The notes under the pieces: generated by a model
What the model saw: only the letters and a program-made list of their open reading frames with translations
What the model was told of the DNA's origin: nothing
The model's database searches: none
Made by a program: the position numbers and the translations under genes
NCBI RefSeq assembly: GCF_001679785.1
Contig: NZ_CP016286.1
Location: forward strand, 1,674,001-1,738,000
From: Rhizobium leguminosarum
Lineage (GTDB): Bacteria > Pseudomonadota > Alphaproteobacteria > Rhizobiales > Rhizobiaceae
Reading direction: 5' to 3'
DNA: 64,000 bases
Part shown: positions 1 through 64,000 of the stretch, piece after piece
Layout: the number at the start of each line of letters is the position of its first letter
How positions within the stretch are numbered: position 1 is the stretch's first letter

Positions 1-59
1 CAATCGCAGAACCCAGCCGTCTGAACGGCAGGCCCCATTTACATCCGGGATTTCACCAC

Positions 60-1340
60 ATGACGCCGCCGCATAAACCGCACCAGGAAAACCAGGGCTC
101 CCGCCGCATCGGCATGGGTTTTGGCGAATTCGTCGTTACCATCGCCATCATGACCGCCAGCGTTGCTATGGCGATCGACAGCATGCTGCCGGCATTGCCC
201 AATATCGGCCATTCCCTCGGCGTCACCAATACCAACGACGCGCAGTTGATCATCGGCGTGTTCTTCTTAGGATTCGGCGTCTCGCAGATCTTCTTCGGCA
301 GCCTTTCGGATACGTTCGGCCGCCGCAACATCCTGCTCGGCGGCTTGGCCTGCTATATTGTCGGAATGTTTGCCGCCGCAGCGACCGGCAGCTTCGAAAT
401 GCTGCTCGTCATGCGTTTTGTCCAGGGTATCGGCGGTGCGGCCGTGCGTATCACCACCATGGCCATGGTGCGCGACTGCTTCGGTGGCCGCGAAATGGCC
501 CGTGTCATGTCCTATGTGATGATCGTCTTCATGATCGTGCCGATCGTTGCCCCATCCGTCGGCCAGCTCATCATCCTCTATGCCAACTGGCACTGGATCT
601 TCATCCTGCTCGGCATCATCGCTACCGTCCTGTTCGTCTGGGCTCTCCTGCGGCTGAAGGAATCGCTGCCGCCGGAAGAGCGGCTGCCACTGTCGGTCGG
701 CTCCGTCGTGGATGGCTTCAAGACCGTGCTCACCAACCGCATCACCTGCGGCTACATGATCGGCCTCACCATGTTCACCGGCGTCATCAGCGCCTATGTG
801 ATCTCGGTGCAACAGGTCTTCGGCGAGGTCTATGGCCTTGGCGACTGGTTGCCGATCGCCTTTGCGGCCACCGCCGGCGGCATCGCCGTCGCCAATTTCG
901 CCAACGGCTTCTTCGTGCGCAAATTCGGCATGCGCCGCATCTCGCACGCTGCCCTGCTGATCTTCACGGCGCTGTCGGCTGCCGGCTTTTTCTATTCGCT
1001 GGCCGGCAAGCCGGATTTCGCCGTCGCCTACGGCATCTTCACCATCGTGCTGATGATGTTTGCCGTGATCGCCACCAATTTCACCGCCATCAGCCTCGAA
1101 CCGATGGGCAATCTCGCCGGCACGGCGACCGCCATCACCGGCTTCGTTTCGACGACCGCCGGCGCCATTCTCGGCGGCCTGGTCGGCCAGATGTTCAACG
1201 GCACGGTGCAGCCGCTCTTCGGCGGCTTTGCGCTCTTCGGCGCGGTGACCATCGCAGCCACCCTCTGGGCCGAAAACGGCAAGCTTTTCACCCACCCCGG
1301 CGACAGCCCGCAGCTCGATCCGGGTGCTGCTCACTTCTGA
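60..1340 (+). CDS. MFS drug-resistance transporter, Bcr/CflA-like
   Basis: This 426-residue inner-membrane protein has the hydrophobic profile of a 12-helix major facilitator. After a short charged N-terminus the first helix starts near residue 25. A loop 2-3 motif GSLSDTFGRRNILLGG (about residues 80-95) matches the MFS G-x-x-x-D-x-x-G-R-R signature, and RFVQGIGGAAVR further on resembles the Bcr/CflA subfamily of proton-driven drug exporters. The substrate cannot be read from sequence. The ATG follows no strong Shine-Dalgarno, and a start at a later methionine (MGFGEF) is possible. It stands alone, 104 bases before the next same-strand gene. Family call firm, subfamily inferred. Confidence 0.85.
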   Translation: MTPPHKPHQENQGSRRIGMGFGEFVVTIAIMTASVAMAIDSMLPALPNIGHSLGVTNTNDAQLIIGVFFLGFGVSQIFFGSLSDTFGRRNILLGGLACYIVGMFAAAATGSFEMLLVMRFVQGIGGAAVRITTMAMVRDCFGGREMARVMSYVMIVFMIVPIVAPSVGQLIILYANWHWIFILLGIIATVLFVWALLRLKESLPPEERLPLSVGSVVDGFKTVLTNRITCGYMIGLTMFTGVISAYVISVQQVFGEVYGLGDWLPIAFAATAGGIAVANFANGFFVRKFGMRRISHAALLIFTALSAAGFFYSLAGKPDFAVAYGIFTIVLMMFAVIATNFTAISLEPMGNLAGTATAITGFVSTTAGAILGGLVGQMFNGTVQPLFGGFALFGAVTIAATLWAENGKLFTHPGDSPQLDPGAAHF

Positions 1341-1444
1341 AATGGGAAATCTGCCGGAACGGTTGATCCCCGGCGGCATTGCATTAGATGGCAAACTCGG
1401 CACGTTCCTAAATCTGGATGCCCCCTGGAAGAAGGAGCCTGGTT

Positions 1445-2284
1445 TTGGATGCAGAATATCAACGTCTCCCCCCGCCATTGCAGGGTGAGATATTTCAAGT
1501 CAAACCAGATACCGGCACTGGCGTTGTGGTACTCGGCGGCTCCAGTGGCCGGGTCGATGTGGCCCGCGCCAGGTTGTTTGCGAGCCAGGCGGCAACGGTC
1601 ATAGCGCTTCGCTGGTTCGGCGGCGAAGGCCAGGTGCCAGGCATTTGCGAAGTGCCGCTGGAAACTTTTTTCTCTGCCACGGACTACTTGATCGAACTCG
1701 GTTGTAAACGCATCGTCCTGGTGGGAACATCGAAAGGCGCCGAAGCTGCGCTGCTCACAGCGGTATACGATCCGCGCATCAACGCGGTCGTGGCAATAAG
1801 CCCTTCTTCAGTCGTCTGGGGAAATATTGGTCCAGGGCTTGATGGCATCAGCTGGCCCGAGCGCTCGTCGTGGACATTGCGAGGTACACCGCTTCCTTTT
1901 GTTTCGTCAGACCCAGAATGGGTGCGGGAATACAGAGACGAGCTGGTCGCCTATCGGGGCCTGTTCGAACGATGCCTTCAAGTGCACGAGTCAGAGATCG
2001 ACGCAGCGGCTATCCCTTTGGAGAAAACGAATGCCGAAATTCTGCTCGTAGCAGGATGCGATGACGCGCTCTGGCCATCAGACAAATTTGCCGCATCACT
2101 TGTTCGGCGGCGCGCAGATTCGGGCTTACTTACCCAGCTTGTGCTGGGAGAAAATGCGGGCCATCGCATTCTGCTGCCGGGCGAAACGACTTCCCGATCA
2201 TCGCTGCACGCTCACGGTGGAAGTGACGAAGCCGACGCAGAGTTGGGACGACTGGCGTGGGAGCACATTCTCGCTGTCCTATAG
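1445..2284 (+). CDS. Acyl-CoA thioester hydrolase / BAAT C-terminal-type alpha/beta hydrolase
   Basis: The protein is an alpha/beta hydrolase of about 279 residues. The nucleophile elbow G-T-S-K-G-A (G-x-S-x-G) lies near residue 95, an acidic residue sits in the GCDDALWPS segment and a histidine in NAGHRILLPG, giving a Ser-Asp-His triad in the order of the BAAT/acyl-CoA thioesterase C-terminal family. I chose the TTG at 1445 because AAGGAG at 1432-1437 is seven bases upstream; an ATG at 1418 would place that site inside the coding region. The natural substrate is unknown. Its 3' end overlaps the frameshift-extended tail of the convergent phosphatase gene by 73 bases. Confidence 0.7.
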   Translation: MDAEYQRLPPPLQGEIFQVKPDTGTGVVVLGGSSGRVDVARARLFASQAATVIALRWFGGEGQVPGICEVPLETFFSATDYLIELGCKRIVLVGTSKGAEAALLTAVYDPRINAVVAISPSSVVWGNIGPGLDGISWPERSSWTLRGTPLPFVSSDPEWVREYRDELVAYRGLFERCLQVHESEIDAAAIPLEKTNAEILLVAGCDDALWPSDKFAASLVRRRADSGLLTQLVLGENAGHRILLPGETTSRSSLHAHGGSDEADAELGRLAWEHILAVL

Positions 2285-3150
2285 CATGAGGGCAGCAGTA
2301 AAGGCTCTACGCTTTGAGGCGAGTGTTCAGACCGTGAAAACCTCACGCCGCAACACGTCCCATGAGGCCTTGTCGGGGTAATCAGCAGCCCGCCGTCGAG
2401 ATGATGCGGCAGGTAGGGCGATCCGTCGAAGCGCGCCGCATAGGCGCCGGCCTCCTGCGAGATCAGCGTGCCGGCAAGGTGATCCCACGGCATCAGCTTG
2501 TTGTACATGAGGTAATGCACATACCCGCCGGCAAAGGTGCGGTATTCGTGGGCGGCGCAGCGGTAATTGGTGAGGAAGCGTACCTTGGCGAGATTGCCGA
2601 GCACCTCGGCGCGCTTCTCCTTCGGCAGGTAGCCGGTCGAGGCCATGCCGACCATATGTTCCAATCCCACGGGAGCTGCGACCGAGAGCCGCTCGGCGCC
2701 GCCATCCGGCCGCCGCAGCCAGGCGCCGCCGCCTTTTTCCGCCATCACCCAGTCGTCGCCCATCGGATCGTAGATGATGCCGGCAACCGTCTCGCCGCCG
2801 GAGATAACGGACGCCATGACGCCGAAGGCCGGGATGCCAGAGGCGAAATTGAAAGTTCCGTCGACCGGATCGACGACGATCGCGAGATCGGCATGTGCGA
2901 GCCCGTAGAGCAAATCGGGATTGGCCGCGACCGATTCTTCGCCAAGGAAGAGTGCGCCCGGCCAGAGTTGCGCAGCTTCCGCCTTGATCATCCGTTCCGC
3001 CTGCTCATCAGCCTCGGTGACGAGATCGGTCGCCTCGCTCTTGGCGCGCACCTCGCCCTGGCCGAGCCGGCGAAAGCGCGGCAGGATCTCCGCCTTCGCC
3101 GCGCGGCGCAGCAGATCGGCAAGAACGGTCACGTCGACAATCGAAGTCAT
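2212..3150 (-). CDS. Inositol monophosphatase family protein, C-terminus altered by frameshift
   Basis: This is a Mg-dependent sugar/inositol phosphatase. It has the GEES segment (70-73), the metal-binding DPVDGTFNF motif (94-102) and the distal WDHLAG motif near residue 220. The next gene encodes a close paralogue. The last ~55 residues are not family-like: after GGLLITP the frame runs into a cysteine/serine-rich tail to 2212. Moving one base at the G run 2375-2378 instead gives DKASWDVLRREVFTV and a stop at 2327, matching the paralogue's ending. The ancestral gene was therefore probably 2327-3150 with one lost base (or a base-call error). Activity is uncertain because only the C-terminal strand/helix is changed. 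Confidence 0.85.
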   Translation of the reverse strand: MTSIVDVTVLADLLRRAAKAEILPRFRRLGQGEVRAKSEATDLVTEADEQAERMIKAEAAQLWPGALFLGEESVAANPDLLYGLAHADLAIVVDPVDGTFNFASGIPAFGVMASVISGGETVAGIIYDPMGDDWVMAEKGGGAWLRRPDGGAERLSVAAPVGLEHMVGMASTGYLPKEKRAEVLGNLAKVRFLTNYRCAAHEYRTFAGGYVHYLMYNKLMPWDHLAGTLISQEAGAYAARFDGSPYLPHHLDGGLLITPTRPHGTCCGVRFSRSEHSPQSVEPLLLPSCYRTARMCSHASRPNSASASSLPP

Positions 3151-3190
3151 GTCAAATCCTCACGCTTAGGTCTCTCAGAAGAACCTTGAA

Positions 3191-4018
3191 TCAGATGCCG
3201 ACGATCTCATGCCGGATCAGCTGCCAGCTTTCCCGATCGGGCGCGGAGATGATCCCGCCCCTCGTCTCGCCGGGTCGATAAGGGGTGCCGTCGAATTTCG
3301 CCGTATGGCCGCCGGCCTCCTGATGCGCGAGCACACCGGCCAGGTGGTCCCAGGGCATCAGCTTCGCATGGCCGATGAAATGCATCTTGCCGGCGGCGAC
3401 CATCCAATATTCGTAGGCCGAGCAATTGAAGGCGAAGGTCATCCGGGCCTTCGCCATGTTGGCGCAGATACGCGAGCGGTCGGGCTCATCCATATGACCC
3501 CACGACAGGCCGCCGACCATCTGGCTCAGGCTGGCAGGCTCGGCGACCTTCAGCTTGGTCGACTGCCCGTCCTGGCGGGTCAGAAAGGCGCCGGCCCCTT
3601 TGATCGCCGTCACCGTATCGCCGAGAACGGGATCGTGAATGATGCCAGCGACCGTCTCGCCTCTGACCGTCACTGCCAGTATTGTCCCGAAAACCGGAAG
3701 CCCCGCGGCAAAATTAAAGGTGCCGTCGACGGGATCGATGACGAAGGCAACCTCGGCCTCGGCAAGGGCCGGCACGACCGACCGGTCGGCATCATAGGCC
3801 TCCTCGCCGACGATGAGTGCCGTGGGAAAACGCTCTCTCAGCGCCGCGGTGATATGGGCTTCGGCAAGCACATCCGCCTGCGTTACCAAATCGATCGCCG
3901 AGGTCTTTTCCGAAACATCGCCCGCGCCGAGACTACGAAAACGCGGCATGATCTCCGCTTGCGCCGCTTGCCTCACGCAATCGCCGAGAAAGAGAATATC
4001 CTGATCTGAAATGGTCAT
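3191..4018 (-). CDS. Inositol monophosphatase family protein (intact paralogue)
   Basis: This 275-residue phosphatase has the full family signature: GEEAYD (71-76), DPVDGTFNF (95-103) and a distal WDHLAG metal site, ending DRESWQLIRHEIVGI. It should hydrolyse a phosphomonoester such as inositol-1-phosphate, a sugar phosphate or 3'-phosphoadenosine-5'-phosphate; the sequence does not discriminate. It lies 40 bases upstream of its frameshifted paralogue in the same direction, so the two are probably cotranscribed and arose by tandem duplication. It is not obviously suhB, because the pair is more similar to each other than expected for the housekeeping member. Confidence 0.88.
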   Translation of the reverse strand: MTISDQDILFLGDCVRQAAQAEIMPRFRSLGAGDVSEKTSAIDLVTQADVLAEAHITAALRERFPTALIVGEEAYDADRSVVPALAEAEVAFVIDPVDGTFNFAAGLPVFGTILAVTVRGETVAGIIHDPVLGDTVTAIKGAGAFLTRQDGQSTKLKVAEPASLSQMVGGLSWGHMDEPDRSRICANMAKARMTFAFNCSAYEYWMVAAGKMHFIGHAKLMPWDHLAGVLAHQEAGGHTAKFDGTPYRPGETRGGIISAPDRESWQLIRHEIVGI

Positions 4019-4064
4019 GCGAAATCCTGTCCTTCATGCATGAGCAGCCTGCTTAGCCGGGCCT

Positions 4065-4934
4065 TCATGAAGGGTCTGTGACACCAAGAGTGGAAAAGTC
4101 GAAAAGTTTCGGATCGAGCAGATGCGACGGGTTCACATGCGAAAGCGCTCGCAGCATCGTGTCCTTGCGGCCGGGCATGCGCCGCTCGATATCGGCGAGC
4201 ATGTCCTTCATCGCATTGCGCTGCAGCCCGTCCTGTGAGCCGCAGAGATCGCAGGGGATGATCGGAAACTGCATGGCGGCGGCGAACTTCGCGAGGTCGT
4301 CCTCGGCAGCGTAGGCGAGCGGCCGCAGCACCATCAGGTCGCCCTCGTCGTTCAAAAGCTTCGCCGGCATCGAGGCGAGCCGGCCGCCATGGAAGAAATT
4401 CATGAAGAAGGTTTCGAGAATGTCTTCGCGGTGATGGCCGAGCACCAGCGCATCGCACCCCTCTTCGCGCGCGACGCGGTAGAGATTGCCGCGGCGCAGC
4501 CGCGAACAGAGCGAGCAATAGGTGGCGCCTTCAGGCACCTTCTCCTTCACGATCGAATAGGTGTCGCGATATTCGATCCGATGGCGGACGCCGATCTTGG
4601 TGAGATAGTCCGGCAGCACATGTTTCGGAAAATTCGGCTGGCCTTGGTCGAGATTGCAGGCGATGAGCTCGACCGGCAGCAGGCCGCGCCATTTGAGATC
4701 GAGCAGCAGCGCCAGCAGCCCATAAGAGTCCTTGCCACCGGAAAGGCCGACCAGCCAGCGCTTCTGGCCCTTCAGCATGTCGAAATCGTCGAAGGCCTGC
4801 CGCACCTGGCGGAGCAGGCGTTTGCGCAGCTTGTTGAAGGAGACAGAACGCGGCGCATCGGCAAACAGCGCATGGCCACTGGTGTCGGCTTCGCCGGTTT
4901 CCAAATCATCGGCGATCTTGGCTGCGATATTCAT
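4065..4934 (-). CDS. ttcA: tRNA 2-thiocytidine biosynthesis protein TtcA
   Basis: TtcA is a cytoplasmic ATP-dependent enzyme that thiolates cytidine 32 of certain tRNAs using a [4Fe-4S] cluster. The 289-residue protein carries the PP-loop SGGKDS at 65-70 and the two cysteine pairs expected of the family, C140-x2-C143 ([11 protein letters not shown]) and C228-x2-C231 (PCDLCGSQ), plus [11 protein letters not shown]. Length matches the family. It is followed 46 bases downstream by the two phosphatase genes on the same strand. Assignment is confident. Confidence 0.93.
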
Positions 4935-4994
4935 TGCTTCGTCCTACAGAAAATCCACGTTTGCTCTAGCAGAAAGCCGCCTGGCAACACAGCG

Positions 4995-5924
4995 TCAATC
5001 TCCGAAAACCGACCAGCCGGTGCGCGCCGCAAGCATCTCCAGCGCCGCAGCGCCGAGCTGTGAATTGCCGACCTTGTTCAGTCCCGGCGACCACACCGCG
5101 ATCGAGGCGATGCCCGGCGCCACGGCGAAGATGCCGCCGCCGACGCCGCTCTTGCCGGGCAGGCCGACATGATAGGCGAAGTCGCCCGAACCGTCGTAAT
5201 GGCCGCAGGTCAGCATCAGCGCATTGATACGCCGCGCCCGCTTCGGCGAGACCACCGAATGGCCGGTCGTCGGATTGCTGCCGCGCGCCGCCAGGAACAG
5301 CCCGGCGCGGGCGAGCTGCTCGCAGCTCATCGACAGCGCGCATTGATGGAAATAGACGCCGAGCACGTGGTCGACGGGATGGTCGAGATTGCGGTAGGCG
5401 CGCATGAAATTGGCAAGCGCAAAATTCCGGTAGCCCGTCTGCGTCTCCGAACGCGCCACCTTGTCGTCGATGGTGATCGACTCGTCATCGGCGAGATAAC
5501 GCACGAAACGCAGCAGCTCGCCGATTGCCTCGCGCGGCGCATGGCCGGCCATGACGACGTCGCTAACGGCGATCGCGCCGGCATTGATGAAGGGATTGCG
5601 GGGAATGCCGCTCTCGTGCTCGAGCTGGACGATCGAGTTGAAAGCCGATCCGGAGGGCTCGCGTCCGACACGCTTCCACAGCCCTTCGCCGACCTTGCCG
5701 AGCGCCAGCGTCAGCATGAAGACCTTCGATATGCTCTGGATCGAGAAAGCGGTATCGGCATTGCCGACGCGATAGACTTTGCCGTCGACGGTGACGATCG
5801 CCATGCCGAACTGCTGCGGATCGACCTTGGCCAGCTCGGGAATATAGTCCGCGACCCTGCCCTCGCCGATCCGCGGCTGGATATCGGCGTAAATGCTATC
5901 GAGGGTCGCCTGCAAATCTGCCAT
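4995..5924 (-). CDS. glsA: Glutaminase A
   Basis: This 309-residue protein belongs to the serine-dependent beta-lactamase-like glutaminase family, which hydrolyses L-glutamine to glutamate and ammonia in the cytoplasm. The catalytic S-x-x-K is at 64-67 (QSISKVF). [11 protein letters not shown], a conserved Asn-rich binding segment, the YFHQCALS region and the C-terminal [15 protein letters not shown] loop are all present. The ATG is preceded by GAGAAGCG, a usable ribosome site. It reads away from rpsD, from which it is separated by a terminator hairpin. In rhizobia such an enzyme would contribute to nitrogen recycling; regulation is not visible. Confidence 0.92.
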
Positions 5925-5942
5925 CGCTTCTCTCCAGATCGC

Positions 5943-5969
5943 AAAAAAGCCGCTCCAAAGAGCGGCTTT
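5943..5969 (-). terminator. Rho-independent terminator of rpsD
   Basis: The arms AAAGCCGCTC (946-955 of this kilobase block) and GAGCGGCTTT (960-969) form a perfect 10-bp stem with a four-base loop. Six A residues on the plus strand become a U-run after the stem on the minus-strand transcript, 58 bases past the rpsD stop. Confidence 0.85.
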
Positions 5970-6026
5970 CCGTATATCGACGCATGCTGTTGTCTCGCAA
6001 TCGGTTTCGACTGCGAGACGAATGCA

Positions 6027-6644
6027 TTAACGCGAATAGAATTCGACGACCAGGTGCGGTTCCATGACGACCGGGAACGGAACGTCGCTGAGCGTCGGGA
6101 CGCGGCCGAAGGTTGCGACCATCTTGTTATGATCGACTTCGATGTAGTCGGGAACGTCGCGCTCTGCGAGGCTGACGGCTTCCAGAACGATCACCAGCTG
6201 CTTCGACTTTTCGCGAACTTCGATGACGTCGCCGGCCTTGCAACGATAAGAACCGATGTTGACGCGCACACCGTTGACCGAGACGTGGCCATGGTTGACG
6301 AACTGACGGGCAGCAAAGACCGTCGGAACGAACTTGGCGCGATAGACGATCGCGTCGAGGCGCGATTCCAAGAGGCCGATCAGGTTTTCAGAGGTGTCGC
6401 CCTTGCGGCGGTCGGCTTCGGCGAAGATCGCGCGGAACTGCTTTTCGCGCAGGTCACCGTAGTAACCCTTAAGCTTCTGCTTGGCGCGCAGCTGCACACC
6501 GAAGTCCGAAAGCTTGCCCTTGCGGCGCTGGCCGTGCTGGCCCGGGCCGTATTCGCGGCGGTTCACCGGGGACTTCGGACGGCCCCAGATATTTTCACCC
6601 ATACGGCGGTCAATTTTGTACTTAGACGATTCGCGCTTGCTCAT
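6027..6644 (-). CDS. rpsD: 30S ribosomal protein S4
   Basis: S4 is a primary 16S rRNA-binding protein that nucleates assembly of the 30S subunit. The 205-residue product starts [20 protein letters not shown] and has the expected S4 N-terminal domain followed by an S4 RNA-binding domain ([11 protein letters not shown], then [13 protein letters not shown]). It ends in the typical VVEFYSR. The ATG at 6644 has AAAGGAA upstream; an extension to 6701 lacks family similarity. As in other alphaproteobacteria it sits outside the main ribosomal-protein operons. Confidence 0.97.
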
Positions 6645-6783
6645 CGTATTTCCTTTCAAAGGTTTATGACGGCTTGTTGCCAAACCGCACGAAGGAAACA
6701 CGCCCTCCTCTGGTCTCTTCCAAGACCTGACAGGATGTTCCGGTTAGCGAACAGGAACGATCCACGGGACATGTCAAATGAAA

Positions 6784-6805
6784 CACCGGACATTGCTGCC
6801 CGGTG
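6784..6805 (-). terminator. Possible terminator after the HerA-like gene
   Basis: CACCGG and CCGGTG form a six-bp stem around a ten-base loop. On the minus strand the stem is followed by TTTCATTT. It lies 63 bases downstream of the ATPase stop codon. The T-run is imperfect, so this is only a candidate. Confidence 0.35.
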
Positions 6806-6867
6806 CTTGCGGCGGTCTTTAGAGGGCCGTCATGAAAATGTCAACAGCGGCAACCCCGAAAGCGCCA

Positions 6868-8379
6868 CTATTCCGCCGCCAGCGGTCGGTCGCCCGTGTC
6901 GGGTCCGTTGGCGTCGCCCGGCGCCGTCTGGCAGTCCATATCAGGGAAAGCGACGATACGCTTGCCGGAAAAATCGGCGTGCACGACGATGATGCCCTGC
7001 TCCTCGAAATAGCCGAGCAGGCGCCTCGCGCGGCGGGCGGAATGGGTGCCGTAGGCGCGGGCGATGCGGGCGTCCGACGGGCACGGCTCGCCGCAGACGG
7101 CGGCCTTGGCGAGCATCAGGAAGACGCCCTGCAGGTCGTCGGTGACACCTGATGACAGCGACAGCGCCGTTGCCCAGGTATCGGTCGCAGCCGTCGTCGC
7201 ATCGACGCCGGAGCGCGAGATCGCCACGCGCCGGCGGAAATCCGGCAGCGCGATCGGCGGTCCCGGTACCCGGCGCATACGCAGCCTTACCAGAAAGTCC
7301 TGGTAAAGCACCGAATCGGTTCGGAAGGCGGAGGTGGGATCGTCGAGGATTTCGGCAAGCACGCCGGCAAGGCGCTCCTCCCGCTCTTCGGCGGAGACTT
7401 CCACCTGGCTCGCCCTCGCCTCCGCAGGTGCAGCCGATGCCGCCGGCGTCGAGCGCGAGAGTTCGGCCAGAATATCGGTCGTCGGCCGCGGCGCCGGCGG
7501 GGCGCGGCGCACCAGCGGGCGTTGGAATTCCTCCGGATCGGGCGTGAAGATCAGGTCTTCGACATCTTGCGGCGCATCCGGCAGCGGCATCAGTTTCGGG
7601 CTGGAAGAGCGCGCCGAGGTCTCCACCGCGCCGATCTGGATCGGCAGCGGCCGGCGCGACAGCGCCGGTCCGAGGGCAACGAAATTGCCGCGCTTCAGGT
7701 CGCGGAACATCTCGGCCTGGCGCCGGTCCATGCCGAGCAGGTCGGCGGCGCGCGCCATGTCGATATCGAGGAAGGTGCGGCCCATCAGGAAATTCGAGGC
7801 CTCGGCCGCGACGTTCTTGGCGAGTTTGGCAAGCCGCTGTGTCGCGATCACGCCGGCAAGGCCGCGCTTGCGGCCGCGGCACATCAGGTTGGTCATCGCG
7901 CCGAGCGACATCTTGCGCGCATCTTCCGAGACATCGCCGCCGACCGATGGCGCAAACATCTGCGCCTCGTCGACCACGACGAGAACCGGATACCAGTATT
8001 CGCGATCGGCATCGAACATGCCGTTGAGGAAGGCGGCTGCAGCGCGCATCTGGTCTTCGAGATCGAGGCCTTCGAGCGTCAGCACGCAGGAAACGCGATG
8101 CTGACGGATGCGGTTGGCGATGCCCGCCAACTCCGCCTCCGTGCGCTCACCGTCGACCACGACATGGCCGAACCTGTCGCTGAGCGTGACGAAATCACCC
8201 TCTGGATCGATGATGACCTGCTGCACCCATTGCGCCGATTGCTCGAGCAGGCGGCGCAGCAGATGCGACTTGCCCGATCCGGAATTGCCCTGCACGAGCA
8301 GACGTGTCGCCAGCAGCTCCTCGATATCGAGCGTCGCCGGAGCGCCGGACGCCAATCCCATATCGATGCCAACCTGCAA
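6868..8379 (-). CDS. HerA-like/DUF87-type P-loop ATPase
   Basis: The 503-residue protein is a P-loop ATPase related to the HerA/FtsK hexameric helicase group. Walker A is GNSGSGKS at 31-38, Walker B is VLVVVDEAQ at 132-140, and RGRKRGLAGVIATQR carries the arginine-rich sensor region of HerA-like ATPases. The second half is alanine/proline-rich and unlike known domains, and may hold a winged-helix region near the end (RIARAYGTHSARRARRLLGYFEEQG). No NurA nuclease partner gene is adjacent. The biological role is unknown, perhaps DNA translocation or processing. It is monocistronic between murI and rpsD. Confidence 0.78.
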   Translation of the reverse strand: MQVGIDMGLASGAPATLDIEELLATRLLVQGNSGSGKSHLLRRLLEQSAQWVQQVIIDPEGDFVTLSDRFGHVVVDGERTEAELAGIANRIRQHRVSCVLTLEGLDLEDQMRAAAAFLNGMFDADREYWYPVLVVVDEAQMFAPSVGGDVSEDARKMSLGAMTNLMCRGRKRGLAGVIATQRLAKLAKNVAAEASNFLMGRTFLDIDMARAADLLGMDRRQAEMFRDLKRGNFVALGPALSRRPLPIQIGAVETSARSSSPKLMPLPDAPQDVEDLIFTPDPEEFQRPLVRRAPPAPRPTTDILAELSRSTPAASAAPAEARASQVEVSAEEREERLAGVLAEILDDPTSAFRTDSVLYQDFLVRLRMRRVPGPPIALPDFRRRVAISRSGVDATTAATDTWATALSLSSGVTDDLQGVFLMLAKAAVCGEPCPSDARIARAYGTHSARRARRLLGYFEEQGIIVVHADFSGKRIVAFPDMDCQTAPGDANGPDTGDRPLAAE

Positions 8380-8559
8380 TGCATACCCTCGCGGCGAAGA
8401 GACTCACATGAACGAAGCGCCATTCTTCCGAAACGGCATCGCCCCGTCTATCAAAGAATGCGCGGTTTTTCAGGATCGGTTTTCGCCAACCCACAGGACA
8501 ATTCCTGGCATCATCCGGGAAATTGATCCATCGCCGTGATCGCGCATCTCTTCGCCGAG

Positions 8560-9360
8560 CTACGCCCTCAATCCGAATCCCTGCATCAGCCGCCGGGTCG
8601 CAAAATCGGGATTGCCCGAGGTGAGCACCGCGAAGTCGAAATTGTCGGGATGCACAGCGTCTGCGATCAGCGGCACCAGTGTGCGGGCGCGGCGCGCGAT
8701 CGCTTCGGCCGGGTCGAGCCAGTCGACCGGCCAGGGCGCAAGCCGCCGGAATAGGTTCGCCATGAAGGGATAATGCGTGCAGGCGAGCACGACGATATCG
8801 GTCTTTCGTCCGTCCTTCTCGACGAAGCATTGGTCGATCTCGGCAAGCACGGCGTCGTCGGAGACGGTGTCGCCGCGAATATAGGCCTCCGCCATGCGAG
8901 CCAGGTTCTCCGAGCCGACGAGGCGGACATGGCATTGCTGGGCGAAGGACTGGATGAGATCACGCGTATAGGCGCGCTTGACCGTGCCCGGCGTCGCGAG
9001 CACCGAGACCAGGCCGGACCGCGTGCGCTCCGCTGCTGGCTTGATCGCCGGCACGGTGCCGACGAAGGTCATCTGGGGAAAGGCGGCGCGCAGATCGGCA
9101 CCAACAAGCGTGAAGGCCGTGTTGCAGGCGATGATGCAGACTTCAGGGTCGTGCTCTTCGAGCAGCCGGCCGAAGAGGCCGATTACCCGCTCCTTCAGCG
9201 CCTGTTCCTCCCAGCCGCCATAGGGAAAGCCGGCATCGTCGGCGACATAGATGAAGCCGCGTTCCGGCATCAGCACGCGCGCCTCGCGCAAGACGGTCAG
9301 CCCGCCAATGCCGGAATCGAAGACGAGGACGGGTTTCAGCTCATGCGTCGGCGCTGTCAT
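8560..9360 (-). CDS. murI: Glutamate racemase
   Basis: MurI interconverts L- and D-glutamate to supply D-Glu for peptidoglycan. The protein shows FDSGIGG (14-20), the first catalytic cysteine in IIACNTA (C79), the second in [10 protein letters not shown], and GTVPAIKPA. The start is [10 protein letters not shown] at 9360; upstream in-frame residues are composition-biased and lie inside trmJ. The gene overlaps the 3' end of trmJ by 20 bases, implying translational coupling in a FUSC-trmJ-murI group. At 266 residues it is a normal length. Confidence 0.93.
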
Positions 9361-10171
9361 CTGGCGGTGTTTCCTTGGCCGCTGTCGGGAACCGGCCGCC
9401 GCGCGGGCTCTTGCGCGAAAAACGGTCGAGGGAGGAGATGACGCCGCGCAACACGCTGATTTCCTGCTCCGTGAAGGCCCGGCGAGATAGAACGGCGCGC
9501 AGATTGTCGACCATTTTCGGCTTTTTCCCGGCGGGATGGAAATAACCGCGCGCATCGAGCGCCTCTTCCAGCTGGTCGAACAGGCCGAACAGCTGTTCCT
9601 TGGTCGAAGGCGTCTGCCCCATCGCCTGGAAGGGCACGGCGCCGAGATCCTCCATGCCGGATTTCATCCATTCATAGGACATCAGCAGCACCGCCTGGGC
9701 GATGTTCAGCGACGCAAAGGCCGGATTGACGGGAAAGGTGACGATCTCGTCGGCAAGCGCCACCTCCTCGTTGGTCAGCCCCCAGCGCTCGCGTCCGAAG
9801 AGGATCCCGGTTCCCTCGCCGGCGCGAAACCTCGCCCGGAGCGTCTCGGCGGCAATGACCGGCGAGCGCACCGGCTTGTAGCCGTCGCGCTCGCGCGCCG
9901 TCGTCGCATAGACGAAATTAAGGTCGGCGACCGCCTGCTCCAGCGTATCGTAGACCTTGGTTGCCTCGATCACGTGATCGGCCTTGGAGGCGGTCGCCAA
10001 GGCTTTCTCGTTCGGCCAGCCGTCGCGCGGATTGACGAGGCGGAGTTCAGCAAGGCCGAAATTCGCCATGGCACGCGCCACCATGCCGATATTCTCGCCC
10101 ATCTGCGGCTCGACCAGAATGATGGCCGGCCCTTCGGCCAGAAGTTGACGCTCGCTGTTCGTGCCTGCCAT
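9341..10171 (-). CDS. trmJ: tRNA (cytidine/uridine-32-2'-O)-methyltransferase, TrmJ-type SpoU family
   Basis: This is a SPOUT-class methyltransferase that uses S-adenosylmethionine to 2'-O-methylate tRNA position 32. Family motifs are visible: motif 1 [16 protein letters not shown], motif 2 [15 protein letters not shown] and motif 3 [19 protein letters not shown], all in the N-terminal 180 residues, followed by a helical extension typical of TrmJ. I start it at MAGTNSERQ (10171), four bases after the upstream FUSC stop. TtcA, which also modifies position 32, is encoded 5 kb away. The TrmJ subgroup is inferred from the motifs and extension. Confidence 0.88.
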
Positions 10172-10175
10172 GGTT

Positions 10176-12257
10176 CTATCCCTGTTTCGAGCGCGCAATA
10201 ACCTCGCCCGGCGCAAACGGCAAGACATCAGCCTGCGGATAGAGCCTTTCCAGCGCCGAACCGATCATTTCGAGCCCGAGTCTGGCGCCTTCGCGCGACA
10301 GCGGCAGGTGCCGCCTTGTCGTCCGCGACGCCTTGCGCTCGATGAAGAAACAGGTCGAGCCGCGCGGGGCCGCATTCTTCATTAGCGCCAGATCCGACGC
10401 GATCAGCCTCTTCATCTCGTCAGCCTCGACCGGCGCTGCGTAGCTCTTCGCCAGGATGCGCGCCCAATAGGTGCAGGAGAGGAAGATCGCCAGCGTCTGG
10501 CGGATCTCGCCGGGCCGCGTCACCACCGACCAGGACGAGCCGAGCGGCCGCGCCGCCACCGTTACGTCGCGGTAACAGGCATCGATCTTCTGCGACAGTG
10601 CAATCAGCGCAAAACCGCTCTTGCCATCGCCGATCGCGCTCAACAACTCGTCCAGCGCCTGAAACCAGCGGGCGAGTGCGGCATCAAGCGCGCCGCGCGT
10701 GCGTGCCGGAAAGACCAGGAAGGCAACCGCCGTCCCGGCCACCGCGCCGATCAAGGTCTCCCCGATGCGCAGTTGCAGGAGATCGAGCGTCAGCACCCCA
10801 GTCATGCCGTAGACCAGGCAGAGCACGATCGAGATGAAGAAGGTCATCGTCGCGTAGGAGACCTGCAGGAAATAGAAAGCCAAGAAGATACAGATGCCGG
10901 CGACCGGAATGGCGATGACAGGCTCACCCGAAATCAGCGTTGCCAGCACGAGACCGATGGCAATCCCGAACACCGTGCCGAGCGAGCGCGACAGCGCCTT
11001 CATCGCCGTGTCGCCGCGCGAATTGGTGTTGGTGAAAACAAGGAAGGCGGCAAGCACCGCCCAGAACCAGCGCTCGCGCGACAAGAGCAGGCCGAAGCCC
11101 ATGGCGAGCGCCGAGGCGAGCGTGATCTGCAGCGCCGAGCGCAGCAGCGGATTGGCGAATGAAAAGTCGATCTTCTCGGGCTGTGCCGTGTCCTTGACGG
11201 CATCGATGCCGGCAAAGCCGGAAGCCTGCCCCTCGCCAATCGCCTGCGTCAATTGCTGCCGCGCCTCGCCGAGCCAGAGTAGCGCCCGCACGGTTTCGCC
11301 TTGCGGCTCGTCCTTGATGGCTTCGGCCATCCCCTCATAGGTGGCGAGCTCCGCCTTGTCGGCCTCGATCACGGCATGGACGAGCGCAAAGGGCGGCAGG
11401 CTCTGGAAGCTCACCACGATCGCGCTTTCGGCAGCGAGATGTGCATCGAAGAGCCGAATCGCCAATTCCGCGGCGGGATCGGAAGCACCGTCGAAGACGC
11501 CGGCCGGCGGGCGTGGAATGAAGGTCTCGGCCATCAGCACCACTTCCTTCAGCCGGTCTTCCAGCTGGCGCAGCTCCTGCCGGTCGGCTTCGCCGATCTC
11601 GGCGCCACCGGCAAGGGCGGCGAGCTTGAAGAGGATCTGGTTGATCCGGCCGCGCACGCTTTCGAGCGAGCGCAGCAGGTCGCGCCGCCAGTCGTTCGGC
11701 AGGAGCACGGCTCTCACCAGGTGGCCAACGAGCACCGAGACGACGGGGCCGATCGCCACCGCTGGCAGCTCGGCAAGAGAAGGCCGGAAATAGGACCCCA
11801 TGAAATAGGAGGTGAAGGCGAACATGCCGATCGCAAAACCGCGCGGCCCGAACACGCGGCCCGCCGATGCGAGCGCGATCACCACCAGGAAGACGAGATC
11901 GGAGAGCAAACGGCGATCCTCGAGGCCCGCCGCGATGGCGACGACGCCAAGACTTGCGACGCAACCGAAAAGCCGCGTCACCAGCTGTCGCGTATTGCCC
12001 TTGTCGCGAACCGCCACCCCGCCCTCGATCGACAGCACGATGCCAAGACCGAAAGCCGCGGTCGGCAACGGCACGATGAACATCTGGATGGCGAGGAGGA
12101 CCAGGAAGGAGAAAACGATCGTCAGCGTCACCCGCGAAGCCATGCGCAGGCGCGAAAGCGCCGGATCGTTGGCAAGCAGCCAGTCGCGGAACTGAAAACC
12201 GGAAAACAAATGCAGAAGCCCCTCATGCCGCCCAGGGATCAACAGATACCGCCGCAA
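10176..12257 (-). CDS. FUSC-family inner-membrane transporter
   Basis: The 693-residue protein has two repeats of a short soluble segment followed by a block of five or six transmembrane helices, the hallmark of FUSC/aromatic-acid exporter proteins. The first helices cover about residues 40-160 and the second block about 375-520. A soluble region rich in charged residues (about 170-350) contains RQLEDRLKEVVLMAETFIPRPP. Members export aromatic acids, fusaric acid or related compounds; the substrate here is unknown. Its stop codon is followed after four bases by the trmJ start. Confidence 0.8.
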   Translation of the reverse strand: MRRYLLIPGRHEGLLHLFSGFQFRDWLLANDPALSRLRMASRVTLTIVFSFLVLLAIQMFIVPLPTAAFGLGIVLSIEGGVAVRDKGNTRQLVTRLFGCVASLGVVAIAAGLEDRRLLSDLVFLVVIALASAGRVFGPRGFAIGMFAFTSYFMGSYFRPSLAELPAVAIGPVVSVLVGHLVRAVLLPNDWRRDLLRSLESVRGRINQILFKLAALAGGAEIGEADRQELRQLEDRLKEVVLMAETFIPRPPAGVFDGASDPAAELAIRLFDAHLAAESAIVVSFQSLPPFALVHAVIEADKAELATYEGMAEAIKDEPQGETVRALLWLGEARQQLTQAIGEGQASGFAGIDAVKDTAQPEKIDFSFANPLLRSALQITLASALAMGFGLLLSRERWFWAVLAAFLVFTNTNSRGDTAMKALSRSLGTVFGIAIGLVLATLISGEPVIAIPVAGICIFLAFYFLQVSYATMTFFISIVLCLVYGMTGVLTLDLLQLRIGETLIGAVAGTAVAFLVFPARTRGALDAALARWFQALDELLSAIGDGKSGFALIALSQKIDACYRDVTVAARPLGSSWSVVTRPGEIRQTLAIFLSCTYWARILAKSYAAPVEADEMKRLIASDLALMKNAAPRGSTCFFIERKASRTTRRHLPLSREGARLGLEMIGSALERLYPQADVLPFAPGEVIARSKQG

Positions 12258-12310
12258 GAGCGGAAATCAAACCGCCTGAGATCACCCCGATGCTCTCGAA
12301 TGTCGCGCGC

Positions 12311-12838
12311 CTATTGGCCCTTGGCAATCAGCGCCATCGTCGCCTTCAGGGAATCGCGCGCCTGCGTTTCGATATTCTCGGTGACGATATCGTCGATGAC
12401 GGGCTTGCCGCCTTCTTCGACCACCAGGAAACGAACGGTCGTATACTCCTTGGCATCGGGCGCCGCCGAGCAGGCGGATTTTCGGAAGCGTACCGTCACC
12501 TCGGCCATGCCGTCGACCACCGGCGCTGCCGCCATCGTCAAATCCTCCAGCGGGCAGGCCTCCTGGCCATTGACGATAACGTCGTAGTCGAAGGGCGAAA
12601 TGCCGTCATCGTCGACGGCAGGAAACTGTGCCGCCGCCTGGTACTTCGCGACGAAATCGCGGCTGTAGAGATGGTCAAGCCGGCTCGCATCGAAGATGTC
12701 GGTCCAGTCGCTGTTATTGTCGGCCCAATTGCTCTTGGTCGCCTCCATGATCTCCTTCACGGGAGCGGTAATGTCGGCGGCATGGCCGATGCCGGAAAAG
12801 GCGATAACGCTTGCGATAACAACGGCGAATGTCTTCAT
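12311..12838 (-). CDS. Secreted hypothetical protein
   Basis: The 175-residue protein begins with a signal peptide (MKTFAVVIASVIAFSGIGHA, cleavage after AHA-type site at about 20), so the mature domain of about 155 residues is likely periplasmic. It is acidic. Two cysteines (in EACPLED and SACSAAP) could form a disulphide, and aromatic SPFDYDVIVNG and VTVRFRKS segments suggest a small beta-rich fold. It resembles DUF3828-like secreted proteins only loosely. No function can be assigned. It lies between convergent-free intergenic stretches and appears monocistronic. Confidence 0.65.
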   Translation of the reverse strand: MKTFAVVIASVIAFSGIGHAADITAPVKEIMEATKSNWADNNSDWTDIFDASRLDHLYSRDFVAKYQAAAQFPAVDDDGISPFDYDVIVNGQEACPLEDLTMAAAPVVDGMAEVTVRFRKSACSAAPDAKEYTTVRFLVVEEGGKPVIDDIVTENIETQARDSLKATMALIAKGQ

Positions 12839-13025
12839 GGTCGAATGTCCGGGACGGCAGATCGAGGCGGACACTAGCCAATTTCCGGCGCTTGGCAATG
12901 GCGGCAAAAACGCATTGTCGAGCCCCTTGCAGCTTTGCGTTCCCTGATCACAATGCTATAGCGCTCCTCATCATATCACCCACCCGGGACGCCGGTCCCC
13001 ATTGAAGCTCGAACGAGGCAGATAC

Positions 13026-14237
13026 ATGAACAAGATCAAGGTCGCCAATCCCGTCGCCGATCTCGACGGCGATGAAATGACGCGCATCATCTGGCAGCTC
13101 ATCAAGGATAAGCTTATCCATCCGTATCTCGACCTCGACATCGACTATTTCGACCTCTCGGTCGAAAACCGCGACGCCACCAACGACCAGGTCACCGTCG
13201 ATGCCGCCAACGCCATCAAGAAGTATGGCGTCGGCATCAAGTGCGCGACGATCACGCCGGATGAGGCCCGCGTCAAGGAATTCAACCTCAAGGAAATGTG
13301 GAAGAGCCCGAACGGCACGATCCGCAACATCCTCGGCGGCGTCATCTTCCGCGAGCCGATCATCTGCAAGAACGTGCCGCGCCTCGTTCCCGGCTGGACC
13401 AAGCCGATCGTCGTCGGCCGCCACGCCTTCGGCGACCAGTACCGCGCCACCGATTTCAAGTTCCCCGGCAAGGGCAAGCTGACGATCAAGTTCGTCGGCG
13501 AAGACGGCACCGTCATCGAGAAGGAAGTCTTCAACGCACCGGGCGCCGGCGTTGCCATGGCGATGTACAACCTCGATGAATCGATCCGCGAATTCGCCCG
13601 CGCTTCGATGATGTACGGCCTGATGCGCAAGTGGCCGGTCTATCTGTCGACCAAGAACACCATCCTCAAGGCCTATGACGGCCGCTTCAAGGACATCTTC
13701 GAGGAAGTCTACGAGACCGAATTCAAGGATCAGTTCAAGGAAGCCGGCATCACCTACGAACACCGCCTGATCGACGACATGGTCGCCTCGGCGCTCAAGT
13801 GGTCCGGCGGCTACGTCTGGGCCTGCAAGAACTATGACGGCGACGTCCAGTCCGATACCGTTGCCCAGGGCTTCGGCTCTCTCGGCCTGATGACCTCGGT
13901 TCTGCTCACGCCCGACGGCAAGACGGTCGAAGCCGAAGCCGCTCACGGCACGGTCACCCGCCACTACCGCCAGCACCAGAAGGGACAGGAAACCTCGACG
14001 AACTCGATCGCCTCCATCTTCGCCTGGACCCGTGGCCTCGCCCACCGCGCCAAGCTCGACGACAATGCCGAGCTCGCCAAGTTCGCTTCCACGCTGGAAA
14101 AGGTCTGCGTCGACACCGTCGAATCCGGTTTCATGACCAAGGACCTGGCGCTGTTGATCGGCCCCGACCAGCCGTGGCTCTCGACCACCGCCTTCCTCGA
14201 CAAGATCGATCAGAACCTGCAGAAGGCCATGGCGTAA
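13026..14237 (+). CDS. icd: NADP-dependent isocitrate dehydrogenase
   Basis: This TCA-cycle enzyme oxidatively decarboxylates isocitrate to 2-oxoglutarate with NADP. The 404-residue protein is of the eukaryotic-like type II homodimer class common in Rhizobiales: [14 protein letters not shown] substrate loop ([16 protein letters not shown]), the metal site [13 protein letters not shown] and NYDGDVQSD, and the NADP region [14 protein letters not shown]. The ATG at 13026 is preceded by ACGAGGCAG, a good ribosome site; an upstream in-frame codon at 13002 lacks one. It ends in a strong terminator. Confidence 0.96.
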
Positions 14238-14264
14238 GCCGGTCTTTCCGAGATAACATCGGAG

Positions 14265-14293
14265 CGGCGGGGATTTCCCCGCCGTTTTATTTT
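14265..14293 (+). terminator. Rho-independent terminator of icd
   Basis: CGGCGGGG (14265-14272) pairs perfectly with CCCCGCCG (14277-14284) across an ATTT loop, followed by TTTTATTTT. It begins 28 bases after the icd stop. Confidence 0.92.
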
Positions 14294-14307
14294 GGGAGAA
14301 TGAACCG

Positions 14308-14754
14308 ATGACGGTCATCCTGCGACCGCTCGAACCCTTTGACCGAGCCGCTTGGGAACCCCTTTGGGAGGCCTATCAGCGGTTCTATGAAGTGGTCATC
14401 CCGCCCGAAACCACGGATCTCACCTGGGCTCGTTTCCAGGATCCTGACGAACCGATGCATGCGCTCGGCGCCTTCGATGAAGACGGCCAGCTTGTCGGCA
14501 TCGTCCATGCCATCTTTCACCGCTCCTGCTGGCTGCCGCAATGGACCTGCTATCTGCAGGATCTCTATGTCGACAACAGCCAGCGCGGGCTCGGCACCGG
14601 GGCCGCTTTGATCGAGGCCGTCGCCGACCTCGCCCGCGCCAACGGCGCAGGCAGGCTCTATTGGATGACCCACGAAACCAATGCAACGGCCCGCCGGCTC
14701 TATGACAGGATCGCCGAGCGCTCCGGCTTCATCCAATATCGCAAGGCGCTCTAG
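14308..14754 (+). CDS. GNAT-family N-acetyltransferase
   Basis: The 148-residue protein is a GNAT acyltransferase using acetyl-CoA. The central acetyl-CoA-binding segment is LQDLYVDNSQRGLGTGAAL (about residues 88-106), containing the R-G-x-G-x-G/A loop, and it is followed by GAGRLYWMTHETNATARRLYD, the conserved C-terminal half. The acceptor is unknown. The start has GGGAGAATGAACCG upstream, giving a good ribosome site. It comes directly after the icd terminator, so it is probably transcribed independently. Confidence 0.85.
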   Translation: MTVILRPLEPFDRAAWEPLWEAYQRFYEVVIPPETTDLTWARFQDPDEPMHALGAFDEDGQLVGIVHAIFHRSCWLPQWTCYLQDLYVDNSQRGLGTGAALIEAVADLARANGAGRLYWMTHETNATARRLYDRIAERSGFIQYRKAL

Positions 14755-14830
14755 CGGCCGGGACTTGCAGGCGGCCATCGCTGCGCTATTGATTCCGTGG
14801 GACCAATAACGGCAACACGAGGAGGACGTC

Positions 14831-15457
14831 ATGACCGAAGAATTGGTATTCTATACGAACCCGATGTCGCGCGGCCGCATCGCGCGCTGGATGCTGGAGG
14901 AGATCGGCCAGCCCTATCGCACCGAATTCCTGACCTTCGGCGAAACCATGAAGGCGCCGGAATATCTCGCGGTCAATCCGATGGGCAAGGTGCCGGCAAT
15001 CCGCCACGGCGACACAATCGTCACCGAATGCGCGGCGATCTGCGCCTATCTGGCCGAGACCTTCCCCGAAAAGGCCCTGGCGCCGAGACCGGAGGAGCGC
15101 GCCCGCTATTACCGCTGGATGTTCTTTGCCGCCGGCCCGCTCGAATCGGCGGTGACGATGAAGGCTCTCGGCTTCGAAATTCCCAAAGAGCGGCTGCGCA
15201 TGGCCGGCTGCGGCGGTTTCGGCGACGTCATGGATACGCTTGAGAAAGCCGTCTCCGCTTCGACCTACATCACCGGCGAGCGTTTCACCGCCGCCGACGT
15301 CTATGTCGGCTCCCATATCGGCTGGGGCATCGGCTTCGGCGGCATCGAAAGACGCCAGGCCTTCCTCGACTATGTCGGCCGCATCAGCGAGCGCGAGGCC
15401 TACAAGCGGGCAAACGCCCTTGATGACGAAGCCATCAAGACCATGCAGGCCGCTTGA
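14831..15457 (+). CDS. Glutathione S-transferase family protein
   Basis: This 208-residue cytosolic protein has the thioredoxin-fold N-terminal domain (FYTNPMSRGRIARWMLEE, with NPMGKVPAI and ECAAICAYLAE giving the cis-proline and glutathione gamma-glutamyl site) and an all-helical C-terminal domain (RFTAADVYVGSHIGWG). The catalytic position in the first loop is a serine (PMSRG), suggesting a theta/beta-type enzyme. AGGAGG lies just upstream of the ATG, one of the strongest ribosome sites in the window. Substrate unknown; detoxification is the usual role. Confidence 0.88.
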   Translation: MTEELVFYTNPMSRGRIARWMLEEIGQPYRTEFLTFGETMKAPEYLAVNPMGKVPAIRHGDTIVTECAAICAYLAETFPEKALAPRPEERARYYRWMFFAAGPLESAVTMKALGFEIPKERLRMAGCGGFGDVMDTLEKAVSASTYITGERFTAADVYVGSHIGWGIGFGGIERRQAFLDYVGRISEREAYKRANALDDEAIKTMQAA

Positions 15458-15530
15458 AAATTCCAGGACGCGAAAGGTCGCCTGACCGTCCAGGGACGCG
15501 GCAGATCCGCCGCGCCCCCGATCGACGACT

Positions 15531-16382
15531 TTAGACAAGCGGTATGTGAATGTCCGTCAAAAGCTCGGTCGGCGGCACCTCGCGCGGATTGTTGAGATAT
15601 TCCTCGAACATGACCCTGTCCTTCAGCTGCCGACCGGATTTAGGCAGCCATTCGGCAAAGAGCCACTGATAGGACTTGGACATGTCGGCATAGGGACCCC
15701 TGTGGCGCAGCACCGCATAATCGCCGCCGTCGATCGTGCGCCGCTCCAAGGGTACCGCCGCCGGCACTTCGGCAGCGCCGGTGACGCAGGCGATCGAGCG
15801 CAGCTTTTCCTCCGGCACAAGATCGGGATCGTCGAGATAGACGCCGATCATCCGCATGTCGGGCTTGGCGAGGCCGCGGGCATAAAGCGTGCCGAACAGT
15901 GTCTCGAAAGCCTTGTCGATCTGCATGTAGGAGCCGGTATGGGCAACGCCGATCAACTCGATCGGCCCGATCTCGCGTATGGTAACGTCTAACATGGCTT
16001 TGGTCTTTCCGTCAGGTGAGGGTTCGAAGGTTGTGTGGCTTCCCTCTTTCCGATAGCGGGCCGGCGGCATGCCGTAGACCGACTTGAAGATACGATTGAA
16101 GGATTGGAGATTGGGATAGCCTGATCGCTTCGCAATTTCGCTGACGGCAAGCTCCGTGCGGACGATCTCGCCCGCCGCGCGATGCAGCCTGAGCCGCTTG
16201 ACGGTCACCGCCAGCGTCTCGCCGTAAATCGCCCGGTAGATCCTGTGCCAGTGATAGCTCGACATGCAGGCGATCTCGGCAAGGCGCTCCATATCCAACT
16301 CCTCGTCGAGGTGGTCGTGAATATAGGCCGAAACTCGTCTCAGACGGTTTTCATAAAGTGCCCATGCCGTTTCGCCATTCAT
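15531..16382 (-). CDS. AraC-type transcriptional regulator with GyrI-like effector domain
   Basis: The 283-residue protein has an N-terminal AraC/XylS double helix-turn-helix (about residues 8-105; LAEIACMSSYHWHRIYRAIYGET, then VSEIAKRSGYPNLQSFNRIFKSVYG) followed by a GyrI-like small-molecule-binding domain (about 125-283; IGPIELIGVAHTGSYMQ). This is the SbmC/Rob-type architecture, in which the C-terminal domain senses hydrophobic or cationic ligands. I start it at MNGETAWALYENR (16382). It is divergent from a LysE exporter across 128 bases, so it probably controls that gene and itself. Confidence 0.88.
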   Translation of the reverse strand: MNGETAWALYENRLRRVSAYIHDHLDEELDMERLAEIACMSSYHWHRIYRAIYGETLAVTVKRLRLHRAAGEIVRTELAVSEIAKRSGYPNLQSFNRIFKSVYGMPPARYRKEGSHTTFEPSPDGKTKAMLDVTIREIGPIELIGVAHTGSYMQIDKAFETLFGTLYARGLAKPDMRMIGVYLDDPDLVPEEKLRSIACVTGAAEVPAAVPLERRTIDGGDYAVLRHRGPYADMSKSYQWLFAEWLPKSGRQLKDRVMFEEYLNNPREVPPTELLTDIHIPLV

Positions 16383-16510
16383 GTCGGAACCTCGTGCAAA
16401 TCGATCGACCGCAGAGAACCATATCCCGATTTGACAAATCCTGCTGACTTGAACCTTCGGCGAATCCTGCGTAGACCGGAATTCCGGCTCGAACCCAAAA
16501 GGAATGATAG

Positions 16511-17143
16511 ATGCCGGATTTTTCAACATTAATGCTCTTTGCCGCCGCAGCGCTGGTGCTGACCGCCACGCCCGGTCCCGACATGCTGCTGATCGCCTCC
16601 CGCAGCATCAGCCAGGGACGCGCTGCCGGCTTCCTGACCTATGCCGGCATCGCGCTCGGCACCTATTGCCACGCCCTTGCCGCAGCCTTTGGGCTGTCGC
16701 AGCTCTTCATGACCGTGCCGGCCGCCTATGAAACTGTGCGCTGGGCCGGCTGTTGCTATCTTCTCTATCTCGCCTACAAGACGGTCCGCTCGGAAGGCGT
16801 CGCCTTTCAGCCGGCATCGACGCTGAAGCGGCTGTCGGGCCGGCGTATCTTCTTTGCGGGCCTTGCCACCAATCTGCTCAATCCGAAGATGGCGCTCTTC
16901 GTCATGGCGCTCTTTCCACAATTCGTGAATGCGTCAGCCGGGCCGCTGACGATGCAGATGCTGATACTTGCAAGCATCCTGAACGGAATCGGCCTCGTCG
17001 TGAATGGCGCCGTGATTTTCCTCGGAAGCACGATCCGTTCGAGACTCCAGTCGGCGAGCCGTTTCCCGAAGTTACCGCAATACATTCTGGCAACGGTCTT
17101 CACCGGGCTCGCCTGCCGCCTGGCATTGCAGCCGCGAAACTGA
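16511..17143 (+). CDS. LysE/RhtB-family amino-acid exporter
   Basis: The 210-residue protein has about six hydrophobic helices and the LysE family signature near the start (ALVLTATPGPDMLLIASRSISQGRAAGFLTYAGIALG). These proteins export amino acids or related small molecules from the cytoplasm. AAAGGA precedes the ATG by seven bases. The divergent AraC/GyrI regulator suggests ligand-inducible export. The exact substrate is not readable. Confidence 0.87.
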   Translation: MPDFSTLMLFAAAALVLTATPGPDMLLIASRSISQGRAAGFLTYAGIALGTYCHALAAAFGLSQLFMTVPAAYETVRWAGCCYLLYLAYKTVRSEGVAFQPASTLKRLSGRRIFFAGLATNLLNPKMALFVMALFPQFVNASAGPLTMQMLILASILNGIGLVVNGAVIFLGSTIRSRLQSASRFPKLPQYILATVFTGLACRLALQPRN

Positions 17144-17171
17144 ACATCGAGGGACCACGGCGCTAAAAACA

Positions 17172-17208
17172 AAACCGGCTGCGAAATCCGTGATCTCGCA
17201 ACCGGTTT
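17172..17208 (-). terminator. Terminator between convergent LysE gene and alaS
   Basis: AACCGG-C-TGCGA pairs with TCGCA-ACCGGTT around an 11-base loop. On the minus strand it is followed by TTTTGTTTTTAG, so it most likely terminates alaS, whose stop is 29 bases away; it may also stop the LysE transcript. Confidence 0.8.
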
Positions 17209-17236
17209 GAATTTCAAACTGTTGTCAGGCGGCAGC

Positions 17237-19891
17237 TCAGCCGGCTAGTGCCACGGCAACCGCCTCAATCGCTTCACCGGCCTTCGATCCGTCGGGGCCG
17301 CCTGCCTGCGCCATGTCGGGGCGGCCGCCGCCGCCCTTGCCGCCGAGGGCGGCAGATGCGATGCGGACGAGATCGACGGCGCTGTAGCGCTGCACCAGAT
17401 CCGGTGTCACCGCCACCACAGCACTTGCCTTGCCGTCGTCGGACACGCCGACGAGCGCGACGACGCCCGACCCGATGCTGGTCTTGCCGTCATCGGCAAG
17501 CCCCTTCAAATCCTTGGGATCGACGCCCGAAATCGCCTTGCCGAGGAACTTGACGCCGGCGACTTCGCGCACGGCATCGACCGAGCCGCCCTGCCCACCG
17601 CCCATGGCGAGTTTGCGCTTGGCGTCAGCCAGTTCCTTTTCGAGCTTGCGGCGCTCGTCCATCAGCGCTTCGACACGCGACAGCACCTCGCCCGGCTGCA
17701 CCTTCAGCGAGGCGGCAAGCGTCTTTACGCGTTCGTCCTGTTCGGCCAGATATTCGCGCGCCGATTCGCCGGTGACGGCCTCGATGCGGCGAACGCCGGC
17801 GCCGACGGCGCTTTCGCCGAGAACGCGGATCAGGCCGATCTGGCCGGTGGCCCCGACATGCGTGCCGCCGCAGAGTTCGATCGAATAGGCTTTGCCGGCC
17901 TTGGCGCCACGCACACCCTCGCCCATCGCCACGACCCGGACTTCATCGCCGTATTTTTCGCCGAACAGCGCCATCGCGCCTTCGGCGATCGCATCGTCGA
18001 CGCTCATCAGCCGCGTGGTAACCGGCGAATTCTGCAGCACGATCTCGTTTGCCATATCCTCGACGATCTTCAGTTCCTCGGCCGACATCGGCTTCGGATG
18101 CGAAACGTCGAAACGCAAGCGCTCGGGCGCGACCAGCGAGCCCTTCTGGGCAACATGGGTGCCGAGCACCTCGCGCAGCGCCTCGTGCAGCAGGTGGGTC
18201 GCAGAATGGTTGGCGCGCAGGCGCGACCGGCGGGCATGATCGACGGTCAGCACGACCGCATCGCCATCCTTGAACACGCCGTCGACGACGGTACCCTGAT
18301 GCACGAACAGACCTTCGCCCCTCTTCTGCGTATCTGAAATCTCGATCTTGCCGTGGTCGGACGAGATCACGCCGGTATCGCCCATCTGGCCACCGGATTC
18401 GCCGTAGAACGGCGTCTGGCTGACGACGATCTGCACCTTGTCGCCGGCCTTGGCCTCGGTCGAAACCGCGCCCTCTTTGACGATCGCCTGCACGACGCCT
18501 TCAGCCGTTTCGGTGTCGTAGCCCAGGAATTCGGTAGCACCGTGTTTTTCCTTGAGCTCGAACCAGATGGTTTCCGTCGCCTTCTCGCCGGAACCGGCCC
18601 AGTGCGAGCGGGCTTCGGCCTTTTGGCGCTGCATCGCATCGGTGAAGCCGGAGATGTCGACGCCGATCTCACGGGCACGCAGTGCATCCTGCGTCAGATC
18701 GAGCGGGAAGCCGTAAGTGTCGTAGAGCTTGAAGGCGGTCTCACCATCCAGCATATCGCCCTTGGAAAGATCCGTTGTCGCGTCCGACAGAAGCGACAGG
18801 CCGCGTTCCAACGTCTTGCGGAAGCGGTTTTCCTCCAGCTTCAGCGTTTCCGAGATCAGCGCCTCGGCGCGCACCAGTTCGGGATAGGCGCGGCCCATCT
18901 GCTGCACCAGCGTCGGCAGCAGCTTGTAGACCAGCGGCTCCTTGGCGCCGAGCAGCTGTGCATGGCGCATGGCGCGGCGCATGATGCGGCGCAGCACATA
19001 ACCGCGGCCCTCATTCGACGGAAGCACGCCGTCGGCGATCAGGAAGGCCGAGGAGCGCAGATGGTCGGCAATGACGCGGTGGCTGGCGCTGCCTTCCGCC
19101 TTGACGCCCATCGTGTCCTCGATGGTGCCGATCAGCGTGCGGAAGAGATCGGTGTCGAATACGCTCTGAACGCCCTGCAGAACGGCGGCCATGCGCTCCA
19201 GGCCCATGCCGGTATCGATCGACGGACGCGGCAGCGGCGAGCGCTCGCCGGGTGCGGTCTGCTCGAACTGCATGAAGACGAGGTTCCAGAATTCCAGGAA
19301 CCGGTCGCCATCTTCCTCCGGGGAGCCCGGAGGGCCGCCCCAAACATTCTCACCCTGGTCGATGAAGATTTCCGAGCACGGGCCGCAGGGGCCGGTATCA
19401 CCCATCTGCCAGAAATTGTCAGAGGTTGGGATGCGGATGATCTTGTCGTCGGAAAAGCCGGCGATTTTCTTCCACAGCGTCGCAGCTTCCTCGTCCTCGG
19501 AATAGACGGTCACCAGCAGGCGGTTCTTCGGAAGGTCGAAGCCCTCAGTGACGAGCTTCCAGGCAAGCTCGATCGCATTCTCCTTGAAATAGTCGCCGAA
19601 GGAGAAGTTGCCGAGCATCTCGAAGAAGGTCAGGTGGCGTGCAGTATAGCCGACATTATCGAGGTCGTTGTGCTTGCCGCCGGCTCGCACGCATTTCTGC
19701 GAAGTCGTCGCCGTCGAATAGGGACGCTTTTCGAGGCCGGTGAAGACGTTCTTGAACTGCACCATGCCGGCATTGGTGAACATCAGCGTCGGGTCGTTGC
19801 GCGGCACGAGCGGGCTCGACGGAACGATCTCATGGCCGTTCTTCTTGAAATAGTCGAGGAAGGTCGACCGGATATCGTTCACGCCGCTCAT
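17237..19891 (-). CDS. alaS: Alanyl-tRNA synthetase
   Basis: AlaS charges tRNA-Ala and edits mischarged serine/glycine. The 884-residue protein has the class II core ([55 protein letters not shown]), the editing-domain zinc motifs [12 protein letters not shown] and ELCGGTHV, and a glycine-rich C-Ala domain ending [15 protein letters not shown]. The start MSGVNDIRS (19891) has GAAGGG upstream; the 15-residue extension to 19936 lacks similarity. A terminator follows. It is downstream of recA with a second terminator between, so the two are separate units. Confidence 0.97.
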
Positions 19892-19980
19892 GCTATGCCC
19901 TTCAATGCTGCCGGAGGCAGGTAAATACAAATCCATCGGCTTTTAACGTTCGCCCCCGCCACTGTCCAGCAGACAAACAA

Positions 19981-20015
19981 AACCGGCCGCATTCTCATCA
20001 GGAATGCGGCCGGTT
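19981..20015 (-). terminator. Rho-independent terminator of recA
   Basis: A perfect 14-bp stem (AACCGGCCGCATTC at 19981-19994 with GAATGCGGCCGGTT at 20002-20015) has a seven-base loop. On the minus strand it is followed by TTGTTTGTC. It lies 30 bases after the recA stop. Confidence 0.9.
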
Positions 20016-20045
20016 GGAACTGTCCGATGAGTTTAAGCGCGAAAA

Positions 20046-21140
20046 TTACATTTCCGCGGAGGCATCGCCATCGCCGTCATCGGGCTCCGGTCCGCCGTTC
20101 TGCAGGAAGCGGTCGGCGATCAGGCCGGCATTCTGGCGCAGCGACAGTTCGATCTCGCGGGCGAGATCCGGATTATCGCGCAGGAAGGTCTTGGCGTTTT
20201 CGCGGCCCTGGCCGAGGCGCTGGCTGTTATAGGAGAACCAGGCGCCCGATTTTTCGACGATGCCGGCCTTGACGCCGAGATCGACCAGTTCGCCGGTCTT
20301 GGAAACACCCTCGCCATACATTATGTCGAACTCGACCTGCTTGAAGGGCGGCGCCATCTTGTTCTTGACGACCTTGACGCGGGTCTGGTTGCCGATCACC
20401 TCTTCGCGCTCCTTGACCGCGCCGATGCGGCGGATGTCGAGGCGCACGGAGGCGTAGAATTTCAGCGCATTGCCGCCCGTCGTCGTTTCCGGCGAGCCGA
20501 ACATGACGCCGATCTTCATGCGGATCTGGTTGATGAAGATCACCATGGTGTTCGACTTCGAGATCGAAGCGGTGAGCTTGCGCAGCGCCTGGCTCATCAG
20601 TCGTGCCTGCAGGCCGGGAAGGCTGTCGCCCATCTCGCCTTCGATTTCGGCACGCGGCGTCAGGGCCGCGACCGAGTCGACGACGAGAACGTCGACGGCG
20701 CCGGAGCGCACCAGCGTATCGGTGATTTCGAGCGCCTGCTCGCCGGTATCGGGCTGCGAGATCAAAAGGTTCTGTAGGTCGACGCCAAGCTTGCGGGCAT
20801 AGACGGGATCGAGCGCATGTTCGGCATCGACGAAGGCGCAGATGCCACCCTTCTTCTGCGCTTCGGCAATCGTCTGCAATGCAAGCGTCGTCTTACCGGA
20901 GCTTTCCGGCCCGTAGATTTCGACGATGCGGCCCCTCGGCAGGCCACCAACGCCGAGTGCAATATCGAGGCCAAGCGAGCCGGTCGAGATCGTCTCGATC
21001 TCGACAACATTCTCGTTGGAGCCGAGTTTCATGATCGAGCCCTTGCCGAACGACCGCTCTATCTGTGAGAGTGCCGCTTCAAGCGCCTTGCTTTTGTCCA
21101 CCGATTTGTCCTCTACCAGCCGCAATGAATTCTGAGACAT
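20046..21140 (-). CDS. recA: Recombinase A
   Basis: RecA forms the ATP-dependent filament for homologous recombination and triggers LexA self-cleavage in the SOS response. The 364-residue protein has Walker A GPESSGKT (77-84), [12 protein letters not shown] as Walker B, the L1/L2 DNA-binding loops ([52 protein letters not shown]) and an acidic C-terminal tail ([13 protein letters not shown]). I start at MSQNS (21140) because the in-frame GTG at 21149 overlaps the AAGGTGG ribosome site. A LexA-type operator lies 48 bases upstream. Confidence 0.97.
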
Positions 21141-21187
21141 CCGATCCACCTTTAGGTTATTGAAGCCGCTCTAGCAATGTCGAGTTT

Positions 21188-21202
21188 GTACCCTATTTGT
21201 TC
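21188..21202 (-). promoter_or_regulatory. LexA/SOS operator of recA
   Basis: On the minus strand the sequence is GAACAAATAGGGTAC, that is GAAC-N7-GTAC. This is the operator form reported from mutational analysis of the R. etli recA promoter. The older TTG-N11-CAA description of the same operator is also satisfied by the overlapping bases. Position, about 50 bases before the recA start, fits a repressor site. Confidence 0.85.
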
Positions 21203-21369
21203 CATTTTCGCAATAGGCGATCAAATAATTGAAAGAAAAAGGTAAAACGACCCGTGTTCTGTATTTGTTTTATCGATGAAAAGCAACGACTTAGGTTCGA
21301 AGTGCTGGCACGAGCGGCGCAAGGCGCATCGCATCGATTCGCCTTTCGGGCATCGGGAGAGCGGCTCGG

Positions 21370-22314
21370 ATGAAGAAAAAGATTCTCGTTCTCGGCGGCG
21401 CCCATATCGATCGGCGCGGCCGTATCTCCGGCGAGACGGCGCCTGGCGCCAGCAATCCCGGCATCTGGTTCGAGGAGCCGGGCGGCGGTGGCTTCAATGC
21501 GGCGCGCAACCTGGCAAGGCTCGGTTTTCAGGTGACGATGATCTCGCCGCGCGGCGGCGATCCGATGGGCGAGACGGTCGGAGAAGCTGCCGATTTCGCC
21601 GGCATCGACGACCGGCCCTTCGTTTTCCTCGACCGCAAGACGCCGAGCTACACGGCGATCATCGAGAAGGACGGCAATCTGGTGATCGCCCTTGCCGACA
21701 TGGATCTTTACCGCTTCTTCGTGCCGCGGCGTCTCTCCATCCGCTGGGTGCGGGAGGCCTTCGCCGCGCATGATTTCATCCTCGTCGACGCCAACCTGCC
21801 GGAAGAGACGATCGCGGCGATCGTCGCAAAGGCACGTTCGCTAGGCAAGCCCGTCGCGGCAATCGCCATCTCGCCGGCCAAGGTCGTCAGGCTGAAGCCC
21901 TGCATCGGGGATATCGACTACCTGTTCCTGAATGAGGCTGAAGCTGCCGCCCTTGCTGGCGAGCGGCCGGAAGACGCCGCCGGCTGGCTACCTTTGCTGA
22001 ACGAGATCGGCATCAGGAACGCCGTCGTCACCCGCGGCCGGCGCGAGCTGGTCGCACTTTGCGAGGGCCGCGCCGTGACGTTGCAGCCGCCGATTGCCGA
22101 CACCGTCGCCGATGTCACGGGTGCCGGCGATTCCCTTGCGGCCGGCACGCTCGCCGCATTGATATCAGGCTTGCCGCTCGAAGAAGCCGTTCGTCACGGC
22201 ACAGCAGCCGCCACGCTGACCGTCCAGTCGCGGCATGCCGTCAACGAAAATCTGACGCCCGATCTGCTGAATGAGGCGCTTGCCCTTGTTCCCAAGGTCA
22301 GAATTCTGCATTGA
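21370..22314 (+). CDS. psuK: PfkB-family kinase, probable pseudouridine kinase
   Basis: The 314-residue protein is a ribokinase-fold sugar/nucleoside kinase. It has the N-terminal GGAHIDRRG motif, the substrate region PGGGGFNAARNLARLG and the C-terminal catalytic signature DVTGAGDSLAAGTL (catalytic Asp in GAGD). PfkB kinases with a GGAHID start that precede psuG phosphorylate pseudouridine to pseudouridine-5'-phosphate. Adjacent psuG on the same strand, 86 bases on, supports this function. The specific assignment rests on context and the N-terminal motif; the kinase family is certain. Confidence 0.85.
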   Translation: MKKKILVLGGAHIDRRGRISGETAPGASNPGIWFEEPGGGGFNAARNLARLGFQVTMISPRGGDPMGETVGEAADFAGIDDRPFVFLDRKTPSYTAIIEKDGNLVIALADMDLYRFFVPRRLSIRWVREAFAAHDFILVDANLPEETIAAIVAKARSLGKPVAAIAISPAKVVRLKPCIGDIDYLFLNEAEAAALAGERPEDAAGWLPLLNEIGIRNAVVTRGRRELVALCEGRAVTLQPPIADTVADVTGAGDSLAAGTLAALISGLPLEEAVRHGTAAATLTVQSRHAVNENLTPDLLNEALALVPKVRILH

Positions 22315-22333
22315 AGCGGCTGATTAAATAGTT

Positions 22334-22379
22334 GAGCATGATGTCGTCCGAAAACCGCTCGCACTTCGGCATCATGCTC
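22334..22379. repeat. Short intergenic palindromic repeat between psuK and psuG
   Basis: Arms GAGCATGATG (22334-22343) and CATCATGCTC (22370-22379) are a perfect inverted pair around a 26-base centre containing TCGTCCGAAAACCGC. The layout and wording resemble an abundant short palindromic element I know from intergenic regions of Rhizobiales genomes. It sits inside the presumed psuK-psuG transcript and would fold as a hairpin. Confidence 0.7.
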
Positions 22380-22400
22380 TGTCGATCACAGGACAAGACC

Positions 22401-23327
22401 ATGACCAAGCCCATCTCCCCTCTTCTGCCGATCGCCTATTCGAAGGAAGTCGCCAGCGCCAAGCAGCGCGGCGCGCCGCTGGTGGCGCTGGAATCGACGA
22501 TCATCACCCACGGCATGCCCTATCCCGGCAATATCGAGATGGCCCGCAGCGTCGAGGCGATCATCCGCGAACAGGGTGCGGTGCCGGCAACGATCGCCGT
22601 CATTCACGGCACGCTGCATATCGGCCTTGAGGCTGCGGAACTAGAACAACTCGCCAGGGCAACCGAAGTGATGAAGGTGTCGCGCGCCGATCTCGCCTTC
22701 GCCATCGCCGAGCGCCGCACCGGCGCCACCACGGTCGCGGCGACGATGATCGCGGCGGCGCGTGCCGGCATCCGCGTCTTTGCCACAGGCGGCATCGGCG
22801 GCGTGCATCGCGGCGCCGAGGAAAGCTTCGATATATCAGCCGATCTCGAGGAACTCGCGCGCACCGGCGTCATCGTCGTCTGCGCCGGCGCCAAGGCAAT
22901 CCTCGACATTCCAAAGACGCTGGAAGTGCTGGAAACCCGCGGCGTGCCTGTCGTCACCTATGAGAGCGAGGAATTCCCCGCCTTCTGGTCGCGCTCCTCG
23001 GGCATCCGCAGCCCGCTGTCGCTGAACAGCCCGGCCGCCATCGCCAATTTCCAGACGGTGCGCGAACAACTCGGCGTCGACGGCGGCATGCTCGTTGCCA
23101 ACCCCGTGCCCGAGGCCGACGAGATCGCGCGCGAGGAGATGGAAATCTATATCGAGCGGGCGCTCGACAGCGCCGAGCGTGACGAAGTCACCGGCAAGGC
23201 GGTAACACCTTATCTTCTGTCGACCATCTTCGACCTAACGGACGGCCAGAGCCTGAAGACCAATATTGCGCTGGTTGAGAACAATGCACGGCTTGCCGCG
23301 GAGATCGCGGTGGCGCTGGGGGAATGA
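22401..23327 (+). CDS. psuG: Pseudouridine-5'-phosphate glycosidase
   Basis: PsuG cleaves the C-C glycosidic bond of pseudouridine-5'-phosphate to uracil and ribose-5-phosphate (reversible), finishing RNA-derived pseudouridine catabolism. The 308-residue protein has the family hallmarks ALESTIITHGMPYP, RTGATTVAATM, FATGGIGGVHRGAEESFDISADL and the lysine-bearing VVCAGAKAILDIPKTLE segment. The start at MTKPISPLLP (22401) has AGGA upstream; the extension to 22332 runs through the palindromic repeat. It is downstream of psuK and followed by the insertion element. Confidence 0.93.
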   Translation: MTKPISPLLPIAYSKEVASAKQRGAPLVALESTIITHGMPYPGNIEMARSVEAIIREQGAVPATIAVIHGTLHIGLEAAELEQLARATEVMKVSRADLAFAIAERRTGATTVAATMIAAARAGIRVFATGGIGGVHRGAEESFDISADLEELARTGVIVVCAGAKAILDIPKTLEVLETRGVPVVTYESEEFPAFWSRSSGIRSPLSLNSPAAIANFQTVREQLGVDGGMLVANPVPEADEIAREEMEIYIERALDSAERDEVTGKAVTPYLLSTIFDLTDGQSLKTNIALVENNARLAAEIAVALGE

Positions 23328-23393
23328 GCGGTGTGATGGGGTAGCTGGAATCGCTTCATCAGATAGGTGGTGCCGTTCCAGCCCCCTCTGCCT

Positions 23394-24727
23394 GTGTCCA
23401 GCCGATAGATGGGTAACAGATTGAACCGGATAGATGGGTTACAGTTCTCCCCCTTGTAAACCAGTGTCCGCCCCTGCGCCGGCTGGTCGGGGTTGCAGGG
23501 CGCTGGGGCGGACAAGCCGCTTGGTCTTCCTGTCGATGATGCCGAGCGGATGGGCATGGAAGCGTAGCGTCCAGATGCCCGCTTCATTCTCCTCGATCGC
23601 CACGACCTCGCCGGCCAGCGCTGCTGCGACATAGACGAGGTCGCCGTTCCATTTGATCTCGCCATTGGAGCGCACCCGGCGCACCGCCGCCTCGGCCGGA
23701 TAGTCCGGTTCAGGCAGGCGGTCGGGCAGGCGCCGCAGTGACGGTCGGTAATGATCAGCAGGCACGTCCATAGCGAGCGCCTCGTGTGGACGCTCGGCGT
23801 TGTAATTCTGGCGAAATGCGTCAAAGACCGCCTGCTGCGCGGCATGGTCGACCTCCGGCGCCATGGCCAGCGGCAGCATCGTCAGATGGAAGCGTTCGTG
23901 GCGGCCGTTCTGCTGCGGTTTGCCCGGCTGGATGCGCTCCAGGCCGATGCCGAGCTTGATGAACCGCACAGCAAGCGTCGTCAGCCCGGTGACGCCAATC
24001 GCCGCGAAGGGCGAACCGTTGTCGCTGCGAAAGCGCTCCGGCAGTCCGTGCTCGGCAAACAGCCGCTCGAACACCGGCCAGGCCTCTGCCTCGGCCGGCG
24101 TCGCGCAGGCTTGCAGCGCCAGCAGAAAGCGGCTCGCCGTATCCATCACCGTCAGTGGCTCGCAGCGCCGCCCATCGCGGGTCCGGAACCAGCCCTTGTA
24201 ATCGGCGCTCCACACCGCATTGGGCCCGTTGGCCGGTGCGAACGGGCCGCAACCAGCCGCCCGCCAGCGATGCCGCCGGCGCCCGACCAGCCCGTGGCGC
24301 TTCAGGATCTCGCCTATCGTCGAGGCCGCCGGCCAGCAAAGCTGCGGCGCCGACCGCTTCAGCCGCGCCAGCACCTTCTTCGGCCCCCACTGCGGATTCG
24401 CCTCCTTCTCCGCCACGATCCGCGCCACCAGCTCCGCCGCCGTTGCCCGCCCGTGCTCAAGCGGCGCCCGCGGCAGGTCGATAAGCCCCGCAGGCCCGAG
24501 CGCCCGATACCGCTCCAACCATTTGTAGCCCGTCTTGCGCGATATCCCGTAGGCAGCACACAGCGCCGTCATCGTCTCCTCGCCCGCAAGACATTCCCCA
24601 ACAAAGCGCAGCCGCTCGTCCATGATGCCAGTCTCTCTCCAAACCATCGCCGGGTCCTCCCGGCTGTCAGAGAACTGTCACCTATGTAAACGGTCCGTTC
24701 TGTTACCTATCTATCCGGGTCGGACAC
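23394..24727 (-). mobile_element. IS481-family insertion sequence, complete, about 1334 bp
   Basis: The ends are imperfect inverted repeats of about 55 bases, both starting GTGTCC and both ending ACAGTTCT, and each containing two copies of a GATAGATRGGTAACAG-like motif (left 23394-23449, right 24671-24727). One transposase gene fills the interior on the minus strand. The flanks (CCCCTCTGCC on the left, GCCGGGCATCTCCCC on the right) look like the two halves of one rhizobial palindromic intergenic repeat, so the element seems to have landed in that repeat. No clear target-site duplication is visible, and the exact junction is uncertain by a few bases. Confidence 0.85.
23439..24647 (-). CDS. IS481-family transposase
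   Basis: The 402-residue protein has an N-terminal helix-turn-helix (ALCAAYGISRKTGYKWLERY, about residues 28-47), then an integrase-type DDE core: NAVWSADYKGWF (first Asp), RFRSDNGSPFAAIG (second Asp) and QNGRHERFH (Glu), with the IS481-type C-terminal domain ending RPHEALAMDVPADHYRPS and a small beta domain. All three catalytic acids are present and the frame is open, so it may be active. The ATG at 24647 has GGGAGGA upstream. Confidence 0.93.
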   Translation of the reverse strand: MVWRETGIMDERLRFVGECLAGEETMTALCAAYGISRKTGYKWLERYRALGPAGLIDLPRAPLEHGRATAAELVARIVAEKEANPQWGPKKVLARLKRSAPQLCWPAASTIGEILKRHGLVGRRRHRWRAAGCGPFAPANGPNAVWSADYKGWFRTRDGRRCEPLTVMDTASRFLLALQACATPAEAEAWPVFERLFAEHGLPERFRSDNGSPFAAIGVTGLTTLAVRFIKLGIGLERIQPGKPQQNGRHERFHLTMLPLAMAPEVDHAAQQAVFDAFRQNYNAERPHEALAMDVPADHYRPSLRRLPDRLPEPDYPAEAAVRRVRSNGEIKWNGDLVYVAAALAGEVVAIEENEAGIWTLRFHAHPLGIIDRKTKRLVRPSALQPRPAGAGADTGLQGGEL

Positions 24728-24730
24728 CCC

Positions 24731-24870
24731 GCCGGGCATCTCCCCCACAGGTGGGGAGATTACAAGCGGCGAAAACTTCGCATCACATCAACGCTTCGCC
24801 GAACTGCAATGGATACTTGGTTGGGAAGCCGGTGCGCCCAGCCGATCTCCCCACCTGTGGGGGCTTGCAC
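24731..24870. repeat. Palindromic intergenic repeat next to the IS
   Basis: An ATCTCCCC-CACAGGT-GGGGAGAT palindrome (24738-24760) is followed about 80 bases later by the inverted partial copy GATCTCCCCACCTGTGGGGG (24844-24863). The GCCGGGCATCTCCCC wording is typical of a family of dispersed rhizobial intergenic repeats. The stretch 24728-24901 between the IS and cckA holds nothing else I can identify; it may add termination for cckA. Confidence 0.65.
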
Positions 24871-24901
24871 GGCACAGCTTCCCCGACAACCATCCCTTCC
24901 C

Positions 24902-27505
24902 TCACCCGTCCAACGTCTCCTTCACCACAACAGCGAGCTGTTTCAGCGAAAACGGCTTCGGCAGGAAGCCAAATTTCGCTTCCGGCGGCAGGTTGCGGGC
25001 AAAGGCATCTTCGGCGTAACCCGAGACGAAGATGAATTTCATGTCGGGATAGGTCTTGCGCAGCTCGCGCAGCAGCGTCGGCCCGTCCATTTCGGGCATG
25101 ACGACGTCGGAGACGACGATGTCGACCTTGCCGTCGAGTTCTTCCAAGATGGCCAGCGCCTCGACGCCCGAGCCCGCCTCGTGCACGGTGTAGCCGCGCG
25201 TTTCCAGCATGCGCTTGCCGCCGCGGCGCACCGCCTCCTCGTCCTCGACGAGAAGGATGACGGCCGATCCCGTAAGGTCTTCCGGCTGCTGCGGCGATAC
25301 CGGCAGCGGCACCACTTCGGCCCCGGCGACGGCGCCGTCGATCGAACCTGCTTCGGCGGCCACCGCCGGCTCCGGAATGTGGCGCGGCAGGAAGACGCGG
25401 AAGGTCGTGCCTTTGCCGACTTCGGATTCCGGCTGGATGTAGCCGCCCGACTGTTTGACGATGCCGTAGACCATGGCGAGCCCGAGGCCGGTGCCCTTGC
25501 CGACATCCTTGGTAGTGAAGAACGGCTCGAAGATCTTGTCCATGATCTCCGGTGCGATGCCGGTGCCGTTATCGGCGACTTCGACCAGCACCATGTCCTC
25601 GGCTGGCATGTAGGAGTAATTGAAGGCCGCGACCTCGGCGGCGGTCAGATTGCGGGTGCGCAGTGTCAGCGTGCCACCCTCGGGCATCGCGTCGCGCGCA
25701 TTGACGCAGAGATTGATCAGCACCTGCTCGAACTGCGAAAGGTCTGTTTTGACAGGCCAGAGGTCGCGGCCATATTGCACGTCGAGCTTGACATTGGTGC
25801 CGGAAAGCAGCCGATCGACCAGCATGCGCAGGTCGCCGACGACATCGGTAAGGTTCAGCACCGAGGGCCGCATCGTCTGCTTGCGCGAGAAGGCGAGCAG
25901 CTGGCGCACCAGCACCGCGGCGCGGTTGGCGTTGCGCTTGATCTCTATCAGGTCGGCAAAGCTCGCATCCGAGGGCCGCGCCTGCAGAAGCAGGTGGTCG
26001 GAGGAAAGCAGGATCGCCGTCAGCACATTGTTGAAATCATGCGCGATGCCGCCGGCGAGCGTTCCCACGGCATTCATCTTCTGCGTCTGCGCCATCTGCG
26101 CTTCCAGCGCCTTCTGCTCGGTCACCTCGACGGCATAGACGATCGCCGCCTCCTCTGGCGCCTCGTCGCTCTGGTCGATGACGGCATTGACATAGAAGCG
26201 GAAATAGCGCGCCTCGTCGGTCGGTGTGCGGGTGTCGAGCGGCGCGATGTCGCCCTGCCGGTCCTTGGCCGCCGCCAGCGCCGCGGCCAGCTGTGGCCGG
26301 TCGCTTTCCTGCACGATGGTTTCAAGATGCGGCGCCTTTTCGAGGTCGTCGCGCGAGACGACGCCGGAGAACATCTTCAGGAACGGCGCGTTGGTCCGCA
26401 GGATGCGCCCGTTGCCGTCGACCGAGGCGATCGCCATCGGCGTATTGTTGAAGAAGCGTGTGAAGCGCATGGCGGCGGCCGAAGCGGACTGGCCGCCGGC
26501 ATCGCTCTTTTCACGCGCCAGCACGATCGTCCGGCTTTCGCCGGGTGCGCCGTCGCGCATCGAGGTGACGCTATGGATGATCTGCACCGGTAGGCTCTGG
26601 CCGTTGCTCTTGCGCAAGTCGAGATCGAGCGTCACGGTCTTCTTCAGGCCCGGTTCGGCCTGCACCGACTGGATCAGCGCCAGTCCCTCGCCCGCCACGA
26701 CATCGCCGATCGTCATCGAGCCCGGCACGAACTTGGTGAGGTCGAGGCCCAGCCATTCGGCAAGCGTCGCATTCAGGTAGAAGATCTCGCCCTTCCTGCC
26801 GGCGGAAAAGAAGCCGGCCGGCGCATGGTCGAGATAGTCGATCGCGTTCTGCAATTCCTTGAAGAAGCGCTCCTGGTCGTCGCGCTCAGTCGTGATATCG
26901 GTGATCTGCCAGATCTGCAGCGGCTTGCCGCCGTTTTCCTCCGGCTGCAGCAGCCGCGCCTTCAGCCGGTACCAATGCGCGCCGGAGCTGTTGCTGCCGG
27001 GCCCGACGGCGCGTAGCAGGCGAAATTCCTCCCGGCCTTCCTTGCCCTCGCGCAGCCCGTTGACCAGCCTGTAGAGCGCCTCGTTGGATTCGCGGTGGCG
27101 CGACAGCAGCGTTTCCAGCGTCTGCACCTCGGTCGCCTTGCGCGCGCCGGTCAGCGCGCCATAGGCGGCATTGGCATAGATGATCCGGCCTTTTTCGTCG
27201 GTGATCAGCGTACCGTCGGGATGGCTGTTGAGGAAGGCGCGCGCCAGGCTGTCGGATTGGCGCTGCGGCATCACTTCGATGAAGCCGATGACCGAAGACA
27301 CCAGGAAGAAGATGCCGACCATGGCGAGCACGCCGAGACCGCCAAGCACGACCTCGTTGTCGAGCGATTTTTTGAAGAAGACGAAGGCGCCGGCAGCCGC
27401 GATCAGCACGAGCGCCAGCAGAAGAATGCGCAAGACCGTGCCAGAACGCCCCCCACGATCCACAAGCGGTGCGTTATAGTCGTCGGCCTGACGCGATTTC
27501 GTCAT
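24902..27505 (-). CDS. cckA: Cell-cycle hybrid histidine kinase CckA
   Basis: CckA is the membrane kinase/phosphatase that feeds phosphate through ChpT to the master regulator CtrA. The 867-residue protein has two N-terminal membrane helices (about 26-43 and 54-75), PAS-type sensory repeats (about 90-450), an H-box [15 protein letters not shown] (near 480), an N-box [15 protein letters not shown]-box [11 protein letters not shown] and [15 protein letters not shown], and a C-terminal receiver with [11 protein letters not shown] (near 800). This matches CckA from end to end. It is divergent from the FliO-like gene. A CtrA box is found in front of the GPR-like gene 11 kb away. Confidence 0.95.
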
Positions 27506-27810
27506 GTATTCCTCACATAAGCCCTCCCGCTTCGTAGCACGAACACGAAGCAGGAATCAGGCACTCTTTCCTTCTTAGCAATTTGCCGCGTCGGCAAAAA
27601 CACCGCTAGCCGGCAAGACTGCTTGAATTCACAGGCAACAGCGCCATCTGCCCCAAAAGCCCAACGCTGCCACCCGTGCGCAAGGTCGCCGGGTGCCAAG
27701 CAGCGGAACACGAAATCGCGTTCTCCGGTGACTGGACAGCATCGGCGGCCCTTGCCTAAGGAACGGAAAAGTCGTCAATATGTGCCGAATGCGAAATGGA
27801 GTGAGTGACC
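27506..27810. other. Divergent cckA / FliO-like intergenic region
   Basis: This 305-base stretch separates two divergent genes and should hold both promoters. I find one CcrM methylation site (GAATC, 27554-27558) about 50 bases before cckA, but no full CtrA box and no hairpin with a T-run. Nothing else is recognisable. Confidence 0.4.
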
Positions 27811-28884
27811 ATGTTGGATGATGTTGTCGGAGCTTATGGCAGCCGTTTCCTGCTTGCCGCCGGTGGCGTTGGTCTGGCGCTTCTCCTGCTCATCATCGTG
27901 CTCTGGGTGATCCGCAGCCGGGCGCCCTCGCCCTTCGTGCGCGGCGGCCGCAATCGCCAGCCCCGCCTGCAGGTGCTGGATGCCGCAGCCGTCGATGCCC
28001 GTCGCCGGCTGGTGCTGGTGCGCCGCGACGAGGTCGAGCACCTGATCATGATCGGCGGCCAGAGCGATATCGTCATCGAAAGCCGCATCCTGCCCGCGGC
28101 GGCCGAGCAGCCGGAAAGCGCAATCCGCCCGCAGCCCGTCGAGCAGCGTCCGATATCCGTCGATCAGCGTCCGGCATCCGTCGCGCGGCCGGAAACACCG
28201 CCGGTCTCGCCACCGCGCCCGCCGGTCGCAGCCCGTGTCGAGCCGGCCGCCGAGCCCACTTTCTCCGCACCGGTTTCGCCGGAGCCGCGCCCACGCCCAG
28301 AACCGTCGGCCCAACCGCCAGCTCAGCCGGCCGTGGCACCGCCGGTGGTCACGAGCCCTCTTCCAGCAGAGCCCGTGACAGCTCCGCTGTCGGCCGAACG
28401 CGACAATCCTCTGCGTGCCATCCCGCCCCAGCCGCGTCCGCTGGAGCGTCCCGTCGCTCCCCCGGCCGCGCAGCCCGCACCGTTCCACGATACCTCAAGT
28501 GCCGCCGAGATCCTCGATGCCGCCCGCCAGCGCGTGCTGCCGCAGCAGCGCATCGAACCCGAAGTCTCCGCCCCGCCTGTCAAGGACATGCCGGCGACCG
28601 CACGCGCCGCACCAGGTAGCGCCGAAGACGATTCGGCTGCGCAGTCGGCAGCAGCGAGCCGTCTTGATTTCCAGCGGGTGCTGGAACAGGAAATGTCGAA
28701 CAATCTGACGGCTGAACGCATCGTGCCGGCGCCGGCAAACCAGGCGCCCCGGCCCGGAGCGCCGCAACCCGGAAACCTGCCGCGCCGCGATCCGGAAATG
28801 GCCCCGATCACCGGCGCCGATACCGATCTGCAAAAGGAAGTCGCCCGCATCTTCGGCGAGATGAGCGTCAACCGCGACAAGTGA
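27811..28884 (+). CDS. FliO-like membrane protein with Pro/Ala-rich tail
   Basis: The 357-residue protein has one N-terminal transmembrane helix (about residues 11-33) followed by a short basic beta-rich segment, RLQVLDAAAVDARRRLVLVRRDEVEHLIMIGG, which is the FliO pattern (flagellar type III export apparatus accessory). Residues from about 95 to 340 are a low-complexity tail rich in Pro, Ala, Glu and Arg, much longer than in typical FliO. The ATG at 27811 has GGAG nine bases upstream. No other flagellar gene is in the window, and it is divergent from cckA, so a role in flagellar export is inferred only from the domain. Confidence 0.6.
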   Translation: MLDDVVGAYGSRFLLAAGGVGLALLLLIIVLWVIRSRAPSPFVRGGRNRQPRLQVLDAAAVDARRRLVLVRRDEVEHLIMIGGQSDIVIESRILPAAAEQPESAIRPQPVEQRPISVDQRPASVARPETPPVSPPRPPVAARVEPAAEPTFSAPVSPEPRPRPEPSAQPPAQPAVAPPVVTSPLPAEPVTAPLSAERDNPLRAIPPQPRPLERPVAPPAAQPAPFHDTSSAAEILDAARQRVLPQQRIEPEVSAPPVKDMPATARAAPGSAEDDSAAQSAAASRLDFQRVLEQEMSNNLTAERIVPAPANQAPRPGAPQPGNLPRRDPEMAPITGADTDLQKEVARIFGEMSVNRDK

Positions 28885-29295
28885 TCGGGCGCGACAAGTG
28901 ACCGGAAATGCACGTCCGACCTTCCTTCATCACCAAGTTGCATAAAAGCCGCAATGCGGCGACTTTCAGTTCCCGATGCGCCAGGGGACTCCATCTTGTG
29001 CCGATAATTTGTTATCGCTCCGGTTGAAGAGCGTTGGCGCATCGAGGTCATACTTTGCCTAAGTAAATTCCGGTCTCACTCCAGTTTCACCCGTACTGCC
29101 GGACGGCGACACGCTGACGGCGTATGAACATGTTCATCGGGTGGTGGCGAGAGACCGGTTTGGCATTGTTGACATGTGCCATGTGCAGCTCCGCTGTCTC
29201 AGCTCTTCCGCCGCCCAGAACATCGCCACACCGCGCCCCCAAGGGCTTTCTCACGCACCATCCTGGTGGACTTCCGAACGGAAGACCAACACGAT
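28885..29295. other. Intergenic region before the DUF1062 gene
   Basis: A GCCGC-AAT-GCGGC hairpin (28948-28960) followed by GACTTT is a weak possible terminator for the FliO-like gene. A perfect 14-base palindrome lies at 29124-29137. I see no small gene with a convincing ribosome site in these 411 bases. Confidence 0.4.
29124..29137. promoter_or_regulatory. Perfect 14-bp palindrome, candidate operator
   Basis: ATGAACATGTTCAT is its own reverse complement and lies 159 bases before the DUF1062 gene start at 29296. Such short perfect palindromes are typical homodimer repressor sites, but the cognate regulator is unknown. Confidence 0.4.
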
Positions 29296-29931
29296 ATGTG
29301 CAATACCCTTCGGGTCCGATGGACCATTCTGCCGAAAACAGCGCCCCAGCCCTGGATTGTGTGCAGCGGCTGCGGGGGCCTCAGAGCTTTCCGATGCAGC
29401 GACAAGATCCGGCTCAACGCCAATGGCCGCAAGCTCGATGCCTGGCTTATCTACAAATGCTCGACCTGCGAAAAGACGTGGAACCGTCCGATCTTCGAGC
29501 GCCGGAATGTTCGCGACATCGATCCCGCAGTCCTCGAGGCGTTGCAGTCCAACGATCCGGATTGGATCCGGGCAGAAGCGTTCAACCTCGAGGCTCTCAG
29601 GCGAAAGTCGCAGCGTGTCGACGAGTTTGCCGAATTTGAAATCGCAAAAGAGATGCAGCAGGAGATTGCCAATTGGACGAGACTGGAAATCGAACTGATG
29701 GTCCCGTTTCCATCCAGCACGCGCCTCGACCGCCTGCTGGCGTCCGAGTTGCAAGTTTCACGCACCCGGCTACAGGCTCTTCATGATGGTGGCATGCTGC
29801 GGACGGATTCGAATCGAGCCGACGTTTTGCGGCGACGGATCAAGAACGGCACCAGGGTTGCAGTCGACCTTGCCGCCGAGACCGGCCGGGAGCAATGGTG
29901 GCGGTCTGTGGCGACCGGGAGCTCGCCGTAA
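29296..29931 (+). CDS. DUF1062 family protein
   Basis: The protein is about 211 residues. It has a putative zinc-ribbon at the N-terminus: IVCSGCGGLRAFRCSDKIR followed by YKCSTCEKTWNR, giving two CxxC pairs. A helical region comes next, and a C-terminal stretch (SSTRLDRLLASELQVSRTRLQALHDGGML) resembles an S4-like small RNA-binding motif. The family is DUF1062, of unknown function. The start MCNTLRVRW at 29296 is preceded by CGGAAG; earlier in-frame residues are not family-like. It ends just before a terminator shared with dksA. Confidence 0.75.
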   Translation: MCNTLRVRWTILPKTAPQPWIVCSGCGGLRAFRCSDKIRLNANGRKLDAWLIYKCSTCEKTWNRPIFERRNVRDIDPAVLEALQSNDPDWIRAEAFNLEALRRKSQRVDEFAEFEIAKEMQQEIANWTRLEIELMVPFPSSTRLDRLLASELQVSRTRLQALHDGGMLRTDSNRADVLRRRIKNGTRVAVDLAAETGREQWWRSVATGSSP

Positions 29932-29935
29932 TTGT

Positions 29936-29966
29936 AAAAGGCGCCGCGATCGGATCGCGGCGCCTA
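29936..29966 (-). terminator. Strong terminator between DUF1062 gene and dksA
   Basis: AGGCGCCGCGATC (29939-29951) pairs with GATCGCGGCGCCT (29953-29965) as a 13-bp perfect stem. The minus-strand exit is TTTTACAATTA, which suits dksA termination; it probably also stops the plus-strand gene. Confidence 0.85.
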
Positions 29967-29994
29967 TTCTGCTCTCATGCCTGCATGAAAACTC

Positions 29995-30414
29995 TCATTC
30001 GTCGCGATAGACCTTTTCGCGGCGTTCGTGACGCTCCTGCGCCTCGATCGACAATGTCGCGATCGGGCGGGCGTCAAGACGCTTGAGGCCGATCGGTTCG
30101 CCGGTTTCCTCGCAATAGCCGTAGGTGCCGTCTTCGATGCGCTGCAGTGCCGCATCGATCTTGGAAATCAGCTTTCTCTGCCGATCACGGGCGCGAAGTT
30201 CGATCGCCCGGTCTGTTTCCGACGACGCTCGGTCAGCGAGATCAGGATGGTTTGCGCTTTCCTCGGCCAGGTGGTCGAGTGTCTCGCGCGCTTCTCTAAG
30301 GATATCATTTCTCCATGCAACCAGCTTGGACCTGAAATAGGCACGCTGGTTTACGTTCATGAACTCTTCCTCTTCCGAGGGAACGTAATTGCTAAGATCG
30401 ATCTTCTCACTCAA
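29995..30414 (-). CDS. dksA: DksA/TraR-family transcription factor with reduced zinc finger
   Basis: DksA binds the RNA polymerase secondary channel and works with ppGpp in the stringent response. The 139-residue protein has the coiled-coil region (AYFRSKLVAWRNDILREARETLDHL, then a second helix to about 100) and the C-terminal finger TYGYCEETGEPIGLKRLDARPIATLSIEAQERHER. The canonical four cysteines are reduced to one (C at YGYC), so zinc is probably not bound. I start at TTG 30414 because AGGAGA lies six bases upstream; the ATG at 30435 would have no ribosome site. Single-cysteine DksA proteins are known in alphaproteobacteria. Confidence 0.88.
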   Translation of the reverse strand: MSEKIDLSNYVPSEEEEFMNVNQRAYFRSKLVAWRNDILREARETLDHLAEESANHPDLADRASSETDRAIELRARDRQRKLISKIDAALQRIEDGTYGYCEETGEPIGLKRLDARPIATLSIEAQERHERREKVYRDE

Positions 30415-30690
30415 CGCGATTCTCCTGAAGAACATCTCATCTGGCGGGGTGTATATCCCAAGCGCTAGTCGCGATTCAAGCCAAATACGACAGGTAAACA
30501 GATTTTTAAATCTGTTACAATTTTCGGCTAACGATCTATTTTGTCATGGTTATTCCGGCCGCCGTTTTTTGCTTCGCCTTCAAAACGCCGTGTTGTCAGC
30601 CACGTTTTAGGCAGTTGCGGCCCGCTTGGCGATTGACGGCGACCAATCGCAACCGCTACTGAAAAGACCCGCCCGATCCTGGATTTGCCC

Positions 30691-31185
30691 ATGACCGTAC
30701 CGCTGCCTCCGCCCAACCGCATCTATCTCCTGCGTCATGCCGAGGCCGCCTGGGCCGAACCCGGACAGCGCGATTTCGACCGTCCGCTGAACGAAAAGGG
30801 CTTTGGCGATGCAGAGATCATCGCCGATAAGGCCGCCGACAAGGGCTACCGTCCCGATCTCCTGATCAGTTCGACGGCGCTGCGCTGCCGCGATACATCA
30901 GGCGCCGTCCACCGGGCGATAGGCGTCACGCTCGACGTGCGGTATGTCGATGCGCTCTACAACGCCACGGTCGATACCTATCTCGAGATCATCGATGCGC
31001 AGGATGAGGCGGCCGTTATGCTGGTCGGCCACAATCCAACCATGGAGCAGGCGCTGGAGGCGCTTATCGGCCATGAGGCGATGGCAGGCGCCCTTCCCGG
31101 CGGCTTCCCGACAGCAGGCCTTGCCGTCGTCGATTACGACGCTTCCGCCGCCGTCTGGCGCCTCACCGATTTCGTCGTCGTCTGA
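30691..31185 (+). CDS. SixA-type phosphohistidine phosphatase
   Basis: This 164-residue histidine phosphatase has the N-terminal catalytic motif YLLRHAEAAW and the second histidine in MLVGHNPTMEQ. The small size fits SixA-type enzymes, which dephosphorylate histidine on phosphotransfer proteins such as Hpt domains. An Hpt protein is encoded in this window at 38.0 kb, but a direct link is only inference. It is followed 75 bases later by YcjX on the same strand, so they may be cotranscribed. Confidence 0.82.
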   Translation: MTVPLPPPNRIYLLRHAEAAWAEPGQRDFDRPLNEKGFGDAEIIADKAADKGYRPDLLISSTALRCRDTSGAVHRAIGVTLDVRYVDALYNATVDTYLEIIDAQDEAAVMLVGHNPTMEQALEALIGHEAMAGALPGGFPTAGLAVVDYDASAAVWRLTDFVVV

Positions 31186-31260
31186 AGACTTTCGCGCCGC
31201 TTCTTTTGCGGGCGGCGCGCCCTTCCTATATTGCCGTCAGTCACCAACCGGAATTGCGCC

Positions 31261-32736
31261 TTGCCGCCACGACTGACATCCTTTGCCGATGACGCCCGCA
31301 TCGCCTTCGACAATCTCGCCGACCGGGCGAGCGGCCTCGTCAATCCGACCGTGCGGCTCGGCGTTACCGGCCTCTCCCGCTCCGGCAAGACGGTCTTCAT
31401 CTCCTCGCTGGTCCACAATCTGCTGCATGGCGGCCGACTGCCGCTGTTCGAGCCGGTCCAATCCGGCCGCGTCTCGGCGGTGCGGCTGGAACCGCAGCCG
31501 GATGATGCCGTGCCGCGCTTCCAGTACGAGGACCATATCCGCGCGCTGGTGAAGGACCGTATCTGGCCGGATTCGACCCGCGCCATATCCGAACTGCGCA
31601 TCACACTGGATTATCAGAGCGCCAGCGGCTGGAACCGGTTGTTTTCGCCTGGCCGCTTGTCGATCGATATCGTCGATTATCCCGGCGAATGGTTGCTCGA
31701 CCTGCCGCTGCTCGGCAAGGATTACCGCACGTTCAGCGAGGAAACGTTGGCACTTGCCGAAACCGGCGTCCGCTCCGAGCTGTCGCGCCAATGGCTGGTG
31801 CTGACACGTACCACTGACATCCATGCCGGCGCCGACGAGATGGTCGCCCGCGACCTCGCCACCGCCTTTGCCGATTATCTCAAAACCTGCAAGGCCGACG
31901 AACGCTCGCTTTCCACCCTGCCGCCTGGCCGCCTGCTCCTGCCCGGCGATCTCGACGGCTCGCCGGCGTTGACCTTCGCGCCGCTGGCTCTGCCGCCGGA
32001 CGGCCGTCCAGGCCGCGGCTCGCTCTGGACGATGATGGAGCGGCGCTACGAGGCCTACAAATCGGTCGTCGTCAAACCTTTCTTCCGCGAGCATTTCGCC
32101 CGGCTCGACCGGCAGATCGTCCTGGTCGATGCGCTGCAGGCGATGAACCGCGGCCCTGAAGCCGTGCAGGATCTGGAACGCGCGCTGACCGACGTGCTCG
32201 CCTGTTTCCGCCCCGGCACCAATTCGCTGCTCTCCTCCCTGCTCGGGCGCCGCATCGACCGCGTGCTGGTCGCCGCCACCAAGGCCGATCATCTTCACCA
32301 TGAAAGCCACGACCGGCTCGATGCGCTGACCCGCCGCCTGGTGGATCGCGCCATCGAGCGCATCGGCATGGCTGGTGCCGGCATCGACGTCATGGCGCTT
32401 GCTTCCGTGCGCGCCACCCGCGAAGCGACCGTCAAGCGTGACGGCCATGAACTGCCGGTCATCGTCGGCACGCCGATGGAGGGTGAAACCATCGCCGGCG
32501 AGCGTTTCGACGGGGAAAGAAAGACCGCGATCTTCCCCGGCGATCTGCCGGAGGATCCGGAAAGCCTGTTCGACCGCATCGCCGCGGGCGAGACCGGCCT
32601 GCAACTGCCCGATGTCAACGTCGTCAGGTTCCGGCCGCCGCATCTCGAGGAAACCGGTGGCGGCATCAAGCTGTCGGTGCCGCATATCCGCCTCGACCGC
32701 GCCATGCAGTTCCTGTTCGGAGACCGTCTCGCATGA
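31261..32736 (+). CDS. YcjX-family GTPase-like protein
   Basis: The protein is about 491 residues. It begins with an RxGVTGLSRSGKT P-loop (GLSRSGKT), followed by LSIDIVDYPGEWLLDLPLLG, a G3-like motif, and TKADH (G4-like). This matches YcjX/DUF463, a stress-induced predicted nucleotide-binding protein that in enterobacteria belongs to the phage-shock regulon. A TTG at 31261 or at 31231 could be the start; neither has a strong ribosome site. The stop codon overlaps the next gene's ATG by four bases, so the two are translationally coupled. Confidence 0.85.
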   Translation: MPPRLTSFADDARIAFDNLADRASGLVNPTVRLGVTGLSRSGKTVFISSLVHNLLHGGRLPLFEPVQSGRVSAVRLEPQPDDAVPRFQYEDHIRALVKDRIWPDSTRAISELRITLDYQSASGWNRLFSPGRLSIDIVDYPGEWLLDLPLLGKDYRTFSEETLALAETGVRSELSRQWLVLTRTTDIHAGADEMVARDLATAFADYLKTCKADERSLSTLPPGRLLLPGDLDGSPALTFAPLALPPDGRPGRGSLWTMMERRYEAYKSVVVKPFFREHFARLDRQIVLVDALQAMNRGPEAVQDLERALTDVLACFRPGTNSLLSSLLGRRIDRVLVAATKADHLHHESHDRLDALTRRLVDRAIERIGMAGAGIDVMALASVRATREATVKRDGHELPVIVGTPMEGETIAGERFDGERKTAIFPGDLPEDPESLFDRIAAGETGLQLPDVNVVRFRPPHLEETGGGIKLSVPHIRLDRAMQFLFGDRLA

Positions 32737-33812
32737 GCAAGCCCCCGTCCGATCCGCCGCGCCGCGCACCCGCCGCCTTCACCTATGAGGACGAAGCCAC
32801 CGAGCGGCGTGACAACGGCCGGCAAGGAGGTGAGCGGCGCAAGCCGGAAAGCTTCTCTGAAAATATCGTCGTGACACCTGATGAGGACGATCCTTTCCTC
32901 AATCCCGACAAGGATCTGAGCGCCGTCCCCGTTGCAGCGCCGCGCAAGCGGCGGACCTCGTTCGGCAAGATCGCCGCCGGGGCCTTCGGCATCCTGCTGT
33001 CGCTCGCCATCGGCCTCTGGACCGATAGCCTGATCCGCGATCTCTTCACCCGCGCCGACTGGTTGGGCTATGCCGCCCTTGCCGTGCTAGCGGTCGGCAT
33101 CCTTGCCGTGCTGGCCCTCGTCATCCGCGAAACCATCGGAATGATTCGCCTTGCCGCCGTCCAGACGATCAAGGCCGAGGCAGACGCGGCGATGCTCGAA
33201 ACCCGACCAGTGAAAGCGCGCGCCGTCGTCGCACGCCTTACCACGCTCCTTTCCGCCAATCCGGAGACGGCGAAGGGCCGCGCGACGCTGAAGGCGACCG
33301 AGGGCGAGGTCATCGATCCCCCGCATCTGATCGCGCTAGCCGAACGGGAACTGCTCGCTCCGCTCGACCGCAAGGCCCGCGCCCTGATCGTCAATGCCTC
33401 GAAGCGCGTCTCGATCGTTACTGCTGTCAGCCCGCGCGCCGTGGTCGACCTGCTCTACGTGCTCTATGAGGCCGTGCGCCTCATCCGCGCCATGGCTGAG
33501 CTTTACGGTGGCCGGCCTGGCACACTCGGCATGTTCCGTCTGTTGCGTGACGTGCTGGCGCATCTGGCCGTCACGGGCTCGATCGCCGTCGGCGACAGCC
33601 TCGTCCAACAGGTGCTCGGCCACGGGCTGGCCTCGAAGCTCTCGGCACGACTGGGCGAAGGCGTCATCAACGGCCTGATGACCGCCCGCATTGGAATCGC
33701 GGCCATGGATCTCTGCCGCCCGCTCGCCTTTCGCGCCCTGAAGCGGCCGGGAATCGGTGATTTCATCGGCGATCTCACCCCCTCCATGTCGCCGCGCGGC
33801 AACAATCCTTGA
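32733..33812 (+). CDS. YcjF/DUF697 (TIGR01620) membrane protein
   Basis: This 359-residue protein has a charged N-terminus, two hydrophobic helices (about residues 83-104 and 110-137), then a long helical region and a C-terminal DUF697 domain (GGRPGTLGMFRLLRDVLAHLAVTGSIAVGDSL). It is the standard partner of YcjX. The ATG at 32733 overlaps the ycjX stop (ATGA), so co-translation is likely. Function unproven; envelope-stress association comes from the enterobacterial homologues only. Confidence 0.85.
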   Translation: MSKPPSDPPRRAPAAFTYEDEATERRDNGRQGGERRKPESFSENIVVTPDEDDPFLNPDKDLSAVPVAAPRKRRTSFGKIAAGAFGILLSLAIGLWTDSLIRDLFTRADWLGYAALAVLAVGILAVLALVIRETIGMIRLAAVQTIKAEADAAMLETRPVKARAVVARLTTLLSANPETAKGRATLKATEGEVIDPPHLIALAERELLAPLDRKARALIVNASKRVSIVTAVSPRAVVDLLYVLYEAVRLIRAMAELYGGRPGTLGMFRLLRDVLAHLAVTGSIAVGDSLVQQVLGHGLASKLSARLGEGVINGLMTARIGIAAMDLCRPLAFRALKRPGIGDFIGDLTPSMSPRGNNP

Positions 33813-33961
33813 ACGAAGCAGCGATTCCGCAGTTTTCGCTTGCCGTAGCGTAATGCCGAAGAAATTTCAGTATATTCAATGCTTTAGTGACAGGTTTTTA
33901 AAACCATCACGGCGCGAAAACCCTGTACTACCTTGCATTTCGGCACAATCGAAAGGAAGGA

Positions 33962-33969
33962 TTAACCAT
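33962..33969 (+). promoter_or_regulatory. CtrA half-site
   Basis: TTAACCAT matches the alphaproteobacterial CtrA half-site exactly, 54 bases before the gene at 34023. An eight-base match occurs by chance about once per 65 kb per strand, so it is weak evidence. Confidence 0.3.
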
Positions 33970-34022
33970 TCTTCGGCAAAACTTGCAGCCAGTTCGTGAG
34001 TGGTGTTTGCCAAGGAAAATCC

Positions 34023-34574
34023 ATGTATTCGCGCAAGTTTCTCATCGTATGCGGCTTGGCCGCCGCGGCATTGTCTCCCGTCGCAGATGTCGCACCGGCA
34101 GCCACCGCTGCAACCCGTGACAAGGCTTTCTTCGATTCCGTTGCCGGCTCCTGGAAGGGCCCCGGCGAAATCGTCGCCGGCAAGTACAAGGGCACGAAAT
34201 TCACCTGCAGCCTGATCGGCGAGCCGACCGGCGACAGCAGCGCCGGCATCAAGCTCGACGGCACTTGCCGCGTCGGCGTCTTCAAGCAGCCGATGACCGC
34301 CGTCATCTCTCAGTCAGGCTCGAGCTACAAGGGCAAATTCCTCGACGGCGCCGCCGGCAAGGGCCTTGACGTCGTCTCCGGCGCCGTCAGCGAGGATACC
34401 GTCGTTGTCGGCATCAACCGCGCCAAGCTGAATGGTGCGATGATTGCCCGCGTGCGCGATGACAAGACGATGAACGTCACCGTTTCGGTCAAGGTCGAAA
34501 GCCAGATGATCCCGGTCATCGGCCTGACGCTGACCCGCCAGGTCGACGAGATGGCCGTCGGTTCCATCCAGTAG
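34023..34574 (+). CDS. Small secreted protein of unknown function
   Basis: The 183-residue protein has an N-terminal signal peptide (MYSRKFLIVCGLAAAALSPVA, then an Ala-rich cleavage region) and a mature domain with repeated short beta segments (SWKGPGEIVAGKYKGTKFTCSLIG; SSYKGKFLDGAAG). Two cysteines (in FTCSL and GTCRV) may be bridged. It could be a beta-barrel lipocalin-like fold, but I do not recognise the family. The ATG at 34023 has AAGGAA upstream; a terminator follows. Predicted periplasmic or exported. Confidence 0.65.
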   Translation: MYSRKFLIVCGLAAAALSPVADVAPAATAATRDKAFFDSVAGSWKGPGEIVAGKYKGTKFTCSLIGEPTGDSSAGIKLDGTCRVGVFKQPMTAVISQSGSSYKGKFLDGAAGKGLDVVSGAVSEDTVVVGINRAKLNGAMIARVRDDKTMNVTVSVKVESQMIPVIGLTLTRQVDEMAVGSIQ

Positions 34575-34602
34575 ACAAATCGCACAGAGGATTTTCCTGA
34601 AG

Positions 34603-34624
34603 CGGCGGGTTTCCCGCCGTTTCC
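34603..34624 (+). terminator. Terminator after the 34023 gene
   Basis: CGGCGGG and CCCGCCG pair around a TTT loop and are followed by TTTCCGTTT on the plus strand. Confidence 0.75.
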
Positions 34625-34641
34625 GTTTCAGTTTCCCTGTT

Positions 34642-35169
34642 TCAGGCGCTCAGCCACCAATCGCGACTGTTGTTGGCAATCTCGATGCCGGTCACCTCGG
34701 CATCCGACAGCCAGTCACTGACCGCCCTGCCCCTGACCCGAAGACCCGGCGCGATATCGGCAAGCGGCATCAGCACGAAACCGCGATCGGTCATCCGCGG
34801 ATGCGGCAGTTCCAGCCGCGGCGCGTCCTGGATCACGTCGCCATAGGTCAGCACGTCGATATCAAGCGTGCGCGGACCCCAGCGCTCGATGCGCTCGCGT
34901 TTCATCTCGCGTTCGATCGACAGGCAGACATCGAGCAAAGCCTCGGGCTCCAGCCTGGTCTCGACGACAGCGCAGGCATTGAAGAAGAACGATTGGTCGG
35001 TCTTGCCCCAAGGCGGCGTGCGATAGAGCCGCGAGACCGCGCTAACCCGGCAGTCGTCCCGTCGGTCCAGCTTCTGCAGTGCCGCAGCCATCGCCTTCGC
35101 AGGGTCGCCGATATTGCCGCCGAGACCGAGTGTGGCGGATTGGAACCCGGCCTCAGGCAAAGTGCTCAA
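34642..35169 (-). CDS. folK: 2-amino-4-hydroxy-6-hydroxymethyldihydropteridine pyrophosphokinase
   Basis: FolK transfers pyrophosphate from ATP to the pterin in folate synthesis. The 175-residue protein has LGLGGNIGDPAKAM, the RLYRTPPWG loop, NACAVVETRLEPEALL and the signature RWGPRTLDIDVLTYGD with its two metal-binding Asp. The ATG at 35169 overlaps the 3' end of folB by 17 bases, so folP-folB-folK is one translationally coupled operon. Confidence 0.95.
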   Translation of the reverse strand: MSTLPEAGFQSATLGLGGNIGDPAKAMAAALQKLDRRDDCRVSAVSRLYRTPPWGKTDQSFFFNACAVVETRLEPEALLDVCLSIEREMKRERIERWGPRTLDIDVLTYGDVIQDAPRLELPHPRMTDRGFVLMPLADIAPGLRVRGRAVSDWLSDAEVTGIEIANNSRDWWLSA

Positions 35170-35518
35170 CGCTCACCTGCACGAAATCGAGCACGCCGGG
35201 CACCGGCGCGTTCGGCTTGCGCACAGTGATCTTCGCCCGCCGGATCTGCGGGAATGTCTCGCAGAGCCCCTTGGCGATATCGAGCGCCAGGGCCTCGATC
35301 AGGTAACGCCGCTTGCCGGTGACGATCTGCTCGATCACGGTAAAGGCGATGCCGTAATTGACGGTATCGTTGATCGAATCGCTTTCCAGCGCCTCACCGG
35401 CGACGACATCGAGCTCGGCATCGACGAAGAAGCGCTGGCCGAGGAATTCCTCCTCGTCATGCACGCCGTGGCGCGCAAAGAAGGCGCAGTTCTGCAGCGT
35501 GATCGTGTAGGTGGTCAT
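35153..35518 (-). CDS. folB: Dihydroneopterin aldolase
   Basis: FolB cleaves 7,8-dihydroneopterin to the hydroxymethyl pterin used by FolK. The 121-residue protein has the N-terminal ITLQNCAFFARHGVHDEEEFLGQRFFVDAELDV region (family-conserved Gly-Val/His-Asp-x-E) and TGKRRYLIEALALDIAKGL. The ATG at 35518 overlaps the folP stop by four bases; the 3' end overlaps folK. Length is as expected for the family. Confidence 0.94.
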   Translation of the reverse strand: MTTYTITLQNCAFFARHGVHDEEEFLGQRFFVDAELDVVAGEALESDSINDTVNYGIAFTVIEQIVTGKRRYLIEALALDIAKGLCETFPQIRRAKITVRKPNAPVPGVLDFVQVSVEHFA

Positions 35519-36384
35519 GTCGGCCGCTTCCTCTCGAATTCCTGGCGCGCATTAAGCATAGCATCGGCGATATCGAGCGCATCCCTGTTGATTGCGACAT
35601 TGTGCACCCGGAAAACCGCAGCCCCTTGAAGCCTGAGCAGCGCGCTGGTCGCAGCCGTCGCCGCATCCCTGTCTTGCGCCTCACGCCCCGTCACGGCGCC
35701 CAGGAAGCGCTTCCGCGACGTCCCGGCGAGCAGCGGCAGGCCGAAGCGGGAAAGTTCGGAAAACCGCGCCATCAGTTCCAGGTTCTCCTCCGCCGTCTCC
35801 TTGGCGAAGCCGAAGCCCGGATCGAGCACGATGCGGTCGCGGTTGACGCCTGACGCAGCGGCGATATCAAGCGACCGTTCGAGGAAACGCACCTGATCGG
35901 CAATCACATCGTCAAGTTTCACCCTGTCGCGGCCGGTATGCATGATACAGAGCCCAGCTCCGGTCACCGCGGCAATATCAGCGATATCGGGCTCCTTCTG
36001 CAGCCCAAAGACGTCATTGACGATATGGGCGCCGGCACTGATTGCAAGCCGCGCCGTTTCGGCGCGATAGGTGTCGATGGAAATCAGCGCCTGGGTGCGG
36101 CCGCGCAGCGCCTCGATGACGGGCAGCACGCGCGCCTGCTCCTCGGAAGGGCTGACGGTTGCTGCGTTCGGCCGGGTCGATTCGCCGCCGATATCGATAA
36201 TGCCGGCACCTTCGCTCACCGCCCGCAACGCCTGTTCGACCGCCGCATCGACGGTTTCAAAGCGTCCGCCATCGGAAAAGGAGTCCGGCGTCACGTTGAT
36301 GATCGCCATGATCACCGAACGACGCCCGAGTTCGATCTCCCGGCCATGGCCGACACGCCATATGCTGCCTTCGAGCCCTGTCAC
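35515..36384 (-). CDS. folP: Dihydropteroate synthase
   Basis: FolP condenses the pterin pyrophosphate with p-aminobenzoate, the sulfonamide target. The 289-residue protein has MAIINVTPDSFSDGGRF, GAGIIDIGGESTRPNA, ISIDTYRAETARLAI and LDPGFGFAKE. I start at GTG 36384 (VTGLEGSIWRVGHG), which has GGGA upstream; the extension to 36471 lies over the divergent gene's leader. It leads the folP-folB-folK operon. Confidence 0.93.
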   Translation of the reverse strand: MTGLEGSIWRVGHGREIELGRRSVIMAIINVTPDSFSDGGRFETVDAAVEQALRAVSEGAGIIDIGGESTRPNAATVSPSEEQARVLPVIEALRGRTQALISIDTYRAETARLAISAGAHIVNDVFGLQKEPDIADIAAVTGAGLCIMHTGRDRVKLDDVIADQVRFLERSLDIAAASGVNRDRIVLDPGFGFAKETAEENLELMARFSELSRFGLPLLAGTSRKRFLGAVTGREAQDRDAATAATSALLRLQGAAVFRVHNVAINRDALDIADAMLNARQEFERKRPT

Positions 36385-36485
36385 CAGACTTATCCCATTG
36401 ATGACGAAAAAAGCGCCATCTGATATTGCGCTTGGGGTGGCTATGCCCCAAGCTCCTGCCGATTTCAACACGGGTTGCGTTCAGA

Positions 36486-37112
36486 ATGCCGCTTGCAGTG
36501 CGTTATATGGTCGTTCCTATCGCCTTTTCCATTGCTCTTTCCCTCTGCAGCCTGTCGGCAGCCGAAGTGATCGCATCGAAAAGCTATTCCTATTTCGACA
36601 TTCGCGGCAAAACCGCGGATGAGCTCGACCGCGAACTCAGCCGGCGCGGCCCGACGGCGAGCGGTTCCTCGGCGCGCCATCCCGGCGCTACGAAGATCCG
36701 CTTCGGCGGCGAGGCAACCTATATTCAAAATAACGGGCGCTGCCGCGTCGGCAACGTCAAGGTCACGGTCCACACCCAGATCATCCTGCCGCGCTGGAGC
36801 AGCCGCAAGGGCGCCAGCAAGGAGCTGTCGATGATCTGGGACGCGCTGTCGAGCGATATCAAGCGCCACGAGGAGCGCCATGCCGAGATCGCCCGCGACC
36901 AGGCCCGCGCCATGGAGCGCGCCATCCGCGCGCTGCCGCAGCAGCGCAGCTGCGAAGCCATGCAGGAACTCGTCTCCGACGAATCAGCTCGCGGTATAGA
37001 GGAGCACGACCGGCAGCAGGCGCGATTCGACCGGGTCGAGGCGGTCAATTTTCAGAAGCGCATGCTGAGGTTGCTGAACAATCGAATCAACGGTCGAGCC
37101 GGCGCAAAATAA
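36486..37112 (+). CDS. DUF922-type putative secreted zinc protease
   Basis: The 208-residue protein has a signal-like hydrophobic N-terminus (MVVPIAFSIALSLCSLSAA) and then a domain in which KRHEERHAEIARDQARAMER carries an HExxH zincin motif, as in DUF922 proteins, which are predicted extracytoplasmic Zn-dependent proteases. A conserved SYFDIRGKTADELDRELSRRGP segment precedes it. Start codon: ATG at 36486 or 36507 are both plausible. It is divergent from folP. Catalysis is inferred from the motif only. Confidence 0.72.
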   Translation: MPLAVRYMVVPIAFSIALSLCSLSAAEVIASKSYSYFDIRGKTADELDRELSRRGPTASGSSARHPGATKIRFGGEATYIQNNGRCRVGNVKVTVHTQIILPRWSSRKGASKELSMIWDALSSDIKRHEERHAEIARDQARAMERAIRALPQQRSCEAMQELVSDESARGIEEHDRQQARFDRVEAVNFQKRMLRLLNNRINGRAGAK

Positions 37113-37247
37113 GGCTTTTCCAGTCTGGTTGCGAGCGAAAACCCTTAGCTGCATAACGAAACTTGTGCGAAACTTACCCCCTCCCCAGCGATTGAATGGT
37201 CATTTTTCATCCTGGCAGACTCAACCGGAACGCGTTAATATGAACAC

Positions 37248-37389
37248 ATTCGAAAGTTCAGGTACGGCATCTGCACTTTCATCGCTGGGTTCTCCTGGCG
37301 CGTTCCGAAGCCGCGGATGTTCCTCCCTCATCCGTAGGTAATGCGCCCGCCTCGCCTCGCTCGCTCTAGCGCGCGAGGCGTCTTTTTTT
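37248..37389 (+). ncRNA. Candidate trans-acting small RNA
   Basis: A CTGGCA (37212-37217) and TTAATA/TAATAT (37235-37241) pair with a 17-base spacer forms a plausible sigma-70 promoter. Downstream come a GC-poor lead, a stem-loop around 37283-37301, a CGGATG/CATCCG hairpin (37314-37334) whose nine-base loop TTCCTCCCT is a strong anti-Shine-Dalgarno motif, and a terminator. The size would be about 140 nt. CU-rich loops of this kind are a signature of rhizobial sRNAs that bind ribosome sites. No protein gene is downstream before the terminator. Expression is unproven. Confidence 0.6.
37353..37389 (+). terminator. Terminator of the sRNA candidate
   Basis: CGCCTCGC (37353-37360) and GCGAGGCG (37373-37380) form a perfect eight-bp stem with a twelve-base loop, followed by TCTTTTTTTA. 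No protein-coding gene precedes it closely on this strand. Confidence 0.9.
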
Positions 37390-37426
37390 ATCGAATTTTT
37401 CGGCGACGTTTGAAGCGCAGTACGCG

Positions 37427-37747
37427 TCAGGCCTGGCGTTCCGGCACATGCACCACCAGCCCGTCATAGACAGCCTTCATCCGGATCTGACAGGACAGCC
37501 GCGAGGTCGGGCGCACATCGAAGGCGAAGTCGAGCATGTCCTCTTCCATCGCTTCCGGCTGGCCGACCTTCTCCGTCCACTCCTCGTCGACATAGACATG
37601 ACAGGTCGCGCAGGCGCAGGCGCCGCCGCATTCGGCCTCGATGCCGGGGACCGAATTGCGCACGGCATTCTCCATCACGGTGGAGCCTTGGTCGACGTCG
37701 AGGTCGAAGCGCGTGCCGTCGAAGGCGACGATGGTAAGTTTGGGCAT
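37427..37747 (-). CDS. 2Fe-2S ferredoxin, adrenodoxin type
   Basis: This 106-residue ferredoxin has the [14 protein letters not shown] cluster loop ([19 protein letters not shown]) with three cysteines spaced C-x5-C-x2-C and the fourth in LSCQIRM near residue 87. That is the adrenodoxin/FdxB pattern used in Fe-S assembly or by P450s. [18 protein letters not shown] is a typical N-terminus. It lies between the sRNA candidate and the Hpt gene. Partner reductase is not in the window. Confidence 0.9.
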
Positions 37748-37888
37748 CAGGACTATTTCCGGTCTTCAAGTGAGTGGGCGGATTTTCTTCCGACAATTCG
37801 ACGCATCAGTCAATATTGGGGAAATTTGCCACAACCTCGCAGATCGGGCCTTCGCCCGCCGTCTTCAAAGCGTCATCAGGGACGTCGC

Positions 37889-37925
37889 AAAAAGGCCCGC
37901 GGTTCCGCAATGGAACAACGGGCCT
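37889..37925 (-). terminator. Terminator of the Hpt gene
   Basis: GGCCCG (37894-37899) and CGGGCC (37919-37924) pair, with an inner GGTTCC/GGAAC stem. Five A residues on the plus strand give a U-run after the stem on the minus transcript, 85 bases beyond the Hpt stop. Confidence 0.75.
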
Positions 37926-38009
37926 CGTTCGAACGCTATCCTATGCACGTCGCCCAAAAATACGCAGCGGTTTTGGGACAACGACATGCGTCAGATAAAA
38001 ACCTGGAGA

Positions 38010-38393
38010 TCAGCCGCGGCAGAGCTTCAGGATGAAATTCTCGGCGTCGATGACGGCGGCCCCGAGCGCTGCCGTCGCGCCGGCATCGCCGCCGTTTTCC
38101 TCGACGGCTTCCGCCGTCTGCGACACGCGGAACGCGCCGACCGAGCTTGCCGCGCCCTTCAGCCGATGCGCGGCTGCGCCGATACGGATCGTTTCGCCGC
38201 TGGCAATGTCCTGGAGGCATGCGCGGGCCTGGCGCGCAAACATCTGAAGGACTTCGAGTTCCAGCGTCTTGTCGCCCATCGTCTGCTTTGCGAGATGCAC
38301 CAGATCGATCGGCCGGACCTTGGAGGGACACGGTCCCTTTGCATTATCCGGCGCCTCGAATACGATGTTCAATGCTGCCATCTGGGCTGCCAT
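38010..38393 (-). CDS. Hpt-domain histidine phosphotransfer protein
   Basis: The 127-residue protein is almost entirely an Hpt four-helix domain. The phospho-accepting histidine is in AAHRLKGAASSVGA (about residue 75), preceded by LEVLQMFARQARACLQDIASGE and followed by AFRVSQTAEAVEENGGD. It relays phosphate between response regulators and histidine kinases. It is too short to be ChpT. I start at ATG 38393 (MAAQMAALNIV) because GGGAG is eight bases upstream. It is divergent from the GPR-like gene, sharing a 462-base region with a CtrA box. The partner kinase is unknown. Confidence 0.83.
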   Translation of the reverse strand: MAAQMAALNIVFEAPDNAKGPCPSKVRPIDLVHLAKQTMGDKTLELEVLQMFARQARACLQDIASGETIRIGAAAHRLKGAASSVGAFRVSQTAEAVEENGGDAGATAALGAAVIDAENFILKLCRG

Positions 38394-38496
38394 TGCCAAT
38401 TCTCCCGTCTCTGTCGTCTGCAGTTGCAACAGTTCTGCGACAGGAGGGTGGCCATCACGTTAAATTCCGGCACATTCGGGGCGGAAATCTCGCCAT

Positions 38497-38504
38497 ATGG
38501 TTAA
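38497..38504 (-). promoter_or_regulatory. CtrA half-site
   Basis: ATGGTTAA on the plus strand is TTAACCAT on the minus strand, the CtrA half-site, 104 bases before the Hpt start. It overlaps a TTAACGTCCGTTAA inverted pair. Confidence 0.5.
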
Positions 38505-38562
38505 CGTCCGTTAAATATCCCTAAATTATTGGTTTTTAAGCCGTAGCTAGGATTCAAAGGTG

Positions 38563-38578
38563 TTAACAACGAGTTAAC
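38563..38578 (+). promoter_or_regulatory. Perfect CtrA box
   Basis: TTAACAACGAGTTAAC is TTAA-N7-TTAAC, exactly the full CtrA consensus. A CcrM site (GATTC, 38551-38555) lies eight bases upstream. A nine-base spaced match is unlikely by chance in GC-rich DNA. The adjacent genes are a polar-growth protein and an Hpt protein. Confidence 0.8.
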
Positions 38579-38855
38579 GAGCCATAAATCTCAAGCCTTC
38601 ATTAATTGTGTGAAGAGCCCAGATGTGTCACTACGATACTGGTGGAGCGGGTTTATGGTACGCGCCTTTGCCGAGCGAGTGGATAATGGTAGTGTTTTGA
38701 TACCTTCCGTTTGAAAAAGCGGCTATCTACTCTGAAATGACATGCTTATCCGTCCTTCGTTGGGATGGAGGGCTGGAACGGCAAAGTTGTTCCCGGGTGA
38801 GGCGGAAGCCCAGGATGCGCTGTCGGACTGGCTGACAGTAACGAGGCATAACCGA

Positions 38856-41800
38856 ATGGCGAACAACAAATATAATGAGTCAATTGAGGACAAGGCGTTC
38901 AAGGCATTGGACGAGGCGCTCCAGATCGACTTTAGCAAGGATAACGTACCGTCTCGCCGCGGCGACGCGCCCCAGGCCCCGGAGGCTAATGTGTCTGATC
39001 CAGTAAATGCGCGTAACCAGCAGGCCCAGGAAGAAGCGCAGCGCCGCAGCCGCCGCGGTGCCGCTGGCGAGCAGGCTTCCAGGGGGCCGGCTTTCGCGCC
39101 CGCCAACGATGCCAGCCGCAATACGCCCGCCTCGATCCTGAAATCCTTTGACGGCGCCTCCAGCCGCTCGGCGGTGCGTACCGCCACCCTGTTTTCCGTG
39201 CTTTGGGTCATGGCCGGCCTCGGCCTGATGTCGCTGCTTTATGCTCCGCAGATCTGGCAGATCCGTTCGCTCGCCGATCTCGTCGCCCTGCCCGGCGTCA
39301 TCGCCGGCCTCGTCGGCATCATCATTCCCGTGATGATGTTCTATGCCTTCGCCATCATGATCTCCCGCGCCCAGGACATGCGCAACGCCGCCCGCTCCAT
39401 GGCAGAGGTGGCGTTGCGCCTGGCAGAGCCGGAAACCATCGCCTCCGAGCGCATCATGACCGTCGGCCAGGCCGTGCGCCGTGAGGTCTCGGCCATGAAT
39501 GAAGGCATCGAGCGCACCATCGCGCGCGCCTCCGAGCTGGAAACGCTCGTCCATTCCGAAGTCAATGCGCTTGAACGTTCTTATGCCGACAACGAGTTGC
39601 GCGTTCGCGGCCTCGTCCACGAACTCGGCTCCGAGCGCGAGGCGATCGTCAGCCATGCCGACCGTATCCGCACCTCGATCGGCAGCGTCCACGACCAGTT
39701 GAAGGAAGAACTGTCGCTTGCGACCGAAGAGATCGCGGTGCGGCTTGCCACATCGGGCGAAGCCTTCGCCTCGCTGATCGATACACGCGCCGCGACGATC
39801 TTGGAAAAATCGGACAGCGCCCTGCAGTCGATGGGCAGCCTGCTCGCAGCCAAGACCGATACCCTGCTGCAGACCCTGAACGCATCGGGTTTTGCGCTGG
39901 CCACCGAATTCGACAACCGCCTCGAAGCCCTCTCCGTCAATCTCAACGATCATGGCGAAAGGCTGCTCAGCCAGTTCGAGACGCGCGCCTCGACCATGGA
40001 CAGCAGCACCGAAAAGCTGAATGCGGCGCTGAATGAGCGTACGCACCAGCTCAACGAGATCCTGATCGCCCGCACCCGTGAGATCAACGAGAGCCTGACG
40101 TCAGGCGAACGCACCATCGGCGGCACGCTCGACGACGTGCTGTCGAAGCTGAACAGCGCGCTCGACGAAAAGGGCGCAAGCTTCCGCCAGAGCCTGCAGA
40201 CCACCGCCGACGACGCCGTCATGGATCTCGACGTGCGCTCCGGCTTCTTCGAGGAGCGGCTACAGACGACCGTCGCCCAGCTGTCGACCGCCTTCGACGA
40301 ACGCGTCGCCGAATTCACCAGCGCCTTCGACAAACGCACCGGCTCGCTCGACACCAAGCTGATGGAGAGCCTCGCCCGTATCAACGAGACGCTGACCGGC
40401 GGCTCGGATTCGATCGATGGCATCCTGAATTCCGGCATCGACCGGCTCGGTTCGTCGATATCAGACCAGTCGCTGGCGCTCGCCACTGCGCTCGCCACCG
40501 GCCACGAAGTGCTGGAAAGCACGCTCGGCAGCCGGGCGGACGAAATCACCACCGCGCTCACCAGCCGCACCGGCGAGCTAACCTCGGCGCTGCAAAGCGC
40601 CACCTCGGAAATCGCGCTGACGCTTGCGACCGGCACCTCCGAGCTGCAGAACAACCTTCAGACACGCTCGGCCGAATTCCGCGACACGCTGCGCACCACC
40701 ACCACCGATCTGACGACTGCCGTTGCCGCTGGCACCGAGCAGGTGACCGCTGCCTTCGGCGGTCGCGCCGAGGAGCTGAGCGGCGTGCTTACAGCCCGTG
40801 CGGCCGAAATCAGCGAGGCGCTCGGCACGGCCCACGGCCGTATCGACAGCGTCATGGCAGAGCGCGGCGGCGCATTGCTCGAGGCACTGACCACCCATCA
40901 CGGCCGCTTCGAGGAAGCATTGACGACCCGCTCCGACGCCATCATCAATGCCGTCTCCGGCACCCATGACCGTCTTGCCGAGACGCTCGACGAAAAGGCG
41001 ATGGCGCTTGCCATCTCTCTGAACGAGAGCCAGGCCCGCATCGAGGACACGCTCGAGACCCGCTCCGAAGCTCTGTTGAACGCCGTCTCCGGCACCCATG
41101 ATCGCCTCTCCGAGACGCTCGACGAGAAGGCGATGGCGCTCGCCATTTCGCTCAGCGAAAATCAGGCCCGCATCGAAGATACGCTCGAGACCCGCTCCGA
41201 GGCCTTCCTCAACGCCGTGTCAGGCACGCATGATCGTCTGTCGGAAACGCTGGACAGCAAGGCGGCGGCCCTTACGACCTCGCTCGACGAGCGCCATGCC
41301 CGCATCGAGGATGCGCTTGGAACGCGCGCCGAGGCACTGCTGAACACTGTATCCGGCACGCGCGACCGTCTTGCCGAGACGCTCGACGAGAAGGCGATGG
41401 CGCTGGCCATGTCCTTGAACGAGAGCCAGGCCCGTATCGAGGAGACGCTTGAAACCCGTTCCGCCGCTCTGCTGAAAGCCGTCTCCGGCACCCATGATCG
41501 CCTCTCCGAGACGCTGGACGGCAAGGCGGCAGCTTTTGCCACCTCGCTGAGCGAAGGCCATGCCCGTATCGAGAATACGCTCGAAACCCGCTCCGCAGCC
41601 CTGCTGAACGCCGTCTCCGGTACCCATGATCGCCTCTCCGAGACGCTGGACGAAAAGGCGATGGCACTCGCCATCTCGCTCAACGAAACCCAGACGCGGA
41701 TCGAAGACACGCTGGAAACCCGTTCGGCTGCCCTGCTGAATGCGGTCTCCGGCACGCATGACCGTCTGTCCGAGACGCTGGACGAAAAGGCGATGGCACT

Positions 41801-44800
41801 CGCCATCTCGCTCAATGAGAGCCAGTCGCGGATCGAAGACACGCTGGAAGCACGTTCCGAAGCCTTCCTCAAGGCCGTGTCCGGCACGCACGACCGTCTC
41901 TCGGAAACGCTCGACGAAAAGGCGACGGCGATCGCCGCCTCCCTGAACGAGGGCCAGAGCCGCCTGCAGGATACGCTGGAGAGCCGCTCGGAATCCTTCC
42001 TGAATGCGGTCTCTGCCACCCACGACCGCCTGTCCGAGACGCTCGACGATCGGGCGATGGCGCTTGCCATCTCGCTGAATGAGAGCCAGAGCCGTCTCGA
42101 GGAGACGCTGACAACAGGCGCCGATGCGATCACCAATGCGGTTTCCGGCACGCATGTTGGCCTGAACGGTGTACTCGACCAGAAGGCCGCCGCCCTCGCC
42201 ACCTCGCTGAGCGAAGGCCAGGCCCGCCTCGAGGAAGCCTTGGGCCACCGTACCGCCGCGATCATCGGCGCCGTAACGGCAACCCATAATCGGCTCACCG
42301 ATACGCTCGACGAAAAGACCATGGCGCTCGCCATTTCGCTCGATGATAACCAGAGCCGCTTCGACAGCGTGCTCGAAGCCCGCAGCAACGCCATCATGGA
42401 GGCCGTCTCCGGTGCCGAGGCACGAGTCGCCGGTGCCTTCTCCGACAAGACCGATGCGATCCGCACCGCCTATACCGACAATCAGCAGCGGCTCGAAAAT
42501 GCGCTTTCCGAGCATAGCGCTGCCCTCTCGGACGTTCTCGATGCCGGCGGCGCCCGCTTCGAGGATCTCGTCGGCGGCTTGACCGGCCGCATCGAAGGCC
42601 GCCTGACCGATGCGCATACGCGGCTCGGAGGCCTCGCCGACGAGGCCGCGGCGCGCATCGAGGGCGGGCTTGCCTCTGCCCATGAGCGCATCCGCACGAC
42701 GCTCGAAGACCGCGCCAACGCCATAGACCTATCGCTGAACCAGGCCCATGCGCTGATCAGCGATACGCTGGCCGAACAGGCGACCAGCATCGGCACTTCG
42801 GTGGCGACGAGTGTCGGCATGCTCGAATTGTCGCTGGAGCACCGTGAGGCCGCGATCCGCCAGGCGATCGATGCCGGCGCCCAGACATTGGAAGATCGCA
42901 TGCATGCCGGCGCCGGCCAGATCGCCGGCCGCTTCCAGGAGGCGGCAAGTGCGATTTCGAGCTCCACCCAGGATTTGTCCACCCATCTCGATCGGTCGGT
43001 CGAAAACCTGACGGGCCGTTTTGAAGAAACCGGATCGCGTGTGGAAGCCGGTCTTGCGGCGATCGAGACCCGCATCCGCGACGGCGTCGGCGGCGTTGCC
43101 GAAAAGGTCGAAGCGGCCAGCAGCCAGCTGTCCGGCGTGCTTACCGACGGCGTCTCTCGTCTCGGCGCGCTCAGCAACGACGCCACACAGCGCATCTCGG
43201 CGACGCTCGAAGGCAGTGCCGCAAACCTCACTCAGGCGATCGACAGCCGCACCGCCAATCTGGCCGAGACGCTGGACAGCCGCACCACCAGCCTGACCGG
43301 CGCCATCGATGGCCGCACCGCGAGCCTCGCCGAAACGCTCGACCGCGGCAATGAACGCATCGAGGAACGCCTCTCTACGATGGACCGTGCGTTGACCGTC
43401 GGCCTCGAGGCCGTCAACCGCACCATCGAAGGCAAGGCCGCTGGTCTCGCCTCGACGCTGCGCAACGCAGTTGCCGACGCGGCCCAGGGAATGGAAGGCG
43501 AAGCGACGAGAACCACCGAACTGCTTGGCAAGACCGGCCAGCAATTCGCCGAGGATCTCAATGTGAAAAGCGACGAATTCACCCGCACCATGGATGAACG
43601 CTCGTCACAGATCGTCACTCGCGTCGCCGAAGCTCAGAACCGGCTGGCAAGCCAGGCCGCTGCCGTCGCCCAGACTTTCTCGGAAGCCGGCAACGCCATC
43701 GTCAACAAGGTCGCCGAGGCCGAGACCATCGTCGGCACGCAAGTCAATGCCATCTCCAAGGTGCTGTCGGATGCCGGCCAGTCTCTGGAGACACGCGGCA
43801 ATGCCATCCGCTCGACGCTGTCGGGCGCCGGCAGCGAGATTTCCGCCACCATGGCGGATGTCGACCGGGCGCTCGAAGCGCGCAGCAGCGCCATTCGCAC
43901 CAACCTCGAAGAGCGTGCCCGCGAGATCGATACGACGTTCTCCGACATCGACCGGGCGCTCGAAGCACGCGGTAACTCGATCCGCTCGACGCTTGAAGAG
44001 CGTACTCGCGACCTCAACTCGATGCTATCAGGCCGTTCGGTCGAATTGACGCGCATCCTCGACGAAACGGCCCGTCCGATCATCGACCGGTACACCGATG
44101 CCGGCGAGCAGGCCGCCGCCCGCATCACCGCCGCGGCCAACCTCAGCGCCGACCGTCTGCGCGCCGAAAACGAAGCGCTCGCCAGCGCCGTTGCCGCCCG
44201 CACCGAGAATGTCGCCAATGCCGTCAGCGCCATCGAGAACAGCCTGGTTGGCAACGTCAACGGCCTCGTCGAGCGCATGTCGGAAAGCAGTGCGGCAATG
44301 GCGATGATGATGAACCGCGCCGCCGAGCAGCTGGCCAGCGTCGACGGCCGTCTCGGCGATACCACCACGCGCTTTGCCGACTCCGCCACCAAGGCCGCCG
44401 AAATGGTCTCCGCCTCGACCAGGCTTCTCGAAGGCAAGGTCGACCGCCTCTCCGACATTTCGGGCCAGACGCTGGCGCAGGTCGGCGGCATCATCGGCCG
44501 CTTCGACGAACACTCCAAGGTTCTGACCCAGGCTTCGCAGCTTCTCGGCGCCGCCCAGTCCAACCTCGCCTCGACGCTCGAAGAGCGCGAGAGCGCTCTG
44601 CAGACGCTCTCGGTCGGCCTCGTCTCGCGCTCCGCGGAGATCGAAAAGACCATGCAAGGCCTCGGGAGCATGATCGAGACCGTGTTCGAACGGGCAGAGC
44701 AACGCTCCAGCCAGGTTACCGGCAATTTGCGCGAGGGCGTGCAATCCTCCTTCGCCGATATCGGCCGCATTCTCACCGAAACCGAGAAGCGCGCCCAGGA

Positions 44801-45983
44801 AGCGGCAGAGACGATGCGCGAGGCAATCACCCGCGCCGGCGACGAGGCCAATACGACGATCGACGGCACCTTCGCCAATGTCGAGCGCCGCTCCGGCGAT
44901 CTCTCCAATCGCATTCGCGGCGGTCTCACGGCCTCGCTGTCGGAAGTCGAGCGCATGCTCGGCGAAGCCGGCCGCGCTTCCGACGGCGCCGCCCAGCACA
45001 TGCGCGAAGCGCTGCGCGAGGCGATCGATGACGCCGTCGGCCGCTTCTCCGGCGCCACCGAGGATATCCGCCGCTCTGCGGCCGACATCCGCAGCGAGCT
45101 CGACGCCACCCGCGCCGAACTGAAGCGCGGCGCCTTCGACCTTCCCGAGGAAGCCAAGGAAAGCGCCTCGGCCATGCGCCGGGCCGTCGCCGAGCAGATC
45201 AAGGCGCTGCAGGATATCTCCCAGCTCGTCGGCCGCTCCAGCCAGCAGCTCGAGATCTCCGAGCCCGTCGCCCGCACGCTCGCTCAGGTACAGCCTGCCC
45301 CGCGTCCCGCTCAGCCGGTTGCAGCCCAGCCGCCGCAGCCGGCAGCACCGCCGCCGATCGAAGCGACAGGTCTGCGCGGGACGATCGCACCGTCTGCGCC
45401 GGCTGCCGCCCCCCAGCGCGCCGCGCCGCAGCCTGCCCCCGCTCGCCAGGAAACAGGCCGCCCGGGAACAGATCGCCAAGAGCCGGCCCGTCCGGAAAGC
45501 GGCGGCTGGATCAGCGATCTCCTGCGTGGCGCATCGCGTGAGGACGCCGCCGACGAGGCCGCGGCCGCCCGTGTTCCTGCCCGCCCGGCGGAAACTGCCG
45601 CGCCGGCGGCGCGCAGCAATGACAGCCGCAATCCGCGCCACGTCGTCGAATCGCTGAACTCGCTCTCGGTCGATATAGCCCGCGCCATCGATCACGACGC
45701 TTCGGTCGATCTCTGGCGCCGTTATCAGCGCGGCGAGCGCGACGTCTTCACCCGCCGCCTCTACACGCTGAAGGGCCAGCAGACCTTCGACGAGATCAAG
45801 CGCAAATATGACCGCGAACCGGAGTTCCGCACCGCCGTCGACCGCTATATTGGCGATTTCGAAAAGCTTCTCGCCGACGTCGCCCGCACCGACCCGAACC
45901 GCACGGTGACGCAGTCCTACCTCACCTCGGATACGGGCAAGGTCTACACCATGCTCGCCCACGCCGCAGGCAGGCTCGGCTGA
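38856..45983 (+). CDS. Growth Pole Ring-like giant coiled-coil membrane protein
   Basis: The 2375-residue protein has a soluble N-terminal arm, two transmembrane helices (about 109-130 and 145-170), then about 1950 residues of uninterrupted amphipathic helix, a Pro/Ala/Gln-rich linker (about 2140-2260) and a compact C-terminal domain (about 2260-2375, SRNPRHVVESLNSLSVDIARA to the end). The helical part includes twelve 44-residue repeats. This matches GPR of Agrobacterium, a 2115-residue apolipoprotein-like protein that forms a ring at the growing pole, and the S. meliloti relative RgsE. The start MANNKYNESIED (38856) has GAGG upstream; the frame is open to 38742 but that extension is not conserved-looking. 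Confidence 0.8.
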   Translation: MANNKYNESIEDKAFKALDEALQIDFSKDNVPSRRGDAPQAPEANVSDPVNARNQQAQEEAQRRSRRGAAGEQASRGPAFAPANDASRNTPASILKSFDGASSRSAVRTATLFSVLWVMAGLGLMSLLYAPQIWQIRSLADLVALPGVIAGLVGIIIPVMMFYAFAIMISRAQDMRNAARSMAEVALRLAEPETIASERIMTVGQAVRREVSAMNEGIERTIARASELETLVHSEVNALERSYADNELRVRGLVHELGSEREAIVSHADRIRTSIGSVHDQLKEELSLATEEIAVRLATSGEAFASLIDTRAATILEKSDSALQSMGSLLAAKTDTLLQTLNASGFALATEFDNRLEALSVNLNDHGERLLSQFETRASTMDSSTEKLNAALNERTHQLNEILIARTREINESLTSGERTIGGTLDDVLSKLNSALDEKGASFRQSLQTTADDAVMDLDVRSGFFEERLQTTVAQLSTAFDERVAEFTSAFDKRTGSLDTKLMESLARINETLTGGSDSIDGILNSGIDRLGSSISDQSLALATALATGHEVLESTLGSRADEITTALTSRTGELTSALQSATSEIALTLATGTSELQNNLQTRSAEFRDTLRTTTTDLTTAVAAGTEQVTAAFGGRAEELSGVLTARAAEISEALGTAHGRIDSVMAERGGALLEALTTHHGRFEEALTTRSDAIINAVSGTHDRLAETLDEKAMALAISLNESQARIEDTLETRSEALLNAVSGTHDRLSETLDEKAMALAISLSENQARIEDTLETRSEAFLNAVSGTHDRLSETLDSKAAALTTSLDERHARIEDALGTRAEALLNTVSGTRDRLAETLDEKAMALAMSLNESQARIEETLETRSAALLKAVSGTHDRLSETLDGKAAAFATSLSEGHARIENTLETRSAALLNAVSGTHDRLSETLDEKAMALAISLNETQTRIEDTLETRSAALLNAVSGTHDRLSETLDEKAMALAISLNESQSRIEDTLEARSEAFLKAVSGTHDRLSETLDEKATAIAASLNEGQSRLQDTLESRSESFLNAVSATHDRLSETLDDRAMALAISLNESQSRLEETLTTGADAITNAVSGTHVGLNGVLDQKAAALATSLSEGQARLEEALGHRTAAIIGAVTATHNRLTDTLDEKTMALAISLDDNQSRFDSVLEARSNAIMEAVSGAEARVAGAFSDKTDAIRTAYTDNQQRLENALSEHSAALSDVLDAGGARFEDLVGGLTGRIEGRLTDAHTRLGGLADEAAARIEGGLASAHERIRTTLEDRANAIDLSLNQAHALISDTLAEQATSIGTSVATSVGMLELSLEHREAAIRQAIDAGAQTLEDRMHAGAGQIAGRFQEAASAISSSTQDLSTHLDRSVENLTGRFEETGSRVEAGLAAIETRIRDGVGGVAEKVEAASSQLSGVLTDGVSRLGALSNDATQRISATLEGSAANLTQAIDSRTANLAETLDSRTTSLTGAIDGRTASLAETLDRGNERIEERLSTMDRALTVGLEAVNRTIEGKAAGLASTLRNAVADAAQGMEGEATRTTELLGKTGQQFAEDLNVKSDEFTRTMDERSSQIVTRVAEAQNRLASQAAAVAQTFSEAGNAIVNKVAEAETIVGTQVNAISKVLSDAGQSLETRGNAIRSTLSGAGSEISATMADVDRALEARSSAIRTNLEERAREIDTTFSDIDRALEARGNSIRSTLEERTRDLNSMLSGRSVELTRILDETARPIIDRYTDAGEQAAARITAAANLSADRLRAENEALASAVAARTENVANAVSAIENSLVGNVNGLVERMSESSAAMAMMMNRAAEQLASVDGRLGDTTTRFADSATKAAEMVSASTRLLEGKVDRLSDISGQTLAQVGGIIGRFDEHSKVLTQASQLLGAAQSNLASTLEERESALQTLSVGLVSRSAEIEKTMQGLGSMIETVFERAEQRSSQVTGNLREGVQSSFADIGRILTETEKRAQEAAETMREAITRAGDEANTTIDGTFANVERRSGDLSNRIRGGLTASLSEVERMLGEAGRASDGAAQHMREALREAIDDAVGRFSGATEDIRRSAADIRSELDATRAELKRGAFDLPEEAKESASAMRRAVAEQIKALQDISQLVGRSSQQLEISEPVARTLAQVQPAPRPAQPVAAQPPQPAAPPPIEATGLRGTIAPSAPAAAPQRAAPQPAPARQETGRPGTDRQEPARPESGGWISDLLRGASREDAADEAAAARVPARPAETAAPAARSNDSRNPRHVVESLNSLSVDIARAIDHDASVDLWRRYQRGERDVFTRRLYTLKGQQTFDEIKRKYDREPEFRTAVDRYIGDFEKLLADVARTDPNRTVTQSYLTSDTGKVYTMLAHAAGRLG
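40956..42539 (+). repeat. Twelve tandem 132-bp (44-residue) repeats in the GPR-like gene
   Basis: Residues 701-1228 are twelve consecutive 44-residue units beginning SGTHDRLSETLDEKAMALAI, exactly in phase with no gap. Copies 1, 2, 6 and 7 are nearly identical; copies 10-12 diverge. 44 is 4 x 11, the hendecad period of a right-handed amphipathic helix bundle or coiled coil. No Pro, Cys or Trp occurs in the units. Near identity suggests recent expansion or gene conversion. Confidence 0.92.
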
Positions 45984-46006
45984 GCTTAGCCTGGCACCCA
46001 CGATTG

Positions 46007-46045
46007 GAAAGCCGCTTGAACACGTGTCAGGCGGCTTTCGTTCTA
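46007..46045 (+). terminator. Terminator of the GPR-like gene
   Basis: GAAAGCCGC (46007-46015) and GCGGCTTTC (46031-46039) form a perfect nine-bp stem, followed by GTTCT. It is 24 bases after the stop. Confidence 0.75.
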
Positions 46046-46128
46046 TAATGTGGGTGTGAACTAAGGCACACGAAAGCAAGCATTCCCAAACGAAACCGTC
46101 CGCCGTCCAGCTACGGAAACCTCCAGAA

Positions 46129-46653
46129 ATGACCAAGGCCCTTCTGATCATCGACGTGCAGAATGCGATCCTCAGCGGCAAAGCCTCGCCGGAGCGGCAG
46201 CCTCAAGTCGATGCCGCACTCGACGAGACCGTCTCACGGCTGGCCGCGCTACAGGGAAAAAGCTCGGCAGGCGGGCGCGCCGATCGTACTCGTTCAGCAC
46301 GACGGCGACAGCGGCCATCGAGTGGCTGTCGGCACGCCGGGTTGGGCGCTGCGCGACGAGGTCGCGCCGAGGCAGGCCGAGGTCGTTGTGCGCAAGAAAA
46401 GCGCCGACTCCTTCTTCGAGACCGACCTTGCCGAACGCCTGGACGAACGATCGGTCACCCACCTCCTCGTCGGTGGATGCATGTCGCAATTCTGCGTCGA
46501 CACGACAGTCAGGCGTGCCGTGTCGCTGGATATGACGTGACGTTGATTGCCGATGGTCACACGACCGGCGACACGGCGACCTTGACCTTTTCCGAGATCA
46601 TTGCCCATCACAACGAAACACTCGATGGTTTCGATGCGGGCAAGCGACGGTAG
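46129..46653 (+). pseudogene. Isochorismatase-like cysteine hydrolase with two compensating frameshifts
   Basis: Frame 1 begins well (KALLIIDVQNAILSG, catalytic Asp). Near 46255 the coding signal jumps to the +1 frame, which carries KARQAGAPIVLVQHDG, the catalytic lysine (VVVRKKSADSFF) and catalytic cysteine (GGCMSQFCVDTT). Near 46528 it returns to frame 1 for GYDVTLIADGHTTGD and the end. One extra G at about 46255 and one missing G at about 46528 would explain this. As written, the uninterrupted 174-codon frame reads ~90 wrong residues and lacks Lys and Cys. It is either a pseudogene or two base-call errors. Confidence 0.75.
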
Positions 46654-46742
46654 AAATCCGTCCCGCCGCCGAGATAGCCTTTTCATAAATTTTCGGGCTG
46701 CAGGAGAACCGGGACTGCTTGGCAGCCCCGGCTTCCGATATC

Positions 46743-47627
46743 TCATCGATCGGCCGCTATGTTCCAGTTGTAGAGGCACCGATCGAGGCCGATGGCGATC
46801 TCAAGCACCAGCACGTCATGGTCGACCGCCGCTCCCTTTTTAGGCTGCGACTGGTAGCGCTGCGGAAAGTCCGTGCGTCGGGAGATCGAGCAGACCTCCA
46901 TCCACTTGTCGCCATTGTCGACCTCGATATCGACAGTCACCTCGGAATAGGCCGGAAGCCGGTCGGAGGGTACGATCCGCGTCGGCAGATGGATCAGCGA
47001 TGCGATCATCCGGCGGACCGGCTCGATGCAAGCGGCGTGATAGTCGTTGCCGCTGTCGGCCGTGAAGGCGCATTGGAATTCGAGCTGCCAGAATTCCTTC
47101 AGCCGCATGTGTTTGGTCGGCTGCTCCTGCTCGCGACGATAGGATTTGCCGGCCTGCCAGACGCAGAGCGGCAGCCGTGTCTTCGAGTGATTGCCGAGAA
47201 TGTGCTGCATGTAGACGTAGGTCGACGGCGTGGTTTCCGGTCTCAGCACCAGCGCGATATCGCTGGCGGATAGCTGTTCCTGGATCCAGATATCGGCGTT
47301 CGAATAGGCGCTTGACACCAGCGACCGCGGCATCAGTGTCGGCGCCTCGACCCTCCTGAGATCCCAGGCCGGATTGACGGATCTGAGAAAATTGCGGACC
47401 TCTTCCGAGAAGAAGCCGATCATATGATCGCGCAAATGGATCTCGCGCTCCTCCCAATGGACGAGCGAATTGACATGATAAATATTGAGCACGGTGCCTG
47501 TCTCCCTGGCAACCTTGATTGACGTGGTGAGGGGCTTTACGTCCAGCAGCGCGCCGGACGCCTGCAGCGCCCCGACGTCACAGCAGGACGCGAAGACCTC
47601 GTCCGCCAAAAGCGCGCACGATCGCAA
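46743..47627 (-). CDS. Stand-alone class II aminoacyl-tRNA-synthetase-like catalytic domain
   Basis: The ~294-residue protein contains a class II aaRS core: LRPETTPSTYVYMQHIL (GlyRS-like), motif 2 SYRREQEQPTKHMRLKEFWQLEF with its arginine, and motif 3 EIAIGLDRCLYNWN (G-x-D-R). It lacks an anticodon-binding domain and is far shorter than GlyRS. All ATP-binding residues appear kept, so it may activate an amino acid without charging a normal tRNA. The only in-frame start is a TTG at 47627 with no ribosome site. An alternative MSMKRAPFSRHIS start (ATG at 47679) is in another frame that would join by a 2-nt change, so the N-terminus is uncertain. Confidence 0.7.
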   Translation of the reverse strand: MRSCALLADEVFASCCDVGALQASGALLDVKPLTTSIKVARETGTVLNIYHVNSLVHWEEREIHLRDHMIGFFSEEVRNFLRSVNPAWDLRRVEAPTLMPRSLVSSAYSNADIWIQEQLSASDIALVLRPETTPSTYVYMQHILGNHSKTRLPLCVWQAGKSYRREQEQPTKHMRLKEFWQLEFQCAFTADSGNDYHAACIEPVRRMIASLIHLPTRIVPSDRLPAYSEVTVDIEVDNGDKWMEVCSISRRTDFPQRYQSQPKKGAAVDHDVLVLEIAIGLDRCLYNWNIAADR

Positions 47628-47865
47628 CCCGCGGGCAGGTGCTGATATGACGGGAGAAGGGCGCGCGCTTCATGCTCATGGCGCGTTTTTTACGTGCCGT
47701 ACGCATCATTGTCAAAACCGAAGAGGGTGAGACAAAAGGAATCAGCTGTGGAAGATCCTTTTTTATTGCCCGCTGTCCTTCATTCCGTCACAAACTTTTC
47801 TGATCCGCTCATATTCAAACAGAACGGCTCACTCCGCCATCCAAACGACAGAGACAGCAACATTG

Positions 47866-48741
47866 ATGACCAAGACGACATCCCGGCTCCTCGCTACCGC
47901 GCTCTCTTCCTTTTTCCTGATGGGCGCTTTCACTCAGGTTCAGGCAGGCCAGGCAAGCTTCGTCGTGGATGTGCAGTCCGGCCGGGTCCTCGAAGGTTCC
48001 AATCAGGACGATCTGAACTATCCGGCGTCGCTGACCAAGATGATGACGCTCTATCTCGCCTTTGAGGCCCTGCATGACGGACGCCTCAACTGGGACCAGA
48101 AGCTCACCATGTCGGAAAATGCCGAAAGCAAGGAGCCCTTCAAGCTCGCCGTCGGCGTTGGCCGCAAGGTGACGCTGCGCGAAGCCGTCGAAGGAATCGT
48201 CGTGCTCTCCGCCAATGATGCGGCTGTGGCGATTGCCGAACAGCTCGGCGGCACCGAACAGGCCTTCGCCAAGACGATGACCGACAAGGCGCGCCAGCTC
48301 GGCATGAAGGATACGGTCTTCAAGAACCCGTCGGGCCTTCCCGATCCGGAGCAGGTCACCACGGCGCGGGACATGGCGACGCTCGGCGTTTCGCTGATGC
48401 GGGACTTCCCCGAGGAGTTCAAGCTCTTCTCCATGCGCGGCTTCCAGTTCCGCGGCATGAAGCTGCGCGGCCACAACAACCTCATGTATCGTTATGATGG
48501 CGTCGACGGCATCAAGACAGGCTACACCGATGCATCGGGCTACAACGTCGTGACCTCGGCTCTGAAGGATGGCCGCCGCGTGGTCGGCGTCGTCATGGGC
48601 GAAAAGACCGCGAGTATACGCGACGACAAGATGGCAAGTCTGCTGGACAGCACCCTGTCGCCATCATCAAGCACCACTGCCTCCACCACACCGGGTAGCC
48701 AGCCGGGAGCGACGATGACGGATTCGCAGCCGACGAAGTAG
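47866..48741 (+). CDS. D-alanyl-D-alanine carboxypeptidase
   Basis: This 291-residue secreted enzyme has a signal peptide (about residues 1-28, ending in QVQA) and the three penicillin-binding motifs: SLTK (55-58), SAN (in VVLSANDAA) and KTG (in DGIKTGYTD). It trims the terminal D-Ala of peptidoglycan stem peptides in the periplasm. The C-terminal tail is Ser/Thr/Pro-rich and has no obvious membrane anchor, unlike PBP5. The ATG at 47866 is preferred over the TTG three bases upstream. Confidence 0.9.
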   Translation: MTKTTSRLLATALSSFFLMGAFTQVQAGQASFVVDVQSGRVLEGSNQDDLNYPASLTKMMTLYLAFEALHDGRLNWDQKLTMSENAESKEPFKLAVGVGRKVTLREAVEGIVVLSANDAAVAIAEQLGGTEQAFAKTMTDKARQLGMKDTVFKNPSGLPDPEQVTTARDMATLGVSLMRDFPEEFKLFSMRGFQFRGMKLRGHNNLMYRYDGVDGIKTGYTDASGYNVVTSALKDGRRVVGVVMGEKTASIRDDKMASLLDSTLSPSSSTTASTTPGSQPGATMTDSQPTK

Positions 48742-48767
48742 TCGATGAGCGGAGACCCGTCGACAGG

Positions 48768-49082
48768 TTACCTGAAAGCCACTTCCAGATGCTGCCGGTC
48801 TTGCGCGATCACCCTGCAATTCGTTTCGAATCCTTCGCCTCTGATAGCCAGGATGAATTCCGAAGGAATGCCTGATGTATTGGTGGCTGAAATGCCGGCG
48901 CTCTCCGAGCCGATGGATTTGACGGTGCAGTCGATGGTCGAACGCCGATCGTTGAACAGGATCGAACCCGACTTCAGCACCCGCCGTCGAGCCCCAATGG
49001 CGTGATCGGCGTGGATGGAACTCCACGACACGCAACGGTTCCGTCCGCCATGCTTGGCCTGATACATCGTCCATAAATTCAT
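48768..49082 (-). CDS. Small PilZ-like protein
   Basis: The protein is about 104 residues. The segment ARRRVLKSGSILFNDRRSTIDCTVKSIGSESAGI resembles the PilZ start (RxxxR, then D/N-x-S-x-x-G), though the second motif reads GSESAG, so c-di-GMP binding is not assured. The start is uncertain: ATG at 49082 or 49067 fits best; the frame is open to 49136. It is convergent with the carboxypeptidase gene (27 bases apart). Similar short PilZ proteins are frequent in rhizobia. Confidence 0.55.
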   Translation of the reverse strand: MNLWTMYQAKHGGRNRCVSWSSIHADHAIGARRRVLKSGSILFNDRRSTIDCTVKSIGSESAGISATNTSGIPSEFILAIRGEGFETNCRVIAQDRQHLEVAFR

Positions 49083-49181
49083 GAAGAAACTGAATGCGAC
49101 GACGATCTTAATGTCATCAGCGTCGATATTTTTCAAAAAACCGGCAAGGCGCGGATCGAGGCGCCGTCGTGCAAACGCCGG

Positions 49182-49793
49182 TCAGATCAAGGGTAGCGTC
49201 CACGAGACGATTTCGGAGGCAACCGTGGAGAAGGCGCGGTCGAGGCCCTTGACGAAGCCTTCATTGTCACCTCCGGCCGGCGCCATGGCGCGGAACACCT
49301 TCTGGGCGCGCACCGAGCCGTTGCGGTCGTTGAGGATCTTGGCGGAAATTTCGACCACCGCCTGATTGCCGTTCGAAGCATCGATTTCGAAGGAGCGGAT
49401 ATCGGTGACGACCTGATAGTCGATCGCCAGCCCCTGCCCCGGCATGCCGACGCCGCCGAGCTTGCCGGAGTTCTCAAAGGCTTCCACCAGCTTCGACTGC
49501 ACTATGCGCGGCAGCTTGTCGCCCCACTGCGCCTTTGAGAGATACTGGATTTCCGACGGCGAAACACGGATCACGATCTGCTCGCTGTCGAGCGACCTTA
49601 GCGCCGTCGGGCTGGCGATCAGGATCTGGCGGGATTTGGCCGCGGGTCCGCTGCCGTCGACGGCGGCGGAAAGATCATAAGTATCGTTCTTGGCCGCGGT
49701 GCCGCACCCGGAAAGGATCAGCGCCGTCAGCGGCAGCGCGATCACCGTTCCCCTGATCCAAGAACGGCGCGACAACAGATGCGATGCGACCAT
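49182..49793 (-). CDS. ABC-transport auxiliary lipoprotein of the Mce/Mla operon
   Basis: The 203-residue protein has a lipoprotein signal (ALPLTALILSGCGTAAK, lipobox LSGC) and a domain of the ABC-type transport auxiliary lipoprotein family (PqiC/YmbA-like). It is last in the operon, 26 bases after the MCE gene. By family knowledge it would bind the outer membrane and work with the MCE protein in lipid traffic between membranes. It takes the place of MlaA/MlaC, which I do not find here. Confidence 0.82.
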   Translation of the reverse strand: MVASHLLSRRSWIRGTVIALPLTALILSGCGTAAKNDTYDLSAAVDGSGPAAKSRQILIASPTALRSLDSEQIVIRVSPSEIQYLSKAQWGDKLPRIVQSKLVEAFENSGKLGGVGMPGQGLAIDYQVVTDIRSFEIDASNGNQAVVEISAKILNDRNGSVRAQKVFRAMAPAGGDNEGFVKGLDRAFSTVASEIVSWTLPLI

Positions 49794-49819
49794 ATTAGGC
49801 TACCCCTGACTTCCCAAGT

Positions 49820-51190
49820 TTAACGCCGCGTCCGGCCGTCATATTGCTTGACCGTGTCCCCGCCGAAGATCAGGCGTTGCGGATTGCGGTCGAAGTTGCT
49901 GATCGTATCGTTCAGATTGCTCACGGTTCCGCGCATGTCATTGATGAGAGTCTGCACGTCGCGCAAGCCACCGCTCGAGAATTTCTGCAGATTGTCGGCG
50001 ATCGGCCCGATCCGCGAATTCAGGTTGTCGGCCACCTTCTTGAAGGATTCCAGCGTATTGCGCGCCTCGGCAAACAGTGATTGCGTATTGTCGGTTCCGA
50101 GCAGCGCATCGACCTTGATGAGAATGCCGTCGATTCGGGTCGACGCCGAATTCAGCTTGTTGGCAAGCTGAGAGACGTCCTGGATCGTCTGGTCGATATC
50201 TTTCTGACGCGCCGAAACCGTGTTGGCGACATCGCGGATAGAGGCGACGGCGGCGCGCGCATCCTTGGTCCCCTGCGCGATGTCGTCGACGGAACCCTTC
50301 ACCTTCGCCGGATCGATCTGGGCAACGAGCGTATCGACGCGATCGAGCGTCGCCTGCGCCTGCTTGCCGAAATCGTTGAAGGTGGTGGCCGTCTGGTCGA
50401 ACTTCTGGATCGCCCCTTTGAGGTCGCCTGAGGCATCGGCGACATTGGCGGTGATCTTCTCGGCATTGGAGACGATGTTGTCGATCTTTTGCGCATCGAC
50501 CGCCTTGACCAGCGATTCGACGGCCTGAAGCGTCGAATCGACACGGCCCGACACGGCCTTCACCGTATTGGAGAGTTCACCCACGCTCTGCAGGAAGGCG
50601 TCGATATTGCCGGAATTCTTGGCAAGCGCATCCGAGAACGTCTCGGCATTCTTGAAAGTCTCGGTTAGCGGCCCGCGCGAATCTTCGATGAAACCCTGAA
50701 GTTCGCCGACCGCGTCGTTGGCCCGATCGAGGATCTTGTCGGCCGTCGCCAGAAGATTGGTGACGCTCGACTGGTCGGCGACGATGACGGCGCGTTTGTT
50801 ATTGTCGATCGCATGCTGGAGTATACTTTCCTCGCCCTTGCGGCCGCCCGAAAGTTCGATATAGGCAGCCCCGGTCAGACCCTGGATTTCCAGGGCTGCC
50901 TTGGTGGAGGGGTAGATCGGCGCATCGGTACGGACCTGGGTGAAGGCCAGCGAATATTGCGGATCGTCGGCATCGATCGACAGCGTCTGCACCGAGCCGA
51001 TCTGGATACCGTTGAAGCGCACCGGCGAACCGACGCTGAGGCCGTTGGCCGAGCCCGGAATACGAACGATCAACTCCGTCATCGGGCCGCCGCGGCCATA
51101 TTCGGCCATCCAGTAGACGAAGCCGAACGCCGCCGCGATCACCAGCACCGTGAAAAAACCGACAATCGTGTAATTGGCTTTGGTTTCCAT
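49820..51190 (-). CDS. MCE-family lipid-binding protein (MlaD-like)
   Basis: The 456-residue protein has an N-terminal membrane helix (about 7-29), an MCE domain (about 37-115, with LSVGSPVRFNGIQIGSVQTLSI) and a long helical, coiled-coil-rich C-terminal half (about 150-430). This is longer than E. coli MlaD (183 residues) and resembles PqiB/YebT-style or rhizobial MCE proteins. It would form a hexameric lipid-binding ring above the permease. The ATG is nine bases after the ATPase stop, so it is in the same operon. Confidence 0.9.
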   Translation of the reverse strand: METKANYTIVGFFTVLVIAAAFGFVYWMAEYGRGGPMTELIVRIPGSANGLSVGSPVRFNGIQIGSVQTLSIDADDPQYSLAFTQVRTDAPIYPSTKAALEIQGLTGAAYIELSGGRKGEESILQHAIDNNKRAVIVADQSSVTNLLATADKILDRANDAVGELQGFIEDSRGPLTETFKNAETFSDALAKNSGNIDAFLQSVGELSNTVKAVSGRVDSTLQAVESLVKAVDAQKIDNIVSNAEKITANVADASGDLKGAIQKFDQTATTFNDFGKQAQATLDRVDTLVAQIDPAKVKGSVDDIAQGTKDARAAVASIRDVANTVSARQKDIDQTIQDVSQLANKLNSASTRIDGILIKVDALLGTDNTQSLFAEARNTLESFKKVADNLNSRIGPIADNLQKFSSGGLRDVQTLINDMRGTVSNLNDTISNFDRNPQRLIFGGDTVKQYDGRTRR

Positions 51191-51199
51191 CTTATCCGG

Positions 51200-52042
51200 T
51201 CACTTCCCGCTGCTGCCGTGCCGCGCGCCATCGTCCTGCGGCACGATCGACCGCGCACGTTTGCCCTTGAAATAGGCCTGCACCCACGGATCGTCATAGG
51301 CCAGCATGTCTTCGATCGTGCCTTCCACCATTACCCGTTTCTTTCCGAGCACGGCAATACGGTCGCAGACCGAAAACAGGCTGTCGAGGTCGTGCGTGAC
51401 CATATACACGGTCAGTCCCAGACTATCGCGCAGGTTGGCGATCAGTTCGTCGAATTCGGCCGCACCGATCGGGTCGAGACCCGAAGTCGGTTCGTCCAGA
51501 AAGACGAGTTCCGGATCGAGTGACAGCGCGCGGGCAAGGGCTGCGCGCTTGATCATGCCGCCTGACAGTTCGGACGGATATTTGTCGGCGGCATCGGCCG
51601 CAAGCCCGACCATGCGGATCTTCAGATGCGCCAGCTCGTCCATCAGCGAGGTCGGCAGGTCGAGATATTCGCGCATCGGCACCTGGATGTTTTCCTTGAC
51701 CGTCAGCGACGAGAACAGCGCCCCCTGCTGGAAGAGCACGCCGAGCCGCATGTCGAGCGCGTTGCGCTGCGGCTCGTCGAGCTCGTCGAAATCCTGGCCG
51801 AGGATCTTGATCGTGCCGGAGCGGCGCGGCAGCAGCCTGAGCACGGTGCGCATCAACACCGATTTGCCGGTGCCAGACGCGCCGACGAAACCGAGGATCT
51901 CGCCGCGGTAGATATTGAGGTTCAGATTGTCGAGCACGACCTTGGAGCCGAAGCCGACGGTGACGTCGCGTGCCGACAGCACGATGTCCCTTTCGTCCTT
52001 GTCTCCCGTATCGATCGGTTTCTCGTCCACGCGGTCCGCCAT
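51200..52042 (-). CDS. ABC transporter ATP-binding protein (MlaF-like)
   Basis: The 280-residue ATPase has Walker A GASGTGKS (54-61), signature LSGGMIKR, Walker B LVFLDEPTSGLDP and the H-loop THDLDS. It drives phospholipid transport through the MlaE-type permease. The start MADRVDEKP (52042) follows the permease stop codon by one base, so the two are translationally coupled. The family assignment (MlaF/Ttg2A) rests on context with STAS-MlaE and MCE genes. Confidence 0.92.
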   Translation of the reverse strand: MADRVDEKPIDTGDKDERDIVLSARDVTVGFGSKVVLDNLNLNIYRGEILGFVGASGTGKSVLMRTVLRLLPRRSGTIKILGQDFDELDEPQRNALDMRLGVLFQQGALFSSLTVKENIQVPMREYLDLPTSLMDELAHLKIRMVGLAADAADKYPSELSGGMIKRAALARALSLDPELVFLDEPTSGLDPIGAAEFDELIANLRDSLGLTVYMVTHDLDSLFSVCDRIAVLGKKRVMVEGTIEDMLAYDDPWVQAYFKGKRARSIVPQDDGARHGSSGK

Positions 52043-52043
52043 G

Positions 52044-53213
52044 CTAAAAGTCGATCGCTGCATAGAACATCGCAAAAAGCCCGTCCATTAGGATGACGAC
52101 GAAAATCGCCTTCACCACCGCGGCCGTCACATGCTGGCCGAGCGATTCCGCGCTGCCGCCGACCTTCAGCCCCTCGACGGCGGCGACGATGCCGATGACC
52201 AGCGCCATGAACGGCGCCTTGATCATGCCTGAGAGCACCGTCGACAGTGTCACCGCCTCGTGCAGGCGCGACAGAAAGTTGGCGAAGGTGATACCGGAAT
52301 AGCCCCAGGCGACAGCGGCAGCCCCGCCCAGCGAAGCGAAATTTGCGAGCACCGTCAAAAGCGGCAGCGCAATGGTCAACGCCACCAGCCGCGGGAAGAT
52401 CAGCACGCCGATGGGGTTCAGCCCCATCACCTTCAGCGCGTCGATCTCCTCGCGCATCTTCATCGAGCCGATTTCGGCGGTGATCGCGCTGCCCGAGCGG
52501 CCGGCGATCATGATCGACGTCAGAAGCACGCCGATTTCGCGCAATTGCAGGATGCCGACGAGATCGACGACGAAGACCTCAGCACCGAAGTAGCGCAGCT
52601 GGAAGGCGCCTTGCTGGGCGATGATCGCCCCGATCAGGAAAGACATCAGCAAGATGATCGGAACGGCGCGAACGCCCATATGGTCGATCTGGTTGACGAT
52701 CGAGGCCGGCGAAACGCCGCTGCCGCGGCCGAACTTCATCTGCGCGCCGCGCACCGCCGAGCCGAGGATATACATGGCAGCGGCGAAATTGTCCCAGACT
52801 TCATAGGTCATTTTGCCGATCGGCGCGAAGATGCGCGTGGCAAACGAGACTTTCTCCACCTGCTCCGGCTCGGGCTTGGCCGGCTCCTCGGAAAACATCT
52901 CCAGCATTTCGTCGATATGCGAGTTGGTGCCTTCGAAGCGAACCGCCCTCCCGCCCGCCTCTTCTTGCTTTTTCAGCCGGCACAGCAGCCAGATTCCGGC
53001 TGTGTCGATCTCCGAAATCTCCGAGAGGTCTACCGTCAGGTCGCCGGTCTTCTTCTGCAGGAGCTTTTCAAAATCGCGTAGCACCAGATGGATGTAGGCG
53101 CTGCGCCAATTGCCCTGAAGACGCACACGCTGTCCCGAGCCATCAGCCTGGTCGTCCACTTGCAGTGAGGCGGCGTTGCGATTCTCGGCGTTCAAGATAC
53201 TTGTGTCTTTCAA
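52044..53213 (-). CDS. Mce/Mla ABC permease with fused N-terminal STAS domain
   Basis: The 389-residue protein has a STAS-like domain (about residues 30-105; GNWRSAYIHLVLRDFEKLLQK, TVDLSEISEIDTAGIWLL) fused to an MlaE permease with five or six helices and the conserved GSAITAEIGSMKMREEIDALKVMG loop. In E. coli these are separate proteins MlaB and MlaE. It is the first gene of the operon. The proposed TTG start at 53213 has a weak ribosome site, so the exact N-terminus is uncertain. Confidence 0.9.
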   Translation of the reverse strand: MKDTSILNAENRNAASLQVDDQADGSGQRVRLQGNWRSAYIHLVLRDFEKLLQKKTGDLTVDLSEISEIDTAGIWLLCRLKKQEEAGGRAVRFEGTNSHIDEMLEMFSEEPAKPEPEQVEKVSFATRIFAPIGKMTYEVWDNFAAAMYILGSAVRGAQMKFGRGSGVSPASIVNQIDHMGVRAVPIILLMSFLIGAIIAQQGAFQLRYFGAEVFVVDLVGILQLREIGVLLTSIMIAGRSGSAITAEIGSMKMREEIDALKVMGLNPIGVLIFPRLVALTIALPLLTVLANFASLGGAAAVAWGYSGITFANFLSRLHEAVTLSTVLSGMIKAPFMALVIGIVAAVEGLKVGGSAESLGQHVTAAVVKAIFVVILMDGLFAMFYAAIDF

Positions 53214-53312
53214 GGCTTACAGCGACATTGCCGAATCGCGAAGCAGATCGTCCGTCCGGCGCGTCAATATACAGAAGCACCGTGCAATTTCCATGCTTGC
53301 AGGAGAGCAATA

Positions 53313-54296
53313 ATGCCGCGCACCCTCGATATCCAGATGAATTCCTTCCCGATTGCCGGAACCTTCACCATCTCGCGCGGGGCAAAGACCGAAGCCGAGG
53401 TCATCACTTGCAGGCTTATCGAAGCGGGTGCGCGGGGGCTCGGCGAATGCGTGCCTTACCGCCGCTACGGCGAGACCATGGAGGGTGTTTTCGCCCAGAT
53501 CGAGGCGGCGCGACCGCTGATAGAGGCCGGTATTTCGCGCCATGACCTGCTGTCGGCCATGCCGCCGGGTGCGGCCCGCAACGCCGTCGATTGCGCCCTA
53601 TGGGATCTTGAGGCCAAGCGGACGGGAGACAGCGTCGCCGCCCGCCTCGGCCTTTCCGCTCCGCAGCCGCTCACCACCGCTTACACCATCTCGCTCGGTG
53701 AGCCGGAGGTGATGGCCGCCCAGGCGCGCGAACATGCCGGCCGTGCACTGCTCAAGGTCAAGGTCGGAACCGGCGACGATGAAAGCCGCATCCGCGCCGT
53801 CCGCGCCGCAGCGCCCGATGCCGCCATCATCCTCGATGCCAATGAGGGCTGGCCGGAAGCAGTGTTGGAACACCACCTCAATATCGCGGCGCAAGCGGGT
53901 GTGGCCCTCGTCGAACAGCCGCTGCCGGCTGGCCGCGATGCGTTGCTTGCCGAAATCCGCCGCCCGCTTCTCGTCTGCGCCGATGAGAGCGTCCACCACA
54001 CCGGCGATCTCGCAAGCCTTGCCGACCGCTACGACGCGATCAACATCAAGCTCGACAAGACGGGCGGCCTGACGGAGGCGCTGGCGATGAAGGCCGAGGC
54101 CGAGCGGCTTGGTTTCAGCATCATGATCGGCTGCATGGTCGGCACCTCGCTTGCCATGGCGCCCGCCGTTCTGCTCGCCCAGAATGCCGATTTCGTCGAT
54201 CTCGATGGTCCGCTATTACTTGCCCGCGACCGCGAACCCGGCCTGCATTACGCCGCTTCCCTGGTCTTTCCGCCCGAAAGCACCCTCTGGGGCTGA
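53313..54296 (+). CDS. dgcA: Dipeptide epimerase (L-Ala-D/L-Glu epimerase type)
   Basis: The 327-residue protein is an enolase-superfamily enzyme. The catalytic lysines are in LLKVKVGTG (K-x-K) and NIKLDKTGG; metal ligands are in ILDANEGW, ALVEQPLP and VCADESVH. The pattern fits dipeptide epimerases, which interconvert L-Ala-D-Glu and L-Ala-L-Glu during peptidoglycan recycling. N-acetyl-amino-acid racemase is an alternative. CAGGAGAGCAATA precedes the ATG, giving a good ribosome site. Its 3' end overlaps the convergent MFS gene by 49 bases. Confidence 0.82.
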   Translation: MPRTLDIQMNSFPIAGTFTISRGAKTEAEVITCRLIEAGARGLGECVPYRRYGETMEGVFAQIEAARPLIEAGISRHDLLSAMPPGAARNAVDCALWDLEAKRTGDSVAARLGLSAPQPLTTAYTISLGEPEVMAAQAREHAGRALLKVKVGTGDDESRIRAVRAAAPDAAIILDANEGWPEAVLEHHLNIAAQAGVALVEQPLPAGRDALLAEIRRPLLVCADESVHHTGDLASLADRYDAINIKLDKTGGLTEALAMKAEAERLGFSIMIGCMVGTSLAMAPAVLLAQNADFVDLDGPLLLARDREPGLHYAASLVFPPESTLWG

Positions 54297-55468
54297 AGAT
54301 AATAGGCAAAGATGACGAGGCCGAGGCCGGAGAAAGCGACTACGGCCATGACGTAATAGCTGACGACGCCGAGCCAGGCATAGAGATAACCCGACGCCAG
54401 GGTCATCAGCGCCATCGCCATGCCGACATAAAAGAAATAGGCGCCCTGTGCCGAGGATTCCTGCGTCTCCTGCACCGTCGCCACGATCCGCCGCTGCACG
54501 CCCGTATGCACGAAGGCGTAGGTGAAGCCGTGGAAACATTGGAGCAGGAAGAAACCGGCAAAACCGGTATTCATCGGAAACAGGATCCAGCGGCAGACGC
54601 TGATGGCGCAGCCGAAGCGGATCAGCGTCCAAGCGTCGAAGCGACGGCTGAGGCGCTTCGACAGGAAGAACACCGTCACTTCCGAAGCGACGCCGGCGCT
54701 CCAGAGCAGGCCGACCTCGGTGCCGGAAAAGCCGAGGTGATGCCAGTAGATCGAGGAGAAGGCGTTGAGCACCGCATGGCTCGATTGCTGGATGGCGACG
54801 CCGATCAAGAGCAGCAGCAGGTGCGGCTCACGCAGGCCGCTGCCGGTGGCGGCCGGAAGATCGATCGGCTGGCCGCGGCGCCGCGTCGGCCCGATGCGCG
54901 GACAGAAGATCGCCATGACAACGGTCATGGTAAAGCCGAACGCCATGACATCAAGCACCATCCCGCCGCCCCACCGGTTGATCAACTGGCCACCGACCAG
55001 CGTCGAGACGATGAAGGCGATCGAGCCCCAGACCCGCATCGATCCGTAATCGAGCCCCCAGCGGCGCACGCCCGATATGACGATCGATTCGACGACCGGC
55101 ACATAGGGCGCGAAGGTGGCGCCCTGCAGCGTAAAGACGATGAAGACAGGCCAGAAAGTCGTCGTCCAGTAGAGTGCCACCGCCGTCAGCAGCGACAGGC
55201 CGCCTGACCAGAGCAGCACGTCGGCGCGCTCCTTCATCCGGTCGGCGATCATGGCGACAACAGGCGCCACCAGCACGCGCACCACCATCGGAACGGCCAG
55301 GATCACACCGATTTCGTGGTCGCTGAAGCTGTGGCCGGCAAGCCAAACGGGGAAGAACGGCAGGACGATGCCGTTGACGAGCAGCGGCGCGCAATAGGAA
55401 AGCGCGCTGAGCAATCGGAAGCGCGGCGGCGCTCCCTCACCCGTCGGGGAATTTTGAGCGGGAATCAT
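54248..55468 (-). CDS. MFS transporter, HcaT/phenylpropionate-like
   Basis: The 406-residue protein has about 12 membrane helices. LPFFPVWLAGHSFSDHEIGVILAVPMVVRVLVAP and ADRMKERADVLLWSG resemble the MFS 3-phenylpropionate/nucleoside transporter-like (HcaT) branch. The substrate is unknown. The ATG at 55468 follows an intergenic repeat. It is convergent with the epimerase gene, with 49 bases of overlap and no terminator hairpin evident between them. Confidence 0.8.
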   Translation of the reverse strand: MIPAQNSPTGEGAPPRFRLLSALSYCAPLLVNGIVLPFFPVWLAGHSFSDHEIGVILAVPMVVRVLVAPVVAMIADRMKERADVLLWSGGLSLLTAVALYWTTTFWPVFIVFTLQGATFAPYVPVVESIVISGVRRWGLDYGSMRVWGSIAFIVSTLVGGQLINRWGGGMVLDVMAFGFTMTVVMAIFCPRIGPTRRRGQPIDLPAATGSGLREPHLLLLLIGVAIQQSSHAVLNAFSSIYWHHLGFSGTEVGLLWSAGVASEVTVFFLSKRLSRRFDAWTLIRFGCAISVCRWILFPMNTGFAGFFLLQCFHGFTYAFVHTGVQRRIVATVQETQESSAQGAYFFYVGMAMALMTLASGYLYAWLGVVSYYVMAVVAFSGLGLVIFAYYLQPQRVLSGGKTREAA

Positions 55469-55616
55469 GGGTGGACCTGAAGGAAACCGGTCGTTGTCCT
55501 AACACACCACCCCGGAGACGACTATTGCGAGAAATAGCCGTTCTGAAACGTTTTAGAAAATAAATAGGGCCTGTCGCCTGACGGTAACGGCTAAATTCCT
55601 AAAGCATAATTTCAAA

Positions 55617-55662
55617 GTGCTACGGCGTCCTTTGCGCGTCTGAAAAGACACGCGGCGCTGTA
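55617..55662. repeat. Palindromic intergenic repeat
   Basis: The sequence has outer arms TACGGCG / CGCTGTA-type and an inner pair GCGTCT-GAAA-AGACACGC. The wording, GTGCTAC-GCGTCC-TTTGCGCGTCTGAAAAGAC, resembles a dispersed rhizobial intergenic element. The flanking 55469-55679 holds nothing else recognisable. Confidence 0.6.
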
Positions 55663-55679
55663 AAGCGCAGGCGCCAAAA

Positions 55680-56522
55680 TCAGGCAGCCTGCGGGGCCAA
55701 TTCACCCTCGTCATGCATTTCGATGGCTACAAGCGCAGGCACGCTGCTGGCGAGAGACCGCCAGGTGATCAGTTCGAACGTGCCGTCCTCGTGTTCGGCG
55801 ACCGCCGTGCAGCTTTCCACCCAATCGCCGGTGTTGATGTAGCGGATGCCGTCCATGTCCTGGATCACGGCATGATGGATATGTCCGCAGATGACGCCGT
55901 CGGCGCCATGTTTGCGGGCTTCCTCGGCCACGACGCGCTCGAATTCGCCGATGAAGTTGACCGCATGCTTGACCTGCAGCTTCGCCCAGGCCGAGAACGA
56001 CCAGTAGGGCATGCCGAGCCGGCGGCGCACTGCCGCAAGGATGATGTTGATGCGGATCGCCGTGTCATAGGCCCAGTCGCCGAGATAGGCGAGCAGCCGG
56101 GCATTGCGGACGACGACGTCGAACTCGTCACCATGCAGGATCAGGTATTTCTTGCCGTCGGCGCCGTCATGCATCATGCGCTCGACGACCTCGATGCCGC
56201 CGAAATGCATGCCCGGGAAGGCGCGCAGGAATTCGTCGTGATTGCCGGGAATATAGACGACGCGCGTGCCCTTGCGCGCCTTGCGCAACAGCTTCTGGAC
56301 GACGTCGTTGCAGACCTGCGGCCAGTACCAGCTGCGCTTCAGGCGCCAGCCATCGACGATGTCGCCGACGAGCACGATCGTATCGGCCTCGTGGTGGCGC
56401 AGGAAATCCAGCAGGAAGTCGGCCTTCGCGGCCTTCGAGCCGAGATGGACATCGGAAATGAAGAGCGTGCGGAAATGTCTGGGTTCCATCATGTCTTTCA
56501 CGAGCTGCCGCTCATGTCCCAT
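55680..56522 (-). CDS. Calcineurin-like phosphoesterase, LpxH-related
   Basis: The 280-residue protein has the complete metallophosphoesterase signature: ISDVHLGS, LVGDIVDGW, IPGNHDE, LHGDEFD and GHIHHA. The order and spacing resemble UDP-2,3-diacylglucosamine diphosphatase LpxH, which acts in lipid A synthesis, but this is longer and has insertions (KRSWYWPQVCNDVVQK), so the substrate is not secure. ATG at 56522 has GGAAGG eleven bases upstream. Cytoplasmic or membrane-peripheral. It is monocistronic and faces the tandem repeat. Confidence 0.75.
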   Translation of the reverse strand: MGHERQLVKDMMEPRHFRTLFISDVHLGSKAAKADFLLDFLRHHEADTIVLVGDIVDGWRLKRSWYWPQVCNDVVQKLLRKARKGTRVVYIPGNHDEFLRAFPGMHFGGIEVVERMMHDGADGKKYLILHGDEFDVVVRNARLLAYLGDWAYDTAIRINIILAAVRRRLGMPYWSFSAWAKLQVKHAVNFIGEFERVVAEEARKHGADGVICGHIHHAVIQDMDGIRYINTGDWVESCTAVAEHEDGTFELITWRSLASSVPALVAIEMHDEGELAPQAA

Positions 56523-56605
56523 CTTTCATCTAGCCTTCCAAAATCAGACTCGTGTTTCAGGAAGATGACAAGGTGTGGAAAAGCGCTGCAAACCCGATCA
56601 TCCCG

Positions 56606-56697
56606 CGCTGGCAGAATGCCTGTCGCCGCGCTGGCAGAATGCCTGTCGCCGCGCTGGCAGAATGCCTGTCGCCGCGCGGACAGGATGCCCGTCGCTG
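56606..56697. repeat. Four tandem 23-bp direct repeats
   Basis: Three identical 23-bp units beginning CGCTGGCAGAATG lie head to tail at 56606-56628, 56629-56651 and 56652-56674, and a degenerate fourth (CGCGGACAGGATG...) at 56675-56697. They fill much of the 257-base gap between the divergent phosphoesterase and histidine-phosphatase genes. Possible roles are a multi-copy protein-binding site or slippage-prone satellite. Confidence 0.9.
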
Positions 56698-56779
56698 CCA
56701 GGCCTGCCGGCCATGTTGCCCTGCGCATTCAGGGCGTTCATGATGGCGGCGATTCATATCCGACAATGCGGGATGGCTG

Positions 56780-57529
56780 ATGCGTCTTTTTCTCGTTCGC
56801 CATGGCGAATCCCTCGGCAACATCAACGAACAGGCCTACCGTCAATTCGGCGATCACAACGTGCCGCTGACGCGATGGGGCCATCGGCAGGCCCTCGAGG
56901 CAGGCGGGGTGATCGCCTCCTACCTGCAAGCATTGCCGAGCGCGGGTTTCGGCAAGCTGCAGATCTGGTATTCGCCCTTTCTCAGGACCCGGCAGAGCAA
57001 GGATGCGCTGCTCGAGGCCCTGCCGGAAAGCTTCGTCGGCGATATCAGGGAGGATTATCTGCTGCGCGAGCAGGATTTCGGTCTCTTCACCGAAATCTAC
57101 GACCACGCCGAACAGAAGCAGAAGTTTCCCGAGGAGTTCGAAAAATGGGCAAGGCTGCGCAGCAACAGCGGCAAGTTCTACGCACGGCCGCCGGATGGCG
57201 AAAGCCGGGCGGATGTGGCGCAGCGGGTGCGCCTGTTCCTCCAGACCGTCATGCACGACGCCGAAAATAGCGACCACAACCTCGTGATCGTCGGTCATGG
57301 CGTCACCAACCGGGCGGTCGAAATGAACTTCCTGCACCGCCCTGTCGAGTGGTTCGAGCGCTCCGACAATCCTGGAAACGCCGATATCACCCTGATCGAG
57401 GGGACGCGCTCGCAAGGATACGAGTCAATCCTGCTGCATCAGGCCGCCGACCGGCAGCCGGGACAGGAAGGCGAACTGCGCGATGCCTATGGCGCCGACG
57501 TGACGATCACGCCGAAGCCGACTGCATAA
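56780..57529 (+). CDS. Histidine phosphatase superfamily protein
   Basis: The 249-residue protein has the catalytic N-terminus FLVRHGESLGNIN with RHG, a second arginine in SPFLRTRQSKDALL, an acidic catalytic residue in LREQDFGLFTE and the second histidine in LVIVGHGVTNRAVEM. The substrate is unknown (phosphoglycerate mutase-like, acid phosphatase or other). The ATG follows GGATGGCTG; no strong ribosome site is visible. It lies after the tandem repeats and before the RND operon (convergent). Confidence 0.83.
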   Translation: MRLFLVRHGESLGNINEQAYRQFGDHNVPLTRWGHRQALEAGGVIASYLQALPSAGFGKLQIWYSPFLRTRQSKDALLEALPESFVGDIREDYLLREQDFGLFTEIYDHAEQKQKFPEEFEKWARLRSNSGKFYARPPDGESRADVAQRVRLFLQTVMHDAENSDHNLVIVGHGVTNRAVEMNFLHRPVEWFERSDNPGNADITLIEGTRSQGYESILLHQAADRQPGQEGELRDAYGADVTITPKPTA

Positions 57530-57593
57530 TTCCTGAAATCGGACCGGCGCAAAGGTGCGGCGGGTTGCGCAAGGCAACCGCCAACTCTTCACC

Positions 57594-60500
57594 TCAGGTC
57601 GGCGACGTGACGGTTGCCGGCTCCTGCCCGGCCGGCGCCTCCTCGTTCACAGTCTCCGGCCGCTTCGTCCTTAAGAGACGCAGCACAAAGACGAAGAAGA
57701 CGGGAACGAAGAAGATCGCCAGCACCGTCGCCGAGATCATGCCGCCGAGCACGCCCGTGCCGATGGCATTCTGGCTCGCCGCACTTGGCCCGGTGGCGAT
57801 CGCCAGCGGCACCACGCCCAAAGTGAAGGCGAGCGAGGTCATGATGATCGGCCGGAAGCGCAGACGGGCGCCTTCGATCGCGGCATCCATCAGCGATTTG
57901 CCCTCGGCAAAGCCGTCCTTGGCGAATTCGACGATCAGGATGGCGTTCTTTGCCGACAGTCCGATGATCGCGATCAGGCCGACCTTGAAGTAGATGTCGT
58001 TGGACATGTCGCGGCTCATCACCGCGAGCACGCAGCCGATGACGCCAAGCGGCACGACCAGCATCACCGACAACGGGATGGACCAACTCTCGTAAAGCCC
58101 CGACAGCAGCAGGAAGACGAAAAGGATGCTGAGGCCGAACAGGAACGGCGCCTGCGATCCCGATCTCAGCTCCTCCAGCGACTGGCCGGTCCATTCGAAG
58201 CCGAAACCGTCGGGAAGTTCCGAGGCCAGCCGCTCCATTTCGACAATTGCCGCGCCCGACGAATATCCAGGCGCCGGAGCGCCAGAGATACGCACGGAAG
58301 GGTAGCCGTTATAACCGACGATCTGCGCCGGTCCCTTCTGCCATTCGGCGACGGCGAAGGACGACAGCGGCACCATGCCGCCGCTCGCATTGCGGACATT
58401 GAGCTTCATCAGGTCTTCCGCCTGAAGCCTGCTCTTGTCCTGCGCCTGCACGATGACGCGCTGCATGCGGCCCGAATTCGGGAAGTCATTGACATAGCTC
58501 GAACCGAGATTGGCGGTGATCGTGCTGTTGATGTCGGCGAAGGCGACGCCGAAGGTATTTGCCTTCTCGCGATCGATAACGAGCACGAGCTGGGCCGAGT
58601 CCGGCATGCCTTCCGGGCGGATACCTGCGATGATGGGATTCTGCGATGCCTTGCCGATCAGCATTCCCGCCGCCTCGGTCAGTGCCGCCTGGCCTTTCGC
58701 CCCGCGATCCTGAAGGCGGAAGGTGAAGCCGTTGGTCGTGCCGAACCCTTCGATCGGCGGCGGCGACAGCGCGAAGGATGTGGCGTCCTTCAGCCCAAAC
58801 AACTGCATGTTGGCGCGGTTGGAGATCTCCTGTACCGAATTGCCGGCGCCGCGTTCGGCCCAGTCCTTGAGTGTGACGAATACCAGGGCAGCGTTCGGTC
58901 CCTGCCCCGAGAAGCTGAAGCCCTGGATCGCGACGACGTTGGCAACGGCCGGCTCTTTCTTGAAGATCGCCTCGATGCTTTCGAGCGAGGCCACCGTGCG
59001 GTTGCGGCTCGCCTCCGGCGGTCCCTGCACGTCGACGATCAGGAAGCCCTGATCCTCATCCGGCACGAAGCTGCTCGGCAGGTTGACGAAGAGGTAGCCA
59101 AGGCCGACGAGCAGCGCGACATAGACGGCCATGACCCGCCAGGAGCGCTTGGCCAGTCCCTCGACGGTGCGGGCATAACGGCCGGTCAACCGGTCGAAGT
59201 TGCGGTTGAACCAGCCGGCAATGCCCTTCTTCTCGTGGTGACCCTTGATCGGCTTCAGGAAAGTGGCGCAAAGCGCCGGGGTCAGCGACAGCGCCAGGAA
59301 GGCCGAAAACAGGATGGATACGACCATGGTCAGACTGAACTGACGGTAGATGATGCCTGTGGAGCCTGGGAAGAACGCCATTGGCACGAAGACGCAGGAG
59401 AGAACCAGCGTAATCCCGAGGATCGCGCCGGTGATCTGCCGCATCGCCTTCTTGGTCGCTTCCTTCGGTGACAGCCCTTCCACCGCCATCAGCCGCTCGA
59501 CGTTTTCCACCACCACGATGGCGTCGTCGACGAGAATGCCGATGGCAAGCACCATCGCAAACATCGTCAGCACGTTGATCGAGAAGCCGGCAGCAAACAT
59601 GACAGCAAGCGTCCCGAGCAGCGCGACGGGCACGACGAGCGTTGGAATGATGGTGTAGCGGAAGCTCTGCAGGAAGATGAGCATGACGACGAAGACGAGC
59701 GCGACGGCTTCTGCGAGTGTATGCGCCACCTTCTCGATCGATGCCGAGACGAACGGGCTGGTATCATAGGGAACGGAATATTCGACGCCGTCAGGGAAGA
59801 AGCGTGACAGCTCCTCCATCTTCGCCTTGACCAGGTTGGAGGTGTTGACGGCATTGCCCGTCGACGACAGCTGGATGGCAATGGCGCCACTCGGCTGCCC
59901 GTTCAAGCGGGTGGAGAAGCTGTAGCTCTCGCTGCCCTCTTCGATGCGCGCGACATCGCGCAGCCTGACGTTCGATCCGTCGGCATTGGCGCGCAGCACG
60001 ATGTCTCCGAACTCCTTGATGTCGGTCAGTTGCCCCTTCACCAGCACCGTCGCCGTCAGGTCCTGCGAGATCGGATTGGGTGCTGCGCCGATCTGGCCAG
60101 CCGCGACCTGGGCGTTCTGCGCCGAGATCGCCGCGCTGATGTCGGACGCGGTGAGGTTCAGGCCGACCATCTTGTCGGGATCGATCCAGATGCGCATCGC
60201 CCGCTGCGACGCAAACAGCTGGGCGCGGCCGACACCCTCGAGACGGCGTAGCTCGCCGATGACGTTTCGGTTGAGATAGTCGCCAAGTGCCACCTCGTCC
60301 GTCTTCCCATCCGTCGATGTCAGCGAGATGAACATCAGGAAGCCGGACGATGCCTCCTCGACCGTGATGCCCTGATCCTTGACGGATTGCGGCAGCCGCG
60401 GTTCGACGCGGCGGATGGCGTTCTGAACGTCGACCGAGGCCTGGTCGATATCAGTGCCGGCCGCAAAGGTCGCGGTAATGGTCATCGCACCCGATGTATC

Positions 60501-60746
60501 GGAGGTCGACTCGAAATAGGAAAGGTGCTCGACGCCGTTCAGCTCTTCTTCGATCTGGCGAGTGACGCCCTGATAGATATCCTGGGGCGATGCGCCGGGA
60601 TAGCTGGTGGTGATGCTGAGCTGCGGCGGCGCGACCTTCGGATATTGCGCAACCGGCAGGAACGGCAGCGCGATCAGGCCGGCGAGAGAGATGAAGATCG
60701 CAAAGACCCAGGCCAGGATCGGGCGATCGATAAAGAAGCGTGCCAT
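57594..60746 (-). CDS. RND multidrug efflux inner-membrane transporter (HAE1/AcrB type)
   Basis: The 1050-residue protein is a full-length AcrB-type proton/drug antiporter: FFIDRPILAWVFAIFISLAG at the start, two large periplasmic loops, twelve helices, and the TM4 proton-relay pair in AIGILVDDAIVVVENVERL. Porter-domain motifs such as FATRLNGQPSGAIAIQLS are present. It follows the adaptor gene by five bases, so they are one operon. An outer-membrane TolC-type partner is not encoded here. Likely repressed by the divergent TetR protein. Confidence 0.94.
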   Translation of the reverse strand: MARFFIDRPILAWVFAIFISLAGLIALPFLPVAQYPKVAPPQLSITTSYPGASPQDIYQGVTRQIEEELNGVEHLSYFESTSDTSGAMTITATFAAGTDIDQASVDVQNAIRRVEPRLPQSVKDQGITVEEASSGFLMFISLTSTDGKTDEVALGDYLNRNVIGELRRLEGVGRAQLFASQRAMRIWIDPDKMVGLNLTASDISAAISAQNAQVAAGQIGAAPNPISQDLTATVLVKGQLTDIKEFGDIVLRANADGSNVRLRDVARIEEGSESYSFSTRLNGQPSGAIAIQLSSTGNAVNTSNLVKAKMEELSRFFPDGVEYSVPYDTSPFVSASIEKVAHTLAEAVALVFVVMLIFLQSFRYTIIPTLVVPVALLGTLAVMFAAGFSINVLTMFAMVLAIGILVDDAIVVVENVERLMAVEGLSPKEATKKAMRQITGAILGITLVLSCVFVPMAFFPGSTGIIYRQFSLTMVVSILFSAFLALSLTPALCATFLKPIKGHHEKKGIAGWFNRNFDRLTGRYARTVEGLAKRSWRVMAVYVALLVGLGYLFVNLPSSFVPDEDQGFLIVDVQGPPEASRNRTVASLESIEAIFKKEPAVANVVAIQGFSFSGQGPNAALVFVTLKDWAERGAGNSVQEISNRANMQLFGLKDATSFALSPPPIEGFGTTNGFTFRLQDRGAKGQAALTEAAGMLIGKASQNPIIAGIRPEGMPDSAQLVLVIDREKANTFGVAFADINSTITANLGSSYVNDFPNSGRMQRVIVQAQDKSRLQAEDLMKLNVRNASGGMVPLSSFAVAEWQKGPAQIVGYNGYPSVRISGAPAPGYSSGAAIVEMERLASELPDGFGFEWTGQSLEELRSGSQAPFLFGLSILFVFLLLSGLYESWSIPLSVMLVVPLGVIGCVLAVMSRDMSNDIYFKVGLIAIIGLSAKNAILIVEFAKDGFAEGKSLMDAAIEGARLRFRPIIMTSLAFTLGVVPLAIATGPSAASQNAIGTGVLGGMISATVLAIFFVPVFFVFVLRLLRTKRPETVNEEAPAGQEPATVTSPT

Positions 60747-60751
60747 CGACC

Positions 60752-61924
60752 TTACTCCGGCTTCTTGGCGTCACCGGACGCAAGCTGGCCATCCCGCCAC
60801 TCTTCCGGCGCGACCTTTGCGCCCGGCTGCAGTTTCTGGCTGCCGTCGACAACGAGACGCTCACCTGATGACAGGCCGCTTTCGACCACCCATTCATTGC
60901 CGAAGGTTTGACCGAGCTCCACGTCACGCGGCTGTGCTACGTCTCCCTCCTGGACGACATAGACCTGCGCCTTGCCGTCGGCCGTGCGGATGACGGCGCG
61001 CTGCGGGATGAGGATCGCCTTCTCACGGACGGCCTGTTCGATACGGACGCGGACGTAAAGACCGGGCAGCAGGTCGCCCTTCGGATTGGGGAATTCACCG
61101 CGGAGGGTAACCTGGCCCGTCGTCGCATCGACGCTGGCGCTGCTGAAGAGCAGCTTTCCGGCTTCGCCATAGACCGTGCCGTCGTCGAAGACGAGCTTGA
61201 TGTCGGCCTTCCCGGCTTCCGTCGATGCGAGGCTGCCGTTCTCGACCGCCCGCTTCAGCGCCAGCAGGTCTCCGGAGGATTGTGTGAAGTCGGCATAGAC
61301 GGGGTCGATCTGCTGGATCATCGCCAGCGCATCGCCGGCGTCGGCCGTCACCAGCGCGCCTTCCGTCACCAGCGCGCCGCCGATGATACCTGATATCGGT
61401 GCGCGGACTTCGGTATAGCCGAGATTGATCTTCGCCTCGTCAAGTGCTGCCTGCGCCAGCGCGACATCCGCATCGGCCTGGGCAAGGGCGACGGCTGCCG
61501 CATCGTATTCGATACCGCTTGCAACATCGCGGTCGCGCAGCGACTTCTGCCGGTCCAACTGCTGGCGGGCATTCAGCTGCGTCGCCCTGGCGCGATCGAG
61601 GCTTGCTTCCGCACTGGCCACACGCACCCGGAAAAGCGCCGGATCGATCCGGTAGAGCACATCGCCCTGATGAACGAGGCTGCCCTGCTCGAAGATCCGT
61701 TCCTGCAGGATGCCGGAAACTCTGGCCCGCACCTCCGAAACACGCGTCGCGGCGATGCGGCCCGGCAGCTCGCTGATAACGGGAACCGGACGCGGGTTGA
61801 GCGTCAGGACGCTGACGGCGGCAGGTGGCATCGCGCCGCCCTCCTGAGCGTAAGCCGGCAGGCATGCACCTGATATCAGCGCCAGGACAAGCGTATAACG
61901 CAATGATTTCGTTCGAAAAAGCAT
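60752..61924 (-). CDS. RND efflux periplasmic adaptor (membrane fusion protein)
   Basis: The ~390-residue protein has a signal sequence (LRYTLVLALISGACLPAYA), a lipoyl half (TRVSEVRARVSGILQERIFEQGSLVHQGDVLYRIDPALF), an alpha hairpin (about residues 100-170) and a second lipoyl/beta-barrel half. This is the HlyD/AcrA architecture. The start at ATG 61924 has AGGAAGG nine bases upstream; ATG 61930 is too close to it. It forms the first gene of the pump operon, under the palindromic operator. Confidence 0.9.
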   Translation of the reverse strand: MLFRTKSLRYTLVLALISGACLPAYAQEGGAMPPAAVSVLTLNPRPVPVISELPGRIAATRVSEVRARVSGILQERIFEQGSLVHQGDVLYRIDPALFRVRVASAEASLDRARATQLNARQQLDRQKSLRDRDVASGIEYDAAAVALAQADADVALAQAALDEAKINLGYTEVRAPISGIIGGALVTEGALVTADAGDALAMIQQIDPVYADFTQSSGDLLALKRAVENGSLASTEAGKADIKLVFDDGTVYGEAGKLLFSSASVDATTGQVTLRGEFPNPKGDLLPGLYVRVRIEQAVREKAILIPQRAVIRTADGKAQVYVVQEGDVAQPRDVELGQTFGNEWVVESGLSSGERLVVDGSQKLQPGAKVAPEEWRDGQLASGDAKKPE

Positions 61925-62038
61925 GTTCATTAGCCTTCCTGCTGGTCCCGCTGGGGTCCCAAAAAGCACAGCCCGCCGAAATGACGTTCGGCGGGCCTCC
62001 TCAGCCGACAGATAGTCGATCTTTTTTTGCATTGCAAG

Positions 62039-62056
62039 ATACCTACCGGTAGGTAT
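62039..62056. promoter_or_regulatory. TetR-type operator, perfect 18-bp palindrome
   Basis: ATACCTACCGGTAGGTAT is a perfect inverted repeat in the short divergent region between the pump adaptor and the TetR gene. TACCTACC-N-type palindromes are typical operators of TetR repressors of RND pumps. The overlap with a second palindrome is described separately. Confidence 0.85.
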
Positions 62057-62070
62057 GATAGCACTATCAT
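62055..62070. promoter_or_regulatory. Second palindrome overlapping the operator
   Basis: ATGATAG-CA-CTATCAT is a 7+2+7 inverted repeat that overlaps the first palindrome by two bases. It could be a second operator half or a promoter-overlapping site. Confidence 0.55.
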
Positions 62071-62163
62071 GATCAGAACTCCCATGGCCCGGCGATCCCG
62101 GGAGTGATACTGATCCTCTCGCGCCGCCTCGGCGCGAAGCTTATCTCGAACACAGGTCATGCA

Positions 62164-62724
62164 TTGGTAGATAGCCCCCGCAACAGAAAGAAACAGCCGG
62201 ACGTCGTGCGGCAGGCTCTTCTCGATTGCGCCACCAAGCTGGCGCTGGAACATGGTCTCGCCGCCGTCAGCCTGCAGGCGGTCGCGAGTGCCGCCGGCGT
62301 GACCAAGGGAGGTCTGTTTCACCACTTCCCCAATAAGCAGGCGCTTATAGAGGCCGTGTTCGACGGCATGATGGAAAACCTCGACCGCGAGATCGATGGA
62401 GAACTGAAAAAGGATAAGGGCGGCCACGGCACATTCACCCGCGCCTATGTCCGCACCCTGTTTTCCGACCGCGCCCTCAACAACAGCCCGTGGTCGGCGC
62501 AGACGATGACCGTGCTTGCCGACCCCTACTCCAAGTCTCTCTGGCATAAATGGATGAATGACCGGCTCATCAAACACGCCGAAACCGATGGCGGAATGCG
62601 ACTCGAGATCGTTCGCCTGGCGGCGGACGGCGCATGGCTTGCCCATGTTTTACGGCCTGACGGCCATGCCGCGTCCGACGACGCGGTTCTGCTGCGCGAA
62701 TTGATCGAACTCACCGAGGGGTGA
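62164..62724 (+). CDS. TetR-family transcriptional repressor of the RND pump
   Basis: The ~186-residue protein has the TetR N-terminal helix-turn-helix (VVRQALLDCATKLALEHGLAAVSLQAVASAAGVTKGGLFHHFPNKQALIEAVF) and a divergent helical ligand domain with DRALNNSPWSAQTMTVLADPY. It is divergent from the pump operon with a perfect palindrome between them, so local repression is likely. The TTG at 62164 (AGG seven bases upstream) gives the most typical N-terminus; a GTG at 62104 would add 20 atypical residues. Confidence 0.85.
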   Translation: MVDSPRNRKKQPDVVRQALLDCATKLALEHGLAAVSLQAVASAAGVTKGGLFHHFPNKQALIEAVFDGMMENLDREIDGELKKDKGGHGTFTRAYVRTLFSDRALNNSPWSAQTMTVLADPYSKSLWHKWMNDRLIKHAETDGGMRLEIVRLAADGAWLAHVLRPDGHAASDDAVLLRELIELTEG

Positions 62725-62741
62725 CAAGTGATTGGCGCCTC

Positions 62742-62776
62742 ATCCCGCGCCCGGCTATATCACCCGAGCGCGGGAT
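62742..62776. terminator. Possible bidirectional stem between TetR and oxidase genes
   Basis: ATCCCGCGC and GCGCGGGAT form a nine-bp stem with a 17-base loop in the 60-base convergent gap. No T-run follows on either strand, so it is only a weak terminator. Confidence 0.3.
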
Positions 62777-62784
62777 CGTCGGGG

Positions 62785-64000
62785 CTAGGCAGCTCGCACT
62801 GCCGCCATCGGTTTAACATTCTGGTTCATCCGGAACAGATTGTTCGGATCGTAGCGCCGCTTGATCTCGGCAAGGCGAGCGTAATTGGCGCCGTAGGCAG
62901 TCTCGACGCGATCGCCTTCGTCTTCGGGCATGAAGTTGATATAGGCGGTGCCGACCGAATGCGGCTTGGTTGCCTCGAAAAGCTCCCGTGCCCAACCGAT
63001 ACAGCTTCCATCCATCCCGGCTTCCCGCCAGCGCGCATGCACATTCATGACGAAATGCGAGCTGCGTTGCGGAAATGCGGTGGCTTCGGTGGCCACGCGG
63101 CCAGCCGCACCGCCGACATGACCGATGAAGATCTCGCATTCCGGTCCGGGCAGCTTGCGCACGGCGTTGAGCAGCACGTCGATCGCCGCATCCGAGAGGG
63201 AGGCGAAATCCTGACTCTTCCAGTAATTGCGCGCACCGGGGGTGAGCAACGGGTCGAAGGCCTGCTGCCAGCCGGTGAACGGCACCGGACCGACGACGTC
63301 GGCAATCGGATTTCCGATCGCGCGCAATCTGGCTGTCGCCTTTTCGCCCGCCGCGATGTCTCCGCAATAGCACATGGCAAGCACGACGATTTCCTTACCG
63401 TGCCATTCCGCGGGAAGGAACGGCAGCGGCGGCGCCTGGCGCATCACCACCCAGCAGGTCAGCTCGTCCGGAGCCGCCTCCAGCGCCTGCCGGTACTCCT
63501 TGAGCACCATTTCCGCATCGGCGAAGGGATGCACGACGAGCCCAGCGAGAACCTCTGTGTTGAGAGGGTTGAGCTGGAATTCGAAAGAAGTCACGACGCC
63601 GAAATTGCCGCCGCCGCCGCGCAACGACCAGAAGAGGTCCGGCATTTCCGTCTCGCTCGCCTTGACCAGTTCGCCATCGGCCGTCACCACATCAACCGAA
63701 AGCAGATTGTCGATCGTCAGCCCGAATTTGCGTGTCAGCCAGCCGAAGCCGCCGCCAAGTGTCAATCCAGCAATGCCGGTCGTGGAATTGATGCCGGTCG
63801 GCAGCACCAGCCCGAAGGCCAGCGTTTCCTGATCGACATCGGCAAGCGTGGCTCCCGGCTCGATCCTGGCGCGGCGCATCTGCGGATCGACCCGCACCGA
63901 TTTCATCGCCGACAGGTCGATGACCACACCGCCCTCGCAGACCGCATTGCCGGCGATACCGTGGCCGCCGCCGCGCACCGAAAGGAGCAGATTATTGTCG
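62785..64000 (-). CDS. FAD-linked oxidase, BBE type (5' end beyond window)
   Basis: About 405 codons are visible and the gene continues past the window edge, so the start is not seen. The region SVRGGGHGIAGNAVCEGGVVIDLS carries the histidine used for covalent FAD attachment, LVLPTGINSTTGIAGLTLGGGFGWL is the second flavin segment and lacks the second linking cysteine of berberine-bridge enzymes, and the C-terminal YARLAEIKRRYDPNNLFRMNQN is the BBE domain. Members include 6-hydroxynicotine oxidase and sugar oxidases; the substrate is unknown. It is a candidate cargo-related metabolite enzyme near the pump. Confidence 0.88.
   Translation of the reverse strand, partial: DNNLLLSVRGGGHGIAGNAVCEGGVVIDLSAMKSVRVDPQMRRARIEPGATLADVDQETLAFGLVLPTGINSTTGIAGLTLGGGFGWLTRKFGLTIDNLLSVDVVTADGELVKASETEMPDLFWSLRGGGGNFGVVTSFEFQLNPLNTEVLAGLVVHPFADAEMVLKEYRQALEAAPDELTCWVVMRQAPPLPFLPAEWHGKEIVVLAMCYCGDIAAGEKATARLRAIGNPIADVVGPVPFTGWQQAFDPLLTPGARNYWKSQDFASLSDAAIDVLLNAVRKLPGPECEIFIGHVGGAAGRVATEATAFPQRSSHFVMNVHARWREAGMDGSCIGWARELFEATKPHSVGTAYINFMPEDEGDRVETAYGANYARLAEIKRRYDPNNLFRMNQNVKPMAAVRAA

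Follow-up and report, generated by a model that had tools for sequence, protein, structure and literature searches.

How unipolar growth is coupled to the cell cycle in Hyphomicrobiales is an open question, and a conserved CtrA-type switch before gpr, the gene of the growth-pole ring protein, would directly link the two. A candidate for such a switch lies in a stretch of Rhizobium leguminosarum DNA of 64 kb, analysed as a whole and called the window here, between a gpr-like gene and the gene of a phosphorelay protein, hpt. An earlier note on this DNA had seen in the arrangement a cell-cycle-timed module for polar growth, with CtrA and CcrM sites between the two genes. Are these sites more than chance, which of the two genes would they serve, and does the Hpt protein belong to polar growth at all? 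The genome examined comprises 8.57 Mb, and several records agree at 100% with 240 residues of the N-terminus of its GPR-like protein (R. laguerreae, R. sophorae, R. johnstonii and R. leguminosarum being nearest).

The divergent genes and their products

The genes hpt (38010..38381, minus strand) and gpr/rgsE-like (38856..45983, plus strand) diverge from an intergene of approximately 470 bp. hpt encodes a predicted Hpt protein of 123 aa with an HRLKG phosphorylation site. Translation probably starts from the ATG at 38381, because an alternative in-frame ATG upstream at 38393, which would give 127 aa, occurs in only 12 of 57 loci (one of the 12, L041, has Leu at the second site). On the gpr side, GAGGC (38843..38847, plus strand), 9 nt before the ATG and invariant in 31/31 same-genus loci, is probably the ribosome-binding site. 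An RNA element in the gpr leader was searched for in Rfam, which gave no match at E-values up to 1 (38300-38900). The genes next beside hpt encode a 2Fe-2S protein and a pterin-binding enzyme.

At 2375 aa, the translation of gpr is very long, and it contains apolipoprotein-like domains in many copies (PF01442 in 13 stretches). It resembles in this respect GPR of Agrobacterium (Atu1348, 2115 aa) and RgsE of S. meliloti (SMc00190, 2089 aa), which are very large, have many apolipoprotein-like domains and reportedly localise to the growing pole as a ring or focus (PMC8262873, PMC7327166). Based on domains, length and literature rather than on an alignment to a named GPR/RgsE, the protein studied here is probably the growth-pole ring protein; the homologue names among the candidates scored, e.g., apolipoprotein A1/A4/E domain-containing protein, did not include GPR.

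The hpt product matches Pfam PF01627 above cut-off, as do 29/29 orthologues, in which His72 and Gly76 are invariant and the N-terminal tail is conserved. The motif H-x-L-K/R-G-A/S was present in 79 of 80 named Rhizobium-type loci. The predicted model (mean pLDDT 82) has helices at residues 27-34, 38-60, 64-81, 84-95 and 100-122 and a disordered N-terminal tail. Both a PF01627 domain with a phosphorylatable histidine (HxxKG) and, in the model, a helical-bundle fold are present, as in Hpt proteins. Foldseek returned plant, fungal and bacterial Hpt proteins as top hits (probability 1.00), none of them at E ≤ 0.001. By profile, the nearest solved structure is Caulobacter ShpA (PDB 2ooc, E-value 2.5e-7). 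ShpA is a free-standing Hpt protein like the hpt product; the conserved N-terminal tail and the linkage to gpr set the protein studied here apart. Reportedly, ShpA is an essential regulator of stalk biogenesis in Caulobacter; its kinase is ShkA and its regulator TacA. ChpT, also a histidine phosphotransferase of an alphaproteobacterial relay, differs from the hpt product in its Pfam family (PF10090, HPTransfase) and is encoded elsewhere in the genome by a separate gene (C1:3005307). PF10090 is absent from the hpt product, for which Pfam gives only PF01627.

Above cut-off, Pfam detects three Hpt domains in the genome, namely the hpt product and two inside CheA proteins. In 26 of 58 cases, a HATPase domain is followed downstream by a receiver domain within 250 bp; ten of the 26, CckA included, look like fused hybrid kinases (equal open-frame lengths), and the rest look like separate response regulators. 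Since the other two Hpt domains sit in CheA while ten fused kinases exist, the hpt product appears to be the only obvious free-standing canonical Hpt partner in this genome, among Pfam matches above cut-off. This agrees with the earlier description of the protein as a relay without an assigned partner. Pfam Hpt matches occur in 53 of 61 genomes of a family sample, several of which have more than one short Hpt ORF; thus, a single free-standing Hpt is not a universal rule.

Conserved blocks in the intergene

A TTAA-N7-TTAAC box, a half-site and a GATTC had been described between hpt and the GPR-like gene, and all three were found there. The intergene holds more conserved blocks than had been listed. 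Block A, GTTAAATTCCGGCA (38459..38472), adjoins hpt; its GTTAAA is invariant in 31/31 same-genus loci, and similar sequence is present in most of 26 further loci of the family. It may be the promoter of hpt or else another TTAA half-site. Block B (38497..38515) consists of ATGGTTAA, including the half-site TTAACCAT on the minus strand (38497-38504), followed by TAAA, and can be read as TTAA-N7-TAAA or as TTAA-N6-TTAA. The window has two copies of TTAACCAT against 0.20 expected; the second is located at 33962-33969, at the edge of a minus-strand ORF (33962-34306). Block C, TTAACAACGAGTTAAC (38563..38578; TTAA halves at 38563-38577), is a full CtrA-type box, TTAA-N7-TTAAC, which reads on both strands and holds the sole TTAA-N7-TTAA of the window (expected 0.04). 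Block D, ATTGT ... TGTGTCACTACGATAC (38605..38639, plus strand), with ATTGT invariant in 31/31 same-genus loci, is the probable core promoter of gpr. Scans for sigma-70 promoters and terminators found none, block D included. As a site shared by a regulon, block D was rejected, with one exact copy and one copy with two mismatches in the genome (control 1). A leader peptide starting at the ATG of block D also appears unlikely by eye, because the third positions of the first codons are invariant and the ATG is absent in several relatives.

The alignment of 31 same-genus intergenes has a mean column conservation of 0.77. Within it, the TTAA halves of block C reach 1.00 and 0.99 and the 7-base spacer 0.68; at the aligned place the box is perfect in 30/31 loci and has one mismatch in the remaining one. 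ATGGTTAA is invariant in 31/31 loci, and blocks A and D are conserved as strongly as B and C. In the second sample, the 80 named Rhizobium-type loci, whose species may overlap with those of the 31-locus set, the half-site within ATGGTTAA is present in 80/80. A perfect box occurs in 77/80, with 30 different spacers, and a box with one mismatch in the other three. The distance from half-site to box is 66 bp in 77/80 loci, 65 bp in two and 55 bp in one, and TGTGNCACTAC of block D, found in 79/80, follows the start of block C at a distance of 61 bp in 79/79. Within Rhizobium, a CtrA-type site is hence found at a fixed place among relatives. The CtrA-type sites are far above chance, rigidly spaced and conserved in both samples, in support of the footprint that had been proposed.

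The CcrM-type site fared differently. GATTC (38551..38555) is kept in place in 7/31 same-genus loci, and the 89 GANTC matches of the window, approximately 0.6 per 462 bp, make a single GATTC no more than chance. Outside the genus, GANTC was found in 77 of 121 loci, below the shuffles (mean 98.7). Because GATTC lacks conservation in both sets, a CcrM role is unsupported; control by CcrM/GcrA via this site was ruled out, and GATTC is probably not part of the switch. Across the window as a whole, GANTC is far rarer than dinucleotide shuffles predict (89 matches, 364 expected). As a separate observation, CTTTGC..GTGGAT..TGGTA.TGTTTT in the gpr leader (38666-38698) is invariant in the 31 same-genus loci, and its conservation is not evident in the 26 family loci.

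The pair and its sites beyond the genus

Among 199 genomes of the family, Hpt was matched in at least 172 and the GPR N-terminus in at least 197, and places were compared for the 150 listed for each. Of the 127 genomes listed in both, 125 have hpt and gpr as divergent neighbours within 2 kb; in G213, the two are on different contigs. In G091 (L340), they are still divergent, with approximately 10 kb of other genes between them. Twenty-three genomes have a listed GPR and no listed Hpt; a profile found a divergent Hpt in 12 of these and none within 3 kb in 11, so that divergent neighbours total 137 of the 150 listed GPR-bearing family genomes. For other families of the order, 24 genomes were used, two of them without an Hpt match. 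Here, the GPR N-terminus is divergent from Hpt in 19 of the 20 loci compared. Judged from this gene order, the pair is ancient and has been kept together in most Hyphomicrobiales genomes examined.

The 11 loci with gpr and no detectable hpt within 3 kb upstream (L317-L320, L322, L333, L335-L339) are informative about the gene served. ATGGTTAA is present in three of them, L317 and, from one genus, L318 and L320, which suggests that the sites probably serve gpr first. At L317, a near-box, TTAACAAACTGTTAG, and a stretch similar to block D are visible as well, so the elements would serve gpr at least at this locus. The absence of ATGGTTAA from the other eight of these loci counts against a role of CtrA.

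The position of cckA had been offered as further support. cckA (24902..27505, minus strand) lies in the neighbourhood, outside the pair, and is identified by the NCBIfam equivalog NF046020 (1469.9 bits, cut-off 1000). Its end is approximately 10.5-10.9 kb from hpt, close to the 11 kb claimed. In 34 same-genus genomes with both genes on one contig the distance is 9.6-16.2 kb, in eight such genomes of other families it is 12-900 kb, and in 15 of the 57 genomes having both, the genes are on different contigs. Since the distances vary between families, the nearness of cckA looks like local, loose gene order and is weak as support.

The sites themselves were followed in 121 further intergenes, i.e., the 26 family loci and 95 fetched ones, the latter including short coding ends. 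The top 8-mers were ACGATACG and TACGATAC (69/121 each), TTAAACTT (53) and ATGGTTAA (50; shuffle mean 0.8, maximum 5), and GTTAA was present in 121/121 loci (shuffle mean 44.3, maximum 58). Two groups can be distinguished. Group I comprises the 51 loci that lack an N8 site; when one mismatch is allowed, TTAA-N7-TTAA occurs in 51/51 of them (shuffle mean 8.7, maximum 18), and the perfect form is present in 7/51. Perfect N6 pairs, arising via block B, are found in 17/51 against a shuffle mean of 0.6; N7 is thus not the sole signal, which counts against CtrA. In group II, 70 of the 121 loci, a perfect TTAA-N8-TTAA takes the place of N7, and this also speaks against CtrA. The N8 element is TTAACnnTATnTTTAA in 58/70; L223, L228 and L234 are examples of loci with N8, usually in this form, where the N7 box would be. 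Most perfect N8 sites would also be counted as N7 with a single mismatch; once N8 is masked, an N7 near-site is left in 6/70 loci. Possibly, regulator or site form changed between lineages. From the site patterns, the case for CtrA appears strong for Rhizobium and good for group I, and it is open for group II.

CtrA, its rivals and a possible role for the Hpt protein

The genome encodes CtrA, ChpT and CckA, and TTAA-N7-TTAAC has 40 strand matches genome-wide against 26 for a reversed control, a modest excess that counts against CtrA. The 21 chromosomal places checked, hpt-gpr included, are all outside ORFs of ≥200 aa, although coding DNA is in any case poor in AT-rich patterns. Among 36 flanking ORFs scanned, seven had an NCBIfam match at E ≤ 1e-25. 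Among these seven are a gene for flagellin, which is preceded by two boxes and whose 277.2 bits fall short of the family's cut-off of 311, and the pilus gene cpaB (223.9 bits), which the pattern also precedes. Others, e.g., rpoD-like and mutL-like genes, are not known as CtrA targets. In S. meliloti, flagellin genes and pilA1 are direct CtrA targets according to the main text of Pini 2015 (PMC4433202). With the CtrA promoters described there the intergene shares the TTAA-N7-TTAA box, the upstream TTAACCAT-type half-site and an encoded CckA-ChpT-CtrA pathway; both site types were looked for upstream and found. It differs in that the target here would be a polar-growth scaffold, and in having two sites at a fixed 66 bp together with block D.

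We consider it fairly probable that the divergent pair shares the intergene as its control region and that CtrA binds there, which would set the time of gpr transcription within the cell cycle. Having received phosphate by way of CckA and ChpT, CtrA would bind the predicted sites in blocks B and C and act on the probable gpr promoter in block D; in the opposite reading direction, its binding may affect hpt as well. CtrA is favoured because the box halves are conserved, the spacer is free, the spacings are fixed and the pathway is encoded. Of the module proposed earlier, the conserved CtrA-type footprint between hpt and gpr stands and the CcrM part does not. A different regulator might bind the conserved TTAA pairs, or these might be parts of both core promoters, with CtrA uninvolved. 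The equal conservation of A and D with B and C fits such an explanation, as do the TTAACCnTATGTTTAA-type N8 elements of distant loci (70/121) and the work on CtrA in S. meliloti, where, in the passages covered here, RgsE, SMc00190 and an Hpt were not found named (PMC4433202). We nevertheless think it unlikely, as halves kept while a 7-base spacer drifts are the known form of a CtrA site, the TTAACCAT half-site is present and the CtrA pathway is encoded. That CtrA acts mainly on hpt, with gpr sharing the intergene by accident, could be argued from TTAACCAT, which faces hpt and is nearer to it (38497, compared with starts at 38381 for hpt and 38856 for gpr). The fixed spacing between box and block D on the gpr side (61 bp in 79/79), however, and the persistence of the half-site in three loci without neighbouring hpt, two of one genus, make this quite improbable.

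Whether the Hpt protein itself has a part in polar growth is a separate matter, and its tie to GPR is so far one of genetic linkage only, as seen in the genomes compared. One hybrid kinase or several would supply the protein with phosphate, and it would hand this on to some receiver. Its kinases may be unrelated to growth, and the pair conserved gene order without a functional link, which we hold to be quite possible, if short of probable. The 11 of 23 gpr loci without a listed hpt match that have no hpt within 3 kb indicate that gpr can manage without hpt nearby, and the 2Fe-2S and pterin-binding genes beside hpt have no visible link to growth. On the other hand, the divergent pair recurs in 19/20 loci of other families, whereas cckA lies at a distance of 12-900 kb, or on a separate contig, in those families.

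The order-wide pair points to a phosphorelay protein for which a connection with polar growth was not found in the open-licence literature, as far as the parts of it covered here extend. Within the same scope, no connection of GPR/RgsE with either an Hpt gene or binding by CtrA was found (PMC4433202, PMC7327166, PMC8262873, PMC9022086, PMC9756655, PMC7987155, PMC2877005 and PMC5964349 included). A further idea, speculative and in our view rather unlikely, is that the Hpt linked to gpr serves, throughout the order, as a phosphorelay hub dedicated to polar growth. Hybrid kinases lacking an Hpt, RdsA-type sensors of division and envelope among them, would all signal through this one Hpt, which in turn would give the growth-pole ring the signal to build, and CtrA, acting at a single divergent switch, would govern how much of both is supplied. 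If this were true, Hyphomicrobiales would have a second, Hpt-centred relay beside CckA-ChpT-CtrA. The hpt product is a candidate partner for hybrid kinases without a known Hpt, e.g., RdsA of R. etli. The RdsA paper was the only one, among the matches listed, to contain a GPR/RgsE term together with an Hpt term. Its authors report no Hpt gene near rdsA, and GPR expression is normal upon RdsA depletion (PMC9022086), which speaks against RdsA acting on gpr transcription.
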